Assembly: GCA_001664505.1 (NCBI GenBank)
Contig: CP011806.1
Span: forward strand, 4,780,494-4,844,493
Direction of reading: 5' to 3'
Source of the DNA: Acidobacteria bacterium Mor1
GTDB taxonomy: Bacteria > Acidobacteriota > Polarisedimenticolia > Polarisedimenticolales > Polarisedimenticolaceae
DNA length: 64,000 nt
Shown here: positions 1 through 64,000 of the stretch, piece after piece
Layout of the letters: each line of letters begins with the position of its first letter
How positions within the stretch are numbered: position 1 is the stretch's first letter
Program-made: the position numbers and the translations under genes
The notes under the pieces: generated by a model
What the model saw: only the letters and a program-made list of their open reading frames with translations
Database searches by the model: none
Told to the model about the DNA's origin: nothing

Positions 1-1
1 C

Positions 2-2587
2 GGGTTCGACCTCGGAGTGCCCGCCCAGTTCGAGGTGCTCAACCGCTGGTGGATGCGTGACGGTTCGATTCGGCACCTGATGGTTCACTTCCAGGCCGAA
101 CTCAAGAGTGGCGGCAAGCGGACCTACACCCTGCGGGACGGCGGAGGCAAGATGCGCGAGAGCCCGCTCCGGGTCGACGAGACCGAGGCGGGCTACACCG
201 TGACCACCGGGCCCCTGCGTTTCCAGGTGGCCCGCGAACGGTTCAACCTGCTGGACCAGGTCTGGTTCGACCGGGACGGCAACGGCGAGTATTCCGCCGC
301 CGAGCGGGTGATCGACAACGGCGAGCAGCAGGGTGGCCGCTTCGTCGGCGGCATCGAGTCCCGGGAGCAGCCGGATCCGGGCCTGGGCAAGCCGGCCCTG
401 GTGCTCGAGGAGCAGGGGCCGCAGCGGGTGGTGATCCGGGCCGAACTGCCCGCGGTCTACAACGGCGCGGACGATCACCGCCACGGCTACGCGGTGCGGG
501 TCTACGCCTACGCCGGCCTGCCCTACATCAAGGTCGACTACCAGCTTCAGAACTCCGCGGGCAACCAGCGCTTCGCCGGGCCGCTCTACGTCGACCGGCT
601 CGATCTGGACTACCGGCTGACCCTGGGGGCGCAACCGGTGGTGCGTATCGGACGCGGGGGAGGGGCGGTTCACACGGGCGACTCCGGGGAGCCGCTGGCG
701 CTGCGCCAGGAGATGCACGACCGCTTCACCGTGCGCGATGGAGAGGGCTCGGAGAAAGCGGCCGGGGAGATTCCCGACGGCTACCTCGACGTCAACGACG
801 GGAAGCGGGGCGTCACCGCGTTGACCCGCAACTTCTGGCAGACCTGGCCCAACGGACTGGCCTACGACGGTGAGACGCTGCACCTCGAACTGTTCCCCGA
901 GTGGGGGGAGCAGTTCCACGACGGCGACGACGAGGACCGGGCGCCGGAACCGAGCCCTACCGGCCGCTACTGGCTGGAGGACATGCAGCACGTGGTCAAG
1001 GAGACGCTGCTCTACTTTCACGACGGTTCGGCGTCGGACAAGGAGCTGGCGGCCCTGGCGTCGACCTTTCAATCCCACCCGGTGCCGGTACTGCCGGTCT
1101 CCTGGTACGCGGAGACCCGGGCGACGCTGGATCTCGACGGAGTCGTGCCCATCGACTCACACAAGCCCGCGGATCCCAGGCGCGCCGCCTTCGGCAAGAA
1201 GGACTACGACACCCGCAACAAGTACCGCTATCGCTTCGGCTGGGATGCCTACGGCATAGACATCAAACGCAAGTGGGGGGTCTCCCAGGGGGGCGGCTGG
1301 CCGGCAAGCGAGGAGTACTTCGCGGCAACCGGGCACCCTGGCGACTATTTCGCCGCCGAGCGGGCCGCGTGGGGAGAGCTCAACGTGCGGCCCCAGTGGA
1401 TGGCCCGCTACGACTTCGCCCGGGACTGGGACATCCTGGGCTTGACCCAGGCTCCCTATGCCGGGGGCACCTGGCGCGCTCAGGGGGACAAACCGGTCTA
1501 CCTCCCGGGAACCGCCAAGGATGCCAAGGCTCGCGACGACCAGCACGGCTGGTTCTACTTCGTCGAGGAGGCCTACCACTACAGCGGCAATCCCTGGATT
1601 CGCGATTGGTACGCCTTCGTCAAGGAGTTCCGGCGCAGCCGCTTGACCCTGTCGGAGCCCTCGCCGGATCGGTCCAGCCGCGGCACCGGCCACGCCCTGG
1701 CCCACGCCCTGGCGGCCTACCGCGCCACCGGCGACCGGGAGATGTTCGAGCAACTCACCGGGTACCTGCGGGACTATCTCTACCCGACCCAGAACGACCG
1801 CTGCGGTCAACGGATCGACCACAAGAACCGGGACACGGTGTTCATGACCGGCTACCTGTTGCGAGCGCTCCTCGACTACATGCACGAGATCGAAGGGCCC
1901 GACGGCGATCCCCAGGCCTATGCCGAAGCCTGGAACTTCGTTTCCGGCATCTTCGAGTGGAACTACCACACCGCCGGATTCGGCGGCACGCTGCGTCCCT
2001 GTGCTCCCGGGGTTTCCGACGACACCGCCCACACCTTCGTCGATCCCCAGGCCTGGTACTACGCAAAGACCGGCCAGACCCGGTTTCTCGAGCAACTCGA
2101 GGACTACATCGACGGGGGCATCGACGGCGGACAACCACCGGTGCGCCGCGCCAAGTTCGGCGACTGGTACGGGCAGTATCACGGCCGCTACTACCGGCAC
2201 GTCAAGAAGCAGAAACGGAAGGACCGTGAGCCGCCGAGCAGGATCGAAGATGCCAGGGTGGTACGCGGAGAAGGTGGGTTCGTGTTGAGCTGGACCGCCC
2301 CTGCCGATGCCGAGCGCTATCACATCGTTTGGAGCGACAAGCCGATCTCGGAGGCGATGAGCGAGGATCCGCTGCAGGTGAACTGGTGGGCGGCCAACGC
2401 GCTGGGCACCGGCCTTTCGCCCCAGGCGGGGGTCGAGCAATCGATCGTTATCCCGGCGGCCGGCGAGGGACCGATGTTCGCCGGGATCTTCAGCTTCGAT
2501 GCGGCGGGCAACATGAGCCCGATGTCCCGGTTGGCGGTATGCGGTTGGACCCTCCACGGTGAAGCGTCCCGGAGTTGTGAGCCCTGA
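2..2587 (+). CDS. PcRGLX/YetA-like secreted carbohydrate-active protein, 5' partial
   Basis: The frame is open from the first bases of the window (G-F-D-L-G-V-P-A-Q-F), so the gene begins upstream; the GTG at 17 is probably internal. About 861 residues are visible. The N-terminal part, with an aromatic 'NRWWMRDGSIRHLMVHF' stretch, resembles the RIFT-barrel domain of the PcRGLX/YetA family (rhamnogalacturonan exolyase-like, PL26 relatives). The middle, roughly residues 380-720, is rich in W, Y and H and fits an alpha/alpha toroid as in that family. The last ~110 residues look like a fibronectin type III or similar beta-sandwich ('FVLSWTAPADAERYHIVW'). A role in binding or cleaving acidic polysaccharide outside the cytoplasm is inferred; the family assignment is from memory of motifs, and no catalytic residue can be assigned. 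Confidence 0.55.
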   Translation, partial: GFDLGVPAQFEVLNRWWMRDGSIRHLMVHFQAELKSGGKRTYTLRDGGGKMRESPLRVDETEAGYTVTTGPLRFQVARERFNLLDQVWFDRDGNGEYSAAERVIDNGEQQGGRFVGGIESREQPDPGLGKPALVLEEQGPQRVVIRAELPAVYNGADDHRHGYAVRVYAYAGLPYIKVDYQLQNSAGNQRFAGPLYVDRLDLDYRLTLGAQPVVRIGRGGGAVHTGDSGEPLALRQEMHDRFTVRDGEGSEKAAGEIPDGYLDVNDGKRGVTALTRNFWQTWPNGLAYDGETLHLELFPEWGEQFHDGDDEDRAPEPSPTGRYWLEDMQHVVKETLLYFHDGSASDKELAALASTFQSHPVPVLPVSWYAETRATLDLDGVVPIDSHKPADPRRAAFGKKDYDTRNKYRYRFGWDAYGIDIKRKWGVSQGGGWPASEEYFAATGHPGDYFAAERAAWGELNVRPQWMARYDFARDWDILGLTQAPYAGGTWRAQGDKPVYLPGTAKDAKARDDQHGWFYFVEEAYHYSGNPWIRDWYAFVKEFRRSRLTLSEPSPDRSSRGTGHALAHALAAYRATGDREMFEQLTGYLRDYLYPTQNDRCGQRIDHKNRDTVFMTGYLLRALLDYMHEIEGPDGDPQAYAEAWNFVSGIFEWNYHTAGFGGTLRPCAPGVSDDTAHTFVDPQAWYYAKTGQTRFLEQLEDYIDGGIDGGQPPVRRAKFGDWYGQYHGRYYRHVKKQKRKDREPPSRIEDARVVRGEGGFVLSWTAPADAERYHIVWSDKPISEAMSEDPLQVNWWAANALGTGLSPQAGVEQSIVIPAAGEGPMFAGIFSFDAAGNMSPMSRLAVCGWTLHGEASRSCEP

Positions 2588-2635
2588 CCGGATGCCCCTT
2601 CCCGCGGCGGGCCCCCCTGGGTTACGCTCGGACTC

Positions 2636-4351
2636 ATGGGTTGTCCCGTCACACGGATCGAGCATTTCCGGGGTAGGGCGCTCGGGCTGGTGTGGTTCTG
2701 CCTGCTCCTGGCCGTCCCGCTCTCGGCTGCGGTTCCCGAGGATCCGAAGATCGAGGAACTCGAGACCCTTCTGGCCGGCCAGCAGGGCGCCGACGCCCTC
2801 GACACATTGCTGGAACTGGCCCGGTCGACCTCGATACGCGCGCCGCTGCGCTCCCTCGACTACGCCGATCGCGCCGAGGCACTGATCGAGGGGCACCCAT
2901 CGGACCAACGCCGGTTCAACCTGGAGGCAGTGCGGGCCACCGCCTTCGGCAAACGGGGAGAGTGGGAGGCCGCCGAACTCCACGGACGCCGCGCCCTCGA
3001 ACTGGCCCCGCGGCTGGACGACCCCGGCGCGGCGATCTACGCCCGGCGCCGGCTGGGCCGTGCGCTCAGCGGACAGGAACGTCACGAAGAGGCGCTGAGG
3101 ATCCTCTCCGAGGCGCGGGAGCTGGCCGAGCAGGGCGGGGATGTCCGCAGCCGGGTCGTCAGCGCCATGTCGGTCGGCCGGGGTCAGATCGAGGCGATGC
3201 GCTATGAAGAGGCCTTCGAGACGATGCTCGAGGCCTACCTGATCGCCGACCCGCATCTCGACGACAGCGAAACCATCGAGCCGGCGCTGGTCGCGGATCT
3301 CTACAACGAACTCGGATCGATCTACCACTACACCGAGAGCTACGACCGGGCGATCGAGTACTACCGGAAGGCGCTGCCCCACTGGGAGGGACAGGGACAG
3401 CTGGAGATCGTCTCGCTGCAAAACCTGGCGGCGTCGATGTCCCTGTCCGGACGCTACGCCGACACCCTGGAGATCAACGAACGAGCGTTGGCGCTGGCCG
3501 ATGAGGTGGAAGACCGCATCGGGCAGGCCCAGATCCGGATGAACATCGCCTTCAACCTCAACGGTCTGGGGCGCTCGAACGAAGCCCTCGAATACTCACT
3601 GGCGGCGGTGGACTACTTCGAGCGGATGGACGCGAGCCCCCGCTGGATGGCCTGGGCCCGTCAGGGGCTGGCGCATTCCCTGCTACGCACGGGAGAGCCC
3701 GTTCGCGCCCGGGCTTTGCTCGAAGATTCGCTGCGCATCGCCGAAGAGTCCGGGGACCGGCGCCTGGAGCGTTCGACGGTGGAGCATCTGGCCGAAGTTC
3801 ACACCGAGCTCGGGCAACCCGGGCAGGCGCTGATGGCTCAGCGCAGGCTGCAGGAAATCGATCAGGCCAACCGGGAAGACCGGCGCCGCAAACTCGCCGA
3901 CCTGCAGGCCCGGTTCGAGCTCCTGAAACGGGATCAGCACATCGAACGGCTGGAAGCGGACCTCGCCCTCGATCGGTTGCGCCTCGAGCGGGAGCGGACC
4001 ATCCGCATCGCCATGATCGTCGTCGCCTTCGCGGTGGGCACGTTGGCCCTGATGGCCTGGTTGGCGTGGCGGGCCCAGCGGGCCTCCAACAGCCGATTGG
4101 CCGAGACCCACCGGCAGCTTCAGCAGACCCATCGCAACCTCGTCGAGCTCAACGCCCGGGCCGAGGCCCAGAGCCGGGAGATCAAGATCCTGCAGGGCAT
4201 GCTCCCGATCTGCAGCAGCTGCAAGAAGATCAAGGACGAGAGTGGCGACTGGAACCAGCTCGAGGCCTACATCGACGACCACTCCGAAGCGTCGTTCACC
4301 CACGGCTACTGCCCGGAGTGCGCCGCCGCGACCCTGCGGGATTCAGGCTAG
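2636..4351 (+). CDS. TPR repeat membrane protein with C-terminal Cys4 (CxxC...CxxC) output domain
   Basis: A 571-aa protein starting with a signal-like segment (residues ~14-32, 'LGLVWFCLLLAVPLSAA'). TPR-type helices follow from about 40 to 420, a charged coiled coil to ~450, one transmembrane helix at ~454-478 ('AMIVVAFAVGTLALMAWLAW'), a second coiled coil, and a terminal cysteine motif (PICSSCKKIKD from ~residue 522, then HGYCPECAA). This C-terminal motif is usually appended to response regulators and PAS or histidine kinases; here there is no kinase or receiver domain. The topology (extracytoplasmic TPR, cytosolic coiled coil and zinc-like knuckle) suggests a sensor or scaffold. It lies just upstream of the ECF sigma operon on the same strand, but a ~100-nt gap separates them. 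Function unknown. Confidence 0.75.
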   Translation: MGCPVTRIEHFRGRALGLVWFCLLLAVPLSAAVPEDPKIEELETLLAGQQGADALDTLLELARSTSIRAPLRSLDYADRAEALIEGHPSDQRRFNLEAVRATAFGKRGEWEAAELHGRRALELAPRLDDPGAAIYARRRLGRALSGQERHEEALRILSEARELAEQGGDVRSRVVSAMSVGRGQIEAMRYEEAFETMLEAYLIADPHLDDSETIEPALVADLYNELGSIYHYTESYDRAIEYYRKALPHWEGQGQLEIVSLQNLAASMSLSGRYADTLEINERALALADEVEDRIGQAQIRMNIAFNLNGLGRSNEALEYSLAAVDYFERMDASPRWMAWARQGLAHSLLRTGEPVRARALLEDSLRIAEESGDRRLERSTVEHLAEVHTELGQPGQALMAQRRLQEIDQANREDRRRKLADLQARFELLKRDQHIERLEADLALDRLRLERERTIRIAMIVVAFAVGTLALMAWLAWRAQRASNSRLAETHRQLQQTHRNLVELNARAEAQSREIKILQGMLPICSSCKKIKDESGDWNQLEAYIDDHSEASFTHGYCPECAAATLRDSG

Positions 4352-4452
4352 AACCCCTGGCCGGACCCTCCCGGCACACTGAATTGCGAATCTAGGGCGA
4401 AAGCCTGACATTCCCCTGCAACCGATAAACCCCGGCGGCTGTACTACGCTGC

Positions 4453-5019
4453 ATGATGGCGATGGTGATGGAAACTCAAGAGCCCACCGGCGGCGAAGCG
4501 TTCTGGCAGCAGGCCTACCGGGACCACGGCGCGTCGGTGCTCGGCTTCCTCCAGCGGCGGCTGGGTCAGCGTGACGTGGCCGAGGACCTGCTGCAGGAAA
4601 CCTTCATCCGGGCCATCCGCTTCGACTCGTTTCAGGGGGGCAATCTTCGGGGCTACCTGATCTCGATCGCCCGCCACCTGATCATCAACAAGAGCCGGCG
4701 CAAGCAGCTGCTCGTCCCCGTCGAAACACCGCGGGAAGACATGCAGCCCTTCGAGACCGTGGCCTCCGACGAGCACACCCCTGAAGAGACCACCGCCGGA
4801 ACCCTGCTCCACGAACGGCTGGGGCGGGCCCTCCACAAACTGAAACCGGACCACCGCCGGGCCTTCGAGCTCGCCGTTCTGGAGCAGTACTCCTACGGCG
4901 AGATCGTCGAGACCACCGGTTGGAGCCTGGCCCGGGTCAAATCCAACGTCCATCGGGCGCGCAAGAAGCTGATCGAGGAACTCGGTCCGCTGGCGGCCGG
5001 ACGAGGTACGACGTCATGA
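4453..5019 (+). CDS. ECF-type RNA polymerase sigma factor (sigma-70 family)
   Basis: 188 aa, the usual ECF length. Region 2 is visible as 'AEDLLQETFIRAIR' (about residues 36-50), followed by the 'LRGYLISIARHLIINKSRR' core-binding helix. Region 4 is the 'LKPDHRRAFELAVLEQ...SYGEIVETTGW...VKSNVHRARKKL' helix-turn-helix. It should direct RNA polymerase to a small regulon, probably including its own operon. The stop codon overlaps the ATG of the next gene (ATGA), so it is translationally coupled to a putative anti-sigma factor. Start choice is uncertain: ATG codons lie at 4453, 4456, 4462 and 4468. A TACTACGCT stretch at 4442-4450, just before the first ATG, could be a -10 element, which would favour one of the later starts. 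Confidence 0.88.
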   Translation: MMAMVMETQEPTGGEAFWQQAYRDHGASVLGFLQRRLGQRDVAEDLLQETFIRAIRFDSFQGGNLRGYLISIARHLIINKSRRKQLLVPVETPREDMQPFETVASDEHTPEETTAGTLLHERLGRALHKLKPDHRRAFELAVLEQYSYGEIVETTGWSLARVKSNVHRARKKLIEELGPLAAGRGTTS

Positions 5020-5729
5020 GTGATCGCGAACGCAACGAACTGGCCCTGTCGTCGCTGATCGACCAGGAGCTCGACTCGATCGAGTTGCTGCCGACCATCG
5101 ACCATCTGGTCGACGACCCGCTGCTCCAGGACTTCTGGCGCGAGGCACGGGCCCTGGACGCTCTGGCCCTCGACGAGGCCGCGGGCAAACAGGCTCCTGC
5201 CGCGGGGTCGGACCGGACCCTCGACCGGGTCTGGGACCGGATCGAGTCCGGCGCCACCCCCGAGGCCGAGGTCACCCCCTTCCGCCGGCGGGACAAGGCA
5301 CGGAACACGGGCAAGGCCGCCTGGCTGATGGCGGCGGCCGCGATGCTGTTGGTCGCCTTCGGTGCCTATCAGCTGGGCAGTGTTTCGGGGCCGGCCGCCG
5401 ATGGTGGCGGCGCGGTGATCGCCGAGAACAACGCCGACCAGCCGGTGCCTTTCGACGACAACCTCGTCGAGGTGCGGCTCGGTGGCGACCCGGCCGTGGC
5501 CGGCGCCGCCGGAATGACCGACGAACGATTCGTGCGCATGACCGTCGAGCTGCTTTCGGCCGATGCGCGTTACCACCGGAAGATGCAGGAGATCCTCGAC
5601 GCCGTCGTCGACGAGCCGGACGAGGGCTCCCGTGAACGTACCCTGGGATTCGAGGTAGGCGACCAGCGGGGCAGGTCGTTGCTCGAAACGGCTGCGGAAG
5701 CCGAAGCCCAAGATCGGAGAATGCTGTGA
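5016..5729 (+). CDS. RseA-like anti-sigma factor with single transmembrane helix
   Basis: 237 aa if translation begins at the ATG that overlaps the sigma factor stop (ATGA). The first ~50 residues ('LSSLIDQELDSIELLPTIDHL', then 'LLQDFWREARALD') resemble the N-terminal sigma-binding domain of RseA-type anti-sigma factors. A single hydrophobic helix follows at ~101-122 ('AAWLMAAAAMLLVAFGAYQL'), then an extracytoplasmic acidic tail. No zinc-binding HxxxCxxC motif of the ZAS class is visible. Position directly behind an ECF sigma factor and before a secreted protein supports a role in holding the sigma factor at the membrane until a surface signal is sensed. Assignment rests on topology, context and weak N-terminal resemblance. 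Confidence 0.65.
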   Translation: MSDRERNELALSSLIDQELDSIELLPTIDHLVDDPLLQDFWREARALDALALDEAAGKQAPAAGSDRTLDRVWDRIESGATPEAEVTPFRRRDKARNTGKAAWLMAAAAMLLVAFGAYQLGSVSGPAADGGGAVIAENNADQPVPFDDNLVEVRLGGDPAVAGAAGMTDERFVRMTVELLSADARYHRKMQEILDAVVDEPDEGSRERTLGFEVGDQRGRSLLETAAEAEAQDRRML

Positions 5730-7012
5730 TGATGGCCCAAGCCCTTCGTAATCGTTTCCCGTCGACCCCCGGCGCCCCCGGTCGACTGCTGCGCTGCCTG
5801 CTCGCACCGGCCGCGTTGTTGCTGCCCTGGCTGCTCTCGGGAGCAGTGCTCGCCGCCGACGCCCAGGGATTCATCTACGGCAAGGTGACCACCGAGCGGG
5901 GCACCGAGTTCACCGGACGCATGCGCTGGGGTGGCGAAGAGACCTTCTGGGGTGACTTCTTCAACTCGCGCAAGACCGACCGGGGCATCCCGCGGGATGT
6001 GATGCGCAAGTCCTCCAGCGGTGAACGCCGCGACGGGATCCGCGTGTTCGGCTACAAGATCAACGTCCGCGGCAAGGCCAGCGACACCCGGCTGTTCAAG
6101 GCACGCTTCGGCGACATCGAGATGATCCGGCCGCGAGGCGGCGACCACGTCACCGTGCTGATGCGTGACGGCCGCGAGATGGATCTCGACGGCGGCAGCA
6201 ACGACATCGGCGCCAAGATCACCGTCCACGACGCGGCGCTGGGCGAAGCCACGGTGCCCTGGGACACCATCGACAAGATCGAGTTCATGGGTGCGCCCCG
6301 CAGCGTCTCCGTCGACGTGACCCGCCTCTACGGCACGGTCCGGACCAGCGACGGCGAGTTCACCGGCTACATCCAGTGGGACCAGGACGAATGCCTCTCG
6401 AGCGACGAGCTCGACGGCACCGCCCGGGACGCCGAACTGTCCCTGGCGATGGGAACGTTGGCCGAGATCGAGCGCCGTTCCTCCAAGAGTTCCCAGGTCA
6501 AGCTCAAGGACGGCCGCACCTTCATCCTCAGCGGCAGCAACGACGTCGACGACGACAACCGGGGGATCTTCATCGAGAACGACGAGATCGGCCGGGTGCT
6601 GGTGCCCTGGGACGAGTTCCGCAAGGTGACCTTCAAGAAGGCGCCGAGCAGCGGACCGGACTACGACAGCTACAAGTCGGCGGCGGAGCTGCGCGGCAAG
6701 GTCACGACCCTGGACGGTGATGTCGCCGAGGGCCGGTTGTTCTACGACCTGGACGAGTCGGGCACCTGGGAGATCCTCGACGGCAACCGCTACGACATCG
6801 AGTACTCGATTCCCTTCGAGTTGATCGCCCGGGTCGAGCCCAAGTCCGGCGGGTCTTCCAAGGTCACCCTGCGCAGCGGCCGCGAGCTGATCCTGGCCGA
6901 CGGCGTGGACGTGGGCGACGGGAACGACGGCGTGTTGATCATGGAAGGTCCCGACCGCATGACCTACGTCCCCTGGCGGGAGATCGACACCGTCGAGATT
7001 CGCCGACGCTAG
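5729..7012 (+). CDS. Secreted three-repeat protein of the sigma/anti-sigma operon
   Basis: About 427 aa; start codons at 5726 (GTG), 5729 (ATG) and 5732 (ATG) all overlap or abut the upstream stop, indicating coupling to the anti-sigma gene. A long N-terminal hydrophobic segment ends 'LSGAVLAADA', a typical signal peptidase I site. The mature protein is three copies of a ~125-130 residue unit. Each opens with 'GxVxTxxGxxxxGxxxW' and closes with '[RK]DGRxxxLxGSND...VPWxxxxxVxF' (VPWDTIDKIEF, VPWDEFRKVTF, VPWREIDTVEI). I do not recognise a named domain; a small beta-barrel repeat is likely. As third gene of the operon and sole secreted member, it may be the target or the signal receiver of the sigma system. 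A strong terminator follows 27 nt later. Confidence 0.7.
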   Translation: MMAQALRNRFPSTPGAPGRLLRCLLAPAALLLPWLLSGAVLAADAQGFIYGKVTTERGTEFTGRMRWGGEETFWGDFFNSRKTDRGIPRDVMRKSSSGERRDGIRVFGYKINVRGKASDTRLFKARFGDIEMIRPRGGDHVTVLMRDGREMDLDGGSNDIGAKITVHDAALGEATVPWDTIDKIEFMGAPRSVSVDVTRLYGTVRTSDGEFTGYIQWDQDECLSSDELDGTARDAELSLAMGTLAEIERRSSKSSQVKLKDGRTFILSGSNDVDDDNRGIFIENDEIGRVLVPWDEFRKVTFKKAPSSGPDYDSYKSAAELRGKVTTLDGDVAEGRLFYDLDESGTWEILDGNRYDIEYSIPFELIARVEPKSGGSSKVTLRSGRELILADGVDVGDGNDGVLIMEGPDRMTYVPWREIDTVEIRRR

Positions 7013-7039
7013 ACCGACAGCAAGTTATCGATCCGAGGA

Positions 7040-7075
7040 CGGGGGAGCGTAGACGAACGCTCCCCCGTTTTCTTT
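7040..7075 (+). terminator. Rho-independent terminator of the sigma-factor operon
   Basis: A perfect 11-bp stem (cgggggagcgt at 7040-7050 with acgctcccccg at 7057-7067) closes a 6-nt loop and is followed at once by ttttcttt. It lies 27 nt after the stop of the three-repeat gene. The T-tract overlaps the stop codon (7074-7076) of the convergent minus-strand gene. No A-tract precedes the stem, so it should act only on + strand transcripts. Confidence 0.9.
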
Positions 7076-8048
7076 ACCGGCGCGAGAGCTCCCGGTACTC
7101 ACGCTGCTGCTCGGGGGTCAGCCAGGAGAGCGCCTGGCCGATGTCCACCGGCGCGAAGGCGTTGACCTTGGTGCGCTGGATCGGGGTCAGCGCCATGCGG
7201 CTGAACGCCCGGCGTTCGATCTGCTTCTTCTGATCCGAATCCCGGGCCGTACGGTAGGAGTCGTCGAGAGCGCCCACCGGCAGCAGGCCGAGCTCGCCCG
7301 CCTCGCCGCGATCCGAGGCATCCTCGAGGTAGACGCCGTCGGCGGCCTCGAGTTTGACGGCGGCCTGGAGCAGCTCGCCCAGAGGCAGGATCTCAGGCCG
7401 GTAGCGCACCCGGGTCACCTCGCGGCCGTCGAACCAGCCGGCCTCGGTGGTCAGAACGCCGGGGAGGCGGCCGAACTTGAACTCACCGGTCCAGAAGCAG
7501 TGTTGGGAGAAGATCGCCGTGGCCACGTCCTTGCCCCGATCGGAGCGGGCGGCGCGCAGGTAGGCGGGCACCTCGCGGCCGGCCGCCTCGAGGGAGGCGA
7601 TCATCCGCGGAACCAGGGCGTCGACGGTCCAGACCCGGTCCTTGCGCGGAATCAGATCGGCGCCCTCGGCGTCGAGGAAGCGCACGACCTGGTAGTTCCA
7701 GGATGGCTCGTTGTAGCTCTTGAGCAGCTCGGCATCCCGCCCCGGCCGGTTGTTGTAGATCAGGAGCGGCACGAAGGCGTTCTCCACGGCGGCCACGATC
7801 AGCGGATGGCTCATGACTTCGCTACCGAACTGCTTGCAGCCGGCGCAGCCGGGGACCTCCTGGAAGAAGGCGAATACCGGTTTGCCCGATCGGCGGGAGT
7901 CGGCGAGGGCCCGGTCGTAGTCCCGGCCCCAGTCGACGGGGCCGACCTCTACCGGGTTCCGCTCGCCCTTGCCGGCGAGGGTGACTCCCGGAATCGCGAG
8001 TCCGAACAGGGTCAGGGTGATCCAGAGGGTGCGGGTGTATTTCTTCAT
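7074..8048 (-). CDS. Exported thioredoxin-like protein with MsrA-like C-terminal half (VPGC-x-x-C motif)
   Basis: 324 aa with an N-terminal signal peptide ('LFGLAIPGVTLAG', cleavage near residue 25). Residues ~40-150 form a thioredoxin-like domain whose redox site is VPGCAGC (C68, C71). The VPG-Cys context recalls the VPGUxxT thioredoxin-like (seleno)protein family, with Cys in place of Sec. From ~180 the sequence 'HCFWTGE' then 'LPGVLTTEAGWFDG' and 'VTRVRYRPEILPLGELL' parallels the GCFWGxE / PGVxxTxxGYxGG / VxYDPxxxSYxELL pattern of MsrA, with C184 at the position of the MsrA catalytic cysteine. A periplasmic redox role, perhaps methionine sulfoxide repair with its own reductant domain, is inferred. 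Start ATG at 8048 follows a weak gggaa ribosome site. Confidence 0.7.
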   Translation of the reverse strand: MKKYTRTLWITLTLFGLAIPGVTLAGKGERNPVEVGPVDWGRDYDRALADSRRSGKPVFAFFQEVPGCAGCKQFGSEVMSHPLIVAAVENAFVPLLIYNNRPGRDAELLKSYNEPSWNYQVVRFLDAEGADLIPRKDRVWTVDALVPRMIASLEAAGREVPAYLRAARSDRGKDVATAIFSQHCFWTGEFKFGRLPGVLTTEAGWFDGREVTRVRYRPEILPLGELLQAAVKLEAADGVYLEDASDRGEAGELGLLPVGALDDSYRTARDSDQKKQIERRAFSRMALTPIQRTKVNAFAPVDIGQALSWLTPEQQREYRELSRR

Positions 8049-8128
8049 GTTCCCGCTAACGGATGGCGCCCGGGAGTATTCCCCGCCTCGGGCCGACCCG
8101 GCCCGGTCTGGCGTTGGTCGGCGTCGGC

Positions 8129-8830
8129 CTAGGTCAGGCTGGCGTGGCTGCGGGCCAGGGCGCCGACCGGCGGCCCCTGCTTCTTCTGGTAGTCCTTCAG
8201 CAGCCGGTTCCAGCGGATGCGGCCGAACAGCTCCATGTAGAAGTAGAGCTGCAGCGGGATCGCCCCCATGCGCTGCTGGGCCCGCACCGCCGGGGTGTTG
8301 TAGTACTCGGCCACGCTGTAGGCGGTATTGCGGCCGAATTCCTCGGAGAACATGTAGAGCTGGTAGCGAATGTAGGGGGAAAGCGCCTTGCCCCGGAACT
8401 CCTCGATGGTGAATGCATCGTAGAAGTAGGCCTCGTGATCCTGGATCGGGAAGCGCAGCGGCGGGTGCAGGCAGGTGTGGTGGTTACACCAGACCCAGGC
8501 GATGATCTTGCCGTCCTTCCGGATGCCGAAGCAGCGGTTTCCGCTGTCCATCCGCTCCAGGAGCTGCTCGTTGGAATACTCGTAGTCCCGGTGGGAGGCC
8601 AGTTCGGCCATATCGGAGCGCTCCAGGAAGCCCGGGGCCGGGTCTTCGACCCGCGGTACGGGACAACCCCTCCGTTCGGAGTCCGGGCCGCTGGTCTCGT
8701 AGAGCTCCCGGTTCTCCTCGAACAGGATGTAAGGCGCGAATTTCAGCCCGATTCGGGCCAAATTGCCCTGAATCATCAGTCCCCACATGCCGTAGCGGAA
8801 CTTCTTCTTGATCTTCTGCGCAAGGGTCAA
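8129..8830 (-). CDS. GNAT-like acyltransferase family protein
   Basis: 233 aa, TTG start at 8830 with GGAGG six nucleotides upstream. The central and C-terminal part reads like a GNAT fold: 'GNRCFGIRKDGKIIAWVWC', 'AYFYDAFTIEEFRGKALSPYIRY' (acceptor/CoA-binding strand-turn-helix with RGKALSP in place of the usual RGxGxG), 'GRNTAYSVAEYYNTPAVRAQQRMG', a pattern of N-acetyltransferases in which a helix and a final strand follow. The N-terminus has a basic and then hydrophobic stretch but no clear signal peptide. Substrate unknown. It is 80 nt upstream of the thioredoxin-like gene on the same strand, so the two may be cotranscribed. Confidence 0.6.
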   Translation of the reverse strand: MTLAQKIKKKFRYGMWGLMIQGNLARIGLKFAPYILFEENRELYETSGPDSERRGCPVPRVEDPAPGFLERSDMAELASHRDYEYSNEQLLERMDSGNRCFGIRKDGKIIAWVWCNHHTCLHPPLRFPIQDHEAYFYDAFTIEEFRGKALSPYIRYQLYMFSEEFGRNTAYSVAEYYNTPAVRAQQRMGAIPLQLYFYMELFGRIRWNRLLKDYQKKQGPPVGALARSHASLT

Positions 8831-8905
8831 GGGGGGCCTCCGGGGGGGCTGGATACTCCTGGATAACCCAAATTACGGACCGGCCGCCAGGACGTCAACC
8901 GGCCC

Positions 8906-8936
8906 TTGACACGCCGTCTCTAGCCTCGCATATCTT
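8906..8936 (+). promoter_or_regulatory. Candidate sigma-70 type promoter for the GT-C glycosyltransferase gene
   Basis: A consensus -35 hexamer TTGACA (8906-8911) is followed after 19 nt by TATCTT (8931-8936). The -35 is perfect; the -10 matches four of six positions and the spacer is slightly long. It lies in the divergent gap between the minus-strand GNAT gene and the + strand membrane protein. Confidence 0.45.
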
Positions 8937-9030
8937 TACTTCTCTACTTGTGCCGGTGCGCGTCGGTACGAGTTACCTACTTCCCGGCGGGTGGGCCGCC
9001 GGCGAGCTCGAGAGACGCGTGGAAGCGACC

Positions 9031-11043
9031 ATGACGACCAGGTCCAGGACGGCGCCCCGAACCTCGGCGACGATCCTGGGGACCCTGCTGATGGGTTTGG
9101 CTCATCTGGTGGATTCCGAGCGCGCCCTGTTCTTCGGGCGCGACGGGATCGTCCGGGTCGATCTCCCGTTTTTCGACGTCATGGCCTTCGATCTGGCCAG
9201 CGCCGCCGGCAAGACCAAGGCGGTCTTCATCGCCAGCATCGTGGCGGTCTTCGCCGGGGGCTTCATCGCCCTGGCAATCCGCTCGGGCACCGGCCGGCAA
9301 ATCGCCCGGGCCCTGCGGGAGAACGCCTCCCTGGCCCGCACCACCCTGATCTCCCTGGCGATCTTCGCCATCGCCTTCATTCCCGTCGGCGGTGCCCGGG
9401 TCCTGATGTGGTTCTTCCTCGGAGTGCCCGGGGTGGTTCTGCTGCTCTACGGCACCTGGGGGGTGACCTCGCGGATGGCCGAGGGGGCCGGCGCGCGCCT
9501 GTCGGCCTGGTTCTTCGGCATGCCGGCATCCCGGCTGCTGCTGGGCATCTTCGCCATCACCTTCGTGCTGACCAACTTGTTCTCGTACTTCGTGTTCGAC
9601 CACAAGGCTCACGTGGTCACCGGCATCGCCCATCTGTTCCACGCCGAGATCTTCTCGACGGGACAGTTCTACGTCGACTCGCATCCGCTGCGGGAGTTCT
9701 TCCACGTCGGCGATACGGTGATCAACAACGGCCGCTGGTACAGCCACTTCCCCGCCGGCCACACGATCCTGATCCTGATCGCTTCCTGGTTCGGCATGCC
9801 CTGGATCGTCAATCCGCTGACCGGCTCGCTGGCGGTGGTGTCCTTCTACTTCCTGGGCAAGGAGATGTTCGACGAGAAGGTGGGACGCCTCGGGGCGCTC
9901 CTGGGGATGCTCTCCCCCTTCCTGCTGTTCATGTCTTCGGAGTACTACAACCACACCAGCAGCCTGCTGTTCTGCTCGCTGTTCATGGCCTTCTACGCCC
10001 GTACGGTCAACACCGGCAAGGTGACGGCGGGATTGATGGCCGGCGTGCTGCTGGGCCTCGCGATGCACACCCGGCTGGTGACCGCCTTCGCCATGTGCAT
10101 CCCCTTCGCGCTGTACGCCGGGTGGCTGCTGATCCGGCAGACCAGGCGCTACCTGCCGGCTCTGACCGGAATGCTGGTCGCCGTGTTGGCCTTCGTGGCG
10201 CTGATGTTCTACTTCAACAACGAGACCAACGGCGCGCCGCTGAAGTTTGCCTACGACTACTCGCAGGATCAGACCGCGGAGTGGGGCCAGGACGGCGCCG
10301 ACGCGGGGGGGATCGCCTTCGGCCGCGACGACCTCGGTGAAGTCTTCACGCCCGCGGTCGGCATGCGCAACACCGTCGACCGCTTCCGCTCGGTGAACAA
10401 GGCGCTCTACGAGTGGCCGTTCCCCTCGCTGTTCTTCGTGTTGCTGCTGTTCATGGCCGGCACCCGCAACCGCTGGGACTATCTGATTCTGGCGTCCTTC
10501 GGCTGCGGCTTTGCGGTGTACTTCTTCTGGTACTTCCCGGCGTTCCAGTTCGGGCCCCGCTACCTGTTTTACGCCATCGGCGGGCTGTCGCTTCTGACCG
10601 CCCGGGGCATCCTCAAGGCGCCGGACATCGTCCGCGGCTCCTACGGCTTCTCGTTGCCTCGGGAATCGGTGCAGCGCTGCGTGATGGTGCTGGTCGCCCT
10701 GTGCGTGTTGACGGTGCCGTTCAACGGCTACCGGCTGATCCAGGGCTTCACCGCGGAAGGTTGGGACTGGCAGATCGACGAGAAGCTGCTGAGCGCCATC
10801 GACGAGATGGAGCTGGAGAACAGCGTGGTCTTCGTCAGCTCCTCGTTCCGCACGGTCTTCCTGCGCAACGAACTCGATGTCGATTCGGGCAGCGTGGTCT
10901 ACGCCAACGACCTCGGCGACGACAAGAATCTCGAGCTGATGCGCCACTACCCGGGCCGCCGCTACTACGTAGAGCGAAACCACGAGATCCGCGAAATCGC
11001 CCTGCCGGCGGCGGTTTCCGAGTCCGCGCCTGTTGCCAATTAG
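9031..11043 (+). CDS. Polytopic GT-C-type glycosyltransferase (family 39/ArnT-like)
   Basis: 670 aa from the ATG at 9031 (ggaag six nucleotides upstream); an in-frame GTG at 8950 would add 27 residues. About 12-14 hydrophobic helices can be counted. The first long extracytoplasmic loop carries 'YVDSHPLREFFHVGDTV' and 'GRWYSHFPAGHTILIL', the acidic-loop then 'YxHFPxG' layout of GT-C enzymes that use polyprenyl-phosphate sugars (ArnT, protein O-mannosyltransferase and relatives). Later motifs include 'FQFGPRYLFYAIGGLSLL', also common in this class. The C-terminal ~110 residues form a soluble extracytoplasmic domain. Likely function is transfer of a sugar from a lipid carrier to a cell-envelope acceptor; donor and acceptor cannot be told from sequence. 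No partner glycan genes lie next to it. Confidence 0.65.
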   Translation: MTTRSRTAPRTSATILGTLLMGLAHLVDSERALFFGRDGIVRVDLPFFDVMAFDLASAAGKTKAVFIASIVAVFAGGFIALAIRSGTGRQIARALRENASLARTTLISLAIFAIAFIPVGGARVLMWFFLGVPGVVLLLYGTWGVTSRMAEGAGARLSAWFFGMPASRLLLGIFAITFVLTNLFSYFVFDHKAHVVTGIAHLFHAEIFSTGQFYVDSHPLREFFHVGDTVINNGRWYSHFPAGHTILILIASWFGMPWIVNPLTGSLAVVSFYFLGKEMFDEKVGRLGALLGMLSPFLLFMSSEYYNHTSSLLFCSLFMAFYARTVNTGKVTAGLMAGVLLGLAMHTRLVTAFAMCIPFALYAGWLLIRQTRRYLPALTGMLVAVLAFVALMFYFNNETNGAPLKFAYDYSQDQTAEWGQDGADAGGIAFGRDDLGEVFTPAVGMRNTVDRFRSVNKALYEWPFPSLFFVLLLFMAGTRNRWDYLILASFGCGFAVYFFWYFPAFQFGPRYLFYAIGGLSLLTARGILKAPDIVRGSYGFSLPRESVQRCVMVLVALCVLTVPFNGYRLIQGFTAEGWDWQIDEKLLSAIDEMELENSVVFVSSSFRTVFLRNELDVDSGSVVYANDLGDDKNLELMRHYPGRRYYVERNHEIREIALPAAVSESAPVAN

Positions 11044-11409
11044 CGCGAGCGCGCCCTTCTCGGCCCCTCCCGGGCCTCTCTCATGGGTTTCGAGCCGTTG
11101 TCACGATTCCGTTCAGGAATTGTCTCTCAATCCGCAGTGGCCAAGTCCTTTCTTTGTCGTACTATGCAAGTCCCCCAACGACAGAAACGCGCGAATCAAC
11201 TAGGTGTTCTGTAAGACCAACGGGGTGAAGTACGCGTAGAGGGCCGGTCGGTGGTCCGGCCCGAACTCGAGACATTGTCCTCGTCTCGTTCAGGGGATCC
11301 ATCCTGCCTGAGTGAGAGAACGCGGATCCGCGCACGGTACGGCGCATCTGTCTTGACAGGTGACCGGACGCGGCTTCGTCGAGAACCGAGAGGGGAGGCT
11401 CGGATCTTG
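11044..11409 (+). other. Intergenic leader upstream of the giant beta-propeller/TSP3 gene
   Basis: No convincing gene. A short GC hairpin (ggccc/gggcc, 11062-11076) followed by tctctct may end the upstream transcript. A 7-bp stem (gggccgg 11241-11247 with ccggccc 11256-11262) lies in the probable leader. A TTGACA hexamer at 11353-11358 has no matching -10. The long leader could be regulatory, but I see no known riboswitch consensus. Confidence 0.4.
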
Positions 11410-14400
11410 ATGCGTTTGAAAAACCTTTTGGCCGTCTGCTTGCTCGCGTGCCTGGCGGGCGCGGTGGCCGCTCAGGACTGGAACCAGTGGCGTGGGCCGG
11501 GACGCAACGGCGTCGCGTCGTCGGTCGGCCTGCCCGATTCGTGGACCCCGGGTCCCGCGGGCAGCGAGAACGTCATCTGGCGGCAGGCCTGCGATATCAA
11601 CCGCGAAGCCGAGACCGCAAACGCTGCGGCCGATGCCGGTTCGCCGATCGTGATCGGCAGCGGCGACTCCGGCCGGGTGTTCTTCATGCACTCGATGGAG
11701 AGCCGGGTCTCCTCGCGGATGATCTCCCTGCGCGAGAGCGACGGCGCCTTCCTGTGGGACTTCGCCACCGAGGTCTACTCCGGCGACGGATTCAACATCT
11801 GTCCCAACAACCAGGGCGCGGCGACCCCCTACGCCGACAGCGCCAACCAGCGGCTGTACTACGGCACCAAGGAAGGCCGGCTGCAGGCGCTCAACTTCAA
11901 CGGCAACCTGCTGTGGCGGCGCCTGACCCAGGAAAACGTCAACAACGAAGACCCCGACGCGTTCAACGTCACGATCCACAACTGCGGCAACTCCACGCCG
12001 CTGCCCCACAGCGATCTGGTGATCTTCTCCCTGGCGCCGCACTACGAGGAGCCCGCGGCGTCGCCCAAGCTGGTGGCGCTGAATCGCAGCACCGGGGCGA
12101 CGGTCTGGACCCAGAACTTCGATCCCTACGCCGGGCCGCTGTTCAAGTTGCTCCACGGTTCCTGGTCATCGCCGGTCATCGGCACGCCCCCGGACGGGAT
12201 CACCCGGGTCTACATCCAACTCGCCGACGGTAGCGTCCGCGCCGTTCGCGCCGACGACGGCGTGCTGCTCTGGACTCACGAAGACGACTCCGGCTTCCAG
12301 CGCACCCAGTCGACCATGAGTCACCCCGAGGGGCAGGGGAGCGAGGGCATCGCCACGCCGGTCTACAACCCGCCCGGACCCTTCGAGGTTTCCAGCGGTG
12401 CGATCTACGTTTCGGCCGGTGAGGACCCCTCCCACGACATCCTGGCGCCGGTCGGTTCCGGCCGGGTCTGGAAGCTGAACGCCCAGACCGGGCAGCAGAT
12501 CTGGCACTACCCGCCGGCGACGAACAACGACCTGGGCAACATCATCGGCTCGGCGGCGGTCGCCGGGAACCGGGTCTACGTCGGTGACACCGAGGGCTAC
12601 CTGCATTGCATCAACGCCACCGACGGCACCCGCATCTGGCGGGAGTGGCTCGGCGGCGGCGCGATCTGGGCCTCGCCGACGGTGGCCGACGGCAAGGTCT
12701 ACATCGGGACCCAGGACGGCGACTTCTACATCATCGAAGACTCCGACGTGTTCAACGTGCTGGACGTGGACAACGTCGGCTCGCGGATCGCCTCGTCGGT
12801 CGCCGTGGCCAACGGTTCGATCTACATCAAGTCCGACTTCTACGTCTGGAAGGTCTCCACCGGGGAAGGGGGCTCTTGCCCCACCGACTGCGACGACGGC
12901 GACCCCTGCACCATCGACCAGTGCTCCGAGTCCTTCGTCTGTGAACACACCCTGGTCGCCGACGACGACCTCGACGGCTTCTGCAACACCATCGACAACT
13001 GTCCCTCCCGGGCCAACGCCAGCCAGTCCGACGCGGATGCCGACGGCACCGGCGATGCCTGCGACCGCTGCACCGACACCGACGGCGACGGCTTCGGCAA
13101 CCCGTTCTACGGATCCAACACCTGCGCCATCGATAACTGCCCCTCCCAGAGCAACCCGGGACAGGAGGACTTCGACGCCGACGGTTCCGGCGACGTCTGC
13201 GACAGCTGCACCGACGGCGACGGGGACGGCTTCGGCAATCCCGGGTTCCCCGCGAATACCTGCGCCACCGACAACTGTCCGCTGGACAGCAACCCGGACC
13301 AGACCGATACCGACGGCAACGGCGTAGGGGATGTCTGTGACGGCGACGATCCGGACAACGACGGCCTGCTCGGGGGCAACGACCCCTGCGGCGACGATCC
13401 GCGCAACCGCTGCTTCGGCCCCGTGGCCACCGACGGCACCACCGGCAACCCGATCCGGGTCAACGCCAACAGCTCCGGCAACGAGTGCGCCGGCGACAAG
13501 ATCGACTGCAACGGCGACGCCTGGTTCGGCGACTTCGGTTTCAACACGGGAAACAATGCCCGCTGCAACCTGGCCCCGGGCGAGGGTTGCGTCATCACCG
13601 GGATCGACACGATCTTCGGTTGCGACGACGAGACCACCGAGGACCTGTTCCAGTGCGAGCGGTTCGACTTCCCGTCGAACCCGGAGCTGCAGTACAGCTT
13701 CGATGTGCCCGACGGCAACTACCTGGTCAACCTGCTGTTCGCCAACACCTTCGACGGTTCGGTCAACGTCGGCGACCGGGTGTTCGACATTCGCATCGAG
13801 GGCGCCCTGGCCTTCGACGACTTCGACCAGGTCGCGGCAGCGGGCGGTAGCGGGATCGCGGTGGTGCGCTCGGCGCGGGTGGCCGTGGCAGACGGCAACG
13901 GCCTGCAGATCGAGCTGCTCCACGTGATCGATAACCCTGCGATCAAGGCGATCGAGGTGCTCGAGGCCGCCGGTTGTACGGATAACGCCCAGTGCGACGA
14001 CGGCAACGTCTGCACCGACGATACCTGCAACGCCGGCAACTGCGAAAACACGTTCAATACCGCGCCCTGCGACGACGGCATTGCCTGCACCGGGTCCGAT
14101 GTCTGTAGCGCCGGGACCTGCGCCGGCGTCGACGCGTGTCCCGCCGATCAGACCTGCAACCTCGGCAGCGGCATCTGTGAGGGTTCCGAGTGCGTCGTCG
14201 ATACCGATTGTGACGACGGTGACGTCTGTACCGCCGACTCCTGCACCAACGGGTTCTGCGGCAATGCGCCGTTGCCCGATGGGGACAGCGACGGCATCTG
14301 CGACGACCTGGACAACTGCCCGTCGGATTCCAACCCGGGCCAGGAAGACGCCGACGCCGACCTGATCGGGGATGTCTGCGATACCTGCACCGATACCGAT

Positions 14401-17268
14401 GGTGACGGTGCAGGCGATCCGGGCTATCCCGCCAGCACCTGTCGCATCGACAACTGCCCGACGATCCCCAACGAACAGCGTGACCGTGACCGGGACGGCC
14501 TGGGCAACGCCTGCGACGATTGCCCCGACGATCCGCAGAACGACGCCGATAGCGATGGTGTCTGCGGCGATGTGGATAACTGCCCGGGCGACGCCAACGC
14601 GGCCCAGATCGACGGCGACGCGGACGGCATGGGCGACGTTTGCGATGCCTGCCCCGCCGATGCGGCCAACGATGCGGATAGCGACGGCGTCTGCGGCGAC
14701 GTGGACAACTGCCCGGGCGACGCCAACGCGGCCCAGACCGACGGCGACGCGGACGGCCTGGGTGACGTTTGCGACGCCTGCCCCGCCGACCCGGCCAACG
14801 ACGCGGACTCCGACGGCGTCTGCGGCGACGTGGACAATTGCCCGGGTGACGCCAACGCGACCCAGACCGACGGCGACGCGGACGGCCTGGGTGACGTTTG
14901 CGACGCCTGTCCCGCCGACCCGGCCAACGATGCGGATAGCGACGGCGTCTGCGGCGACGTGGACAACTGCCCGGGTGACGCCAATGCGGCCCAGACCGAC
15001 GGCGACAGCGACGGCCTCGGCGATGTCTGCGACACCTGCCCGGCAGACCCGGACAACGATATCGACTCCGACGGCGTCTGCGGCGATGTGGACAACTGCC
15101 CGACGACGCCGAACCCGGCCCAGACCGACAGCGACGGCGACGGCATCGGAGACGCCTGCGACACCTGCTCCGACATCGACAGTGACGGGGTCTGCGATGC
15201 CGGCGACAACTGCCCGTCGATTGCCAACGCCGATCAGGCCGACGGCGACAGTGACGGCCTGGGCGATGTCTGCGATGCCTGTCCCGCCGACCCGGCCAAC
15301 GACGCCGACTCTGACGGCGTCTGCGGTGACGTGGACAACTGCCCGGGAGATGCCAACGCGGCCCAGACCGACGGCGACGCTGACGGCCTGGGCGACGTTT
15401 GCGATGCCTGCCCGGCGGATCCGGCCAACGATACGGACGCCGACGGCGTCTGCGGCGACGTGGATAACTGCCCGGCGACCCAGAATGCCGATCAGGCTGA
15501 CGGTGACAGCGACGGCCTCGGTGATGTCTGCGACACCTGTCCGGTGGACCCGGCCAACGATGCGGACGCCGACGGCGTCTGCGGCGACGTGGACAACTGC
15601 CCGGCGACCCAGAACGCCGATCAGGCCGACGGCGACAGCGATGGTCTGGGCGATGCGTGCGACACCTGTCCCGCGGACGCAGCCAACGATGTCGACAGCG
15701 ACGGCATTTGCGGCGACGTGGATAACTGCCCCACGACTCCGAACCCGGGCCAGGAAGACACCGACGGTGACGGCATCGGCGACGCCTGTGACTTCGCCGG
15801 TGGCGTCGATACCGACAACGACGGGATGGAAGACGGAGTCGACCCCTGTCCCGTCGACGCCCTCAACCGTTGCTACGGCCCCGTGGCCGTCGACGGCACC
15901 GAGGGGACCCCGGTCCGGATCAACACCAACAGCACCAACCTCGAGTGCGCGGGCAACAAGGTCGATTGCAACGGCGACATCTGGTACGGCGACTTCGGCT
16001 TCAACACCGGCCGCAACTCGGTATGCAACCTCGGCGGTGGCGGCGAGGGCTGCGTGATCTCGGGGATCGACACGGTCTTCGGCTGCGACAGCGAGGAGAC
16101 CGAGGACATCTTCCAGTGCAACCGCTGGGACCGGACGAACCCGCCGCCCCTGGAGTACAGCTTCGACGTGCCCGACGGCAGCTACCTGGTGAACCTGTTG
16201 TTCGCCAACAGCTTCGACGCGACCAGCAACCCCGGCGACCGTGTCTTCGACATCCTGATCGAGGGCAATCTGGCTTACGACGACTTCGATGAGGTTGCCG
16301 CATCGGGTGGTCCGGCCAACGCCGTCGTCCGTGCAGCGGTGGTCGATGTGACCGACGGCAACGGGCTGCAGATCAGCTTCCGCGAAGAGGTCAGCTTCCC
16401 GCAGATCAAGGGTATCGAGGTGCTGGCCGCCATGGGAGACGGGGCCTGCAGCCTGGACACCGACTGCAACGACAATGACCCCTGTACCCAGGATGTCTGC
16501 AACACCGGCACCGGGCAGTGCTCCAATGACCCGCTGCCCGATAGCGACAGCGACGGGTTCTGTGACGCCGTCGACAACTGTCCGCAGGACCCGAACCCCG
16601 ACCAGGCCGATCCCGACGGTGACGGCCGCGGCGCCGCCTGCGACGCCCTGGAAGGGGATGGGGACAACGACGCTCTGGCCGACGGCCTCGATCCCTGTCC
16701 GGACGACGGACGCAACCTCTGCTTCGGGCCGGTCGCCATCGACGCAGTGACCAGTTCCCCGGTGCGGGTCAACGCCGGCGATGCCGGGGCCTGCGCCGGT
16801 ATCCGGCAGGATTGCGCCGGCAACTTCTGGGTCGCCGACAACGGCGCGACCTCCGGAGGTTCGTCCTCCTGCGTCGACGGCAGCGACTGCGAGGTCGGCG
16901 GCCTGCCCGAACTGTTCGGCTGCGAAGACGCAAACACCGTCGATCTGTTCGAGTGCGCCCGGGACGACCTGCCCCCGCCGCCGGACCTCAGCTACAGCTT
17001 CTCCCTCGCTCCGGGCACCTACGTGGTCAATCTGCTGTGGGCCAACGTCGGCGGCAGCCAGTCGGTCGAGCGCACCATGGACGTCACGATCAACGGCGTC
17101 CTGGTTCATGACGATGTGGCGCCCCACGTGATCGCAGGAGGCTTCGGCAAGGCGGTGGTGCAGTCCGCGCTGGTCACGATCGTCGGAGCCGAGGGGTTGA
17201 CCATCGACTTCGGTGCCGTGGATGCGCGGCCGTCGATCTCGGCCATCGAGGTGCTGAGCCAGCCCTGA
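11410..17268 (+). CDS. Giant secreted protein: PQQ-like beta-propeller, TSP3 arrays, three malectin-like domains
   Basis: 1952 aa from ATG 11410, chosen because GAGGGGAGG lies just upstream and a signal peptide follows (MRLKNLLAVCLLACLAGAVA, cut near residue 22). Residues ~23-485 are a PQQ-like (quinoprotein-type) beta-propeller with repeated 'GxVxAxxxxTGxxxW' blades. TSP3-type calcium repeats (DxDxDGxGDxCD) occupy ~517-657, ~957-1477 and ~1704-1770. A cysteine-rich 'CDDGNVCTDD' segment spans ~854-957. Three malectin-like carbohydrate-binding domains sit at ~667-853, ~1487-1673 and ~1771-1950, each with 'YSFDVPDGxYLVNLLFAN'-type cores. There is no recognised C-terminal sorting signal. It probably works at the cell surface as a calcium-stabilised glycan-binding or adhesive protein. 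The propeller is closely matched by the stand-alone protein at 57115-58608. Confidence 0.85.
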   Translation: MRLKNLLAVCLLACLAGAVAAQDWNQWRGPGRNGVASSVGLPDSWTPGPAGSENVIWRQACDINREAETANAAADAGSPIVIGSGDSGRVFFMHSMESRVSSRMISLRESDGAFLWDFATEVYSGDGFNICPNNQGAATPYADSANQRLYYGTKEGRLQALNFNGNLLWRRLTQENVNNEDPDAFNVTIHNCGNSTPLPHSDLVIFSLAPHYEEPAASPKLVALNRSTGATVWTQNFDPYAGPLFKLLHGSWSSPVIGTPPDGITRVYIQLADGSVRAVRADDGVLLWTHEDDSGFQRTQSTMSHPEGQGSEGIATPVYNPPGPFEVSSGAIYVSAGEDPSHDILAPVGSGRVWKLNAQTGQQIWHYPPATNNDLGNIIGSAAVAGNRVYVGDTEGYLHCINATDGTRIWREWLGGGAIWASPTVADGKVYIGTQDGDFYIIEDSDVFNVLDVDNVGSRIASSVAVANGSIYIKSDFYVWKVSTGEGGSCPTDCDDGDPCTIDQCSESFVCEHTLVADDDLDGFCNTIDNCPSRANASQSDADADGTGDACDRCTDTDGDGFGNPFYGSNTCAIDNCPSQSNPGQEDFDADGSGDVCDSCTDGDGDGFGNPGFPANTCATDNCPLDSNPDQTDTDGNGVGDVCDGDDPDNDGLLGGNDPCGDDPRNRCFGPVATDGTTGNPIRVNANSSGNECAGDKIDCNGDAWFGDFGFNTGNNARCNLAPGEGCVITGIDTIFGCDDETTEDLFQCERFDFPSNPELQYSFDVPDGNYLVNLLFANTFDGSVNVGDRVFDIRIEGALAFDDFDQVAAAGGSGIAVVRSARVAVADGNGLQIELLHVIDNPAIKAIEVLEAAGCTDNAQCDDGNVCTDDTCNAGNCENTFNTAPCDDGIACTGSDVCSAGTCAGVDACPADQTCNLGSGICEGSECVVDTDCDDGDVCTADSCTNGFCGNAPLPDGDSDGICDDLDNCPSDSNPGQEDADADLIGDVCDTCTDTDGDGAGDPGYPASTCRIDNCPTIPNEQRDRDRDGLGNACDDCPDDPQNDADSDGVCGDVDNCPGDANAAQIDGDADGMGDVCDACPADAANDADSDGVCGDVDNCPGDANAAQTDGDADGLGDVCDACPADPANDADSDGVCGDVDNCPGDANATQTDGDADGLGDVCDACPADPANDADSDGVCGDVDNCPGDANAAQTDGDSDGLGDVCDTCPADPDNDIDSDGVCGDVDNCPTTPNPAQTDSDGDGIGDACDTCSDIDSDGVCDAGDNCPSIANADQADGDSDGLGDVCDACPADPANDADSDGVCGDVDNCPGDANAAQTDGDADGLGDVCDACPADPANDTDADGVCGDVDNCPATQNADQADGDSDGLGDVCDTCPVDPANDADADGVCGDVDNCPATQNADQADGDSDGLGDACDTCPADAANDVDSDGICGDVDNCPTTPNPGQEDTDGDGIGDACDFAGGVDTDNDGMEDGVDPCPVDALNRCYGPVAVDGTEGTPVRINTNSTNLECAGNKVDCNGDIWYGDFGFNTGRNSVCNLGGGGEGCVISGIDTVFGCDSEETEDIFQCNRWDRTNPPPLEYSFDVPDGSYLVNLLFANSFDATSNPGDRVFDILIEGNLAYDDFDEVAASGGPANAVVRAAVVDVTDGNGLQISFREEVSFPQIKGIEVLAAMGDGACSLDTDCNDNDPCTQDVCNTGTGQCSNDPLPDSDSDGFCDAVDNCPQDPNPDQADPDGDGRGAACDALEGDGDNDALADGLDPCPDDGRNLCFGPVAIDAVTSSPVRVNAGDAGACAGIRQDCAGNFWVADNGATSGGSSSCVDGSDCEVGGLPELFGCEDANTVDLFECARDDLPPPPDLSYSFSLAPGTYVVNLLWANVGGSQSVERTMDVTINGVLVHDDVAPHVIAGGFGKAVVQSALVTIVGAEGLTIDFGAVDARPSISAIEVLSQP
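14575..15795 (+). repeat. Tandem 129-bp coding repeat (43-aa double TSP3 unit), ten copies
   Basis: The codons for 'DNC' recur at 14575, 14704, 14833, 14962, 15091, 15205, 15334, 15463, 15592 and 15721. Spacing is exactly 129 bp except one 114-bp step, which lost five codons. Each unit encodes one DNCPxxxNxxQxDxDxDGxGD block plus a VCDxCPxDxxND block. Neighbouring units differ mainly at synonymous or near-synonymous sites, which indicates recent expansion by unequal crossing over or slippage within the large secreted-protein gene. Confidence 0.95.
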
Positions 17269-17612
17269 CCGGGAAAGCCGTGCGGGTCGCCGCCGCCGGC
17301 CGGCCGGTGAAGAAACGTGGTCCCAAAAAAAACGGGGCGGGCCCGCCGGCCCGCCCCTTCGCTCAAGGGGACCAATCTTTCCGTTGAAAGAAAAGGTACC
17401 GGGGCGTTACCCCGCCGCAACACGTTCTATGCGTCAGGAATCCGGTTTCCTCCAGCGATTCGACCCGGTTTTCCGCCTTTTCCGTCCCTTCCGCTCAGGT
17501 CACCGTGGAAAATCCCTCTTCAGGTCCCGGCGGCAGCCTCCGCTGGAAGCCCGCACCGGGTGCGGCTATGCTGGGGCGCTCAGCGAAGGGGCCGACATTG
17601 GAGGAGTGTGCG
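17269..17612 (+). other. Intergenic region before the TRAP transporter operon
   Basis: Contains the hairpin with flanking A8 tract described separately and a leader for the TRAP genes with a TATGCT (-10 like) at 17567-17572. No open reading frame here has the codon bias or motifs of a gene. The stretch 17358-17560 is somewhat less GC-rich than its surroundings and could hold a small RNA on the minus strand, since the orphan terminator points that way. Confidence 0.4.
17325..17357 (-). terminator. Orphan intrinsic terminator, minus-strand orientation
   Basis: An 8-bp GC stem (ggggcggg 17334-17341 with cccgcccc 17350-17357, 8-nt loop) is preceded on the + strand by eight A residues (17325-17332). 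Read on the minus strand this is a stem followed by T8, the classic Rho-independent form. No minus-strand gene is known to its right. On the + strand it lies 56 nt after the giant gene but lacks a T-tract. Confidence 0.55.
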
Positions 17613-18590
17613 ATGAAGCGAGGGTTCTTTGGGATCGTGCTCGGTCTGGCGCTCATGGCCGCCGCCTGTTCGGGGGGAGGGGAGTCCGGGTCCGGCGGAC
17701 CTCAGTTCCTGAGCCTCGGTTCGGCGCCGGCCGGTGGAGCGTTCTTCCCTGTCGGCGGGGCCATCGTCGAGGCCCTCGAATCCCGCTCCGACCAGTTCAA
17801 CTGGTCCGCTACCAACGAGGCGACCAAGGGCACCCAGGAGAACATCCGCCGGCTGGTCAAGGGAGAGCTGGATATCGCCATGGCCAACGCGGCGATCTCC
17901 TACTTCGCCGCCAGGGGCGAGAGCGGCTGGGACAAGGCCTACCCGATCCGTTCGGTCATGACCCTGGCCCCCAACGTGGCGATGTTCATCGCCCGGGAAG
18001 ACAGCGGCGTCGCCCAGATCTCCGATCTCTCGGGCAAGCGGGTCGTCTGCGGTCCCGCCGGCGCCGGCTTCGAGATGTTCATCGGCCCGCTGATCGAGGC
18101 CCACGGGGTGAGCTTCGATGACATGAGTCCGCTCAACGCGACCCAGTCCGGCGCCGTCGACATGCTCAAGGACGGTTCGGCCGCCGCGGCGTTCCTCGGC
18201 GGCGCGGTGCCCACCGGGTCGATCACCCAGGCCGCGACCTCGATGGACATCCAGTTCGTGCCCTTCGACGAGGCCACCCGTCAGAAGCTGATCGAGGACT
18301 ATCCGTTCTTCCGGCCGGCGACGGTGCCTGCCGGCACCTACGCCGGGCAGGACGAGGAGATCGCCGCTCTGGACGTCGGCTCGATGCACCTGATCACCTC
18401 CGCCGATGCCGACGAAGAGCTGATCTACAACATCACCAAGACGATCTACGAGCTGCGCGAGCAGATCACCGCGACCCACCGGGCGGGCAAGGCGATCAAC
18501 CCGAAGAACGTGGTGCGCGACACCGGCGTGGAGTTCCACCCGGGCGCCGAGCGCTTCTACCGGGAGATCGGTATCTGGCCCGAGTCCTGA
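17613..18590 (+). CDS. TAXI-family TRAP transporter substrate-binding lipoprotein
   Basis: 325 aa from ATG 17613, preceded by ggagg. The N-terminus is a lipoprotein signal with lipobox A-A-A-C19. The mature domain begins 'FLSLGSAPAGGAFFPVGGAI', typical of TAXI (TRAP-associated extracytoplasmic immunogenic) binding proteins, and continues with 'TNEATKGTQENIRRL' and 'ELDIAMANAAISYFAARG'. It should capture a small, probably organic-acid, ligand outside the membrane and hand it to the fused permease encoded 16 nt downstream. The lipid anchor fits an organism that tethers binding proteins to a membrane. Ligand unknown. Confidence 0.9.
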   Translation: MKRGFFGIVLGLALMAAACSGGGESGSGGPQFLSLGSAPAGGAFFPVGGAIVEALESRSDQFNWSATNEATKGTQENIRRLVKGELDIAMANAAISYFAARGESGWDKAYPIRSVMTLAPNVAMFIAREDSGVAQISDLSGKRVVCGPAGAGFEMFIGPLIEAHGVSFDDMSPLNATQSGAVDMLKDGSAAAAFLGGAVPTGSITQAATSMDIQFVPFDEATRQKLIEDYPFFRPATVPAGTYAGQDEEIAALDVGSMHLITSADADEELIYNITKTIYELREQITATHRAGKAINPKNVVRDTGVEFHPGAERFYREIGIWPES

Positions 18591-18606
18591 CGCCGGGCGA
18601 GTCGAC

Positions 18607-20577
18607 GTGGCCGAGGCCCCCGATCGTTCCCGACCCGCAGCGGAGCCCCGCTGGCGCACCAGCCTGAGTTGGCTCCTGGGTGGACTGCTCTGCGTGTTCG
18701 TCGTGGCGGAGGTCAACTACCCCCGCCTGGCGCCCCAGTCGCAGCTGGCGATCTTCGCCATGCTCGGGCTGTTCCTCTGCTACATGAACCGGCCGTTGCT
18801 CCCTTCGCTGCGGGACAACAAGCTGGTGCGGGGCCTGGATCTGCTGCTCGGCCTGGCGGCCGCCGCTTGCTGCGCCTACGTGGTGGTGCAGACCGAGCCG
18901 ATCTTCGAGTCCTTGTGGTTCGGCGGCAGCCCCCTGGGGGATCGCGCGGGACAGGAGACCGGCCTGGATACCGCGGTGGGCATCGCCGGCCTGGTGCTGG
19001 TGCTGGAAGCCGCCCGGCGCGCCATCGGTTGGGCGCTGCCGGCGTTGGCCGGCGTGTTCCTGTTCTATGCCGCCTTCGGCGCCTCCTTCCCGGTCTGGCT
19101 CTTTCCCCACCGGGGCTACTCGCTGGACCGGATCGTGGCCCAGACGTTCCTGCACAGCCAGGGGGTGTTCGGCACCGCGCTCTACGTGATGTTCACCTAC
19201 GTCTTCCTGTTCGTGCTGTTCGGGACCTTCCTGCGGCACACCGGGGCGACCGGGTTCATCCTGCAGTTTGCGCGCAAGCTGTTCGGCGCCTCGCCGGGCG
19301 GGCCGGCCAAGATCTCGGTGCTCTCCAGCGGATTGATGGGATCCCTGTCCGGCAGCGCCGTGGCCAACACCGCCACCACCGGGACCTTCACCATCCCGCT
19401 GATGCGGGACTCCGGCTTCGAGCCTGAAGTTGCCGGAGGGGTCGAGGCCGCCGCCAGTTCCGGCGGAGCGCTGGTGCCTCCGGTGATGGGCGCCGCGGCC
19501 TACATGATGTTGGAGATCGTCGAGCCGGCGGTGACCTATCTGGAGATCGTCCAGGCCGCGCTGATCCCGGCGATTCTCTACTACCTGTCGCTGTTCCTGA
19601 TCGTGCACTTCCACGCCCGGCGCATCGGCGCAGGAGGTGATGCCGAGCGTCAGGACGCCGGCCCGCTGCAGCCGTTTCAGGGGCTGGTCTTCGTCGGCGG
19701 CATGGTCACTTTGATCGGCCTGATCCTGTCGGGAAGCAGCGTGTTCCGGGCCGCCAGCATCGCGCTGCTGGCGATCGTGCTGCTTAGCCTGTTCCATGCC
19801 TCGACCCGCCTGACCGGGCGCAAGGTGCTTCAGTCCCTGGCCGAGACCGCCCGGGACGGGGTCCCGTTGATCGCTGCCGCCGCCTGCGTCGGCGTCGTGA
19901 TCGGGGTGGTGACCCTGACCGGCATCGGCACCCGGCTGCCGTCGACGATCCTCGACCTCTCCCAGGACAGCCTGATGACCGCCCTGGTGCTGATCATGCT
20001 GTCGTCGATGGTGCTGGGTATGGGGATGCCGTCGGTGGTCTGCTACCTGCTGATGGCAACCCTGGTCGGGCCGGTGCTGGGGAACCTGGGCATCGTGCCC
20101 CTGGCCGCGCATCTGTTCATCTTCTACTTCGGCATGATGTCGATGGTCACGCCCCCTGTGGCCCTGGCGGCCTATACCGCGGCTTCGATCGCCGATTCGA
20201 AGGTAATGCCCACGGCGTTCGCGGCCTTCCGCTTCGCCCTGGTCGGTTTCACCCTGCCCTACATGTTCGTGTTCAAGCCGGAGCTCCTGATGCTGGCCGC
20301 CGACGGCGGACCGGCCGGCTGGGGCGCGGTGGCGCTGGCGGTCGGTGGGGCGGTGCTGGGGATCGTCCCCCTGGCGGCATCGATGGCAGGCTACCTGTTC
20401 GGTCCGCTTTCGCCTGCCATGCGCGGGCTCCTGTTCCTCTCGGCGGTGGCCCAGCTGGTGCCCTTCGAGATGAGCGTCGGAGGGCGGTCGCTGCCGGTGT
20501 TGGCCTTCGGTGGAATGGCCCTGTTCGCGGCGGTGGCGCTACTCGGCCGTCGCGGGGGGCCGGGCGGGGCGCACTAG
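18607..20577 (+). CDS. TRAP transporter fused permease subunit (DctQ-DctM fusion)
   Basis: 656 aa, GTG start. The N-terminal part has four to five helices corresponding to the small DctQ subunit, followed by a DctM-like large subunit with 'SSGLMGSLSGSAVANTATTGTFTIPLM' signature elements (19322-19400) and 'ASSGGALVPPVMGAAAYMM'. This is the architecture of the 4TM/12TM fused permeases that pair with TAXI binding proteins. It should drive sodium- or proton-coupled uptake of the ligand bound by the upstream lipoprotein. Spacing of 16 nt from that gene supports one operon. Confidence 0.92.
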   Translation: MAEAPDRSRPAAEPRWRTSLSWLLGGLLCVFVVAEVNYPRLAPQSQLAIFAMLGLFLCYMNRPLLPSLRDNKLVRGLDLLLGLAAAACCAYVVVQTEPIFESLWFGGSPLGDRAGQETGLDTAVGIAGLVLVLEAARRAIGWALPALAGVFLFYAAFGASFPVWLFPHRGYSLDRIVAQTFLHSQGVFGTALYVMFTYVFLFVLFGTFLRHTGATGFILQFARKLFGASPGGPAKISVLSSGLMGSLSGSAVANTATTGTFTIPLMRDSGFEPEVAGGVEAAASSGGALVPPVMGAAAYMMLEIVEPAVTYLEIVQAALIPAILYYLSLFLIVHFHARRIGAGGDAERQDAGPLQPFQGLVFVGGMVTLIGLILSGSSVFRAASIALLAIVLLSLFHASTRLTGRKVLQSLAETARDGVPLIAAAACVGVVIGVVTLTGIGTRLPSTILDLSQDSLMTALVLIMLSSMVLGMGMPSVVCYLLMATLVGPVLGNLGIVPLAAHLFIFYFGMMSMVTPPVALAAYTAASIADSKVMPTAFAAFRFALVGFTLPYMFVFKPELLMLAADGGPAGWGAVALAVGGAVLGIVPLAASMAGYLFGPLSPAMRGLLFLSAVAQLVPFEMSVGGRSLPVLAFGGMALFAAVALLGRRGGPGGAH

Positions 20578-20697
20578 CGCATATGTCTCCGGCCGGGTAG
20601 GCTATCTGCGGCCGTGTGGAGACCCAGGACCAGCCCGCATCCCCCGAACGAGGACACCACCCTGGCGCGCGGTCCGTCCGCGGGTCTATGGCCCCTG

Positions 20698-20713
20698 TTT
20701 ACAGGTATTTACA
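20698..20713 (+). promoter_or_regulatory. TTTACA-N4-TTTACA direct repeat upstream of the 20.8 kb operon
   Basis: Two identical TTTACA hexamers start at 20698 and 20708, one helical turn apart, 66 nt before the first beta-propeller start codon. This AT-rich patch stands out in GC-rich DNA. The same element recurs upstream of the TonB receptor at 40513 and in the divergent gap near 52625. Ten-bp-spaced direct hexamers are the usual form of OmpR/PhoB-family operators; that reading is inference. Confidence 0.45.
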
Positions 20714-20778
20714 AGCGCGTCTCTCACCGGGATGACACAATCGAATCTCCGGGCGTTCTTTCTTCGTAAGGTGACTAC

Positions 20779-22965
20779 ATGCGATCTGACCGCGTCATGT
20801 TGTGCGTCTGTCTGCTGGCCCTGATCGCCGCTCCGGCGGCGGCCGATTGGACCCACTGGAGAGGTCCCGACCAGAACGGCATCTCGGCCGAGACCGGGCT
20901 GATCGACAGCTGGACCATCGACGGCGAGAACCAGCTGTGGCGGGCCGACTTCATCGGCCGGTCCACGCCGGTCGTCCTCGGCGACCGGGTCTGTGCCAAC
21001 GGCCGCGTCGGCGACGACAGCACCAAGCAGGAGGTCGTCGCCTGCTGGAATGCGGACACCGGCGAGAAGCTGTGGGAAGACCGCTTCAACGTCTACAACA
21101 CCACGGTGCCGTTCAACCGGGTCGGCTGGGCCAGCCTCGGCGCCGACAGTGAGACCGGTCAGATCTACGCCCACGGCGTGGCCGGTCAGCTCAACGCCTA
21201 TGAGGCCGCCAGCGGCAAGCTGGTCTGGTCCCGTTTCCTGGCCGAGGAGTTCGGCCGGATGTCCGGCTACGGCGGCCGCACCCAGACGCCCATCGTTCAC
21301 GGCGACCTGGTGATCATGACCTCGGTCTTCATCGGCTGGGGCAAGCATGCCGCGCCGCGGAGCCGCTTCTTCGCCTTCGACAAGCGCACCGGCGACGTGG
21401 TCTGGATCTCCACGCCGGGCAACTCGATGGTCGCCGACATGAACACCCAGTCGGTGCCGGTCATCGCCGAGGCGGGTGGCCGCACCCTGGTCATCGGCGG
21501 CGGCGCCGACGGCCGGATCTACGCCATGGACGTGCAGACCGGAGAACATGTCTGGACATTCCATCTGAGCAAGCGCGGGATCAACGCCTCGGTGGTCGTC
21601 GAAGGGGACACCCTCTACGTGTCTCACAGTGAAGAGAACCTCGACGAGGCGGTCATGGGCCGGGTCGTGGCCCTCGACATCACCGGCAAGGGGGATGTCA
21701 CCGCGACCGCCGAGAAGTGGCGGGTCGACGAGATCACCGCCGGCTTCCCCTCGCCCGTCGTCAAGGACGGCATGCTCTACATCGTCGACAACTCGGGCAA
21801 CCTGCGCGCCCTGGACAAGACCAACGGCCAGGAGAAGTGGTCCTTCAGCCTCGGTACCGTGGGCAAGGGTTCGCCGGTCTTCGCCGACGGCAAGATCTAC
21901 GCGACCGAGACCAACGGCCATCTGGTGATCGTCAAGCCGGGTGCCGACGGTGCGACCAAGCTGGACAAGGACGAGGTCACCATGCCCGGCGGACGCTACG
22001 CCGAGGTCTACGGATCGGTGGCCATCTCCGACGGCCGCATCTTCTTCACCAGCGAGAACGGCATCTTCGCCCTGGGCAAGAAGAAGGCCGCGGCCTCGGC
22101 CAAGGCCTCGAAGAAGGGGCCGACGATGCAGGTCCCGGCGGGCCCGGCGCTGGTGGTACCGGCGGAGACGGTGGCCAAGCCCGGTCAGGCGACCGCGTTC
22201 ATGCTGCGCTCCGTGTCCCAGGCCGGCGCCCTCGACAAATCCAAGGCCAAGGCGGAATGGTCCCTCGAGGGCCTCCAGGGCAAGATCAAGGGGGGCAAGT
22301 TCACCCCCGATCCGAAGATGCCCTTCCAGGCCGGCCACGTGGTGGCCAAGATCGGTGACCGCACCGTCAAGTCCCGGGTCCGGGTCATCTCCGACATGCC
22401 CTGGGAAATCGACTTCAACGACATGGACGAGAAGTTCACCCCGCCGAGCTGGATCTCTGCCAAGGGCAAGTTCGAGGTGCGCGACCTCGACGGCGAGAAG
22501 GTCCTGGCCCAGTTGATCCGCCCCCGGGGCCTGCCGCGCTCCTTCACCTACATGGGCCCCAGTGACTGGACCAACTACACCATGGAGGCGGACGTCCGCG
22601 GTTCGGTCAAGGGCCGGCGCAAGAGTGACGTCGGGCTGATCGCCGGCGGCTACACCCTGAACCTGATGGGCAGCCACCAGCGGGTCCAGATCCGCTCCTG
22701 GGAGGCCGAGCGCCGCATGGCCCAGCACACCGACTTCGCCTGGGACATGGAGACCTGGTACACCATGAAGCTGCGGGTCGAGAACGACGGTAAGACGGCC
22801 AAGGTCCTGGGCAAGATCTGGAAGCGGGATGGAACAGAACCCGCCGACTGGACGTTCACGGTCGAGGATGCGCTCCCGATCAAGGGAGGCAGCCCGGGCC
22901 TGATCGGCTTCGTGCCGGGCATCGAAAACTACTACGACAACATCAAGGTCTATCCGAACGAGTAA
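20779..22965 (+). CDS. Exported PQQ-like beta-propeller protein with C-terminal 3-keto-disaccharide hydrolase/LamG-like domain
   Basis: 728 aa, ATG preceded by AAGGTGA, with a clear signal peptide (cut after 'LIAAPAAA', ~residue 22). Residues ~23-435 are a PQQ-like propeller beginning with the WTHWRGP motif. A lysine/alanine-rich linker (~435-450) leads to a beta-sandwich region ('VPAGPALVVPAETVAKPGQ'). The last ~190 residues ('INFNDMDEKFTPPSW'-like start, 'SDWTNYTMEADVRG', 'NYYDNIKVYP') resemble concanavalin-like 3-keto-disaccharide hydrolase (DUF1080) domains. It opens the 12-gene same-strand block and is 16 nt from a second propeller gene. Probably periplasmic or surface; substrate unknown. 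The quinone-ligating residues of true quinoproteins cannot be confirmed by eye. Confidence 0.8.
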   Translation: MRSDRVMLCVCLLALIAAPAAADWTHWRGPDQNGISAETGLIDSWTIDGENQLWRADFIGRSTPVVLGDRVCANGRVGDDSTKQEVVACWNADTGEKLWEDRFNVYNTTVPFNRVGWASLGADSETGQIYAHGVAGQLNAYEAASGKLVWSRFLAEEFGRMSGYGGRTQTPIVHGDLVIMTSVFIGWGKHAAPRSRFFAFDKRTGDVVWISTPGNSMVADMNTQSVPVIAEAGGRTLVIGGGADGRIYAMDVQTGEHVWTFHLSKRGINASVVVEGDTLYVSHSEENLDEAVMGRVVALDITGKGDVTATAEKWRVDEITAGFPSPVVKDGMLYIVDNSGNLRALDKTNGQEKWSFSLGTVGKGSPVFADGKIYATETNGHLVIVKPGADGATKLDKDEVTMPGGRYAEVYGSVAISDGRIFFTSENGIFALGKKKAAASAKASKKGPTMQVPAGPALVVPAETVAKPGQATAFMLRSVSQAGALDKSKAKAEWSLEGLQGKIKGGKFTPDPKMPFQAGHVVAKIGDRTVKSRVRVISDMPWEIDFNDMDEKFTPPSWISAKGKFEVRDLDGEKVLAQLIRPRGLPRSFTYMGPSDWTNYTMEADVRGSVKGRRKSDVGLIAGGYTLNLMGSHQRVQIRSWEAERRMAQHTDFAWDMETWYTMKLRVENDGKTAKVLGKIWKRDGTEPADWTFTVEDALPIKGGSPGLIGFVPGIENYYDNIKVYPNE

Positions 22966-22981
22966 GAGGGGCGAGCGAATC

Positions 22982-24508
22982 ATGAAGATGACGAAGAACA
23001 AGTTTGGGCTGGTCCTGCTGCTCGTCGCGGCGGTGGCCGTTCCGGTAATCGCCGAGTCGGACGGCATCGTGATGTTCGGTTCCGGACCGTCCCGCAACAT
23101 GATGTCCACCGAGACGGGACTCCCCACCGAGTGGGATGCCATCACCGGCAAGAACGTCCTGTGGAGCGCCGATCTCGGCTCCCAGACCTATGCCGGTCCG
23201 GTGGTCAAGGACGGCAAGGTCTACGTCGGCACCAACAACGAGCTGGAGGTCAACCCCAAGCTCAAGGGTGACCGGGGCAACATCATGGTCTTCGACGAGA
23301 AGACCGGCGAGCTGCTCTGGCAGTCCGCCCACGCCAAGCTGCCCTCGGGCCGGGTCAACGACTGGCCGCTCCAGGGCATCTGCTCCACGCCGGCCATCGA
23401 AGGGAACCGGGTCTACTACATGAGCAACCGCGGCGAGATGATCGCCGCCGACGTCGAGGGTTTCCGCGACGGTGAGAACGACGGTCCGTACAAGGACGAA
23501 GAGCACAAGAGCGAGATCGACGAGGACATCATCTGGAAGTACGACATGATCGCCGAGCTCGACGTGTTCCCCCACAACCTGGCGGCGGGCAGCCCGCTGC
23601 TGGTCGGGGACATGCTCTACGCCATCACCGGCCAGGGCGTCGACGAGGGGCACATCAACCTGCCGTCCCCCTTCGGCCCGAGCTTCGTCGCCTTCAACAA
23701 GAACAGCGGCGAGCTGGTCTGGGAAAGCTCCCTCCCCGGCGAGAACGTGCTGCACGGCAGCTGGTCCAACCCGAGCTACGCCGAGATCGGTGGTGTCGCG
23801 CAGGTGATCTTCCCCGGCGGCGACGGAATCCTCTACTCCTTCGAACCGCTCAAGGGTGAGCTGCTCTGGACCTTCGACCTCAACCCCGAAGGCACCAAGT
23901 GGGAGCTCGGCGGCCGCGGCACCAAGAACAACGTGATCTCCATGCCGGTGGTCCACGACGGCATCATCTTCATCGCCGTCGGCCAGGATCCCGAGCACGG
24001 TGAAGGTCCGGGCAACCTGTGGGCGCTCAACGTGGCCGGCAAGAAAGGCAACCTGACCAAGCAGGAAGGCGTGGTCAAGTGGCACCTGGGCGGCGAGGAG
24101 TTCCACCGCACCATGTCCTCGGCGGCCATCGCCGACGGCCTGATGTACATCGCCGACCTCAACGGATTCCTCTACTGCCTCGACGTCGAGACCGGCAAGA
24201 AGCACTGGACCTACGACACCTTCGCCGCGATCTGGGGCTCCGCCTGGGTCGCCGACGGCAAGGTCTATCTCGGTGACGAGGACGGCGATATCGCCGTGCT
24301 GAAGCACGGCAAGAAGATGGAACTGCTGCACGAATCGAACATGGGAGCCGCGGTGTACACCACCCCGGTTGCGAACGATGGCACGATATTCGTTGCGAGT
24401 CGCAAGAAGCTCTTTGCGCTCAAGAACGGCGCGGGCCCCAAGAAGGCCACTCCCAAGAAGCCCGAGAAGGGCAAGCCCGAGGTCAAGAAGACCGAGAAGA
24501 AGGGCTGA
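22982..24508 (+). CDS. Exported PQQ-like beta-propeller repeat protein with Lys-rich tail
   Basis: 508 aa with signal peptide (cut near residue 24, 'VAVPVIA-ES'). The body is a beta-propeller with repeated 'DGKVYVGT...xxGELLWQ'-type blades. The start 'FGSGPSRNMMSTETGLPTEWD' is the opening seen in BamB/quinoprotein-like proteins that begin 'WPxxRGNxxxxG'. The C-terminus is a ~25-residue lysine/proline tail (KKATPKKPEKGKPEVKK). It lies 16 nt behind the first propeller and 44 nt ahead of the adenylating enzyme. It may bind a ligand or a partner protein in the periplasm; true PQQ binding is not shown by the sequence. Confidence 0.8.
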   Translation: MKMTKNKFGLVLLLVAAVAVPVIAESDGIVMFGSGPSRNMMSTETGLPTEWDAITGKNVLWSADLGSQTYAGPVVKDGKVYVGTNNELEVNPKLKGDRGNIMVFDEKTGELLWQSAHAKLPSGRVNDWPLQGICSTPAIEGNRVYYMSNRGEMIAADVEGFRDGENDGPYKDEEHKSEIDEDIIWKYDMIAELDVFPHNLAAGSPLLVGDMLYAITGQGVDEGHINLPSPFGPSFVAFNKNSGELVWESSLPGENVLHGSWSNPSYAEIGGVAQVIFPGGDGILYSFEPLKGELLWTFDLNPEGTKWELGGRGTKNNVISMPVVHDGIIFIAVGQDPEHGEGPGNLWALNVAGKKGNLTKQEGVVKWHLGGEEFHRTMSSAAIADGLMYIADLNGFLYCLDVETGKKHWTYDTFAAIWGSAWVADGKVYLGDEDGDIAVLKHGKKMELLHESNMGAAVYTTPVANDGTIFVASRKKLFALKNGAGPKKATPKKPEKGKPEVKKTEKKG

Positions 24509-24552
24509 GGGATACGCGTCCGTCTGCGGATTCAAACCATACGGAGCAGCTC

Positions 24553-25641
24553 ATGGAAGTGATCAGTTCAGAGCTCGCGCAACGCGCCGAGCAGGTACGC
24601 CGAAGCCTCGATGAACACGTGCGGGAGATGGTGCTCTGGCACTTCTCGCCCGAGACCGGAAGTCCCTTCTGGCTGGAGTTCGCCGAGAAGCTGGACTTCG
24701 ATCCCCGCCGGGAGATCGGCGGCTTCGACGATCTGAAGATCCTCGGTCACTTCCAGGATGAGTGGCTGCGGGGCGGCCCGGTTCGTCGCTGGGTTCCCAA
24801 GGCCCTGGCGGACAAGCCGCTCTACGTGTTCGAAACAGGCGGTTCGACCGGTGTGCCCAAGAGCCGGGTCAACATCGAAGACTTCCAGCGGGACTACGAG
24901 ATCTTCGGGGACAACCTCAGCGACGAGACCTTCCCCAAGGGCGCCGACTGGCTGATGTTGGGGCCCACCGGCCCCCGCCGGCTGCGCCTGGCGATCGAGC
25001 ATCTCGCCCAGTACCGGGGCGGCATCAGCTTCTTCGTCGATCTCGACCCGCGCTGGGTGCAGAAGTTGATCCGCATGGGCCGGCCTCACGATCTCGAGCT
25101 CTACAAGAGCCACACCGTCGATCAGGCGCTGACGATCCTGCGGGCCCACCCCAACATCAAGTGCATCTTCACCACGCCGAAGCTGCTCGAGGCGCTCTGC
25201 GAAAAGATCGATCTGGTCAAGCAGGGCATCACCGGCATCTTCTGCGGCGGCACCGAGATGAACCGCCAGTTCAACCGCTTCGCCCGTGAAGAGCTGGTGC
25301 CGGGCATCGACTTCGTGCCGACCTACGGCAACACGCTGATGGGGTTGGCCAGTCCCAAGCCCTTCGACCGGGCCGACGACTACGCCATCACCTACTACCC
25401 GCCGACTCCCCGGGCGCTCTTCGAGATCGTCGACCCCGACGATCTGGACAAGACCGTCGAGTACGGCCAGCGGGGCCGTGTGCTGCTGACCACCCTCACT
25501 CGCGAGTTCTTCATGCCGCGCTTCGCCGAACGGGACGAAGGCGTGCGTGCCGAGCCCTGCGAGAAGTATCCCTGGGACGGTGTCCGTGACCTCGGACTCT
25601 ACGCCAAGCTGAAGAGCTCGGTGGTCGTGGGGGTCTACTGA
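24553..25641 (+). CDS. LuxE/PaaK-like adenylate-forming enzyme (ANL superfamily)
   Basis: 362 aa, start ATG with ggagc upstream. The ATP-binding loop of ANL enzymes is visible as 'ETGGSTGVPKSR' (about residues 94-105), followed by 'FCGGTEMNRQF' and 'VPTYGNTLMGLA', which match the A4/A5 regions. The protein is short, nearer to LuxE acyl-protein synthetase (~370 aa) than to phenylacetate-CoA ligase (~430 aa), and the C-terminal lid domain is reduced ('TLTREFFMPRFAERDEG'). It should activate a carboxylic acid as an acyl-adenylate. The next gene overlaps by one base and encodes an aldehyde dehydrogenase-superfamily protein, the same partnership as LuxE and LuxC in fatty aldehyde formation. Substrate unknown. 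Confidence 0.72.
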   Translation: MEVISSELAQRAEQVRRSLDEHVREMVLWHFSPETGSPFWLEFAEKLDFDPRREIGGFDDLKILGHFQDEWLRGGPVRRWVPKALADKPLYVFETGGSTGVPKSRVNIEDFQRDYEIFGDNLSDETFPKGADWLMLGPTGPRRLRLAIEHLAQYRGGISFFVDLDPRWVQKLIRMGRPHDLELYKSHTVDQALTILRAHPNIKCIFTTPKLLEALCEKIDLVKQGITGIFCGGTEMNRQFNRFAREELVPGIDFVPTYGNTLMGLASPKPFDRADDYAITYYPPTPRALFEIVDPDDLDKTVEYGQRGRVLLTTLTREFFMPRFAERDEGVRAEPCEKYPWDGVRDLGLYAKLKSSVVVGVY

Positions 25642-27077
25642 TGCTGCACATCCCCCTGTTGCGCGGCGGCAAGCCCTACCGGAGCATGAACGTCGCCACC
25701 CTGAACCACGTCCGCACCGGCGAGCCGGTGGCCGAAGTCAGTCTGGCCAACTCCGGCCTGATCTCCCGTGACCTGCGCAACGTCAAACAGCACCAGCAGC
25801 GGCTTCAGGAGATCCCGGTTCGGGAGATCCTCGAGATCTGCCGCAAGGCGGCGACCCTCTTCGGTGAAGCGGACCTGCCGATCGATCCGGTCGCGGGGAC
25901 GACCCAGAGCTACGACGACTATCTGAAGCAGCTCTCGTCGACCACGGGAATGCCGCTGGCGCTTTGCCGGATCAACGCCGAAAAGATCCGCTTCGTCATG
26001 CAGAACATGGAGCGGGTGCTGGGCGGGTTGACCCGCGGCGTCGATGTCGAGGTCCTCGACCGCGGCTTCGTCGACCAGGACGACCGCCTGCTGAGTTACA
26101 TTCGCGAGGCCGATTCTCTCGGCGCGGTGCTTCCCAGCAACTCTCCGGGCGTGCACTCGCTGTGGATCCCGGCGCTGGCGATGAAGGTGCCGCTGGTGAT
26201 CAAGCCCGGCGGCCTCGAGCCCTGGTCCCCCTTCCGTATCGGCCAGGCACTGGTGGCGGCGGGTCTGCCGGCCGAAGCGTTCGGCTTCTACCCAACCGAC
26301 CACAACGGCGCCTCGCAGATCCTGCTGAGCACCGACCGTTCGATGATCTTCGGCGACAAGGGCACGGTGGCCTCGTGGGTCGACGATCCCCGGGTCCAGA
26401 TTCACGGCCCCGGCTGGAGCAAGGTCGTCTTCGGCGCCGACCGCGCACCCCATTGGCGGGAGCATCTCGACCTGGTCTCGATCTCGGTGGCCGAGAACGG
26501 CGGCCGGGCCTGCCTCAACTCTTCGGGCATCTGGATGCCGAGCCACGGCCGCGAGCTGGCCGAGGCGCTGGCCGAGCGCCTGGCCGCGATTCCGGCCCGG
26601 GACCTGGACGATCCGGAGGCGCGCCTCGCGGCGTTCCCCGTGCCGGAAGTGGCTCGCCGCATTTCCGAGTACGTCGATACCCAACTGCAGATTCCCGGTG
26701 CCGTCGACCTGACCGCCAAACTGCGCCCCGAGGGGCGCGTCGCCGAGGTCGGTGGCTGCACCTTCCTGCTGCCGACGGTGATCTGGCTCGACGATCCGAC
26801 CCACCCGCTGGCCGAGACCGAACTCCTGTTCCCCTTCGCCACCGTGGCCGAGGTGCCCCAGGACGAGCTGATCGAGGGGATCAAGGAAACGCTGGTGGTC
26901 ACCGCATTGACCGGGGACCGCGCGTTCCAGCAAGAGCTGATGCAAGCGCGCAATATCGATCGACTGAACCTGGCGGAAGTGCCGACCAGCCGCATCTCCT
27001 GGGATCAACCGCACGAAGGCAACCTGTTCGAGCACCTCTACCGCCAGCGCGCGTTCCAGAACGCGGTGCCGGCCTGA
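25641..27077 (+). CDS. Aldehyde dehydrogenase-superfamily protein (LuxC-like acyl reductase candidate)
   Basis: 478 aa; its ATG overlaps the stop of the adenylating enzyme (TGATG). ALDH-fold signatures are 'LPSNSPGVHSLWIPALAMKVPLVIKPGGLEPWSPFRI' (Rossmann and NAD-binding strand, 26130-26240), the glycine motif region 'FGDKGTVASW', and the catalytic cysteine segment 'ENGGRACLNSS'. It may reduce the activated acyl group to an aldehyde with NAD(P)H, as LuxC does, or run in the oxidative direction. Coupling to the ANL enzyme and to an iron-type alcohol dehydrogenase favours acid-to-alcohol reduction. The classical ELGG glutamate motif is not evident, which also fits acyl reductases. Confidence 0.75.
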   Translation: MLHIPLLRGGKPYRSMNVATLNHVRTGEPVAEVSLANSGLISRDLRNVKQHQQRLQEIPVREILEICRKAATLFGEADLPIDPVAGTTQSYDDYLKQLSSTTGMPLALCRINAEKIRFVMQNMERVLGGLTRGVDVEVLDRGFVDQDDRLLSYIREADSLGAVLPSNSPGVHSLWIPALAMKVPLVIKPGGLEPWSPFRIGQALVAAGLPAEAFGFYPTDHNGASQILLSTDRSMIFGDKGTVASWVDDPRVQIHGPGWSKVVFGADRAPHWREHLDLVSISVAENGGRACLNSSGIWMPSHGRELAEALAERLAAIPARDLDDPEARLAAFPVPEVARRISEYVDTQLQIPGAVDLTAKLRPEGRVAEVGGCTFLLPTVIWLDDPTHPLAETELLFPFATVAEVPQDELIEGIKETLVVTALTGDRAFQQELMQARNIDRLNLAEVPTSRISWDQPHEGNLFEHLYRQRAFQNAVPA

Positions 27078-27094
27078 CCGACGCCGGAGAGCCC

Positions 27095-28255
27095 TTGATC
27101 GACCGCAAGAGCGAGATCGCCGCCGCACGCTGGGATACCCAGCTGAACGGGACCCGGGTGCTCTACGGGGCCGGCGCCCTGGAGCGCCTGGGCGAGCTCG
27201 TTGCGGAACTGGGCCTGCGCAAGGTGCTGCTGGTCAGTGACGACGGCGTCTGCGCGGCCGGACACGTCGAGCGCGCCCGCAAGGCTCTGGGCGCCGAGCG
27301 GGTCGCGTGGGTCGACTACGACGGCGTGCAGCCGAACCCGACCAGCGAACATGTGGAGCACGCGGCCCAGGCGGGTCGTGATGCCGCCGTCGACGGCATC
27401 ATCGCTCTGGGCGGCGGCAGCGTGATGGACTGCGCCAAGGGGGCCAACTTCATCCTGACCCAGGGCGGGCGGATGGAGGACTACTGGGGGTACGGCAAGG
27501 CGAAACAGCCGATGCTGCCCTCGGTCGGTATTCCCACCACCGCAGGCACCGGGAGCGAGGCCCAGTGCTTCGCGTTGATCACCCATCCGGACACCCACGC
27601 GAAGATGGCCTGCGGCGACCCCAGGGCCCGCTTCCGCATGGTGGTGCTCGACCCGGAACTGACCGCAAGCGCCCCCCGGGACGTGATCGCCATGACCGGA
27701 ATGGATGCGGTTTCTCACGCCGTCGAGAGCTACGTCACCCGCACTCGCAATCCGGTGGCCCAGGCCTTCGCCCGGGAGGCGTGGCAGCGGCTTGACGCGC
27801 ACTTCGCCGGCGTGCTGGACGGTAGCGCCGACGTGACCCAGCGGGGCTCGATGCTGGTCGGGGCCCACCTGGCCGGTGCAGCCATCGAACATTCCATGCT
27901 CGGCGCCGCCCACGCCTGCGCCAATCCGCTGACTGCGCGGTTCGACGTGGTCCACGGCGCGGCGGTCGGCCTGATGCTGCCGGCGACGGTCCGGTTCAAC
28001 AGCGCCGAGGTGTCGGCGCTCTACGATGATCTTCACCGCGGCTCCCCGGCGGACCGCCGCGGCGTTTCCCTGGTCGACCGGGTGGTCGAACTGCGCAGCC
28101 TGGCCGGACTCCCGGCGCGGCTGCGGGATTGCGCCATCACCGAGGACAGCCTCGGCGATCTGGCCGACGAGGCGGCCCGTCAGTGGACCGCCGGGTTCAA
28201 TCCGCGACCGGTCACCGAGACCGAGCTGCGAGGACTGTATGAAGCGAGTTTCTAG
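27095..28255 (+). CDS. Iron-containing (group III) alcohol dehydrogenase
   Basis: 386 aa from TTG 27095, chosen because ggag lies six nucleotides upstream and it follows the previous stop by 17 nt; the reading frame stays open far upstream but that part only shadows the ALDH gene. Hallmarks are the N-terminal 'YGAGALERLGEL' strand, 'DGIIALGGGSVMDCAKG' (NAD(P)-binding GGGS), 'PTTAGTGSEAQ', and the metal-binding region with 'GMDAVSHAVESY' and 'HSMLGAAHACANP...VVHG' histidines. It should interconvert an aldehyde and an alcohol with NAD(P)(H). It overlaps the next propeller gene by 17 nt, so all are one transcript. Confidence 0.9.
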   Translation: MIDRKSEIAAARWDTQLNGTRVLYGAGALERLGELVAELGLRKVLLVSDDGVCAAGHVERARKALGAERVAWVDYDGVQPNPTSEHVEHAAQAGRDAAVDGIIALGGGSVMDCAKGANFILTQGGRMEDYWGYGKAKQPMLPSVGIPTTAGTGSEAQCFALITHPDTHAKMACGDPRARFRMVVLDPELTASAPRDVIAMTGMDAVSHAVESYVTRTRNPVAQAFAREAWQRLDAHFAGVLDGSADVTQRGSMLVGAHLAGAAIEHSMLGAAHACANPLTARFDVVHGAAVGLMLPATVRFNSAEVSALYDDLHRGSPADRRGVSLVDRVVELRSLAGLPARLRDCAITEDSLGDLADEAARQWTAGFNPRPVTETELRGLYEASF

Positions 28256-29348
28256 CGTCGGCGCGATCCTGTTGACGGTCGCGCTGGCCGCGGGTGCGCC
28301 GGTGGCGGCCGACGACTGGCCGATGTTTCGGGGCAACGCCCAGTTGACCGGTGTCGCCGGCAGCGAATTGCCCGACGAGCCGGAGCCGCTGTGGGTCTTC
28401 GAGATCCCCGACGGCATCGAGTCCACCGCGGCGATCGTCGACGGCAGGGTCTTCATCGGCGGGATGGACGGCAAGCTCTACGCCCTGTCTCTGGCCACCG
28501 GCGAAGAGGTCTGGAGCTACCAGGCGGGCACCGAGGTCAAGTCCTCGCCGGCGGTGCGTGACGGCATCGTCTACTTCGGCGACGGCGACGGGGTGTTCCA
28601 CGCGGTCCGGGCCAAGGACGGAACCGCCGTCTGGACCTTCGAGACCGGCGCCGAGATCATCTCCTCGCCCAACTTCCATGACGACCGGGTGCTGTTCGGT
28701 TCTCACGACAGTTCGGTCTATTGCCTGGGCGCCGCCGACGGCAAGCTCTACTGGAAGATCGAGACCGACAACTACGTCTACGGTTCGCCGGGGGTCTACA
28801 AGAACTACGCGATCTCCGCCGGCTGCGACGGGTTGATGCGCGTCGTCGATATCAAGACCGGCAAGGGCGCCGCCGAGATCTCGCTGGAAGACTACGTCGG
28901 GGCCAGTCCCGCCATCGTCGGCGACCGGGCCTACGTCGGCACCTTCGGGAACCAGGTGCTGGGGATCGACATGAAGGGGCGCAAGGTGCTCTGGACCTAC
29001 GAGCATCCCCAGCGGAAGTTCCCCTACATCTCGTCGGCGGCGGTCTCGGGGGACCTGGTGGTGCTCGGCGGGCGCAACAAGCTGGTGCACGGCCTGGACA
29101 CGGAAACCGGTGAGGAACGCTGGGCGTTCAACGCCGGGACCCGAGTGGACGCATCGCCGGTGATCGCCGGCAAACGTGCCTTCATCGCCGTGCTCAACGG
29201 AGACATCCATGCCCTCGACCTGGCCAGCGGAAAGTCGGCCTGGTCGTTCGAGGCGGGCTCCCAGATCCTGGCGTCGCCTGCGATCGCCGACGGCCGCATG
29301 GTGATCGGTACCGCCGACGGGCAGCTCTACTGCTTCGGCGGCAAGTGA
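28239..29348 (+). CDS. Exported BamB/PQQ-like beta-propeller protein
   Basis: 369 aa from ATG 28239, inside the 3' end of the alcohol dehydrogenase gene (17-nt overlap). Signal peptide to ~residue 24 ('LAAGAPVAA-DD'), then the propeller start 'WPMFRGNAQLTG' and about seven 'GxVYxGDGDGxxxAxxxxxGxxxW' blades up to the last 'GTADGQLYCFGGK'. This compact single-domain form is like BamB or the PQQ-like binding proteins of many Gram-negative bacteria. Translational overlap with an enzyme of the acid-reduction trio ties it to the same process. Ligand unknown. Confidence 0.85.
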   Translation: MKRVSSVGAILLTVALAAGAPVAADDWPMFRGNAQLTGVAGSELPDEPEPLWVFEIPDGIESTAAIVDGRVFIGGMDGKLYALSLATGEEVWSYQAGTEVKSSPAVRDGIVYFGDGDGVFHAVRAKDGTAVWTFETGAEIISSPNFHDDRVLFGSHDSSVYCLGAADGKLYWKIETDNYVYGSPGVYKNYAISAGCDGLMRVVDIKTGKGAAEISLEDYVGASPAIVGDRAYVGTFGNQVLGIDMKGRKVLWTYEHPQRKFPYISSAAVSGDLVVLGGRNKLVHGLDTETGEERWAFNAGTRVDASPVIAGKRAFIAVLNGDIHALDLASGKSAWSFEAGSQILASPAIADGRMVIGTADGQLYCFGGK

Positions 29349-29372
29349 TCCGGCAGGGCAGGGGAAGCGACG

Positions 29373-30707
29373 ATGAGTGAACGCAGCGAGCCGGCAACTT
29401 CCGTCGGAACGAGCCATGTCGAGACCGAGGTCGGTAGCGTCTTCGTTTCGAACTATCCGCCCTACTCGTTCTGGGGCGAGGACCGCGCCCAGGGAGCCCT
29501 GGACGCACTGCAGCAGCCGCCCCGGCCGGATACCCCGCTCGGGCTGTACCTGCACATCCCCTTCTGCCGCCGCCGCTGCAAGTTCTGCTACTTCAAGGTC
29601 TACACCGACAAGAATTCGTCGGAGATCGAGCGCTACGTCGAGGCGGTGGCCGCCGAGGCCGAGCGGGCCGCGAAGCTGCCGGCCGTAGCCGGCCGTCCGG
29701 TCAAGTTCGTCTATTTCGGCGGTGGAACGCCCTCCTACCTCAGCACCAAGCATCTGCGGATGCTGGTCGAGCGGGTGCGCGGTGCGATCCCCTGGGACGG
29801 CATCGAGGAGGTCGCCTTCGAGGCGGAGCCGGGCACCCTGACCGAACCGAAGCTGGCCACGATCCGCGAGGTCGGCGTCACGCGGCTGAGCCTCGGCGTC
29901 GAGCACTTCGACGACGAGATCCTGCGGGAGAACGGGCGCGCCCATGTCTCGAAGGAGATCGACCGGGTCATTCCATGGGTCCGGGCCGCCGGGTTCGAGC
30001 AGTGGAACCTGGACCTGATCGCCGGCATGGTCGGGGATACCGACGCGACCTGGGCCCGGGCGGTGGAGCGCACCATCGAGGCCTCCCCCGACAGCGTGAC
30101 GATCTATCAGATGGAATTGCCCTTCAATACCGTCTACTCGAAACAGAAGCTCGAAGGAGGCGGGCCCCACATCGCCGACTGGAAGACCAAGCGGCGCTGG
30201 CATGACGAGGCCTTCCGCCGGTTGGAGCAGGCGGGGTACGAGCTCTCGAGCGCGTACACCATGGTCAAGAAGGGCGGCAACGGCCGCTTCGTCTATCGCA
30301 ATTCGGTCTGGCAGGGCTGCGACCTGTTGCCGCTGGGGGTCTCTTCCTTCGGCCACATGAACGGTGTGCACTACCAGAACATCTCCCGCTGGGACGAATA
30401 CCTGCGCCGGATCGAGGCGGGCGAGGCTGCCGTCGACCGGGCCTACGAGACCAGCGAGAGCGAGCGTCTGACCCGGGAGCTGATCCTGCAGTTGAAGCTC
30501 GGCCGGATCAGCGCGGCACCTTTTCAGGAGAAATTCGGGGTCTCGATTCTCGAGACCTTCGCCGGGGCCTTCGACAAGCTGAAGGCCGACGGCATGCTGG
30601 AGATCGACGGCGATGAGATTCGCCTGACCCGCACCGGTTTGCTGCGGGTCGATCAACTGTTGCCGGCGTTCTATGCCGAGGCGCACCAGAACGCTCGCTA
30701 CACCTAG
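29373..30707 (+). CDS. HemN/HemW-family radical SAM enzyme (coproporphyrinogen oxidase-like)
   Basis: 444 aa. The radical SAM cluster motif CxxxCxxC is at C65, C69, C72 ('PFCRRRCKFC') with a following aromatic Y-F as in HemN/HemW. 'VYFGGGTPSYLS' is the GGE-like SAM-binding motif and 'RLSLGVEHFDDEILRENGRAH' matches the family core. A C-terminal winged region ('ELILQLKLGRISAAPFQEKFG') is the HemN_C-type domain. Members synthesise, chaperone or open porphyrins (HemN, HemW, ChuW/HutW). Because the next gene is a TonB receptor, a haem- or porphyrin-related or a methylating role is possible. It is also longer at the N-terminus than HemW (~380 aa). Confidence 0.85.
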   Translation: MSERSEPATSVGTSHVETEVGSVFVSNYPPYSFWGEDRAQGALDALQQPPRPDTPLGLYLHIPFCRRRCKFCYFKVYTDKNSSEIERYVEAVAAEAERAAKLPAVAGRPVKFVYFGGGTPSYLSTKHLRMLVERVRGAIPWDGIEEVAFEAEPGTLTEPKLATIREVGVTRLSLGVEHFDDEILRENGRAHVSKEIDRVIPWVRAAGFEQWNLDLIAGMVGDTDATWARAVERTIEASPDSVTIYQMELPFNTVYSKQKLEGGGPHIADWKTKRRWHDEAFRRLEQAGYELSSAYTMVKKGGNGRFVYRNSVWQGCDLLPLGVSSFGHMNGVHYQNISRWDEYLRRIEAGEAAVDRAYETSESERLTRELILQLKLGRISAAPFQEKFGVSILETFAGAFDKLKADGMLEIDGDEIRLTRTGLLRVDQLLPAFYAEAHQNARYT

Positions 30708-30839
30708 ATAACTGCTGACGACGCCCTGCGGGGCACGGGACCTCGGGCCGGTGGGGCCCGAACACTACGAAACCCACTTGGGATCGGAACTTGAACGGCA
30801 ATCCGGGGGGCGCCGGATAAGCCTGGGGGAATCGGGATC

Positions 30840-32978
30840 GTGAAAAAGTTCTTGCTGTTGTCGATGGGCCTCTTGCTGTTGTTGGGAGCCCCTGTCTGGG
30901 CCGAGGGAGAAGAAGACGCCGAAGAGCGTCCGATCGAGCTCGAGGACTGGAGGGAATACATCCAGGTCGAGGTGCCCTACGTACCCGAATCGAGCACGAT
31001 CACGAGCAAGCTGCCGCTGACCGAGCGGCTGACTCCTGCCAGCGTCGGCAAGGTTTCGGAGACGGTGCTGCGGGAGCAGCGGGCGACCAACCTCGATGAG
31101 GCGCTCTACAACGTCGCCGGCGTCAATGCCCAAGGCAGCTCCGGCATCTTCAACCTGTTCTTTATCCGTGGCTTCAACTCGCTGGACGGCTCCCTGGTGA
31201 TGACCGATGGCGCTCCCGAGCCCGAGGTGATGAACTATCACATGTACAACGTCGAAGGGGTCGAGGTGCTCAAGGGGCCCAGCGGTGTGCTCTACGGCAG
31301 CAACCCGCTGGCCGGCATCCTCTCGGGTGTCGTCAACATCGTGCGCAAGCAGCCGGTCCCCTCGGACTTCGTCAACGCCCGCGCCTCATTCGGAAGCTTC
31401 GATACCAGTGAGGTCTCCGTCGACTGGAACGAGGCCAGCGACGACGGCCGCTTCTCCCTGCGCCTCAACGGGCTGGTGACCCAGTCCGAGGGCTACCGCG
31501 ACGACAAGGCCAGCCGGCAGTCGGCGATCAACCCGACCTTCGGCTGGCAGATCGATGCGGACACCCGGGTCAACATCAGTCTCGAGGCCGCCAGCGCCCG
31601 CTTCGAGCCCGACGCCGGTATCCCGGTGGTCGGTACCGAACTGGCGCCGGTACCGCGGACCCGTTCCTACAACACCCCCTTCGATTTTTCCGACCAGGAC
31701 GCCTTCCGTTTTCAGGTCGACTTCACCAAGGCGGTCAGCGATAAACTGACCCTGCGCAACAAGACCTACTACCGCACCCTGGACTGGGTCTCCGACGGCA
31801 CGACCTTCATCGGCGTGTTCCCCGATTTCGGAACCGGTGCCCTCGAGATCAACCGCGCCTTCAGCCAGCTCGACGACGCCCAGCGTTTCGTCGGCAACCA
31901 GTTCGAGGCGGTCTGGAACCTCAACACCGGTTCGGTCAAGCACCGCCTGCTGGCCGGCCTCGAGGTGGCGCGCTACGACGACGAGTTCTCCATCGATCTC
32001 GTGCTGGGTGAGAACCCGCTGATGCCGAACCCCTTCGCCATTCCGAACATCGACCTGCTGAACCCGGTCGAGACCTTCCAGGGGCCGGTCGGTGCCTTCC
32101 CGTTCCAGTTCGGCGATGCAGAGACCAGCGTGGTGGCGCCCTACGTGATCAACAACATGGAGTTCTCCGAGAAGTTCCATGTGTTGGCCGGCGCCCGGTT
32201 CGACTCCATCGACTACAACGATGCCCTCAACAACTTCGAGCGGGACGACGACAACGTCAGCCCGATGCTCGGCATCGTCTACGCGCCGACCGAGCGCTTC
32301 TCGATCTACGCCAACGGCAGTGAGTCCTTTGCACCCGCCTCGCCGCGGGTCATCGACCCGAACCGCGCTCCCGAGGAGAGCCGCGGCACCGAGCTCGGAG
32401 TCAAGACCGCCTTCGCCGACGGAAAGGTCCGGGCCAACCTGGCGCTCTACAACATCGAGCGGCAGAACATCGGGATCCCCGACGACAACGGCTTCACCGT
32501 CCAGCAGGGCGACCAGGAGTCCGAGGGCGTCGAGCTGGAGATCGCGGCCAAGGCCTGGGGCGGCGTTCGCACCCTGTTCACCTACGCCTACACCGACGCG
32601 ACCTTGACCCGGTTCTCGGAGATCGACCTGTTCACCCAGATGCCGGTCGACCGCTCGGGCAACCGTCCGGCCTGGGTCCCCGAGCACCAGGCCAGCCTGT
32701 GGCTGAGCAAGCGTTTCGGCGACTTCGGGATCGCCGGCGGCGCCCGCTACGTCGGCGAGCAGTTCATCGCCGAAGACAACGTCTTCGAACTGGGCGACTA
32801 CGTCGTGGCCGACGCCATGGCCTACGTCGATCTGGGTCCCTGGCGGGTCCAGCTCAACGTCAAGAACATCGGCGACGAGGAGTACGAGACCCGGGCGCTG
32901 AGCGGCACCTCGGTGATCCCCCAGGCCGGCGCGACCGCCTTCCTGGGCGTCGAGTACCGCTCCGGTTTCCGTAACTAG
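30840..32978 (+). CDS. TonB-dependent siderophore-type outer membrane receptor
   Basis: 712 aa, GTG start; signal peptide 'LLLLLGAPVWA-EG'. The plug domain is seen at ~60-190 ('TSKLPLTERLTPASVGKV', 'NLDEALYNVAGVNAQGSS', 'FFIRGFNSLDGSLVMTDG', 'VEVLKGPSGVLYGSNPLAG'). The C-terminal barrel has typical strands such as 'LGVKTAFADGKVRANLALYN' and ends in 'LGVEYRSGFRN', a terminal aromatic residue set back by two. This is the FhuA/FpvA-like siderophore receptor class without an N-terminal signalling domain. It probably imports a metal chelate or porphyrin. It follows the radical SAM gene after 132 nt, including a 7-bp hairpin at 30743-30761. Confidence 0.9.
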   Translation: MKKFLLLSMGLLLLLGAPVWAEGEEDAEERPIELEDWREYIQVEVPYVPESSTITSKLPLTERLTPASVGKVSETVLREQRATNLDEALYNVAGVNAQGSSGIFNLFFIRGFNSLDGSLVMTDGAPEPEVMNYHMYNVEGVEVLKGPSGVLYGSNPLAGILSGVVNIVRKQPVPSDFVNARASFGSFDTSEVSVDWNEASDDGRFSLRLNGLVTQSEGYRDDKASRQSAINPTFGWQIDADTRVNISLEAASARFEPDAGIPVVGTELAPVPRTRSYNTPFDFSDQDAFRFQVDFTKAVSDKLTLRNKTYYRTLDWVSDGTTFIGVFPDFGTGALEINRAFSQLDDAQRFVGNQFEAVWNLNTGSVKHRLLAGLEVARYDDEFSIDLVLGENPLMPNPFAIPNIDLLNPVETFQGPVGAFPFQFGDAETSVVAPYVINNMEFSEKFHVLAGARFDSIDYNDALNNFERDDDNVSPMLGIVYAPTERFSIYANGSESFAPASPRVIDPNRAPEESRGTELGVKTAFADGKVRANLALYNIERQNIGIPDDNGFTVQQGDQESEGVELEIAAKAWGGVRTLFTYAYTDATLTRFSEIDLFTQMPVDRSGNRPAWVPEHQASLWLSKRFGDFGIAGGARYVGEQFIAEDNVFELGDYVVADAMAYVDLGPWRVQLNVKNIGDEEYETRALSGTSVIPQAGATAFLGVEYRSGFRN

Positions 32979-32987
32979 ACCTGGATA

Positions 32988-33019
32988 GCCGGGCCCGCGG
33001 GGTTTTCCGGGGGCCCGGC
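32988..33019 (+). terminator. Terminator-like hairpin after the siderophore receptor gene
   Basis: A 9-bp GC stem (gccgggccc 32988-32996 with gggcccggc 33011-33019) closes a 14-nt loop containing tttt. Only tt follows the stem, so termination would be weak; partial read-through into the flavoenzyme gene is likely. Confidence 0.45.
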
Positions 33020-33086
33020 TTGCGCCGTGACGCTATGTTTATAGAGGGGCCGGGTCAGACAACAGAGGGGCGGAGATAGAGGCACC

Positions 33087-34367
33087 ATGCAGCAGCCTAC
33101 CCGAGACAGCTACGACGTGATCGTGATCGGCGGCGGCCCCGCCGGCTCCACCGCGGCCAGCATCGTGGCCCGGGAAGGGGACCACCGGGTACTGCTCCTC
33201 GACCGGGAGAAGTTTCCCCGGTTCCGCATCGGTGAATCCCTGATGCCGGCGACCTACTGGACCTTCAAGCGGGTCGGCGTGCTGGACAAGATGCGCGAGA
33301 GCGCCTTCCCCACCAAGTACAGCGTCCAGTTCTTTTCGGGCGACGGCAATTCCTCGGCGCCCTTCTACTTCGACGAGTTCGACGATCACGAGAGCGCCCA
33401 GACCTGGCAGGTCGACCGGGTCGACTTCGACAAGATGATGCTCGACCACGCCGCCGAGTCCGGCGTCGACGTGGTCCAGCGGGCCAACGTCCGCGAGGTG
33501 ATCGAAGAGGACGGCCAGGTCACCGGAGTGCGGGTCGAGCTGCTGGAAGACGGCAGCGAACGGCACATCGACTGCAAGGTGGTGATCGACGCCAGCGGCC
33601 AGACCAGCATGCTGGCCCGGCGCCACGGCCTCAAGCAGATCGATCCCAAGCTGAAGCACGCCTCGTACTACACCCGTTTCCGCGGAGCCCAGCGGGACAC
33701 CGGCAAGGATGCCGGCGCGACCCTGATCATGTTCACCCGGGAACACAAGTCCTGGTTCTGGTTTATCCCGCTTCCCGGGGACATCGTCAGCGTCGGCGTG
33801 GTCGCTCCGGTGGAGCATCTGGCCAGTTACGGCACCGCCGATCTGCAGGCGGTGTTCGACGACGAGCTGGAAAACTGCCCGACCCTCCACGACCGGCTGC
33901 GCGGCGCGACCCAGGAGGGGGACGTCAAGGCGATCCGCGACTTCTCCTACATCTCCTCCCGCATCGCCGGCGACGGTTGGGTGTTGGCCGGCGATGCCTT
34001 CGGCTTCCTCGACCCGATGTACTCGACCGGGGTGTTCCTGGCGCTCACCTCCGGCGAACTGGCCGCCGATTCGGCCCTCGACGCGCTGAAGCACGGCGAC
34101 TACTCCGCGGCCCGCCTGGGGCAGCACGGTCCCAAGTACCTGGCCGGGATGGAGTCGATGCGGCGCCTGGTGTACGCCTACTACGACCCGAAGTTCAGCT
34201 TCCCGCGCTTCCTCAAGCAGCACCCCGAGTGCCGGGATACGCTGGTCAACCTGCTGGTCGGCAACGTGTTCCGCATCGACGATTCGGACATGTTCGCCAA
34301 GATGAGCGGTATGGTCGAATTGCCCGAGCCCCGCAGGCTGGCGTCCGAGGCCGAAGTCCCAAGCTGA
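33087..34367 (+). CDS. FAD-dependent oxidoreductase of the halogenase/geranylgeranyl reductase group
   Basis: 426 aa. N-terminal dinucleotide motif 'VIVIGGGPAGSTAA' (GxGxxG), then 'FPRFRIGESLMP', 'VIDASGQTSMLARR' and the second FAD motif 'GDAFGFLDPMYSTG'. Residues 223-228 read W-F-W-F-I-P, an exact WxWxIP signature of flavin-dependent halogenases, and K77 lies in 'FPTKYSVQFF', where CmlS-type halogenases carry their catalytic lysine. Non-halogenating relatives also keep parts of these motifs, so halogenation is a hypothesis. The stop overlaps the glycosyltransferase start (TGATG), tying the enzyme to glycosylation and thioester chemistry downstream. Confidence 0.8.
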   Translation: MQQPTRDSYDVIVIGGGPAGSTAASIVAREGDHRVLLLDREKFPRFRIGESLMPATYWTFKRVGVLDKMRESAFPTKYSVQFFSGDGNSSAPFYFDEFDDHESAQTWQVDRVDFDKMMLDHAAESGVDVVQRANVREVIEEDGQVTGVRVELLEDGSERHIDCKVVIDASGQTSMLARRHGLKQIDPKLKHASYYTRFRGAQRDTGKDAGATLIMFTREHKSWFWFIPLPGDIVSVGVVAPVEHLASYGTADLQAVFDDELENCPTLHDRLRGATQEGDVKAIRDFSYISSRIAGDGWVLAGDAFGFLDPMYSTGVFLALTSGELAADSALDALKHGDYSAARLGQHGPKYLAGMESMRRLVYAYYDPKFSFPRFLKQHPECRDTLVNLLVGNVFRIDDSDMFAKMSGMVELPEPRRLASEAEVPS

Positions 34368-35683
34368 TGCGCGCCGCCTATATCGCGGCCGGCGCCGCGG
34401 GGATGATCTGCGGTAGCTGTCTCCACGACAACGCCCTGGCGGCGGCACTGATCCGCAAGGGGCACGACGTCACCCTGATCCCGACCTACACGCCGATCCG
34501 CACCGACGAGGCGGACGTGTCCAGCGGCCAGGTGTTCTACGGCGCGCTCAACGTCTATCTCGAGCAGAAATCCGGCCTGTTCCGTTCGACGTCGCTGTTC
34601 GACAAGCTGCTCAGCCACAAGTCGCTGCTTAATTTCGTCTCCAGGTTGGGCGCTTCCCGGGACCCGGCGGAGCTGGGCGAACTGACCCTCTCGGTGCTGG
34701 AAGGGGAGCACGGCAAGCAGGCCAAGGAACTCGAGAAACTGGTGAGTTGGCTGCGGGATGATCTCCGGCCGGAGATCGTGCACATCACCAACTCGATGCT
34801 GCTCGGGCTGGCTCATCGCATCCGTGAGGAGCTGGGCGTTCCGGTACTCTGCTCGGTGCAGGGTGAGGACATCTTCTTCGAACAGCTGGCCGAGCCCCAT
34901 CGCACCCGGGTCCACGAGGCCCTTCAGCGCAAGGCCCGGGACGTCGACGGTTTGATCGCCACCAGCCGCTACTACGCCGACTACATGTGCGGGGTGCTGG
35001 ATGTCCCCGCCGAACGGATGCACACCGTGGGGCTGGGGATCGCCCTGGAAGATCACGGCGCCGAGCCGCGGCAGCCCGACGGCCGCTACGTCATCGGCTA
35101 TCTGGCCCGGCAGTGCCCGGAGAAGGGCCTGCACCTGTTGATCGAAGCCTTCGAGGGGTTGGTGCGCCGGGGCGCCGCCGACGCCTACCTCGAGATCGCC
35201 GGCTACATCGATGCCCGCAACGAGCCCTACGTCGCCGAACTGCGCCGCAAGGTCGAGGCCGCCGGTCTCGGTGAGCGGGTGCGCTTCCACGGCGAGGTGG
35301 ACCGGCAGCAGAAGCTGGACCTCCTGGGCCGGATCGACGTGCTGTCGGTACCGACGGTCTATCGGGAGCCCAAGGGGCTCTTCGTGCTGGAAGCCCTGGC
35401 CAATTCCGTGCCCCTGGTCCTGCCCCGCCACGGCTCATTCCCCGAGCTCCTGGAGCACACCGGCGGCGGCCTGCTGGTCGAGCCCGAGTCGGTAGAGGCG
35501 GTGACCGAGGGCCTGGCGGCCCTGCGGGAGGACCCCGAGGGCCGGCGCCGCATGGGGGTCGCGGGCCGCAAGGTAGTGCGGGAGCACTACAACGACGACG
35601 TGATGGCCGAAGAGACCTTGAAGATCTACCGCGCTTACGTCGACAATGCTGTTTCCGGAGACGGCTCCCGCCAGGTCGGCTGA
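34367..35683 (+). CDS. GT4-family glycosyltransferase
   Basis: 438 aa from the ATG overlapping the previous stop; the frame extends upstream only as a shadow. The N-terminal domain begins 'AAYIAAGAAGMICGSCLHDN', with a glycine-rich donor/acceptor loop. The C-terminal GT-B domain has 'GYLARQCPEKGLHLLIEAFEGL', 'VRFHGEVDRQQKLDLLGRIDVL' and the E-x7-E-type loop 'REPKGLFVLEALANSVPLV'. It should transfer a nucleotide-activated sugar in the cytosol. Its neighbours (flavoenzyme, thioesterase, ABC exporter) suggest the acceptor is a small or lipid-like product. No signal peptide or membrane helix. Confidence 0.88.
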   Translation: MRAAYIAAGAAGMICGSCLHDNALAAALIRKGHDVTLIPTYTPIRTDEADVSSGQVFYGALNVYLEQKSGLFRSTSLFDKLLSHKSLLNFVSRLGASRDPAELGELTLSVLEGEHGKQAKELEKLVSWLRDDLRPEIVHITNSMLLGLAHRIREELGVPVLCSVQGEDIFFEQLAEPHRTRVHEALQRKARDVDGLIATSRYYADYMCGVLDVPAERMHTVGLGIALEDHGAEPRQPDGRYVIGYLARQCPEKGLHLLIEAFEGLVRRGAADAYLEIAGYIDARNEPYVAELRRKVEAAGLGERVRFHGEVDRQQKLDLLGRIDVLSVPTVYREPKGLFVLEALANSVPLVLPRHGSFPELLEHTGGGLLVEPESVEAVTEGLAALREDPEGRRRMGVAGRKVVREHYNDDVMAEETLKIYRAYVDNAVSGDGSRQVG

Positions 35684-35707
35684 GGCTCCGGAAGGGGACC
35701 AAGCTCG

Positions 35708-36121
35708 ATGCATACATACACCGCCCGGCGCCGGGTGGAATTCGCCGATACCGATCTGGGCGGGATCTGTCATTTCTCCCGCTTCGTGGTCTTCATGGAA
35801 ACCGCCGAGCACCTGTTCTTCGAGCAGATCGGAAGCTCGGTCCACGTCGAGGTCGACGGCAAGCCGGTGGGCTGGCCCCGGGTCTCGCTGCAGGTCGACT
35901 ACAAGCGCCCGGCCCGCTACGCCGACCTGCTCGACATCGAGGTGCGGATCCTGCGCAAGGGATCCAAGTCCCTGACCTTCGGCCATCGCGTGCTGCGGGA
36001 CGGCGAGGAACTCGCCAGCGGGACGATGACCTCGGTCTGCTGCGTGCTGGAAGAGGGGGCGGTCCGTTCGATTCCGATCCCCGCGGCGATCGCCGATCGT
36101 ATCGAGCAGGCTCCGGCCTGA
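35708..36121 (+). CDS. Acyl-CoA thioesterase, 4HBT/YbgC-like
   Basis: 137 aa, typical for a hot-dog-fold thioesterase. The active-site signature is 'FADTDLGGICHFSRFVVFME', where the aspartate of the DxDxxGxxxxxxY region is kept, and 'VDYKRPARYADLLDIEV' follows as the second conserved strand. It should hydrolyse an acyl-CoA or acyl-carrier thioester. It sits 24 nt after the glycosyltransferase and 19 nt before the ABC ATPase, within one transcription unit. A substrate made or released in this pathway is likely. Confidence 0.88.
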   Translation: MHTYTARRRVEFADTDLGGICHFSRFVVFMETAEHLFFEQIGSSVHVEVDGKPVGWPRVSLQVDYKRPARYADLLDIEVRILRKGSKSLTFGHRVLRDGEELASGTMTSVCCVLEEGAVRSIPIPAAIADRIEQAPA

Positions 36122-36140
36122 CGACCGAGGAAGGAACACG

Positions 36141-36818
36141 ATGTCCCTCGCACTGGAAGTCAAGAACGTTCACAAGAGCTACGACGGCGACGCCCAGCCG
36201 GTCGAGGTGCTGCGTGGCGTCAGCCTCGAACTCGACCGGGGTGAGGCGATGGCGATCACCGGGCCCTCGGGTTCGGGCAAGAGCACGCTGCTGCATCTGA
36301 TCGGCACGCTGGATCAACCCAGCGCCGGCACGATCTCGATCGAGGGCAAGAACCCCTTCGATCTGTCGGAGCCGGAGCTCGCTCGCTTCCGCAACCGTAC
36401 CGTCGGCTTCGTCTTCCAGGATCATCACCTCCTACCCCAGTATTCGGTGCTGGAGAACGTGCTGTTGCCGACCCTGGCCTTCCCCGACCAACGGCAGGGC
36501 AAGGAAGAGCGGGCCCGCGAGCTCCTGGAGGCGGTCTCGCTTCAGCATCGGCTGACCCACCGCCCCGCCGAGCTCTCCGGCGGTGAGCGTCAACGGGCGT
36601 CGGTGGCCCGGGCGCTGATCAACGGCCCGAGCCTGTTGCTCTGCGACGAGCCGACCGGGAGTCTGGATCACCAGAATGCCGCGGCGGTGGCCGACCTGCT
36701 GTTCAAACTCCACGGCCAGGAAAAGACCGTATTGATCGTGGTGACCCACAGTCTGGAACTCGCCGGTCGTTTCCAGCGCCGGTTCGATCTGCGGGAGGGG
36801 CGGTGCTCCGAAGCCTGA
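36141..36818 (+). CDS. ABC transporter ATP-binding protein, LolD/MacB type
   Basis: 225 aa, ATG after AGGAAGGAA. Walker A is 'GPSGSGKST' (residues 41-49), the Q-loop 'VFQDHHLLPQ', the ABC signature 'LSGGERQR', Walker B 'LLLCDEP', and the 'TGSLD' D-loop typical of LolD/MacB ATPases. It partners with the FtsX-type permease, whose GTG start lies inside its 3' end (16-nt overlap). This transporter class does not import; it extracts lipoproteins or lipids from the membrane or expels peptides and antibiotics by mechanotransmission. Confidence 0.95.
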   Translation: MSLALEVKNVHKSYDGDAQPVEVLRGVSLELDRGEAMAITGPSGSGKSTLLHLIGTLDQPSAGTISIEGKNPFDLSEPELARFRNRTVGFVFQDHHLLPQYSVLENVLLPTLAFPDQRQGKEERARELLEAVSLQHRLTHRPAELSGGERQRASVARALINGPSLLLCDEPTGSLDHQNAAAVADLLFKLHGQEKTVLIVVTHSLELAGRFQRRFDLREGRCSEA

Positions 36819-39800
36819 TCCACTACTGGCGGATCCACCTGGCGGTGGCCCTGGGAGCCGCGGTCGCCACCGCGGTGCTGGCCGGTGCGCTCCTTGTCGG
36901 GGATTCGACCAAGGAGAGCCTCAAGGCGCTGACCCTGGAGCGGCTGGGCAAGATCCATCACGCCCTGGTCGGTGAGAGCACCTTCCGGGTCGAGCTCGCC
37001 GACGAACTGGCCGAGGGGGGCTCGCTGGCCACGGCGCCGGTGATGCTGCTCAACGGTGCGCTGACTCAGCCCGACCGGGGGAGCCGCGCCTCCAAGGTCT
37101 CGATCCAGGGCATCGACGAACGCTTCGGCGCCTTCTTCGATGCGGAGCTCGACCTTTCCCGCCGTAGCGGCCAGATCTATCCGTCGGCGATCGTCAACGA
37201 GTCCCTGCGCCGTGAACTGGGCGCAGAGATCGGCGACGCGCTGCTCCTGAGCTTCGGCCGCTACAGCAACGTGCCCCGGGAAACCCTGATGGGAGAGAAG
37301 GACCCCGACGAGGTCCTGAGCCGTTTGCGTCTGACCCTGGTTGACGTGGTCCCCGACGAGGGAGTCGGCCGCTTCGGGCTGGCGCCGCACCAGCAGAGCC
37401 CGTTCAACGTGTTCCTCGAGATCGGTCAGCTCCAGCGTCGCCTGGAACGCCGGGGAGAGGCCAACGCGGTGCTGCTGGGTCAGAGCGAGGCCAGCCTGGA
37501 GCCGTTGCTCCAGGCCCACATGAGCCTGGCGGATCTGGGGCTCGAGGTCGACGGCATCGACAGCGGCGAGCTTCAGCTCGAGAGCCGCTCGTTCCTCTTG
37601 CGCGATGATCTGGATGAGCGGATCCGGCGGCTGGCCGGCGACCTGGGCGCACCGGTCCTGGGCGTTTCGAGCTACCTGGCCAACGGTTTCGAGTTCGGCG
37701 AAAAGGAAACACCCTACTCGGGAATCGTGGGGTTCGACCGCGAGAGCGAAGGCGCTCCGTGGCCGCGCCTGGAGGATGGCCGGCCTGCGCCGGACCTGGC
37801 CGCGGACGGCGTGCTGCTCAATCGCTGGGCCGCCGACGACCTGGGGGTCACTCCGGGCGACTCGATCGTGCTGCGCTACTTCGAGGTCGGCGCCCGGGAA
37901 GAGCTGCGGGAGCGGGAGACGACCCTGACCGTCGAGGGGGTCCTGCCGATGGAGGGGCTCGGCGCTGACCCGCTGCTGACGCCGGACTATCCCGGCATTC
38001 AGGACTCCGACGACATGGCCGCCTGGGATCCTCCCTTCCCGGTGGAGCTGGACAAGATTCGCGACAAGGATGAGGACTACTGGGACGACTATCGCGCCGC
38101 TCCCAAGGCCTTCATCCGCGGAGATACCGCCAGGGAACTCTGGGCCTCTCGCTTCGGCAGCACCACGGCGTTGCGCATCGGCCCGATCCCGGGCAAGAGC
38201 CTGGACGAGACCCGGGAGGCGTTGGTCGTCGCGCTACGCAACGAGCTGTCTCCCGAAACCCTCGGCTTCCGCCTGCTGAACGTGCGGGACGAAGGGCTGT
38301 CGGCCTCCGGCGGGGCCACCGACTTCGGCCAGCTGTTCCTCGCCTTCAGCTTCTTCCTGATCATCTCGGCGTCGCTGCTGGTGGCGCTGATGTTTTCCCT
38401 GGGGGTCGAACAGCGCGCCGGCCAGCTCGGCGTGCGCCTGGCCACCGGCTTCACCCGGCGTTCGATCACCCGGTCGCTGCTGGCCGAGGGTTTCATCGTC
38501 GCCTGCATCGGGGCGCTCTTGGGCCTGGCCGGGGGCGTGGCCTACGCCGCCGGGTTGATGGCGGCGCTGCGCACCCTCTGGGTCGGAGCCGTGGGATCCT
38601 CCCGGCTCTACCTCCACGTGTTTCCCCAGAGCCTCGCCATCGGTTGGTTCATCGCCGTGCTGGTGGTGTTGCTCTCGATCTACCTGGCGGTCCGCAGGCT
38701 GCGCCGCATCGCCACGCCGTCGCTTCTGGCCGGCAACGTGCGGCCCCGCTACGCCGTTCGCAAGGGCAAGCTTGCGCCGCTGCTGGCGCTTGGGGGAGCG
38801 GTCGGCGGCCTCGGCCTGCTCGCCCTGGGGTTGAGCCAGGGCGCCTCGGCATCGCCGGGAATCAGCTTCGGTAGCGGAGCGCTGCTGCTGATCGCGGGGC
38901 TCGCGATCTTTGCGCTCTGGTGCCGCGGTTCCGGCGGTCGCCGGGTCGGGGGCCCCGGGGCCTGGCTCGGTATCGCCGCCCGCAACAGCTCCTGGAACCC
39001 GGGGCGCAGCATGCTCAGTGTCGCCCTGGTCGCCTCGGCCTGCTTCGTCATCGTGACCGTCGCCGCCGTGCGCCACGAGCCCGGTGAGGAACTTCAGGCC
39101 AGAGACTCGGGCGCCGGCGGCTTCGCCCTGATCGCCGAGTCCGACGTGCCGGTGCTCCAGGACCTCAATCGCGCCGAAGACCGGACCGATCTGGGCTTCG
39201 ATACCGACGACGTGGCCGCCCTGGAGGGCGCGACCGTCTACCCGCTGCGGCTGCTCCCCGGCGAGGATGCCAGCTGCCTCAACCTGTATCAGCCGGAAAA
39301 GCCCAAGGTGCTGGGCGCCACCCGGGCGTTGATCGAACGGGGCGGCTTCGGTTTCAAGGCCACGGCGGATCTTCCCGACGGCGCGGACAACCCCTGGGAG
39401 CTGTTGCAGCAGGAGTTCGAGCCGGGGGTGATCCCCGCCTTCGCCGACGCCAACTCCGCCCAGTGGATCCTCAAGGTGGGGCTCGGGGATGACATCGAGC
39501 TCCAGGACGAACTCGGCGGTACGGTCAAGCTGCGGCTGGTCGGCACCTTCGAGCGCAGCATCCTGCAAAGCGAGATGATCGTCGGCGAGGAGGCCTTCCT
39601 CGAGCACTTCCCCAGCCGTGAGGGCTACAGGGCGTTCCTCATCGACGCTCCGTTCGAACGCACTGACGAGGTCGGCCGGGCCCTGGAGAGCCGGCTGGCC
39701 GAGTTCGGTTTCGACAGCACGCCGACGCCCGAGAAGATGGCGGAGTTCCTGCTGGTCGAGAACACGTACCTGTCGACCTTCCAGCTGCTCGGGGGGCTCG

Positions 39801-40141
39801 GGCTGCTGCTGGGTACCATCGGTCTGGCGATCATCCTGGTGCGCAACCTGATCGAGCGCCGCGGCGAGCTCGCCACCCTGCGCGCCTTCGGTTTCCGCCG
39901 CAGCTCCCTCGGGTGGTTGGTGCTGCTGGAGAACGTGTTCCTGCTGGCGGTCGGTATGGTGATCGGGAGCGGGTCGGCGCTCCTGGGCGTGGCGCCGCGG
40001 TTGGCGGAGATTCACGCCGACTGGAGCTCGCTGTTCATCACCTTGCTCGCGATCTTCCTCGTCGGCATGCTTGCCAGTGTCGTCGCCGTCGCCGGCGCGT
40101 TGCGCATTCCGTTGCTGCCCGCGCTCAAGGCCGAGGGTTAG
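36803..40141 (+). CDS. Large FtsX-family ABC permease (MacB/LolCE-like)
   Basis: 1112 aa, GTG start overlapping the ATPase gene. An N-terminal helix (~12-35) is followed by a ~480-residue extracytoplasmic domain. A group of helices at ~510-640 carries an FtsX domain ('LFLAFSFFLIISASLLVALMFSLGVEQRAGQLGVRLATGF'-like, 38338-38460). A second helical block at ~655-705, another large soluble domain, and a C-terminal FtsX domain ('GELATLRAFGFRRSSLGWLVLLENVFLLAVG') complete it. Two FtsX modules in one chain mean a single copy could form the whole transmembrane part. Expected to drive periplasmic movements for export of a lipid, glycolipid or lipoprotein. It is the last gene of the 20.8-40.1 kb block. 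Confidence 0.88.
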   Translation: MLRSLIHYWRIHLAVALGAAVATAVLAGALLVGDSTKESLKALTLERLGKIHHALVGESTFRVELADELAEGGSLATAPVMLLNGALTQPDRGSRASKVSIQGIDERFGAFFDAELDLSRRSGQIYPSAIVNESLRRELGAEIGDALLLSFGRYSNVPRETLMGEKDPDEVLSRLRLTLVDVVPDEGVGRFGLAPHQQSPFNVFLEIGQLQRRLERRGEANAVLLGQSEASLEPLLQAHMSLADLGLEVDGIDSGELQLESRSFLLRDDLDERIRRLAGDLGAPVLGVSSYLANGFEFGEKETPYSGIVGFDRESEGAPWPRLEDGRPAPDLAADGVLLNRWAADDLGVTPGDSIVLRYFEVGAREELRERETTLTVEGVLPMEGLGADPLLTPDYPGIQDSDDMAAWDPPFPVELDKIRDKDEDYWDDYRAAPKAFIRGDTARELWASRFGSTTALRIGPIPGKSLDETREALVVALRNELSPETLGFRLLNVRDEGLSASGGATDFGQLFLAFSFFLIISASLLVALMFSLGVEQRAGQLGVRLATGFTRRSITRSLLAEGFIVACIGALLGLAGGVAYAAGLMAALRTLWVGAVGSSRLYLHVFPQSLAIGWFIAVLVVLLSIYLAVRRLRRIATPSLLAGNVRPRYAVRKGKLAPLLALGGAVGGLGLLALGLSQGASASPGISFGSGALLLIAGLAIFALWCRGSGGRRVGGPGAWLGIAARNSSWNPGRSMLSVALVASACFVIVTVAAVRHEPGEELQARDSGAGGFALIAESDVPVLQDLNRAEDRTDLGFDTDDVAALEGATVYPLRLLPGEDASCLNLYQPEKPKVLGATRALIERGGFGFKATADLPDGADNPWELLQQEFEPGVIPAFADANSAQWILKVGLGDDIELQDELGGTVKLRLVGTFERSILQSEMIVGEEAFLEHFPSREGYRAFLIDAPFERTDEVGRALESRLAEFGFDSTPTPEKMAEFLLVENTYLSTFQLLGGLGLLLGTIGLAIILVRNLIERRGELATLRAFGFRRSSLGWLVLLENVFLLAVGMVIGSGSALLGVAPRLAEIHADWSSLFITLLAIFLVGMLASVVAVAGALRIPLLPALKAEG

Positions 40142-40512
40142 GCAGCAGGTTTTGTAAACGTGCCGGTTCGATAGAGCTGCGCAGAGACGCCGTTTACAAA
40201 CGGTTACATCGTTTACACGGCCTCTTCCGCTGGCGGCCCCGATTCGGGGCCGATCCAAGAAAAAAGTTTCGAGCATCTCGTTGGATCGCATCCCGATTCA
40301 AAACACCGAAGCGCGTTCGGTGCGATGAATCGGCGTGCCATCAGGCGCCTTCCTCGCGTTCAGAACGATTCACTTTTCCGTGCGGTCCCTGTGCCGCGGA
40401 CTTGCGCGCTCACGGCGTTTTTGGATGTCGATGAACCCCTGGCGACCCCCCGATTCCCGGCTCATGGTTACGGCGTACGGGAATGCAGTTGAGGGGCGCA
40501 GGAGGTTACGTC
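40142..40512 (+). other. Intergenic control region upstream of the Oar-like TonB receptor
   Basis: About 370 nt without a gene. It holds the TTTACA array described separately, a 7-bp hairpin (cggcccc 40234-40240 with ggggccg 40246-40252) followed by agaaaaaag, and AT-richer DNA up to the ribosome site. The hairpin lacks a T-tract in either direction. A long leader is likely for the receptor gene. Confidence 0.45.
40151..40217 (+). promoter_or_regulatory. GTTTACA element cluster (inverted pair plus 10-bp-spaced direct repeats)
   Basis: TTTGTAAACG at 40151-40160 is the exact reverse complement of CGTTTACAAA at 40191-40200. From 40193 the hexamers TTTACA, GTTACA (40203) and TTTACA (40212) follow at 10 and 9-bp steps. 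The same TTTACA hexamer with 10-bp phasing is found upstream of 20779. A dimeric or tandem response-regulator operator is the simplest reading. Confidence 0.5.
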
Positions 40513-43500
40513 ATGAGACTCGCACGTCTCTTCATCATCGGCCTGATCGCCGTGGCGCTGTTGGCGCCTCCAGCGTTGGCCCAGGGCGCGGGCAACATCC
40601 GCGTCTTCGGTAAGGTCATCTCGGCCAAGGACAAGGGTCCTCTGCCGGGTGTGACCATCGTGTTCGAATCCGCATCGCTCCAGGGTGTGCGCAGCACGCT
40701 CTCCGGAAAGAACGGCGAGTACACCTCGCCGCCGCTGCCGGCAGGGGAGTACGACATCACCTTCCGCATGGACGGTCACCAGGCGGTGACTCAGAAGGTG
40801 CGGCTCAGCGCCGGCCAGACCCGCGAGGTCGACGCCACGCTGACCGAGTCCTACCAGGAAACCGTGGTCGTCACCGGCGATGCCACCCAGGTCATCTCCG
40901 AAGGGACCCAGTCGGCCCAGACGATCACCTACGACACCCTGGAACAGCTGCCGGTCAACCGCACGTTCCAGAACGCGGTGCTCCTGACCCCCGGCGCCCA
41001 CAACACCGGCCCTCAGCGTGAGGGTGGCCGCCTGCGCAACCAGGACGACAGCATCTCGATCTCCGGCTCCCAGAGCTGGGACAATCTGTTGACCATGGAC
41101 GGCGTGGTGCTCAACGAGAACATCCGCGGCCAGGCCTTCGATCTGTTCATCGAAGACGCGATCCAGGAAACCACCACCCAGAACAGCGGCGTTTCCGCCG
41201 AGTTCGGCCGCTTCACCGGCGGCGTCGTCACGGCGATCAGTCGCTCCGGCGGCAACGAGTTCAGCGGGAGCTTCCGGGTCAGCATGGACAATGAGGACTG
41301 GGCGGCTCGCACGGCGCTGACCGACACCCGCATCGACAGCCAGAACGAGACCTTCGAGGCGACCGTCGGCGGTCGGATCATCCGCGACCGCCTGTGGTTC
41401 TTCGTTGCCGGCCGCAACCGCGAGACCGAGGCCACCGCGCAGACCGCCTTGACCGGTATCGGTTTCGTGCAGCCCCGGGAGCAGGACCGCCTCCAGGGCA
41501 AGCTGACCGCATCCTTGACCTCGAGCCACCAGGTTCAGCTGACCGGCATGGAGATCGACGATCTCCAGGGCAACTCGGCCCACGGCGGTTTGACCCAGTT
41601 CGCGCTCTTGCCCGATGACGGCACGCTGAACGACCGGGAGACGCCCCAGGAGCTGCTGAGCGCCCAGTACACCGGCATCCTCAGCACCAACTTCTTCCTC
41701 GAGGCTCAGTACACCGAGCGCAACTTCACCTTCATCGGTAGCGGCGGTCTGGACCAGGCGCTGGACACCGGCACCCCGGTGTTCGATCTGGCCAGCGGCG
41801 TGGTCTACAACGAATCGCTGTTCTGCGGTTCCTGTGAGGACGAAGAGCGCAACAACGAGCAGTCCCGGATCAAGGGCTCCTACTTCCTCAACACCGAGAA
41901 CGCCGGTAGCCACGACTTCACCTTCGGCTACGAGACGTTCACCGACATCACCAACTCCAACAACCACCAGTCGCCCAACGATCTGATGGTCTGGCAGCGC
42001 TCCCCCTCGACGGGTCCGGGCGGCGGTTCGATCGCCGGTGCCACCAGCATCGACGACGTGTTCCCGGACATTCAGCCGGGACTGACCACCTTTGTCTGGC
42101 TGCCGATCATCAACCCCTCCCAGGGCACCGATTTCGGCACCGACTCGTTCTTCATCAACGATCGCTGGCGCCTGGACGACAACTGGTCGTTCAACATCGG
42201 CCTGCGCTACGACGAGACCGAGTCGGTCAACTCCCTGGGCCTCGAAGTCGCCAGCGGCGACGCCCTCAGCCCGCGCCTCGGCGTCGAGTACGAAGTCGGC
42301 CCCGACAGCCCCTGGTCGTTCCACGCCAGCTTCGCCCAGTACGTCGGCCTGGCCGGCAACTCGGTGTTCGATAACTCTTCCTCGGCGGGCAACGCCGCCC
42401 AGGTCGAGTTCAACTTCACCGAGAACACCCCGATCACCAACCTGACCGCACCCAACGTCATGCAGCCGATGCTGGACGCGGCGCTTGCCGGTTGCCCCGG
42501 ACTGCCGAGTGACTTCTGGCTCGATGCCCAGAACATCTTCTTCATCCAGGACAACTGCCTGAGCAACACCCGCAACGGTCAGAACGTGATCGCGGTGTTC
42601 GATATCCCCGGTTCGACCACCCAGATCGCTCCCGATCTGACCGCGGTCAACGCCGATGAGATCTCCATCGGCTTCAACTACCTGATCGGCCAGCGCGGCA
42701 CCCTGCGGGTCGACTACGTCAACCGTCAGTTCGGCGACTTCTTCTTCGAGCGCCGCGACCTGACCACCATCGATCCGACCGCGGCCTTCGACCGTGGCGT
42801 GATCGAGAACAACGACTCGCTGCTTTCCCGCGAGTACGACGGCCTGCACGCGTTCTTCAACCTGGGTCTGCTTGAAGACCGTCGACTGCGGGTCGGCGGC
42901 AACCTGACCTGGTCCCATGCTCGCGGCAACTTCGACGGTGAAACCTCGGGCTCCGGCCCGGTGACGCCGACGATCGGCGAGTACCCCGAACTTCAGGACA
43001 TCGCCTGGAGCGCCCCCACGGGCGACCTGCAGATCGATCAGCGTATTTCCGCCCGTGCCTGGGCGATCTACGACGTGATCCGCAGCCCCAGCCACAACCT
43101 GACGGTCTCGTGGCTCGAGAACTACTTCTCCGGTCTGCCCTACGAGGCGATCGCCCAGGTCTCCACCGCGGGCTTCGTCGCCAACCCGGGCTACAACACG
43201 CCGGACTTCACCCATCCGTACTTCTTCAGCGGACGGGGCGCGTTCCGCACCGATGACATCCACCGGTCGGATATCGCCATCAACTACTCGTATCTCTTCC
43301 GGGATTTCGAGTTCTTCATCCAGCCCGAGCTGATCAACGTCTTCAAGGAAGAAGGCGCGGTCAACGTCGACACCACCGTGTCGGCCAGCGGCACGTTCAA
43401 CCCCTTCACCGACACGCCGGTGCAGGGTACCGACTTCACCCTCGGACCGAACTTCGGGCAGCCGCTCGAAGAGGGGGATCTGCAGGCTCCTCGCGAGTTC

Positions 43501-43533
43501 CAGATTTCCTTCGGGTTCCGGGCGAACTTCTAG
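40513..43533 (+). CDS. Oar-like TonB-dependent receptor with carboxypeptidase regulatory-like domain
   Basis: 1006 aa from ATG 40513, chosen for the perfect AGGAGG seven nucleotides upstream and the signal peptide that follows ('LIAVALLAPPALA-QG'). Residues ~28-115 are a carboxypeptidase regulatory-like (transthyretin-like) domain ('IRVFGKVISAKDKGPLPGVTI', 'NGEYTSPPLPAGEYDITF'). A plug domain follows ('ITYDTLEQLPVNRTF', 'SISGSQSWDNLLTMDG'), then a long beta-barrel ending 'PREFQISFGFRANF' with a C-terminal phenylalanine, the outer membrane assembly signal. This architecture is strongly expanded in Acidobacteriota and is used for large-molecule uptake or protein secretion. It is monocistronic, with a terminator after it. 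Confidence 0.92.
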   Translation: MRLARLFIIGLIAVALLAPPALAQGAGNIRVFGKVISAKDKGPLPGVTIVFESASLQGVRSTLSGKNGEYTSPPLPAGEYDITFRMDGHQAVTQKVRLSAGQTREVDATLTESYQETVVVTGDATQVISEGTQSAQTITYDTLEQLPVNRTFQNAVLLTPGAHNTGPQREGGRLRNQDDSISISGSQSWDNLLTMDGVVLNENIRGQAFDLFIEDAIQETTTQNSGVSAEFGRFTGGVVTAISRSGGNEFSGSFRVSMDNEDWAARTALTDTRIDSQNETFEATVGGRIIRDRLWFFVAGRNRETEATAQTALTGIGFVQPREQDRLQGKLTASLTSSHQVQLTGMEIDDLQGNSAHGGLTQFALLPDDGTLNDRETPQELLSAQYTGILSTNFFLEAQYTERNFTFIGSGGLDQALDTGTPVFDLASGVVYNESLFCGSCEDEERNNEQSRIKGSYFLNTENAGSHDFTFGYETFTDITNSNNHQSPNDLMVWQRSPSTGPGGGSIAGATSIDDVFPDIQPGLTTFVWLPIINPSQGTDFGTDSFFINDRWRLDDNWSFNIGLRYDETESVNSLGLEVASGDALSPRLGVEYEVGPDSPWSFHASFAQYVGLAGNSVFDNSSSAGNAAQVEFNFTENTPITNLTAPNVMQPMLDAALAGCPGLPSDFWLDAQNIFFIQDNCLSNTRNGQNVIAVFDIPGSTTQIAPDLTAVNADEISIGFNYLIGQRGTLRVDYVNRQFGDFFFERRDLTTIDPTAAFDRGVIENNDSLLSREYDGLHAFFNLGLLEDRRLRVGGNLTWSHARGNFDGETSGSGPVTPTIGEYPELQDIAWSAPTGDLQIDQRISARAWAIYDVIRSPSHNLTVSWLENYFSGLPYEAIAQVSTAGFVANPGYNTPDFTHPYFFSGRGAFRTDDIHRSDIAINYSYLFRDFEFFIQPELINVFKEEGAVNVDTTVSASGTFNPFTDTPVQGTDFTLGPNFGQPLEEGDLQAPREFQISFGFRANF

Positions 43534-43545
43534 TCACCTTCCCCG

Positions 43546-43579
43546 GGGCGGCGTCTCCTTCTTGGGGGCGCCGCCCTTT
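43546..43579 (+). terminator. Terminator of the Oar-like receptor gene
   Basis: An 8-bp stem (gggcggcg 43546-43553 with cgccgccc 43569-43576) encloses a 15-nt pyrimidine/G loop and is followed by ttt. It begins 13 nt after the receptor stop codon. The short T-tract lowers confidence slightly. Confidence 0.6.
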
Positions 43580-43597
43580 CGCGTGCCTGGTGGAGGC

Positions 43598-43756
43598 GGG
43601 GAGCGATTTCCCGGGGCGCGCCTACCGGCTTCGAGGTGCAGTGTTCGCTGGGCTTGACGGCCTGTGGGCGGCGGGAGCTTCGGGAGAGCCTGCATACGTT
43701 TGCGGGTTGGGGCTGCACCAAGGCGCCGTACGGCGCGCCCCGGGAAATCGCTCCCC
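43598..43756. repeat. 159-bp element with perfect 25-bp inverted terminal repeats
   Basis: Positions 43598-43622 (ggggagcgatttcccgg...) and 43732-43756 are exact reverse complements over 25 bases. The pairing continues imperfectly inward: gaggtgcag near 43632 against ctgcacc near 43713. The inner ~80 nt is GC-rich. Both edges carry ggc outside the repeats (43595-43597 and 43757-43759), a possible 3-bp target duplication that could be chance. No ORF inside. It could be a non-autonomous mobile hairpin (MITE/REP-like) or a structured RNA. Confidence 0.7.
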
Positions 43757-43949
43757 GGCTGACGCCGGGGTCGCTTGGGGCTCTGCGCAAAAGATGGATT
43801 TGCCACTCGTGGGGGAGCCTGGGTGCGCCAGGTTTCCCCTGGGCCTCGGCTCCGATGGTGGGGTCGGGGCCCGTTTGGGTTCGGGCTCCCTTTGAAGCTG
43901 GTTTGCGTGAGGGTAGCGGATGGGGGGGGGCGGCGAGTTGGATTGGTCT

Positions 43950-44639
43950 TTAGGCTGCGGGTGGGGGGAGGGGGGCTACGTAGTAGAGCATGCCGAAGAA
44001 GTGGCAGATGCTGCCGCCCAGGACGAACAGGTGCCAGATGGCGTGGTGGTAGCGGAGTTTGCGGGCGGCGTAGAAGGCGACGCCGAGGGTGTAGCTGACG
44101 CCGCCGAGGACGAGCCAGAGCAGGAGGCCGGGAGGCAGGATCTCGAGGGCGGGGCGAACGGCGATGACGACCAGCCAGCCCATGGCGACGTAGGTCAGGA
44201 CCGAGAGTTTCTTGAGCTTCCCGGCGAGGAAGACCTTGAGCACGATGCCGGTGACGGCCAGCCCCCAGATCAGCCCGAACAGGGTCCAGCCCCAGCCGCC
44301 CCGCAGCGGCCCCAGAACCACAGGCGTGTAGGTGCCGGCGATCAGCAGGTAGATCGCCGAGTGGTCCATGGTCTTGAAGAAGCGCTTGATCCGCGGGTTC
44401 TGGAAGCTGTGGTAGAGGGTCGAGGCCAGGTAGAGCAGTATCAGGGTCGCCCCGTAGATGCTCATGCCGGTGACCCGCCAGCTGTCTCCCCGAGTTGCCG
44501 CGACCGAGACCAGGATCACCAGGGCGGCGGTGGCCAGAGCCGCGCCGATGCCGTGGGTCACGCTGTTGAGCCACTCCTCCCCCAGGGTCTGGCCGTTGGG
44601 GGTCGTGCGGTGCCACCAGTGCTTGCGGGGTTGGGTCAT
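43950..44639 (-). CDS. trhA: PAQR/hemolysin III family membrane protein TrhA
   Basis: 229 aa with seven predicted helices. Conserved features of the bacterial hemolysin III (PAQR, YqfA/TrhA) family are 'EEWLNSVTHGIGA', 'LASTLYHSF', 'KTMDHSAIYLLIAGTYTP' and the C-terminal 'RYHHAIWHLFVLGGSICHFFGML'. The conserved S, D and three H residues form the metal site of PAQR proteins. The protein acts in the inner membrane; family members are linked to membrane energetics and lipid homeostasis. It lies 45 nt downstream of a zinc alcohol dehydrogenase gene on the same strand, but no ribosome site is obvious before its ATG. Confidence 0.93.
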   Translation of the reverse strand: MTQPRKHWWHRTTPNGQTLGEEWLNSVTHGIGAALATAALVILVSVAATRGDSWRVTGMSIYGATLILLYLASTLYHSFQNPRIKRFFKTMDHSAIYLLIAGTYTPVVLGPLRGGWGWTLFGLIWGLAVTGIVLKVFLAGKLKKLSVLTYVAMGWLVVIAVRPALEILPPGLLLWLVLGGVSYTLGVAFYAARKLRYHHAIWHLFVLGGSICHFFGMLYYVAPLPPPAA

Positions 44640-44684
44640 GGCTCAATTGTGGCCGGGTTTCGCCCCGTCGTCGACCCGGCTCGC

Positions 44685-45728
44685 CTATGGCTTCAACAAC
44701 ACCTTAGTGCAGCCTTCGAGCTTCTCGTCGAAGATGCGGTAGGCGTGGACGCCCTCTTCCAGGCTGAGGCGGTGGGAGAAGATGCCGCCGAGGTCGACGC
44801 CGTCGCGGAGCCAGGGGATGACCCGGTCCATGTAGTGGCGGGCGGAGCAGCGGCCGGCGACGTAGGTCAGGTTCTTGTCGTAGGCTTCGCCGGGGGACAG
44901 CGCGAACTGGGGTTCGTTGTGCACGCCGACGGCGGCGATGGTGCCTCCGGGGCGCACCAGGTCGACGGCGCCACGGGTTGCCTGAGGTGTTCCGACCGCC
45001 TCGACGACACCGTCGGCGCCGCGGCCGTGGGTCGCCTGGCGTAGCACCTCGGGAGGCGAGGCCGCGGCGAAGTCCACCGGCTCGGCGCCGAGCTCCCGGG
45101 CTTGCTCCAGGCGCTCGGGCACGGTATCGATGGCGAAGACCCGGGCGGCGCCCAGGCGTACGGCCGAGAAGACCGCCATCAAACCCACCGGGCCGCAGCC
45201 GATCACGGCGATGGTGGCTCCCGGGCCGGCTCCGGCCCTTTCGGCGCCGAAGCAACCGGTGGAGAGCACGTCGCCGGCGAGCAGCGCGGTTTCGACGGGG
45301 ACCCCGTCAGGGAGCCGTTCCAGGGTGCTGTCGGCCATGGGGACGCGGATTGCCTCGGCCTGGCCGCCGTGGAGCCCTTCCCCCTGCTCGACCCAGCCGA
45401 AGAGCTGCCCCCGTTCGCAGCGGGCGGTCAGGCCGCCCCGGCAGTAGAAGCAGTCGCCGCAGCTGGTGGTGAAGGGGGCCAGCACCTGATCGCCGACCCG
45501 GATCCGTTCCACATCCTTGCCGACGGCGACGACCTCGCCGACGAACTCGTGGCCCATGGCGGTGCCGGCGTCGATGCCCGCTTCGTGCCCCCGATAGATG
45601 TGCAGGTCGGAGCCGCAGACGGCGGCGAGGCGAACTTGCACCACGGCGTCGCCGGGGTCGACGATCGCGGCGTCGGCAATCGACTCGCAACCGAGTTGCT
45701 TTACATCCTGAAAAACGAGCGCACGCAT
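44685..45728 (-). CDS. Zinc-dependent medium-chain alcohol dehydrogenase
   Basis: 347 aa. Catalytic zinc region 'AAVCGSDLHIYRGHEAG' and 'GHEFVGEVVAVG'; structural-zinc lobe with four cysteines in 'SCGDCFYCRGGLTARCERG'; NAD(P)-binding 'IAVIGCGPVGLMAVFSAVRLGAARVFAID', where the aspartate at the end of strand 2 favours NAD. Together these define an MDR-type alcohol or polyol dehydrogenase, close to sorbitol/threonine dehydrogenase-like proteins. Substrate unknown. Its ATG at 45728 lies about 40 nt from the start of the divergent patatin-like gene. Confidence 0.9.
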   Translation of the reverse strand: MRALVFQDVKQLGCESIADAAIVDPGDAVVQVRLAAVCGSDLHIYRGHEAGIDAGTAMGHEFVGEVVAVGKDVERIRVGDQVLAPFTTSCGDCFYCRGGLTARCERGQLFGWVEQGEGLHGGQAEAIRVPMADSTLERLPDGVPVETALLAGDVLSTGCFGAERAGAGPGATIAVIGCGPVGLMAVFSAVRLGAARVFAIDTVPERLEQARELGAEPVDFAAASPPEVLRQATHGRGADGVVEAVGTPQATRGAVDLVRPGGTIAAVGVHNEPQFALSPGEAYDKNLTYVAGRCSARHYMDRVIPWLRDGVDLGGIFSHRLSLEEGVHAYRIFDEKLEGCTKVLLKP

Positions 45729-45768
45729 GGTGCCGTGGAGTATAAGGCAACGCCGAAGGGGGAGGGTG

Positions 45769-46833
45769 TTGGCCGAGACATGGCTCGAATACCGCGGGGG
45801 AGCTCGAGCCCGGGCGTTGATCCGGGAGCGGGGCCTCGACGCGTCCAGCCTGGCGGGGATCGCCGGGCCGGCGAGTGGGCCGCGGTGGCTGGTGCTCTAC
45901 GCCCTCGACCGGCTGCTGATCGAACGCGGGTTGCCCACGGCGCCGCGGTCCGGCCGGCCTCGCTTGCTGGTGGGTGCATCTGCGGGGGCGTGGCGCATGC
46001 TGGCCCTGGCTTCGTCGCGACCTCGCGAGACCCTGGAGGCTCTGATGCAGGGCTACGCCCGCATGGTCTTCCCCGACAAGGTCTCACCGCAACAGGTAAG
46101 CGCGGCTTACCGGGAGCTGCTGGGCCGTCTGTTCGCCGACGATGCCGCGACGATGCTGGCACGGCCTGAGGTAGAGCTGGCGATCCACGCGGTGCGCGGC
46201 CGTGGGGCGTGGCCATGGCGGGGGAAGCCGGGTCAGGGTGTGGCGTTGGGTGGCGCGGCCATCGCCCGGATCGTCGGTGCCGGAGGCGTGCCCTGGCTCG
46301 AGCGGGGGCTCTTCCGCAGCGGGCCGGCCGATCGGTCCTTCGACGGGCGCCAGCACCCGTTGACCGCCGAGAACCTGGTTGCCGCGGCCCGGGCCAGCGG
46401 CACGGTGCCGTTCTACATGGAGCCGGTCGAGGACATCGCCGGGGCGCCGGGACTGTGGTTCGACGGCGGCCTGCTGGACTACCACCTGCGCCACGCGCAT
46501 CTCGATGGCGCCACTGCCCCTGACGGGGTGCTGCTGTTTCCCCACTTCCGCCGCGAGGTGCTGCCGGTCTGGTTCGACCGCTACTGGCCCAACCGCCAGG
46601 CGGGGGAGGATCAGCTCGCCGACGTGTTGCAGCTCTACCCCAGCCGGGCGTTCGTCGAGGGCCTTCCCGGTGGGCATATCCCCGACCGGGACGACTTCTT
46701 CCGCTACGCAGATCGCCCCGAGGAGCGGATCCGGCGCTGGATGGAGGCGGTCAAGCTCGGGGAGCGGATGGCGGAACAGTTCGCCGACGATCTGGATTCG
46801 GGCCGTCTGGCGGAGCGGATTCAGCCGCTCTAG
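45769..46833 (+). CDS. Patatin-like phospholipase family protein
   Basis: About 354 aa if TTG 45769 is the start (AAGGGGGAGG just upstream); GTG 45766 and GTG 45727 are alternatives. The nucleophile elbow is 'LLVGASAGAWRM' (GxSxG) and the catalytic aspartate motif is 'LWFDGGLLDYH' (DGG). The N-terminal glycine-rich oxyanion stretch reads 'GIAGPASGPRWLVLYALDR', a variant of the 'GGPKWL' form in one bacterial patatin subgroup. These residues give a Ser-Asp dyad for lipid acyl hydrolysis. No signal peptide or membrane helix, so it is probably cytosolic. Not clearly in an operon. Confidence 0.82.
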   Translation: MAETWLEYRGGARARALIRERGLDASSLAGIAGPASGPRWLVLYALDRLLIERGLPTAPRSGRPRLLVGASAGAWRMLALASSRPRETLEALMQGYARMVFPDKVSPQQVSAAYRELLGRLFADDAATMLARPEVELAIHAVRGRGAWPWRGKPGQGVALGGAAIARIVGAGGVPWLERGLFRSGPADRSFDGRQHPLTAENLVAAARASGTVPFYMEPVEDIAGAPGLWFDGGLLDYHLRHAHLDGATAPDGVLLFPHFRREVLPVWFDRYWPNRQAGEDQLADVLQLYPSRAFVEGLPGGHIPDRDDFFRYADRPEERIRRWMEAVKLGERMAEQFADDLDSGRLAERIQPL

Positions 46834-46895
46834 CTGCTTCCGGCCGTTGGCGGCCCGTCCGTGCCCCGGCCCGGCGTGGTCCCCATATTGGCTCC

Positions 46896-47813
46896 ATGAG
46901 CCAAGCCTGCCCCTCCTGCGGATTCGAGCTGCCTGCGGCGTCCACCGACTGCCCGCGCTGCGGGGTGGTGTTCGCCAAGCTCGAGGCCCAGGCCGCCGCG
47001 GCGAGTACGGCCCGGCCGGTGGTCATGGCGCTCCCGGCAGAACCGGAGCCGCTGTCGGCGCCGGTGCCCTGGCGCAGCCTGTCGGCCGGCGCGGTCGCAG
47101 GTGCATTGGCCCACGCCTTTCCGCTGACCGCGTTTCTGCTGAGTCCGCTGGTCACCCTGCTCCACGAGTTCGGACACGCGGTGGTCGCCTGGCTTCTGGG
47201 TTGCCCGGCGATTCCCGCCTTCGACTTCGTCTACGGCGGCGGCGTGACCCATCACCAGAACTTCCAGCTACCGATCGGAATCGCGGTCGGCGGCATCTGG
47301 GCCTGGCTCGGCTGGACCTTTCGCCGCAACCCGCGCACGCTGGTGCTGGTCGTCACCCTGGCGACGCTGTGGCTCGTGGCGATCTCGTCGGATTGGCGCC
47401 GTGAGATCGTGATTGCTTCGGCCGGCCACCTGGGTGAGTTGGTCCTGGGGGCCGCCCTGCTGGGAATGGCCATCGCCGGAGTCGGTTGGCGTGTCCCCGA
47501 GATCGAACGCCCTCTCGGCGCCTTCGCCGGCGTGTTCGTCCTGCTCCAGACCGGAAGCTTCGCCTGGCGGTTGCGCAGCGACGCCGGCTTCCTACAGGAC
47601 TACATGGGCGGCAAGGGGGGCGCGCTGATGAACGATCTGGAGCTGATCGCCCTGGATGTGCGTATCTGGCTCGCCGTCGAGAGCGACGTACCGGGGCTCG
47701 CCGGTCTCCTGATCCTGTGCACCATCGTGTCGCTGGTGCTGGCCGTCGCCAGCGGATTGTTCGCCGAGCGTCTCGCTCTCGTGTTCCGCTCTTTGCGCCG
47801 CCTGGATCGATAG
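46896..47813 (+). CDS. Zinc-ribbon protein with HExxH membrane metalloprotease-like domain
   Basis: 305 aa. The first 25 residues form a zinc ribbon (CPSCGFELP ... CPRCGVVFAKLE). After a linker come about seven transmembrane segments. The first long one contains 'LVTLLHEFGHAVVAWLLG', an HExxH motif inside a membrane helix as in site-2 (M50) proteases. I do not see a clear second metal-ligand motif (NxxPxxxLDG); 'HHQNFQLPIG' and 'MNDLELIALD' are alternatives. It could be an intramembrane protease or a catalytically altered relative. The ATG has no good Shine-Dalgarno sequence. Confidence 0.65.
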   Translation: MSQACPSCGFELPAASTDCPRCGVVFAKLEAQAAAASTARPVVMALPAEPEPLSAPVPWRSLSAGAVAGALAHAFPLTAFLLSPLVTLLHEFGHAVVAWLLGCPAIPAFDFVYGGGVTHHQNFQLPIGIAVGGIWAWLGWTFRRNPRTLVLVVTLATLWLVAISSDWRREIVIASAGHLGELVLGAALLGMAIAGVGWRVPEIERPLGAFAGVFVLLQTGSFAWRLRSDAGFLQDYMGGKGGALMNDLELIALDVRIWLAVESDVPGLAGLLILCTIVSLVLAVASGLFAERLALVFRSLRRLDR

Positions 47814-47992
47814 CCACTCCCTCCGCGGCTCAGGACCGCAAGAACTCCGCCGCTTCGATTTCGCTGTCGGAAGGAGCACCCGGCCGCCGTGTCGGCGGCG
47901 TGCGGTGCATTCACCGATCCGATTGCCACTCCATCGGTCGCGGCATTCCTCACGTGGCAGTCTGGAACGAACCGCTAGATGGAGGGATGCAC

Positions 47993-49126
47993 ATGAACGC
48001 GACACAGCGCATGGCCTACGGGCTTGCTCTAGGACTGTCGATCTTCGGAGTCGCGGTTGCCGAACCGGTGGATTCGGTACCCCCCGACGCGCTGGAACGG
48101 CTTGACCGCGAGGCGACAGAGGCCCTGGCCGGCGGAAAATTCGAACAATCCACCGAGAAGTTCGGGTTACTGACGACTCTGGCGCCGGAGAGCGCCGAGT
48201 ACTCTCTCAAGTACGGCGCCGCGCTCTATCTCTCTGAGCAGTACCACGCCTGCATCCACGAGTTCGTGCGTCGATACCGCCTTTCGCCGCTGGATGCCGA
48301 GAACACGCTCTGGCACTTCCTATGTACAACCCAGCTAGAGGGGCTCGATGCGGCCCGGGACCGCATGCTTCCGGCAGCGGATGAGCGCGTGCCAATGCCT
48401 GAGCTCGTCGCTTGCTACTCCGGTGTGAAGCCTTGCTGGGATGTGACCGAAGCTGCGATGAAGGAGACTCAGAAGCCAAGCTTCGCGATGGCAGATCTCC
48501 GCAACAGACTCTACCTCTCTCTTCTTGGGAGTCTCGATGAAGAGATTGTCGGTTCGCATCGGTACCTCGACGGACCCTTGCGGGTCGAGGATGGTGCCCG
48601 TGGTTCGTTCTTGCACGTCGTTGGCGATGCCCGTTGGGTGAAGTACGCCCAAGAGGTGCTGCGCAAGGATCTTGAGTCTGACTTCGATTGGGGTCTTTCC
48701 TGGTGGTCTCAGAAGAAGGCCTACGGCCTGGCGGGCCTGCTGTTGCTGGGCGGCTTGCTGTGCAGCATCCGTGCGCGAAGGCGCGGGTTCTCCAGCGCTG
48801 CAGCGAAGACGGTGATCGTTCTGGCGCTTGTCTGGCCGGTTACGCTCTGGGCAGTGCTCTCGACCTGGGGCAACATCCTGGCCATGGACCAGTGGCATCC
48901 TGGCCCCTTCGATTTCATCATCCATTGGCACCTTGTGATCGGAGACTATGCGTTCCTTCCGGGTCTTCTTGTGCTTGGCGCGGCTGCGTGGGTGATCCAC
49001 CGGCTGGTTGGGAGGGAGAGTGTCCGGATTCCTCGTGCGGCGTTGGCCGGCATGGCGCTTGGCCTGCTCACCGTCACCATCGACTGGCTCTTCGTGATCT
49101 CGGTGAGGACTCCGTTGTTCGGCTAG
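47993..49126 (+). CDS. TPR-containing membrane protein, AT-richer than neighbours
   Basis: 377 aa from ATG 47993, which has GGAGG seven nucleotides upstream; ATG 47987 is too close to it. A signal peptide ends 'FGVAVA-EP'. Residues ~40-150 show TPR-like helices ('ALAGGKFEQSTEKFGLLTTLAP', 'AALYLSEQYHACIHEFVRRY'), similar to the NlpI type. About four membrane helices follow from ~245 to the end. Codon use is visibly different from neighbours (more ctt, gct, gat), and a 60-nt sample at 48421 is only 57% G+C. It may be recently acquired. Function unknown; no operon partner. Confidence 0.7.
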   Translation: MNATQRMAYGLALGLSIFGVAVAEPVDSVPPDALERLDREATEALAGGKFEQSTEKFGLLTTLAPESAEYSLKYGAALYLSEQYHACIHEFVRRYRLSPLDAENTLWHFLCTTQLEGLDAARDRMLPAADERVPMPELVACYSGVKPCWDVTEAAMKETQKPSFAMADLRNRLYLSLLGSLDEEIVGSHRYLDGPLRVEDGARGSFLHVVGDARWVKYAQEVLRKDLESDFDWGLSWWSQKKAYGLAGLLLLGGLLCSIRARRRGFSSAAAKTVIVLALVWPVTLWAVLSTWGNILAMDQWHPGPFDFIIHWHLVIGDYAFLPGLLVLGAAAWVIHRLVGRESVRIPRAALAGMALGLLTVTIDWLFVISVRTPLFG

Positions 49127-49142
49127 ATTCTCACGCCGACCC

Positions 49143-49179
49143 AAAAAAGCGGCCCGGTACCAAACAGGCACCGGGCCGC
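49143..49179 (-). terminator. Rho-independent terminator of the M4 protease gene
   Basis: On the minus strand a 10-bp GC stem (+ strand gcggcccggt 49149-49158 with accgggccgc 49170-49179), extendable by three more pairs with one mismatch, is followed by TTTTTT (+ strand AAAAAA 49143-49148). It lies 21 nt past the protease stop codon. It also closes the convergent TPR gene region. Confidence 0.9.
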
Positions 49180-49200
49180 GCGTTCCTCTTCCGGCAACCG

Positions 49201-52200
49201 TCAGGGCTTGCCGAAGCGTCCGTTGAGTTCGATGGTGCCGTCACGCTGCCCGGGATCCGCGCCCGGGGGAGCCATGAACTCGACGAAGTAGCGCCGTCCC
49301 TGGAACTCTTCTCCCGTCACCCCATCGCGATAGAAGTAGTCCGGGTCGACTCGGAACGATAGGTCGTAGATCCCCTCGGCGTTGGGGAAGCTGCTGTCCA
49401 TCACCCGGCCCCGGTCGTCGACGATCCGCGGCAGGTAGCCGGCATCGATCGAGACCTGCAGGTCCACGTGGAAGTCCGGTCCCAGCCGGTCGGGGCAGGT
49501 CACCGGGGTGCAGGGGAAGATCTCGAAGCGGATGAAGGCTTCGAGCTTGTCGTGGTCCTCGAGGAAACGCATCAGGCCGACCGGGCCCAGGGCGTCGAGC
49601 AGGGTCCACTCGTCGGGGTCGCAGGCGTGGCCGACGCCGTCGTTGTCGCCGTCTTCCTGTTCGGGGTTGTAGTTCTCGGGGCAGTTGTCGTCGACGTCCA
49701 GGATCTGGTCGTTGTCGTCGTCGTCGTCGCAGGCGTTGCCGGCGCCGTCCCGGTCGGTGTCGGTCTGGTCGTCAGGCAGGTTGGGGCAGACGTCGCAGGC
49801 GTCGCCGGTGCCGTCGGCGTCGACGTCGGCCTGGGTCGGGTTGTGGGTCGACGGGCAGTTGTCCAGGTGATCCAGGTGGCCGTCGGCATCGTCGTCGTCG
49901 TCACAGACGTCGCCAAGGCCGTCGTTGTCGATGTCCCGCTGGTTGAGGTTGGCGTCGAAGGGACAGTTGTCGTCGAGGTCCCGCACCCGGTCGCCGTCGC
50001 TGTCCTGGCACAGATCGCCGATTCCGTTGCCGTCGCTGTCGGCCTGGGAGGGGTTCCACACCTCGGGGCAGTTGTCGACGGCGTTGAGCTCGCCGTCCCC
50101 GTCGATGTCGTCGTCACAGGCGTCGCCGATGCCGTCGAAGTCGGTGTCCTGCTGGTCGAAGTTGCGGACGAAGGGACAGTTGTCGTTGCCGTCGGCGCGG
50201 TAGTCGCCGTCACCGTCCTCGGTGGGGCCGTTGGCGTTCCCGTCGCAGTCGGTGTCGGGCAGGCCGAGCCCCACCGATGAGTAGGCGTTGATCACGGTGC
50301 AGGCGTCGGTGTGGTCGAAGCCGTGCCGGCCGGTGCGGGCCCACTGGCGCGCGGTCTGCACCGCGGTGTCCCGCAGATCGGTGAACTGGGCCGAGGCACC
50401 CAGCCGGAAGGTCATCAAGTCGTAGAACAGCCGCCCCGCCTTGATGTCTCCCATACCGGGAACGGGCACGCCGTTGTGGTTGCCGCCGTCGACGATCAGG
50501 AACGCGGCCTTGTTGGGAATGCCGCTGTTGGTGTGGACGGAGCCGAAGTCGTTGCCGCCGTTCGGATTGTTGACGGCGGCACGCAGGCCGAGGCCGTCGC
50601 CGCTGGTCCCCGGCAGCATGTGGTCCGGGTCGGCGAAGGCCGGCGGGTCCAGCAGCGAGCGGATGGGCGCCATGCTGCCGTCGCTGATGTCCTCACCCAC
50701 GGTCCAGTTGCCGTCGAGCAGGGCGCCGAAGACATCCGCGAAACTCTCATTGAGGGCGCCGGATTGGTTCTGGTAGAGCAGGCCGCTGCTGTGCTCGATC
50801 ACCCCGTGGGTGAACTCGTGGGCCACGACGTCCTGAGTCGCCCAGCCGTCGGAGAAGAGCATGTGGTTGCAGCCGGGGTCGAACGCCGCGTTGGGGCCCG
50901 CGAAGTCGACGTCGACCATCGCCTCGACCTCCATGCCGTTGTCGTCGTAGCTGTCCCGGCCGAAGCGGTTGAAGAACATGTCGTAGGTGTCGTGGGTGAA
51001 GTCGAAGGCGTTCTGGCCGTCGAGGAGGCTGTCGCCGCCGGCACCCGGGTAGCCGCCGGTGGGACCGTTCTCATTGAACCAGCGATCGTCGGCGGTCTCC
51101 CAGATCATCGACCAGCAGGTGCCGCTGAGGGTCTCGTTGACCGTCTGGATGTCGAAGTCCTTGCCGGCGTCGTAGTGGGGCTCCAGAACGCGCAGCACCT
51201 CGCCGGTCTCGGTGTCGATCAACACCTCGCGGCGTACCGCGTTCTCGCCGACCATTCCGGTGTAATGGACGGACCAGGCCAGGCGCTCGGGGTCGCTGAC
51301 CGGCACGTAGAGGCTCGGTTCGTCGACGCTCAGGTAGGGCTCGCCGATCAGGCGGAAACCGGTGCCCTCGAACTTGGCCTGGGCGGTATCGACCGCCTGG
51401 CGATCGGTCAGGGCCAGGGCGTTGACCGGGCCCGGGTTGGCCACGTGGCGGGTCGAGGTGCCGAGTACGGTGCCGCTCTCGACCAGCACCAGCAGCTGCT
51501 CGCCCCGAACGGCGACGCCGCCGCGGCGCACGCCGAAGGTCACCGACTCGGTGCCGAAGTCATCCTGTTCGTGACGATCGAGGTAGAGCTGGCTGTAGGC
51601 ATCCTGGATGCCGTAGAGCGGCGCGAAACGATCGAGAAACTCCAGCGCCGCGTCGACGGCATCACCGTGGCTCGTCGGCACCTGGGCGTCGACGAAGGTA
51701 GCCAGCCCGTTTTCGATGCGGGTCTCGACCGGGATCTCCGAGGTGGCGTGGAGCTCGTCCAGGGCGGTCTGCCCCGGTTCGGTCCAGGAGACGCAGAGCT
51801 CGGGAAGGTCGCCGCCGTTGTTTTCCCGCGAGGAGAAGACCGCCGAGGTGCCCTGGGTGCCTTCCAGCGCCAGGCCGAATTCCGGGGTGCTGCCCGCGAC
51901 CCAGTCCTGAACCAGCGACGTCGCGTTCCAGGCGCGGCGTCCTTCACCGGCTGCCTGTATCGGCTGATCGTAGTTGCCGGCGATTCCCGGCTGGGTGTTC
52001 CAGCTGACGTCGGGCTCGTTCCAGCTTCCGGTGACATGGCGCAACGCGATGTCGGTCTGGTCCGCCGCGTCGAGCTGCTGGAGCCACAGCGTGGCGCCGT
52101 CGATCACCGAACCGGCGGGAATGGAGCTCAAACGGAAGCGCAGCAGCGCCCGGTGCTCGTCGTCGCCGTCGACCCGCAGCTCCGGTTCACCGCCGAGCAT

Positions 52201-52539
52201 GTCGTCGGGGCTACCGAGAGAGACGCTGGCGTCGGCGGTGGCGCCGAAGCAGCGGGCCCGGTCGTCGATGCGATAGAAGAAGATCGTCCCTGCGGGGGGC
52301 GTGTCGGCGAAGCTGCGCTGGCCGGTCTCGGCCTGCAGGTTCGCCGGGTCGGTGACCGAAGCGGGATCCGTGGACCGGTACACGCGGTAGGTGCCCCCTC
52401 CGCCGGTCCAGTCGAGGTCGACGCCGGTCCCGTTGCGGGACGCGTCGAGCTCGAGATCCCCGGCGCCGGCGAGGGCTGCGGTCGTCAGCGTCAGCGCCGC
52501 GACCGTCAGCAGGAAGAAGCGAAATGATTGGGTGCCCAT
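49201..52539 (-). CDS. Secreted M4 (thermolysin-like) metalloprotease with DNRLRE and TSP3 modules
   Basis: 1112 aa, ATG 52539 with GGAGGAG upstream and a signal peptide to ~residue 26. A short Fn3-like part is followed by a DNRLRE-type beta-sandwich (~94-251). FTP/PepSY propeptide regions occupy ~260-450 and the M4 catalytic domain ~460-770. Zinc ligands H574 and H578 lie in HEFTH with catalytic E575, and NESFADVFG gives the third ligand E598, exactly 20 residues after the second histidine as in thermolysin. 'VHTNSGIPNKAAFL' is the conserved M4 C-terminal histidine motif. TSP3 calcium repeats span ~785-985, then a ~120-residue unknown C-terminal domain. An extracellular protease is likely, autoprocessed to remove the propeptide. 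Confidence 0.93.
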   Translation of the reverse strand: MGTQSFRFFLLTVAALTLTTAALAGAGDLELDASRNGTGVDLDWTGGGGTYRVYRSTDPASVTDPANLQAETGQRSFADTPPAGTIFFYRIDDRARCFGATADASVSLGSPDDMLGGEPELRVDGDDEHRALLRFRLSSIPAGSVIDGATLWLQQLDAADQTDIALRHVTGSWNEPDVSWNTQPGIAGNYDQPIQAAGEGRRAWNATSLVQDWVAGSTPEFGLALEGTQGTSAVFSSRENNGGDLPELCVSWTEPGQTALDELHATSEIPVETRIENGLATFVDAQVPTSHGDAVDAALEFLDRFAPLYGIQDAYSQLYLDRHEQDDFGTESVTFGVRRGGVAVRGEQLLVLVESGTVLGTSTRHVANPGPVNALALTDRQAVDTAQAKFEGTGFRLIGEPYLSVDEPSLYVPVSDPERLAWSVHYTGMVGENAVRREVLIDTETGEVLRVLEPHYDAGKDFDIQTVNETLSGTCWSMIWETADDRWFNENGPTGGYPGAGGDSLLDGQNAFDFTHDTYDMFFNRFGRDSYDDNGMEVEAMVDVDFAGPNAAFDPGCNHMLFSDGWATQDVVAHEFTHGVIEHSSGLLYQNQSGALNESFADVFGALLDGNWTVGEDISDGSMAPIRSLLDPPAFADPDHMLPGTSGDGLGLRAAVNNPNGGNDFGSVHTNSGIPNKAAFLIVDGGNHNGVPVPGMGDIKAGRLFYDLMTFRLGASAQFTDLRDTAVQTARQWARTGRHGFDHTDACTVINAYSSVGLGLPDTDCDGNANGPTEDGDGDYRADGNDNCPFVRNFDQQDTDFDGIGDACDDDIDGDGELNAVDNCPEVWNPSQADSDGNGIGDLCQDSDGDRVRDLDDNCPFDANLNQRDIDNDGLGDVCDDDDDADGHLDHLDNCPSTHNPTQADVDADGTGDACDVCPNLPDDQTDTDRDGAGNACDDDDDNDQILDVDDNCPENYNPEQEDGDNDGVGHACDPDEWTLLDALGPVGLMRFLEDHDKLEAFIRFEIFPCTPVTCPDRLGPDFHVDLQVSIDAGYLPRIVDDRGRVMDSSFPNAEGIYDLSFRVDPDYFYRDGVTGEEFQGRRYFVEFMAPPGADPGQRDGTIELNGRFGKP

Positions 52540-52624
52540 GACTCCTCCGAAGCCTTTTGACGGCGACGTCGGTGCGCCGTCTCGGAGGAGGGGATCGCGC
52601 CCGCAAGTGCGATCCCTGCAGTCG

Positions 52625-52639
52625 TTTACAGTATTCGCA
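52625..52639. promoter_or_regulatory. TTTACA element in the divergent gap before the M4 protease and the duplicated vWA protein
   Basis: TTTACA at 52625-52630 is followed at a 9-bp step by TTCGCA (52634-52639), a weaker version of the hexamer. The gap between the two divergent genes (52540-52829) holds nothing else recognisable. It is the third occurrence of this hexamer in a promoter gap of this window, but the least complete. Confidence 0.3.
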
Positions 52640-52829
52640 AATAAACCCGGAAAGTGACCGCGAAGCCGTAACGACCGCCTTCCCGGTTCGACTCAACAGG
52701 TCCTCGGGGGTCTGCTCGGACCCCGGCACAGGGCGCCGAATCCGCGCGTCGATCCGTTACTTCCCGCCATTGCCCGGTTAGGAACCGTGGAGACCCGGCA
52801 CCTTTCGCCGGCTTCAAGGAGTTCCGGCC

Positions 52830-55800
52830 ATGGCACGAGACACGTCAAACACCCTGGGAATCAACCGCTCCACGTTCTCCCTCGGGCGGTCGCTGCTGCG
52901 GCTGTCCGCGCTGGGACTCATCCTGGTCGCCGCGACGGCCGGGGCCTGGGCGCAGGACTGCAACAACAACGGCATCGACGACGCCTGCGACCTGGATTGC
53001 GGAAGTCCGGGGGGCGGCTGCGATGTACCCGGCTGTGGCCTGGCGGCCGATTGCGACGGCAATGGCGTGCCCGACAGTTGCGACCTCGCCGACTTCGCCG
53101 ATGGTTGCTCGTTCACCGAGGTGCTCGACTCCAACGGGACCACGGCGTCCGACGCCACCTTCACCGGTCCCCCCGACGACGTCTACTTCGGGCTCGGCGG
53201 CCAGCAGGTGACCTATCGCTTCGACTGCGGTTTCATCTACGACGGTCCGGGCGGAGATCTCAACGTCTACGAGGTCGATTTCGGCAGCGCCGAGTTCGGC
53301 GCGGTCGACGTCCTGGTCAGTGCAGACGGAGTCAACTTCACCAGCATCCGCGAATCGGCCCATGCTGCCGCGGTGATCCCCGGCGACGAGCTTCACGGCA
53401 GCACCAATTTCGCCCGTAGCTACGACATCGGCTACGCCGGCCTCTCGACGGTGCGCTACGTGCGCCTCGACGGGAATGGAACCGGCCCAAGCGGGACCTC
53501 ATCGGGGTTCGACCTGGATGCCATCGGCGTGATTCATCGCCTGGGACTGGACTGCGACTCCAGCGGCACCCTGGACAGCTGCGAGCCCCTCGCCGATTGT
53601 GATGCCGACGGAGCCCCCGACGCGTGCACCGTTTCTCTCGGGGCCGCCCTCGATTGCAATACCAACGGCATTCCCGATCAGTGCGACGCCGGAGGGACCA
53701 GCAACGACTGCGACGGGGACTCGGTGCCCGACGAGTGCCAGGCGGATTGTGACCTGAGCGGCACGCCGGATACCTGCGACACCGCCGGCGGCGTCGATGA
53801 CTGCAACGCCAACATTCGCCCCGATAGTTGCGATCTGGCTTCGGCAGGACCGGGGTACGCCGAGACGTCTCCCGAGTTCCAACCGTACGGCGGGAATGCT
53901 TCCCAGTCCTGGACGGTGCCGGCGGCCTTCGCCGCCAACGGTTCGGTGACCCTGACCGTACGGGCGCTGAGCGATCTCGACGCCACCACCGAATATGTCG
54001 AAATCGAGCTGAACGGTGTGCCGCTCGGCCGGCTGTTCGAGGGGGGCGGGAACAACTGCAGCGAATCGGTGGCCAACCTGATCATCGACGCGGATACCTT
54101 CAACTCTGCCGTTGCAGGGGGTGACGCAGTGTTCCAGTTCACGAGCCCGAGCGCGGTCAATCGCGGAGAGTGCGGCTCCTCCCGGATCCAGGCGGACCTG
54201 AGCTACGAAGCGATCGTCGATTGCAACAGCAACGGGACCGTCGACGGCTGCGATATCGCTGCCGGCGCCGATGACGTGAATCTCAATGGTCTGCCTGACG
54301 AATGCGAGCCGGACTGCAACGGCAACGGCACGCCTGACGACTACGACGTGAGTCAAGGGATCAGTCCGGACTGTAACGGCAACGGTCTTCCCGATAGTTG
54401 CGATATCGCCGCTGCGACCAGTGACGATTGCGATCTCGACGGCACTCCCGACGAGTGTCAGCCCGATTGCAACGGGAACGGGGTTGCCGATGTCTGTGAC
54501 ATCAGCGGCGGCACCAGCGACGACTGTGACGGCAACAGCGTTCCGGATAGCTGCGAGCTGGACGCCCAGGGAGCCGCCTGCGATTTCGGTTCGATCGTGA
54601 TCGAGAACTCCACCGGAGGGGACGATGCCGCCTTCCTCGGAGCTCCCGACGGTGACTTCTGGGGCATCGGCGGCCAGATCGTGACCTGGGAGTGGACATG
54701 CGGATGGATCGTCGACGGCCCGGGCGCCGACCTGACCCTGTATGAGGTCTCGAGCGGCGGTCAGGAGTTCGACCAGGTCCAGCTCCTGGTCAGCGATGAT
54801 GGAGTCAACTACGTCGACATCTCCGGAGCTGCACGGGCCGGCCAACGGATCCCCGGGGACCAGGCTCACGGCGGGATCGCCTTCCGCCGCTCTTACGATC
54901 TCGCAGGGAGCGGCCTCGATGCGGTCCGCTTCGTTCGGATCAACGGCAGCGGCAGCGGCTCAGGCGGAAGCTCGTCCGGCTTCGATCTGGACGCCGTCGG
55001 CGCGATCCACCTGTTGCGTGGGGACTGTGACGGCAGCGGGACCCTCGATGTGTGCGAACCGCTGGCCGATTGCGATGCCGATGGTTTCCCCGATGCCTGC
55101 GAGGTCACGCTGATCGAGGGCGAGGATTGCAACGCCAACGCCGTCCCCGATAGCTGTGATCTGGGCGGTACCAGCAGCGACTGCGACCTCAACGGCGTAC
55201 CCGATGAGTGCCAGCCCGATTGCGACGGCAACAGCGTGGCCGATAGCTGCGACCTGACCTCGGGGGCCACCGACTGCAACGGCAACGGCCGTCCCGACAG
55301 CTGCGATCTGACCCAGAGTCCGGTGCTCGAGGGTTCCGCCGATCTGGCGCCTACCGGCGATGCCTTCCCGCAGAGTTTCACCTTGCAGGGGCCGCCGCCG
55401 GCGAGCGCCGCGGTGGCGGTGAGGGTGACCGCGCTGGCCGATCTGGCCTCTACCGGCGAGTACTACGACATCGAGCTCAACGGCACGGTGGTCGGCCGGG
55501 TATTCGACAGCGGCGGCCAGGACTGTGTCCAGGTCGAGAGCATCTTCAATGTCGACGCCGAGCTCTACAACGGTCTTGTCGCCGGCACCGATGCCACCTT
55601 CACCGCGGCCGCCCAGGGGGTGGACCCCTGGCTCTGCGCCGGCTCCTTCGTGCGGATCGAGCTGGACTACCTGCCGGTGCTGGATTGCGACGGCAATACC
55701 CAGCTGGACCGTTGCGATATCAGCGGCGGCGCCGACGACTGCGAGCCCGACGGGATTCCCGATACGTGTGAGCCGGACTGCGACGGCAACGGGGTCAACG

Positions 55801-57059
55801 ACGAGTGTGACATAAGGGATTTCATCGTTCCCGATTGCAACGACAACGAGGTGCCGGATTCCTGCGATCTGGCCGCCGCGACCAGTGACGACTGCGACGC
55901 CGACGGCGTGCCCGACGAGTGCCCGACCTGTCCGCCGGTAGAGGTGGTCTACATCATGGACACGTCCTCTTCGATGAACGATGAAGGGGCGGCCCTGTGC
56001 GACAGCATCGCGGCTATCGACGCCGAACTCCAGGCGGAGCTGGGCGCGATCCAGAGCGAGGCGTTGGGGATCACCGAGGCGGGAACCGGTGTATTCAACT
56101 GCCTGACCGACAGCGTGGCGAATCGCTACGGCACCGCGGTTCCCGGTGATCCGCCGGCGAACAACACCGTGCTGGGAAGTTGTCCCGGCGGCAACGAGGT
56201 GGGTATCGAGGACTGGGGCCGTGCGGTCTCGGTGGTGGCGGGCACCAAGGCCTGGGGCGCCGACTCGGTGCGGGTCGTGATCCCGATCTCCGACGAAGGG
56301 CCCTGGTGCGGCGACCCGGTGACGGACCCGGGCGTGGATCGGGACTCGATCAATCACGCCTCACGGGTCTCGGTGGACAACGCCGTGATCGTCTCCCCGA
56401 TCACCGGCAGTGGTTCCAGCGGTGCGGTCATCGGCATGGCACAGGACCTGGCGTCAGCCACCGGAGGTGTGGCCCAGGAGTCGACGGTGCCCGATCAGGA
56501 TCTGGCCGATGCGATCAAGCAGCAGATCCTGGATGCCTGCGCCTCGTTTTCCGACTGCAACGGCAACGCGCGGCCCGACAGCTGCGATCTGCTGGACGGG
56601 CTGAGCGACGACTGCGATCTCAACGACCAGCCCGACGAGTGCCAGCCGGACTGCAACGTGAACGGTATCGCAGACCCCTGCGATATCAGCGCGGGGACCA
56701 GTCTGGACGACAACGCCAACACCGTCCCCGACGAGTGCGAGCGGGTGGTGCTGACCCTGGCCGCGTTGGACCTGGAGTGGACCGAGATCGTGGGAGCTCT
56801 GGGGTACGACGTGATCCGGGGGGATCTGGACGGTCTGCTCTCGACCGGCGGCAACTTCAGCACCTCGGTGGAGAGTTGTCTGGCCAACGATACCGTCAAC
56901 AGGACCTGGCCCCACGGCGCCGATCCGCTGCCGGGAGCCGCGTGGTTCTACCTGGTGCGCGGTGAGCTGGCCAGCGGGGCGCTGACCTACGACGTGATCG
57001 GCGGGCAGGTCGCACCGCGGGACGCGTCGATCGAGGCGTCCCCCAACGCCTGCCCCTAG
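52830..57059 (+). CDS. Giant secreted calcium-repeat protein with internal tandem duplication and vWA-like domain
   Basis: 1409 aa, ATG after AAGGAG (8-nt spacing). Signal region ends 'LVAATAGAWA-QD'. The protein is studded with 'DCNGNGxPDxCD' repeats, EF-hand/dockerin-like calcium loops. Two beta-sandwich modules (A: 'FGLGGQQVTYRFDCGF...GFDLDAIGVIH', B: 'SWTVPAAF...EIELNGVPLGR') occur twice, about 490 residues apart. Around D1044 is 'DTSSSM', a DxSxS MIDAS motif at the start of a von Willebrand A-like domain that continues to ~1230. The final ~90 residues form another small domain ('AALDLEWTEIVGALGYDVIRG'). Probably a surface adhesin or matrix protein that needs calcium and divalent metal. 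No C-terminal sorting motif is recognised. Confidence 0.85.
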   Translation: MARDTSNTLGINRSTFSLGRSLLRLSALGLILVAATAGAWAQDCNNNGIDDACDLDCGSPGGGCDVPGCGLAADCDGNGVPDSCDLADFADGCSFTEVLDSNGTTASDATFTGPPDDVYFGLGGQQVTYRFDCGFIYDGPGGDLNVYEVDFGSAEFGAVDVLVSADGVNFTSIRESAHAAAVIPGDELHGSTNFARSYDIGYAGLSTVRYVRLDGNGTGPSGTSSGFDLDAIGVIHRLGLDCDSSGTLDSCEPLADCDADGAPDACTVSLGAALDCNTNGIPDQCDAGGTSNDCDGDSVPDECQADCDLSGTPDTCDTAGGVDDCNANIRPDSCDLASAGPGYAETSPEFQPYGGNASQSWTVPAAFAANGSVTLTVRALSDLDATTEYVEIELNGVPLGRLFEGGGNNCSESVANLIIDADTFNSAVAGGDAVFQFTSPSAVNRGECGSSRIQADLSYEAIVDCNSNGTVDGCDIAAGADDVNLNGLPDECEPDCNGNGTPDDYDVSQGISPDCNGNGLPDSCDIAAATSDDCDLDGTPDECQPDCNGNGVADVCDISGGTSDDCDGNSVPDSCELDAQGAACDFGSIVIENSTGGDDAAFLGAPDGDFWGIGGQIVTWEWTCGWIVDGPGADLTLYEVSSGGQEFDQVQLLVSDDGVNYVDISGAARAGQRIPGDQAHGGIAFRRSYDLAGSGLDAVRFVRINGSGSGSGGSSSGFDLDAVGAIHLLRGDCDGSGTLDVCEPLADCDADGFPDACEVTLIEGEDCNANAVPDSCDLGGTSSDCDLNGVPDECQPDCDGNSVADSCDLTSGATDCNGNGRPDSCDLTQSPVLEGSADLAPTGDAFPQSFTLQGPPPASAAVAVRVTALADLASTGEYYDIELNGTVVGRVFDSGGQDCVQVESIFNVDAELYNGLVAGTDATFTAAAQGVDPWLCAGSFVRIELDYLPVLDCDGNTQLDRCDISGGADDCEPDGIPDTCEPDCDGNGVNDECDIRDFIVPDCNDNEVPDSCDLAAATSDDCDADGVPDECPTCPPVEVVYIMDTSSSMNDEGAALCDSIAAIDAELQAELGAIQSEALGITEAGTGVFNCLTDSVANRYGTAVPGDPPANNTVLGSCPGGNEVGIEDWGRAVSVVAGTKAWGADSVRVVIPISDEGPWCGDPVTDPGVDRDSINHASRVSVDNAVIVSPITGSGSSGAVIGMAQDLASATGGVAQESTVPDQDLADAIKQQILDACASFSDCNGNARPDSCDLLDGLSDDCDLNDQPDECQPDCNVNGIADPCDISAGTSLDDNANTVPDECERVVLTLAALDLEWTEIVGALGYDVIRGDLDGLLSTGGNFSTSVESCLANDTVNRTWPHGADPLPGAAWFYLVRGELASGALTYDVIGGQVAPRDASIEASPNACP
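53107..55930 (+). repeat. Internal tandem duplication of ~1.47 kb within the giant vWA protein gene
   Basis: The same order of parts (module A, CD repeats, module B, CD repeats) is present twice. The codons for 'FDLDA' occur at 53508 and 54981, and those for the 'IELNG' core of module B at 54003 and 55470: offsets of 1473 and 1467 bp. The copies have diverged in sequence, so the duplication is older than the TSP3 array at 14575. Confidence 0.85.
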
Positions 57060-57086
57060 TCGGGAAGGGGCAGTGCTCCAAGGATA

Positions 57087-57131
57087 GGGTCGAGGTGCCG
57101 CCGCTGCGGACGGGCTAGCGCACCTCGACCC
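57087..57131. repeat. 11-bp inverted repeat between convergent genes
   Basis: gggtcgaggtg (57087-57097) and cacctcgaccc (57121-57131) are exact reverse complements separated by 23 nt. The right arm lies in the last codons of the minus-strand propeller gene. There is no T-tract on either side, so it may be a weak bidirectional terminator. Confidence 0.4.
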
Positions 57132-58608
57132 CGTTGGGCGCGGCCGGCGGGTCGCCGCCGCCGCCGCCGGAGGTCGAGACCTTCCAGACGTAGTCGTCGG
57201 ACTTGACGTAGAAGGCGCCGCCGGCGACCGCCACCGACGAGGCGATGGCCGCGCCGACGTTGTCCTCGTCGAGCACGGTGAAGGTGTCGCTGTCGGCCAG
57301 GATGAAGAAGTCCCCATCCTGGGTTCCGATGTAGACCTTGCCGTCGGCCACGGTGGCCGAGGCCCAGATCTCGCCGCCACCGAGCAGCTGCCGCCACAGC
57401 CGCTGTCCGGTGCGGATATCGACGCAGTGCAGGTAGCCCAGGGTGTCGCCGACGTAGAGCCGGTAGCCGGAAATCGCCACCGCGGCGATCACGTTCCCCA
57501 GGTCGTTGTTGCTCGAGGGGTAGTGCCAGATCTCCTGGCCCGTGCGGGCGTCGAGTTTCCAGATGCGGCCGGTGCCCACCGGGGTATTCCGCGGGTGGCT
57601 CGGGTCCTCACCTGCCGAGACGTAGATCGCACCGCCGGCGACCTCGAAGGGGCCGGCCGGGTTGTAGACCGGCGAGGCCACCCCCTCGCTTCCGATGCCG
57701 TCGGGGTGGGAGTTGGCGGACTTGGTGCGGTCGAAGCCGGAGTCATCTTCGTGGTACCAGTCCTCGACTCCGGTCGAGGCGCGGATCCCGCGCACGGCGC
57801 CGTCGGCCAGCTGGAAGTAGACCCGGGGTACCCCGTCCGAGGACACCCCGTCGACGGGGATCGACCAGGAGCCGTGGAGCAGGCCCCGGCGGTAGGTCGG
57901 CGCGTAGGTCCACAGGGTCCCGCCGGTATCCGGGTTGAGGGCCACCACCTTGGGGCGGTTCTCCGGCTCGCCGTAGTGAGCCGAGAGATGGAAGATCAGC
58001 CGGCCGTCCCGCAAGAGGGGGGAGCCGTTGCCGCAGTTGTGGATCGTGACCCCGAAGGCGTTCGGGTCCTCGCCGGGGGTGTTGCCCTGGGTCAGCCGCC
58101 GCCAGACCAGGTTGCCGTCGAAGTCCAGCGCCTGGAGCCGCCCCTCCTTGGTGCCGTAGTAGATCCGCCGCCCGGCGAGATCGACGTAGGGGGTCGAGGC
58201 GCCCTGGTGGTTGGGGCAGATGCTGAAGCCGTTGCCGCCGTAGACCTGGGTCACGTAGTCCCAGAGGAAGCCGCCGTTCCGATCGTCCAGGGCGATCATC
58301 CGCGAGGTCTGGCGGGCGGTCATCGAGTGCATGAAGAACACCCGTGGTTCGGCGGTCCTGGTGCCGACGACCACCACCGAACCCGAGTCCCGGGCTCCGC
58401 TGGAGGTCTCCGAGGTCCGGTTCACGTCGGTAGCCTGGCGCCAGACCACGTTCCCGTTGCCGCCGGGGCCCGGCGTCCAGGATCCGGGGATCCCGCTCTC
58501 GGGGCTGACCCCGTTCCGCTGGGGCCCTCGCCACTGATTCCAGTCGCCGGCCAGAGCCGATGTGGTCGGAATGGTCAGGCCGATCACGATTGCGAGCACT
58601 ATTTTCAT
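57115..58608 (-). CDS. Exported PQQ-like beta-propeller protein, paralogue of the 11.4 kb giant's propeller
   Basis: 497 aa from ATG 58608 (GGAGG eight nucleotides upstream); an upstream in-frame start at 58677 would spoil the signal peptide 'MKIVLAIVIGLTIPTTSALA'. The mature part begins 'DWNQWRGPQRNGVSPESGIP', nearly the same as 'DWNQWRGPGRNGVASSVGLP' in the giant protein. The similarity runs through to 'YVWKVST'. Where the giant continues into TSP3 repeats, this protein has a glycine linker and stops after 'DPPAAPNGVEVR', which looks like the first strand of an Fn3 domain. A periplasmic or secreted binding role is probable. Confidence 0.88.
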   Translation of the reverse strand: MKIVLAIVIGLTIPTTSALAGDWNQWRGPQRNGVSPESGIPGSWTPGPGGNGNVVWRQATDVNRTSETSSGARDSGSVVVVGTRTAEPRVFFMHSMTARQTSRMIALDDRNGGFLWDYVTQVYGGNGFSICPNHQGASTPYVDLAGRRIYYGTKEGRLQALDFDGNLVWRRLTQGNTPGEDPNAFGVTIHNCGNGSPLLRDGRLIFHLSAHYGEPENRPKVVALNPDTGGTLWTYAPTYRRGLLHGSWSIPVDGVSSDGVPRVYFQLADGAVRGIRASTGVEDWYHEDDSGFDRTKSANSHPDGIGSEGVASPVYNPAGPFEVAGGAIYVSAGEDPSHPRNTPVGTGRIWKLDARTGQEIWHYPSSNNDLGNVIAAVAISGYRLYVGDTLGYLHCVDIRTGQRLWRQLLGGGEIWASATVADGKVYIGTQDGDFFILADSDTFTVLDEDNVGAAIASSVAVAGGAFYVKSDDYVWKVSTSGGGGGDPPAAPNGVEVR

Positions 58609-58792
58609 CACCGCCTCCCGAAAGGCGCGCCGTGACGGGCACGGGCTCTCCCGGCAGGTGGATAACGCAAGGGGCATGCCGCTTTGACAAGGCTCGCCGC
58701 CGTGCCGATCACGAATTCGTAACCGGTCCGACGCCCTACGGCTACGGCCTTTGCTGGGCCCGGAACCCCCGGAGGGGCGTGGGGCCGGGCGG

Positions 58793-58801
58793 TGCTATAT
58801 T
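58793..58801 (+). promoter_or_regulatory. Extended -10 promoter candidate for the CRTAC1 operon
   Basis: TGC-TATATT (58793-58801) matches the TGn-TATAAT extended -10 form with one mismatch. It lies 72 nt before the small membrane protein gene, in an otherwise GC-rich gap. No good -35 hexamer is present, as is usual for extended -10 promoters. Confidence 0.4.
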
Positions 58802-58872
58802 CTGCGTTTGCACCGGCCCGTTAAAGTTGTAGTTTCAGTACCTTAGGCCGGAAAGCTTGCTCGGCCGGCGGA

Positions 58873-59133
58873 GTGACGCTCGCGATGAAGATGTTCTTTC
58901 GCACCCTCGGTTTGGTCCTACTGGTCGGCGGTATCGTCGTAGGACTCGGGGCGTTCCTGTTCCTCAAGGATCAGTCGTTCCTGCTGGCGCTTTCGGCGCG
59001 GCTGGTCGACGAGCCCTTCGGTTTCCGCAAGATGGTTGCGGCGGCGATCGGTGCCGTCCTCGGCCTCGGCGGCTTCCTCTGGGGCGCGGTGTTCCTGGGG
59101 ATTGCCGAGATTCTCCGCGCCCAGCGTTCCTAG
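58873..59133 (+). CDS. Small two-helix membrane protein
   Basis: 86 aa from GTG 58873, or 82 aa from ATG 58885, which has GGAG 12 nt upstream; the choice is open. Two hydrophobic helices are clear (~12-33, 'LGLVLLVGGIVVGLGAFLFL', and ~55-78, 'MVAAAIGAVLGLGGFLWGAVFLG') joined by a short charged loop. No recognised family. It lies 31 nt before the CRTAC1 gene and shares its strand, so it is likely the first gene of that operon. An inner-membrane accessory role is guessed from topology alone. Confidence 0.6.
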   Translation: MTLAMKMFFRTLGLVLLVGGIVVGLGAFLFLKDQSFLLALSARLVDEPFGFRKMVAAAIGAVLGLGGFLWGAVFLGIAEILRAQRS

Positions 59134-59164
59134 TTTCCCCGCTTCACACCCGGAGGATTCCCCG

Positions 59165-60796
59165 ATGCGAACCCCCCTGCTGGCAGCCGCGATGCTGCTC
59201 GCGTCTGTCACGGCGCCCCACGCCGAACAGGTCACCTTCGTCGATGTCTCCGAGGAATCGGGGATCGATTTCCAGCACACCAATGGACGGGTGGGCAAGA
59301 AGTTCGTGATCGAGGTCAAGGGCTCCGGGGTCGCCCTGTTCGACTACGACAACGACGGCGATCTCGATCTGTACGCGGTCAACGGCAACGACCTGCCCGG
59401 GGCCCGCTCGAAGAGGACGCCGACCAACCGGCTCTACCGCAACGACGGCGACGGCAGCTTCAGCGACGTGACCAAGGAATCAGGGGTGGGGCACGCCGGC
59501 TACGGCCATGGCGTGGCCGCCGCCGACTACGACAACGACGGCGACCAGGACCTCTACATCACCAACTACGGTCCCAACGTGCTCTATCGCAATAACGGCG
59601 ACGGCACCTTCACCGACGTGTCCGAGAGCGCCGGCGTGCAGGGCCCGGCGCCCCGTACCTGGAGCGCCAGCGCCGCCTTCTGCGATCTGGACAACGACGG
59701 CGACCTCGACCTTTACGTGGCCAACTACCTAGTGTTCGACATCGAGACCTCGGTGGCCCTGCCGCTGTTGCCCGGCTACTACGACGGCGAGCCGGACAAC
59801 CTCTATCTCAACAACGGCGACGGCACGTTCAAGGACGTGACCGACAGCTCGGGGGTGGCCCACAAGGAGGGCAAGGGGCTCGGCGTGGTCTGCTTCGACT
59901 ACGACGAAGACAACGATCTGGACCTGTACGTGGCCAACGACGGCGTCAGCAACCTGATGTTCCGCAACAACGGCGACGCCACCTTCGAGAACGTGACGCT
60001 GATCTCCGGCTCCGGCCTGAATGGCGACGGCGAGGCCGAGGCGGGTATGGGCATCGACGCCGCGGACTACGACAACGACGGCGACATGGACCTGTTCGTG
60101 ACCAACTTCAAGGGCGAGTCCAACACCCTCTACACCAACGAGGGGGGCGGTATGTTCGTCGATTCGACCTTCCAGGCCAATCTGGCCGACGCCAGCCTGC
60201 CCTACGTCACCTTCGGTACCGCCTTCTTCGATTTCGACAACGACAGCGACCTGGACGTCTTCACCGCCAACGGCAGCACCTTCGAGGACGACAAGGACTA
60301 CGCCCAGCGCAACCAGCTGTTCGAGAACAAGGGCGGCCGCTACGAAGACGTGACCGCCTCCTGCGGCGCCTGCCTGAGCGTCGAGGACGTCAGCCGCGGC
60401 GTGGCTTTCGGTGACTACGACAACGACGGCGACGTCGACGTGGTCGTGGGCAACACCAACGGCAAGCTGAACCTGCTGCGCAACGACGGCGGCGACGCCA
60501 AGAACTGGCTGATGATCCGCGCCGTGGGCACCCGCAGCAACCGGGACGGCGTCGGCGCCCGGGTCAAGATCAGCGGGCCGGGTTTCCAGCGATCCAAGGA
60601 CGTCAAGAGCGCCTACAGCATCTTCTCGGCCAACGACGTGCGGGTGCACTTCGGTCTCGACGACCGGGAGGTGGTTCCCCGGGTCGACATCCGCTGGCCC
60701 AGCGGCCAGACCCAGACGATCACCAACGTGCCGGCCAACAAGCTCCTGATCGTGACCGAAGGGGGCAACCACCGCATCCGGGATCTCGGCCGTTGA
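59165..60796 (+). CDS. CRTAC1-family secreted protein (FG-GAP repeats plus ASPIC/UnbV)
   Basis: 543 aa from ATG 59165, with GGAGG 10 nt upstream and a signal peptide ('LLASVTAPHA-EQ'). Repeated 'DYDNDGDxDLYVxN' motifs are FG-GAP/VCBS calcium-binding blades of a beta-propeller (about seven). The C-terminal ASPIC/UnbV domain has 'WLMIRAVGTRSNRDGVGARVKI' and 'VDIRWPSGQTQTI'. Such proteins are common in Acidobacteriota and Planctomycetes, often next to TPR proteins, as here. Its stop overlaps the TTG start of the TPR gene. Probably an extracytoplasmic ligand- or matrix-binding protein. Confidence 0.93.
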   Translation: MRTPLLAAAMLLASVTAPHAEQVTFVDVSEESGIDFQHTNGRVGKKFVIEVKGSGVALFDYDNDGDLDLYAVNGNDLPGARSKRTPTNRLYRNDGDGSFSDVTKESGVGHAGYGHGVAAADYDNDGDQDLYITNYGPNVLYRNNGDGTFTDVSESAGVQGPAPRTWSASAAFCDLDNDGDLDLYVANYLVFDIETSVALPLLPGYYDGEPDNLYLNNGDGTFKDVTDSSGVAHKEGKGLGVVCFDYDEDNDLDLYVANDGVSNLMFRNNGDATFENVTLISGSGLNGDGEAEAGMGIDAADYDNDGDMDLFVTNFKGESNTLYTNEGGGMFVDSTFQANLADASLPYVTFGTAFFDFDNDSDLDVFTANGSTFEDDKDYAQRNQLFENKGGRYEDVTASCGACLSVEDVSRGVAFGDYDNDGDVDVVVGNTNGKLNLLRNDGGDAKNWLMIRAVGTRSNRDGVGARVKISGPGFQRSKDVKSAYSIFSANDVRVHFGLDDREVVPRVDIRWPSGQTQTITNVPANKLLIVTEGGNHRIRDLGR

Positions 60797-62325
60797 GCCG
60801 TTCGACCCTGGCCGCGGCCCTGCGGGCCTTCGGAGCCGCGTGCCTCGCCGCGCTGATCTTGGCGCCGACCGCCGCGGTCGCCTCGGAAACCTCGGGGGAG
60901 GCGGCCGAGGCGCTGCAGAAGGGCAACCAGCTTCAGCGTGAACGGCGCTACACCGAGGCCGCCGAGGCCTACGCCGAAGGCCTGGCCGCTGCGCCCGATC
61001 ACGCGGAACTACACCACCAGCAGGGGATCGCGCTGCGCAAGGCGGGGGACGCCGAGGGGGCGGTCGCCGCAGGAAGCACCGCCGTCCGGCACGATCCCTC
61101 CTACGTCAACGGTTTCGTCGAACTGGGCCGGGCCTACACCCTCTGGATTCAGGACCGGGCGGTTGCCCTGCATCAGCAGGCGGTCGCCGGCGGCGGAATC
61201 GACGCGCGGATCGAGCACGGAGTGTTTCTCACCACGATCCAGCGCCACGAGCAGGCCATCGAGGTGCTGGAGCAGGCTCAGGCGCTGGAGCCGGACCACA
61301 CCCTGGTTCTGCGCGAGCTGGCGTCGCTCTACGTGCGGACACAGCGCTACGACGACTGTATTCGGGTCGGCGAACGTGCACTGGAGCTACGCACCGGCTC
61401 CAAGGAGACGGTGCTGCATCTGGGCGAGGCCTACATGCGCCGGGGCAAGTTCGATCAGGCCATCGAGCTGCTGCGCCGCACCGTCCACGAGAACCACAAG
61501 TTCGTCGATGCCCACCTGCTGCTGGCCAAGGTCTACGAACGCTCGGGCAAGCTCAAGGAGGCGGGCGCCAGCCTGCGCCGCACCCTGACCTTCCTGCCCG
61601 ACCGCCACGAGACCCGCTACAGCCTGGCCGGGATCGCCCGGCGGCTGGGGGCGGACGCCGTGGCCGAGCGGGAGATGCGTCTCTACGAGCTGCTCAAGTT
61701 CAAGGCCGAGATCCCGCCGGAGATCGAAATCGGCATGCTCGAGGAGCAGTTGGCGCGGAATCCCCTGGAGGTGCGGGTCCCGCTTCGCCGTCTGGCCGTG
61801 CTCCACGGTGAGCTGGGCCACGCCCACGAGAAGGACCTTTACGGCGACCGGGTCAAGGTCTGGGAAATCAAGGAAGAGATGGATTTCGCCATCGCCGGCT
61901 TCCGCGCCATCGCCGAACTGCACCCCAGCGACCGGCTGCGGACCGAACTGGAGCAGATCGGGGAGTTTCGCCGGGAGTACGAGCGGGCCTCGAACCTGGC
62001 CCTGGAGTACGAGCTCGATCTGGCCGCCGAGCTGGCCGCAACGGCGCGGAAGGCCTTCGACACCGGCGATCGGGACGTGGCGATCCGCGACGCCCGCCGG
62101 GCCCTGAGCAACGACCCGGGTTCGATCGAGGCCCACCACCTCCTGGCCGAGATCTACAGCGCCGACCGCATCGACCTGTCCCACGCGCTGCGGCTGGCCG
62201 GCCGGGCACTGGACATGGACCCCAGCCGGGCCTCCTACGACCTGATGACCGAGGTCTACCGCCGCCGGGGCAATCACATCAAGGCGGACAAGCTCTCCGC
62301 CGCCGCCACCGCCCTCGTCCGCTAG
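60793..62325 (+). CDS. Exported TPR-repeat protein of the CRTAC1 operon
   Basis: 510 aa, TTG start overlapping the CRTAC1 stop (TTGA). A signal-like segment ends 'APTAAVA-SE'. At least eight TPR units can be followed from ~40 to ~270 ('GNQLQRERRYTEAAEAYAEGL', 'AQALEPDHTLVLRELASLYVRTQRYDDCIRV', 'MRRGKFDQAIELLRRTVHENHK'), and more near the C-terminus ('ARKAFDTGDRDVAIRDARRALSNDPGSIEAHHLLAEIY'). TPR arrays mediate protein-protein contacts. Translational overlap suggests complex formation with the CRTAC1 protein outside the cytoplasm. Confidence 0.9.
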   Translation: MSRSTLAAALRAFGAACLAALILAPTAAVASETSGEAAEALQKGNQLQRERRYTEAAEAYAEGLAAAPDHAELHHQQGIALRKAGDAEGAVAAGSTAVRHDPSYVNGFVELGRAYTLWIQDRAVALHQQAVAGGGIDARIEHGVFLTTIQRHEQAIEVLEQAQALEPDHTLVLRELASLYVRTQRYDDCIRVGERALELRTGSKETVLHLGEAYMRRGKFDQAIELLRRTVHENHKFVDAHLLLAKVYERSGKLKEAGASLRRTLTFLPDRHETRYSLAGIARRLGADAVAEREMRLYELLKFKAEIPPEIEIGMLEEQLARNPLEVRVPLRRLAVLHGELGHAHEKDLYGDRVKVWEIKEEMDFAIAGFRAIAELHPSDRLRTELEQIGEFRREYERASNLALEYELDLAAELAATARKAFDTGDRDVAIRDARRALSNDPGSIEAHHLLAEIYSADRIDLSHALRLAGRALDMDPSRASYDLMTEVYRRRGNHIKADKLSAAATALVR

Positions 62326-62457
62326 ATCCTCGCCACTCCGCTCGGGCCGCCCCGCCGTTTCGCGGTAGGTTTGACCCGGTAGGTCAATTCTCCCGTGGCC
62401 TCCGGCTCCGCCGGCACGCTACCCCCCTCCGCAGCGCACCGCACAGGTCCGGTGCGT

Positions 62458-62473
62458 TGGCACGCGACCTGCT
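62458..62473 (+). promoter_or_regulatory. Sigma-54 (-24/-12) promoter candidate
   Basis: TGGCACG-CGAC-CTGCT fits the TGGCACGNNNNTTGCW consensus with the essential GG and GC exactly 10 nt apart. It lies in the 200-nt gap before the beta-helix gene, about 53 nt upstream of its ATG, leaving room for a transcription start near 62484 and the GGGAGG ribosome site at ~62508. Confidence 0.45.
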
Positions 62474-62525
62474 CCGGAACTACATGTTTCCGGGACGGTT
62501 TGACGTCGGGAGGTAGGATCGACAC

Positions 62526-63896
62526 ATGAGTTTCTCGGGTAGGTCGCGAACGTTGGTGGGCGCTCTTCTGGCGGTAGCCCTGCTGTCCACGCCGGGTTTC
62601 GCCGCCGTCATCCAGGCGGACCCCAGCGACTACAAGTCGAAGATCGACGATCTACAGCCCGGAGACACCCTGCAGCTCGCGCCGGGAACCTACGTGCGGA
62701 TGACCCTGCGTAACGTAAACGGAACGGCGCAGAACCGAATCGTGATCGAGGGGCCCGCCGACGGCTCCGCGATCATCGAAGGGGAGAGCTGCTGCAATAC
62801 CGTCCAGTTCTACAGCTGCAGCTTCCTGACCGTGCGCAACCTGACCGTCGACAGCCTGGGCATCTCCGGAATCGACGGATTCAACGCCAAGGGCGGGATT
62901 TCCCACGACATCACCCTGGAAAACAACCTGGTGCGCGGTGTCGGCGGCGGTCAGCAGACCGTGGGGATCAGCACCAAGGACGCCGCCTGGAACTGGGTGA
63001 TCCGTGGAAACACCATCCTCGAGGCGGGTACGGGCATCTATCTGGGCAATTCCGACGGCACCGACCCCTTCATCAACGGGCTGATCGAGAACAACCTGAT
63101 CGTCGACACCATCGGCTACAACATGCAGATCAAGCACCAGAACGCCTACGATCTGCCCCAGGCGCCCCAGGGGCCCAACCGCACGATCATCCGCAACAAC
63201 ACCTTCATCAAGGACGATCGCCCCAGTTCCAACGGCAACCGGCCCAATCTGCTGGTCGGCCCGTTCCCCCAGTCGGGGCAGGGTTCCTCGGACATGTACG
63301 AGGTCTACGGGAACTTCTTCTACAACAACCCGAGGGAATCGCTGTTTCAGGCCAGCGGGCGGGTGGCGATCCACGACAACGTGTTCGTCGACGCCCCCGG
63401 CGGCACGGCGATCTATCTGACCGACCACAACGGGCCGCTGGATATCGCCTACGTCTACAACAACACGATCTACGGCGGCGGCCGCGGTATCCGCTTCAAC
63501 AACGCCGCTCGGGAAGACCACGAGGTGGTCGGGAACCTGATCTTCTCGCCGACGGGAATCAGCGGGAACTACAGCAATTCCCGGGACAACCTGATCGACG
63601 ATGTCGAGAACGCCGGCCTTTACGTGCAGAACCCCTCCCTGGTGCTGGGCCAGATGGATTTCTATCCCCGCAACGGTCAGGGGCAGGGGACCGACCTGGC
63701 CTACCCGGCATCCTTCCGCCAGCACGCCGACTACAACCTGGACTTCAACGGGAACTCCAAGGGAGGCTTCCGTTTCCGGGGGGCCTACGCCGGCGAGGGG
63801 CAGAACCCGGGCTGGCAGCTGGACCGCGGCATCAAGGGAAGTTCCGGGGGATCCGGTGAGCCCCCGGCTCCGCCGACAGGATTGTCGGCGGAATAG
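62526..63896 (+). CDS. Secreted right-handed parallel beta-helix protein
   Basis: 456 aa, ATG with gggagg 12 nt upstream. Signal peptide 'LVGALLAVALLSTPGFA-AV'. The N-terminal 'SKIDDLQPGDTLQLAPGTY' is the usual opening of secreted beta-helix (PL6-like, chondroitinase-B/alginate lyase fold) proteins. It is followed by many short coils ('NRIVIEGPADGSAIIEG', 'ITLENNLVRGVGGG', 'WVIRGNTILEAGTGIYLG', 'YVYNNTIYGGGRGIRFNN'). No clear catalytic Lys/Arg pair can be assigned by eye. The chain ends in a Gly/Ser linker and 'PPAPPTGLSAE', like the start of an Fn3 domain that is absent. Polysaccharide binding or cleavage is likely. Confidence 0.85.
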   Translation: MSFSGRSRTLVGALLAVALLSTPGFAAVIQADPSDYKSKIDDLQPGDTLQLAPGTYVRMTLRNVNGTAQNRIVIEGPADGSAIIEGESCCNTVQFYSCSFLTVRNLTVDSLGISGIDGFNAKGGISHDITLENNLVRGVGGGQQTVGISTKDAAWNWVIRGNTILEAGTGIYLGNSDGTDPFINGLIENNLIVDTIGYNMQIKHQNAYDLPQAPQGPNRTIIRNNTFIKDDRPSSNGNRPNLLVGPFPQSGQGSSDMYEVYGNFFYNNPRESLFQASGRVAIHDNVFVDAPGGTAIYLTDHNGPLDIAYVYNNTIYGGGRGIRFNNAAREDHEVVGNLIFSPTGISGNYSNSRDNLIDDVENAGLYVQNPSLVLGQMDFYPRNGQGQGTDLAYPASFRQHADYNLDFNGNSKGGFRFRGAYAGEGQNPGWQLDRGIKGSSGGSGEPPAPPTGLSAE

Positions 63897-64000
63897 TCGG
63901 CACTGTCGGCCGACCGGGCGTCGAAGCCCGGGATTTCCTCAACAAGTTCCCCGATCGGCGCGACTTACAGAGTCGCGATACCCATATTGTAGAATGCCCG

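Follow-up and report, generated by a model that had tools for sequence, protein, structure and literature searches.

We found that one gene in the 64-kb stretch of DNA analyzed here (the window) encodes an apparently exported protein in which a thioredoxin-fold half is followed by a half derived from MsrA, and that relatives of this protein carry selenocysteine (Sec) in the active site of each half. We see an even chance that the protein is an exported, self-reducing MsrA-type S-oxide reductase acting as a relay within one chain.

The fusion protein and its family

The open reading frame (ORF) has 324 codons plus a stop codon; its features are collected in Table 1. A preliminary description, made from the DNA alone, had proposed a fusion of a thioredoxin-like and an MsrA-like domain, and the translation bore this out: the ORF lies at 7074-8048, with C68 and C71 in the motif VPGCAGC and C184 within HCFWTGE. 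The protein has no other cysteines, and all three codons are TGC. The protein had also been taken to be exported, and an N-terminal signal was recognized by eye. Residues 1 to 27 had a low pLDDT in the predicted model, which was made with AlphaFold2 from 13 sequences. The model as a whole had a pLDDT of 84 and a pTM of 0.54, and at this pTM it gives no predicted relative placing of the thioredoxin and MsrA-like halves.

Table 1. Features of the fusion gene and its product in the window
Feature	Position	Strand	Basis
Whole gene, exported thioredoxin/MsrA-like fusion, 324 aa, NF041383	7074..8048	-	Translation and NCBIfam
Signal peptide, about residues 1-25 (KKYTR, hydrophobic run, ...TLA)	7974..8048	-	By eye
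Thioredoxin-fold domain, residues 37-159	7572..7940	-	Pfam Thioredoxin_7 and fold matches
VPGCAGC, residues 65-71, redox pair C68/C71	7836..7856	-	Family alignment and codons
MsrA-like core, residues 174-280	7209..7529	-	Profile and fold comparisons
HCFWTGE, residues 183-189, in place of MsrA GCFW	7482..7502	-	Profile alignment
C184 codon, predicted nucleophile	7497..7499	-	Family alignment and codon
E210, aligned with MsrA Glu94/C. oremlandii Glu55	7419..7421	-	Profile alignments
C-terminal helical tail, residues 281-324, matching C. oremlandii MsrA helical domain	7077..7208	-	Fold match

The protein matched the NCBIfam family NF041383, "VPGUxxT family thioredoxin-like (seleno)protein, type 2," with 343.4 bits against a cut-off of 275. 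The match spanned positions 1 to 285 of the 287 in the profile and was thus full length, and the VPG[C/U]xx site of the family was present as VPGCAGC at residues 65 to 71. With a score above the cut-off, the suggested link to the VPGU selenoprotein family held. Together with the conserved sites described below, this score argues that the occurrence of the motifs in the protein is more than chance. Since the whole protein belongs to NF041383, the fusion architecture is already known and named; the name gives the architecture and no function. The family appears as the hypothetical selenoprotein OS_HP5 in a 2022 review (PMC9312934), and a 2026 review of prokaryotic selenoproteins lists it with the motif VPGU and a "No. 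of Sec" of 1 (PMC13188914); the part of the latter review available to us does not relate the second half to MsrA. The literature searched contained no description of a second Sec in this family; NCBI records may annotate one. What is new here is the reading of NF041383 as a thioredoxin-MsrA relay with two Sec sites, and the window gene as a new member of the family. NF041382 (Trx_VPGUxxT_one) was rejected as the home of the protein, with 126 bits against a cut-off of 350. Positions 21 to 160 of that profile matched the thioredoxin half, the second half was unmatched, and none of the genes in 28 genomes scored above the NF041382 cut-off.

The family alignment contained 49 rows, 46 with each half. 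L017 to L029 duplicate L004 to L016 and were excluded from the counts, the gene of L014 runs off the end of its contig, and the variants found later (L099 to L103, L105 to L107, and L109) are outside the counts of 46. In the phylum of the window, the family was found in 1 of 297 sampled genomes, which was the window's own genome. Of the 337 genomes sampled around G299 (Luteolibacter, Verrucomicrobiota), 8 had a member, as did 36 of the 343 sampled around G302 (Rubripirellula, Planctomycetota). One record among the plasmids searched, a Sphingomonas plasmid, contained a member, and no relative was found in the viral contigs searched. In a tree of 43 rows, for which the bootstrap had not settled, the window protein fell into a well-supported group (100/97) of 14 rows, whose named members with a phylum belong to Verrucomicrobiota and Planctomycetota. 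A gain of the window gene by transfer would fit these data.

The claim of a thioredoxin fold in the first half was confirmed both by Pfam and by the predicted fold. Thioredoxin_7 (PF13899) matched residues 39 to 108 with 35.2 bits against a cut-off of 27, and the closest folds, with Z scores of 12 to 15, were 3f9u and the UAS/AGR/DsbH and DsbD-gamma domains (3f9u, 15.3; DsbH, 13.4; DsbD-gamma, 12.8). In all 46 rows with the thioredoxin half, site 68 was either Cys (21 rows) or Sec (25 rows) and site 71 was Cys.

The MsrA-derived half

The second half of the window protein is derived from MsrA, as seen from profile comparison, fold, and conserved residues. When 45 second halves were compared by hhalign with 17 canonical MsrAs (proteins that a motif pattern picked out from 17 of 24 MsrA loci of related genomes), the probability was 98.7 and the E value 3e-16 over 83 columns. 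In an hmmsearch of PDB sequences, the second-half profile retrieved MsrAs from an E value of 1e-9 (42 bits), and Pfam PMSR was matched by 40 of 40 family second halves at an E value of ≤0.1; the alignment used for the PDB search and the Pfam scans (A4) held 40 of the 46 second halves. The window protein itself narrowly missed the gathering score of 23.7 for MsrA (PF01625), with 21.2 bits for the whole protein and 23.5 bits for the second half alone. The NF041383 profile also matched, below its cut-off, both canonical MsrAs of the window's genome.

In the predicted model, the second half had an MsrA fold, with Z scores up to 13.9. The best match for residues 173 to 324 was the selenoprotein MsrA of C. 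oremlandii (Z of 13.9 over 147 to 148 residues, with an rmsd of 3.0). In the alignment with 4u66, residues 173 to 324 of the model were paired with residues 5 to 207 of the chain, the C-terminal helices included. Other MsrAs gave Z scores of about 11 to 13, mostly over residues 174 to 280, and their alignments stopped near residue 280. The helical tail matched that of C. oremlandii MsrA by fold only, without a sequence match. The preliminary description had tied its MsrA-like assignment to the predicted fold, and the fold proved MsrA-like, in agreement with the hhalign and PMSR results.

It is very improbable that the second half is instead an HMA-like heavy-metal-binding domain, a reading that comes from the plain beta-alpha-beta-beta-alpha-beta fold left without the loops. 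The second-half profile did match HMA domains of a copper ATPase and MerP weakly (1p6t, E value of 0.0013 and 22 bits; 1afi, E value of 0.037), but the same search gave an E value of 1e-9 for MsrA, and Pfam HMA matched 0 of 40 second halves at the E value at which PMSR matched all of them. Moreover, there is only one Cys or Sec, and W186 and E210, at positions that we take to be MsrA hallmarks, are invariant. An HMA metal-binding domain was therefore rejected on the PDB profile search and the Pfam scan.

Several MsrA residues were strictly kept. C184-F185-W186 aligned with the GCFW catalytic motif, and site 184 was Cys in 31 and Sec in 15 of the 46 rows with the MsrA-like half, so that C184 stands, as had been claimed, at the MsrA nucleophile position. 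W186 was present in all 46 rows, as was G188, an invariant Gly one place after the varying position behind W186. The residues before C184 and after W186 both vary across the family, in line with the earlier remark that the glycines of GCFWG are replaced. E210 was Glu in 46 of 46 rows (a 47th letter in this column is the tail of L012, a row without a second half, and was not counted). It aligned with Glu94 of N. meningitidis MsrA (numbering from PMC6210582) and Glu55 of C. oremlandii MsrA (numbering from PMC4333827), which is the general-acid position of MsrA.

Other parts of the active site are missing. Relative to MsrA, the family profile has a 17-residue deletion, which takes out the loop bearing Tyr82, and an 11-residue deletion, which takes out the QGxDxG stretch. 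Site 235, paired with Tyr134 in a region where the profile alignment is uncertain, is Ala in the window protein and Cys in 34 of 46 rows. Tyr82 and Tyr134 are both missing from the window protein, its second half is without a resolving Cys, and Glu alone is kept among the hydrophilic active-site residues of MsrA. Cys235 is a possible resolving Cys of the 34 members that have it. Canonical MsrA (PF01625) thus shares with the window half its fold, Cys-Phe-Trp, and Glu94, whereas it has the Tyr82 loop, QGxDxG, Tyr134, and a resolving Cys, none of which are found in the window half. It is therefore no standard MsrA.

Because the deleted loops carried two MsrA active-site residues, there is room both for repair of methionine sulfoxide (MetO) and for a new redox role. 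It is a serious possibility, if short of probable, that the MsrA fold was turned to another substrate, with C184 or Sec184 still the redox nucleophile fed by the thioredoxin half; candidates would be a different sulfoxide, a sulfenate or disulfide in a protein, a peroxide, or a species containing selenium or a metal(loid). The loss of two substrate-side loops and both tyrosines while Cys/Sec, Trp, and Glu stayed invariant favors such a change, and the loop loss is family-wide (45 rows), extending beyond the window gene. In addition, each of the 18 genomes tested already has at least one canonical MsrA, which also counts against the MetO repair reading. On the other side, the methyl-binding F185 and W186 and the general acid E210, which methionine sulfoxide needs, were kept. 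The proton donor of N. meningitidis MsrA is given as Tyr82 or Tyr134 (PMC6210582), so that neither alone is called essential.

Selenocysteine at both active sites

An in-frame UGA was found exactly at the Cys184 position in 15 relatives, and in 14 of them it was confirmed as a second UGA besides that of VPGU. For the 43 rows that cover sites 68 and 184, the combinations, in this order, were Cys/Cys in 20, Sec/Sec in 14, Sec/Cys in 9, and Cys/Sec in none. A partial row (L064) had UGA at site 184; L109, on a different contig of the same genome, had UGA at site 68 and may be the other end of the L064 gene. The selenocysteine context of the family had been noted before for C68, and this VPGU link stood, but the Sec at the second site in relatives had been missed. 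NF041383 is listed with one Sec (PMC13188914). Of the full-length relatives found here, 14 have two, and the window protein has none, both of its sites being Cys.

The UGA at site 184 was followed by a SECIS-like hairpin starting 15 nt past the first base of the UGA (consensus, GAGGCCGAGTTCGGCCTC). Over 15 sequences, 92.3% of the cells were paired, and 3 of the 7 pairs showed changes on both sides. The covariation score was 0.298, compared with 0.157 in shuffles; 0 of 500 shuffles reached it, and when the hairpin was slid to other positions, the score was at most 0.171. The folding z at site 184 was lower in UGA rows than in Cys rows, with a P value of 1e-5 that is too small because the rows are related. 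At site 68, the same comparison of UGA and Cys rows gave a P value of 0.067, which was not significant, and the hairpin argument is therefore limited to site 184.

A tRNA-Sec of at least 57 bits was present in 27 of 30 UGA-bearing genomes compared with 11 of 23 Cys-only genomes (Fisher P = 0.001), and in 14 of the 15 genomes with UGA at site 184. The next match below this threshold had 52.9 bits; at the default threshold, all 53 genomes gave a "match" because ordinary tRNAs score weakly. The UGA-bearing genomes without a strong tRNA-Sec were G815, G707, and G806, whose assemblies may be incomplete.

On the tree, 3 changes were needed for the Sec/Sec state and 7 for the Cys/Cys state, so that the exchange between Sec and Cys seems to have happened repeatedly in the family. 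We regard this exchange as strong evidence for C184 being a redox nucleophile, and a redox role of C184 is well supported. The use of Sec in both active sites by relatives argues that both halves are working catalysts. The window gene itself has no in-frame UGA at the three sites and is the all-Cys form. Its genome contains a tRNA-Sec (72.7 bits) and SelB (330 bits, above the cut-off); Sec should therefore be usable there, yet it is absent at the sites of the window gene.

A selenoprotein MsrA with the motif GUFWG was also seen at L081 (G812). PMSR matches with one in-frame TGA comprised L081 and rows of G749, G742, G713, G306, G684, and G304, so that a Sec MsrA may accompany the fusion in several of these genomes.

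A putative relay within one chain

The proposed reaction follows MsrA chemistry. C184, or Sec in some relatives, would attack an S-oxide at its sulfur; the most likely substrate is methionine-S-sulfoxide in proteins of the envelope. The F185/W186 pocket would hold the substrate and E210 would protonate it. The product would then depart, leaving C184 as a sulfenic (selenenic) acid. In a second step, C68 would form a mixed disulfide with C184, from which C71 would bring release; the fused thioredoxin half is put forward as the resolver because the MsrA-like half of the window protein is without a resolving cysteine. Finally, a membrane carrier of the DsbD/CcdA type would reduce the C68-C71 disulfide. 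The window's genome encodes one DsbD_TM protein (163 bits), and electron supply by a DsbD-type protein is plausible. Methionine sulfoxide as the likely substrate is the weakest step, since the hydrophilic side of the pocket is down to one Glu. The relay is supported by the presence of only three cysteines in the window protein and by the splitting of the halves in one metagenome-assembled genome (MAG; see below).

Proteins of related design are known. Neisseria PilB, a periplasmic MsrAB, is an exported chain whose own thioredoxin-like domain feeds its MsrA domain and which is reduced by DsbD (PMC6210582, available part). PilB resembles the window protein in being an exported chain with its own thioredoxin-like domain and an MsrA domain. 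It combines a canonical MsrA with MsrB, whereas the window protein has a trimmed MsrA half and a thioredoxin half of the Thioredoxin_7/DsbD-gamma kind; no MsrB (SelR) domain was matched in it by a Pfam scan up to an E value of 10.

The 1-Cys MsrA of C. oremlandii (4u66 and 4lwj) is like the window half in having a helical tail and no resolving Cys and in its Glu55, which corresponds to E210; its Sec site is the Sec184 site of the window protein's relatives. To our knowledge, it is not known as an exported protein. Unlike the window protein, it has no thioredoxin half and is reduced in trans by glutaredoxin (PMC4479559), and it keeps the canonical Tyr47 and Tyr90 (PMC4333827), which the window protein is without. 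Its helical domain is described as essential for the active site (PMC4333827, available part). Its reduction by a glutaredoxin speaks for a relay of the proposed kind, but thioredoxin does not reduce the C. oremlandii enzyme (PMC4479559), which speaks against one. Taken by analogy, the best reading would be a PilB-like relay built on a 1-Cys MsrA.

We also propose, more tentatively, a Sec form of this relay, in which a Sec thioredoxin half would recharge a Sec MsrA-derived half in the same chain and the loop-deleted pocket would take a new class of S-oxides or related substrates outside the cytoplasm. If so, the window gene would be the all-Cys form in a host with selenocysteine machinery, and the family would be a natural case of a Sec reductant covalently joined to the Sec MsrA that it feeds. 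A 2011 paper, cited by its title in PMC4479559, concerns tandem use of selenocysteine, with a selenoprotein glutaredoxin reducing a selenoprotein MsrA; those are separate proteins, whereas NF041383 is one chain. Placing the MsrA half and locating a second Sec on its nucleophile yield a specific enzyme hypothesis, in which the residues to be mutated are named.

Split and variant forms bear on the relay in both directions. In one Rubritalea MAG, in which mis-binning is possible, a thioredoxin half with Sec (L106) and an MsrA half with its own leader (L105) lie on different contigs. A fusion in most genomes and separate genes in one fit partners in one reaction. The relay is opposed by L103 (G677), with a degenerate thioredoxin half that has lost VPGC and an MsrA half with CFW intact, and by five forms that have a thioredoxin half but no MsrA core: L107 and L100 consist of the thioredoxin half by itself, L101 and L102 (G835 and G879) join a VPGU/EPGU thioredoxin half to a long charged helical tail, and L099 1-1889 (G800) has a VPGU thioredoxin half and the family helical tail with the MsrA core between them missing. 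In the 34 rows with Cys235, the thioredoxin half could be less necessary if this Cys is the resolving one.

These thioredoxin-only forms suggest that the thioredoxin half also has a separate use of its own. We consider it improbable, however, that it is the working part, an envelope disulfide or selenenylsulfide reductase, with the MsrA-like half being a docking or substrate-choice module of minor redox role. This reading draws on the five genomes in which, the split pair aside, the thioredoxin half occurs with no MsrA core, and on the distribution of Sec, which occupies site 68 in 25 of 46 rows but site 184 in 15 of 46 and is found at site 184 alone in zero full-length rows. Nevertheless, site 184 is Cys or Sec wherever the MsrA-like half exists, with Sec and the hairpin in 15, and selenocysteine would hardly be retained at structural positions.

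Clustering of the ORFs at family loci, with flanks of 1.5 to 5 kb, revealed no real common neighbor. Judged by position, the largest clusters were the family gene and apparent other-frame ORFs on it, and the remaining clusters linked only two to four loci each. On the Sphingomonas plasmid (L031, NZ_CP065714.1), an msrA lies about 5.6 kb upstream of the family member, and a gene for a sulfite oxidase-like oxidoreductase lies immediately downstream. The window gene adjoins a GNAT-like ORF (below the Pfam cut-off) and an ORF without any match above the cut-off. Elsewhere in the window, a TPR protein (2636-4351, plus strand) ends in a zinc-ribbon-like tail, CSSCKK...CPEC, and adjoins an ECF sigma factor (4453-5019). 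A 2005-aa ORF (11251-17268, plus strand) has a PQQ-like start, thrombospondin type 3-like calcium repeats that form a tandem array at 14493-15731 with a period of 129/258, and repeated malectin-like modules; the modules were named by eye.
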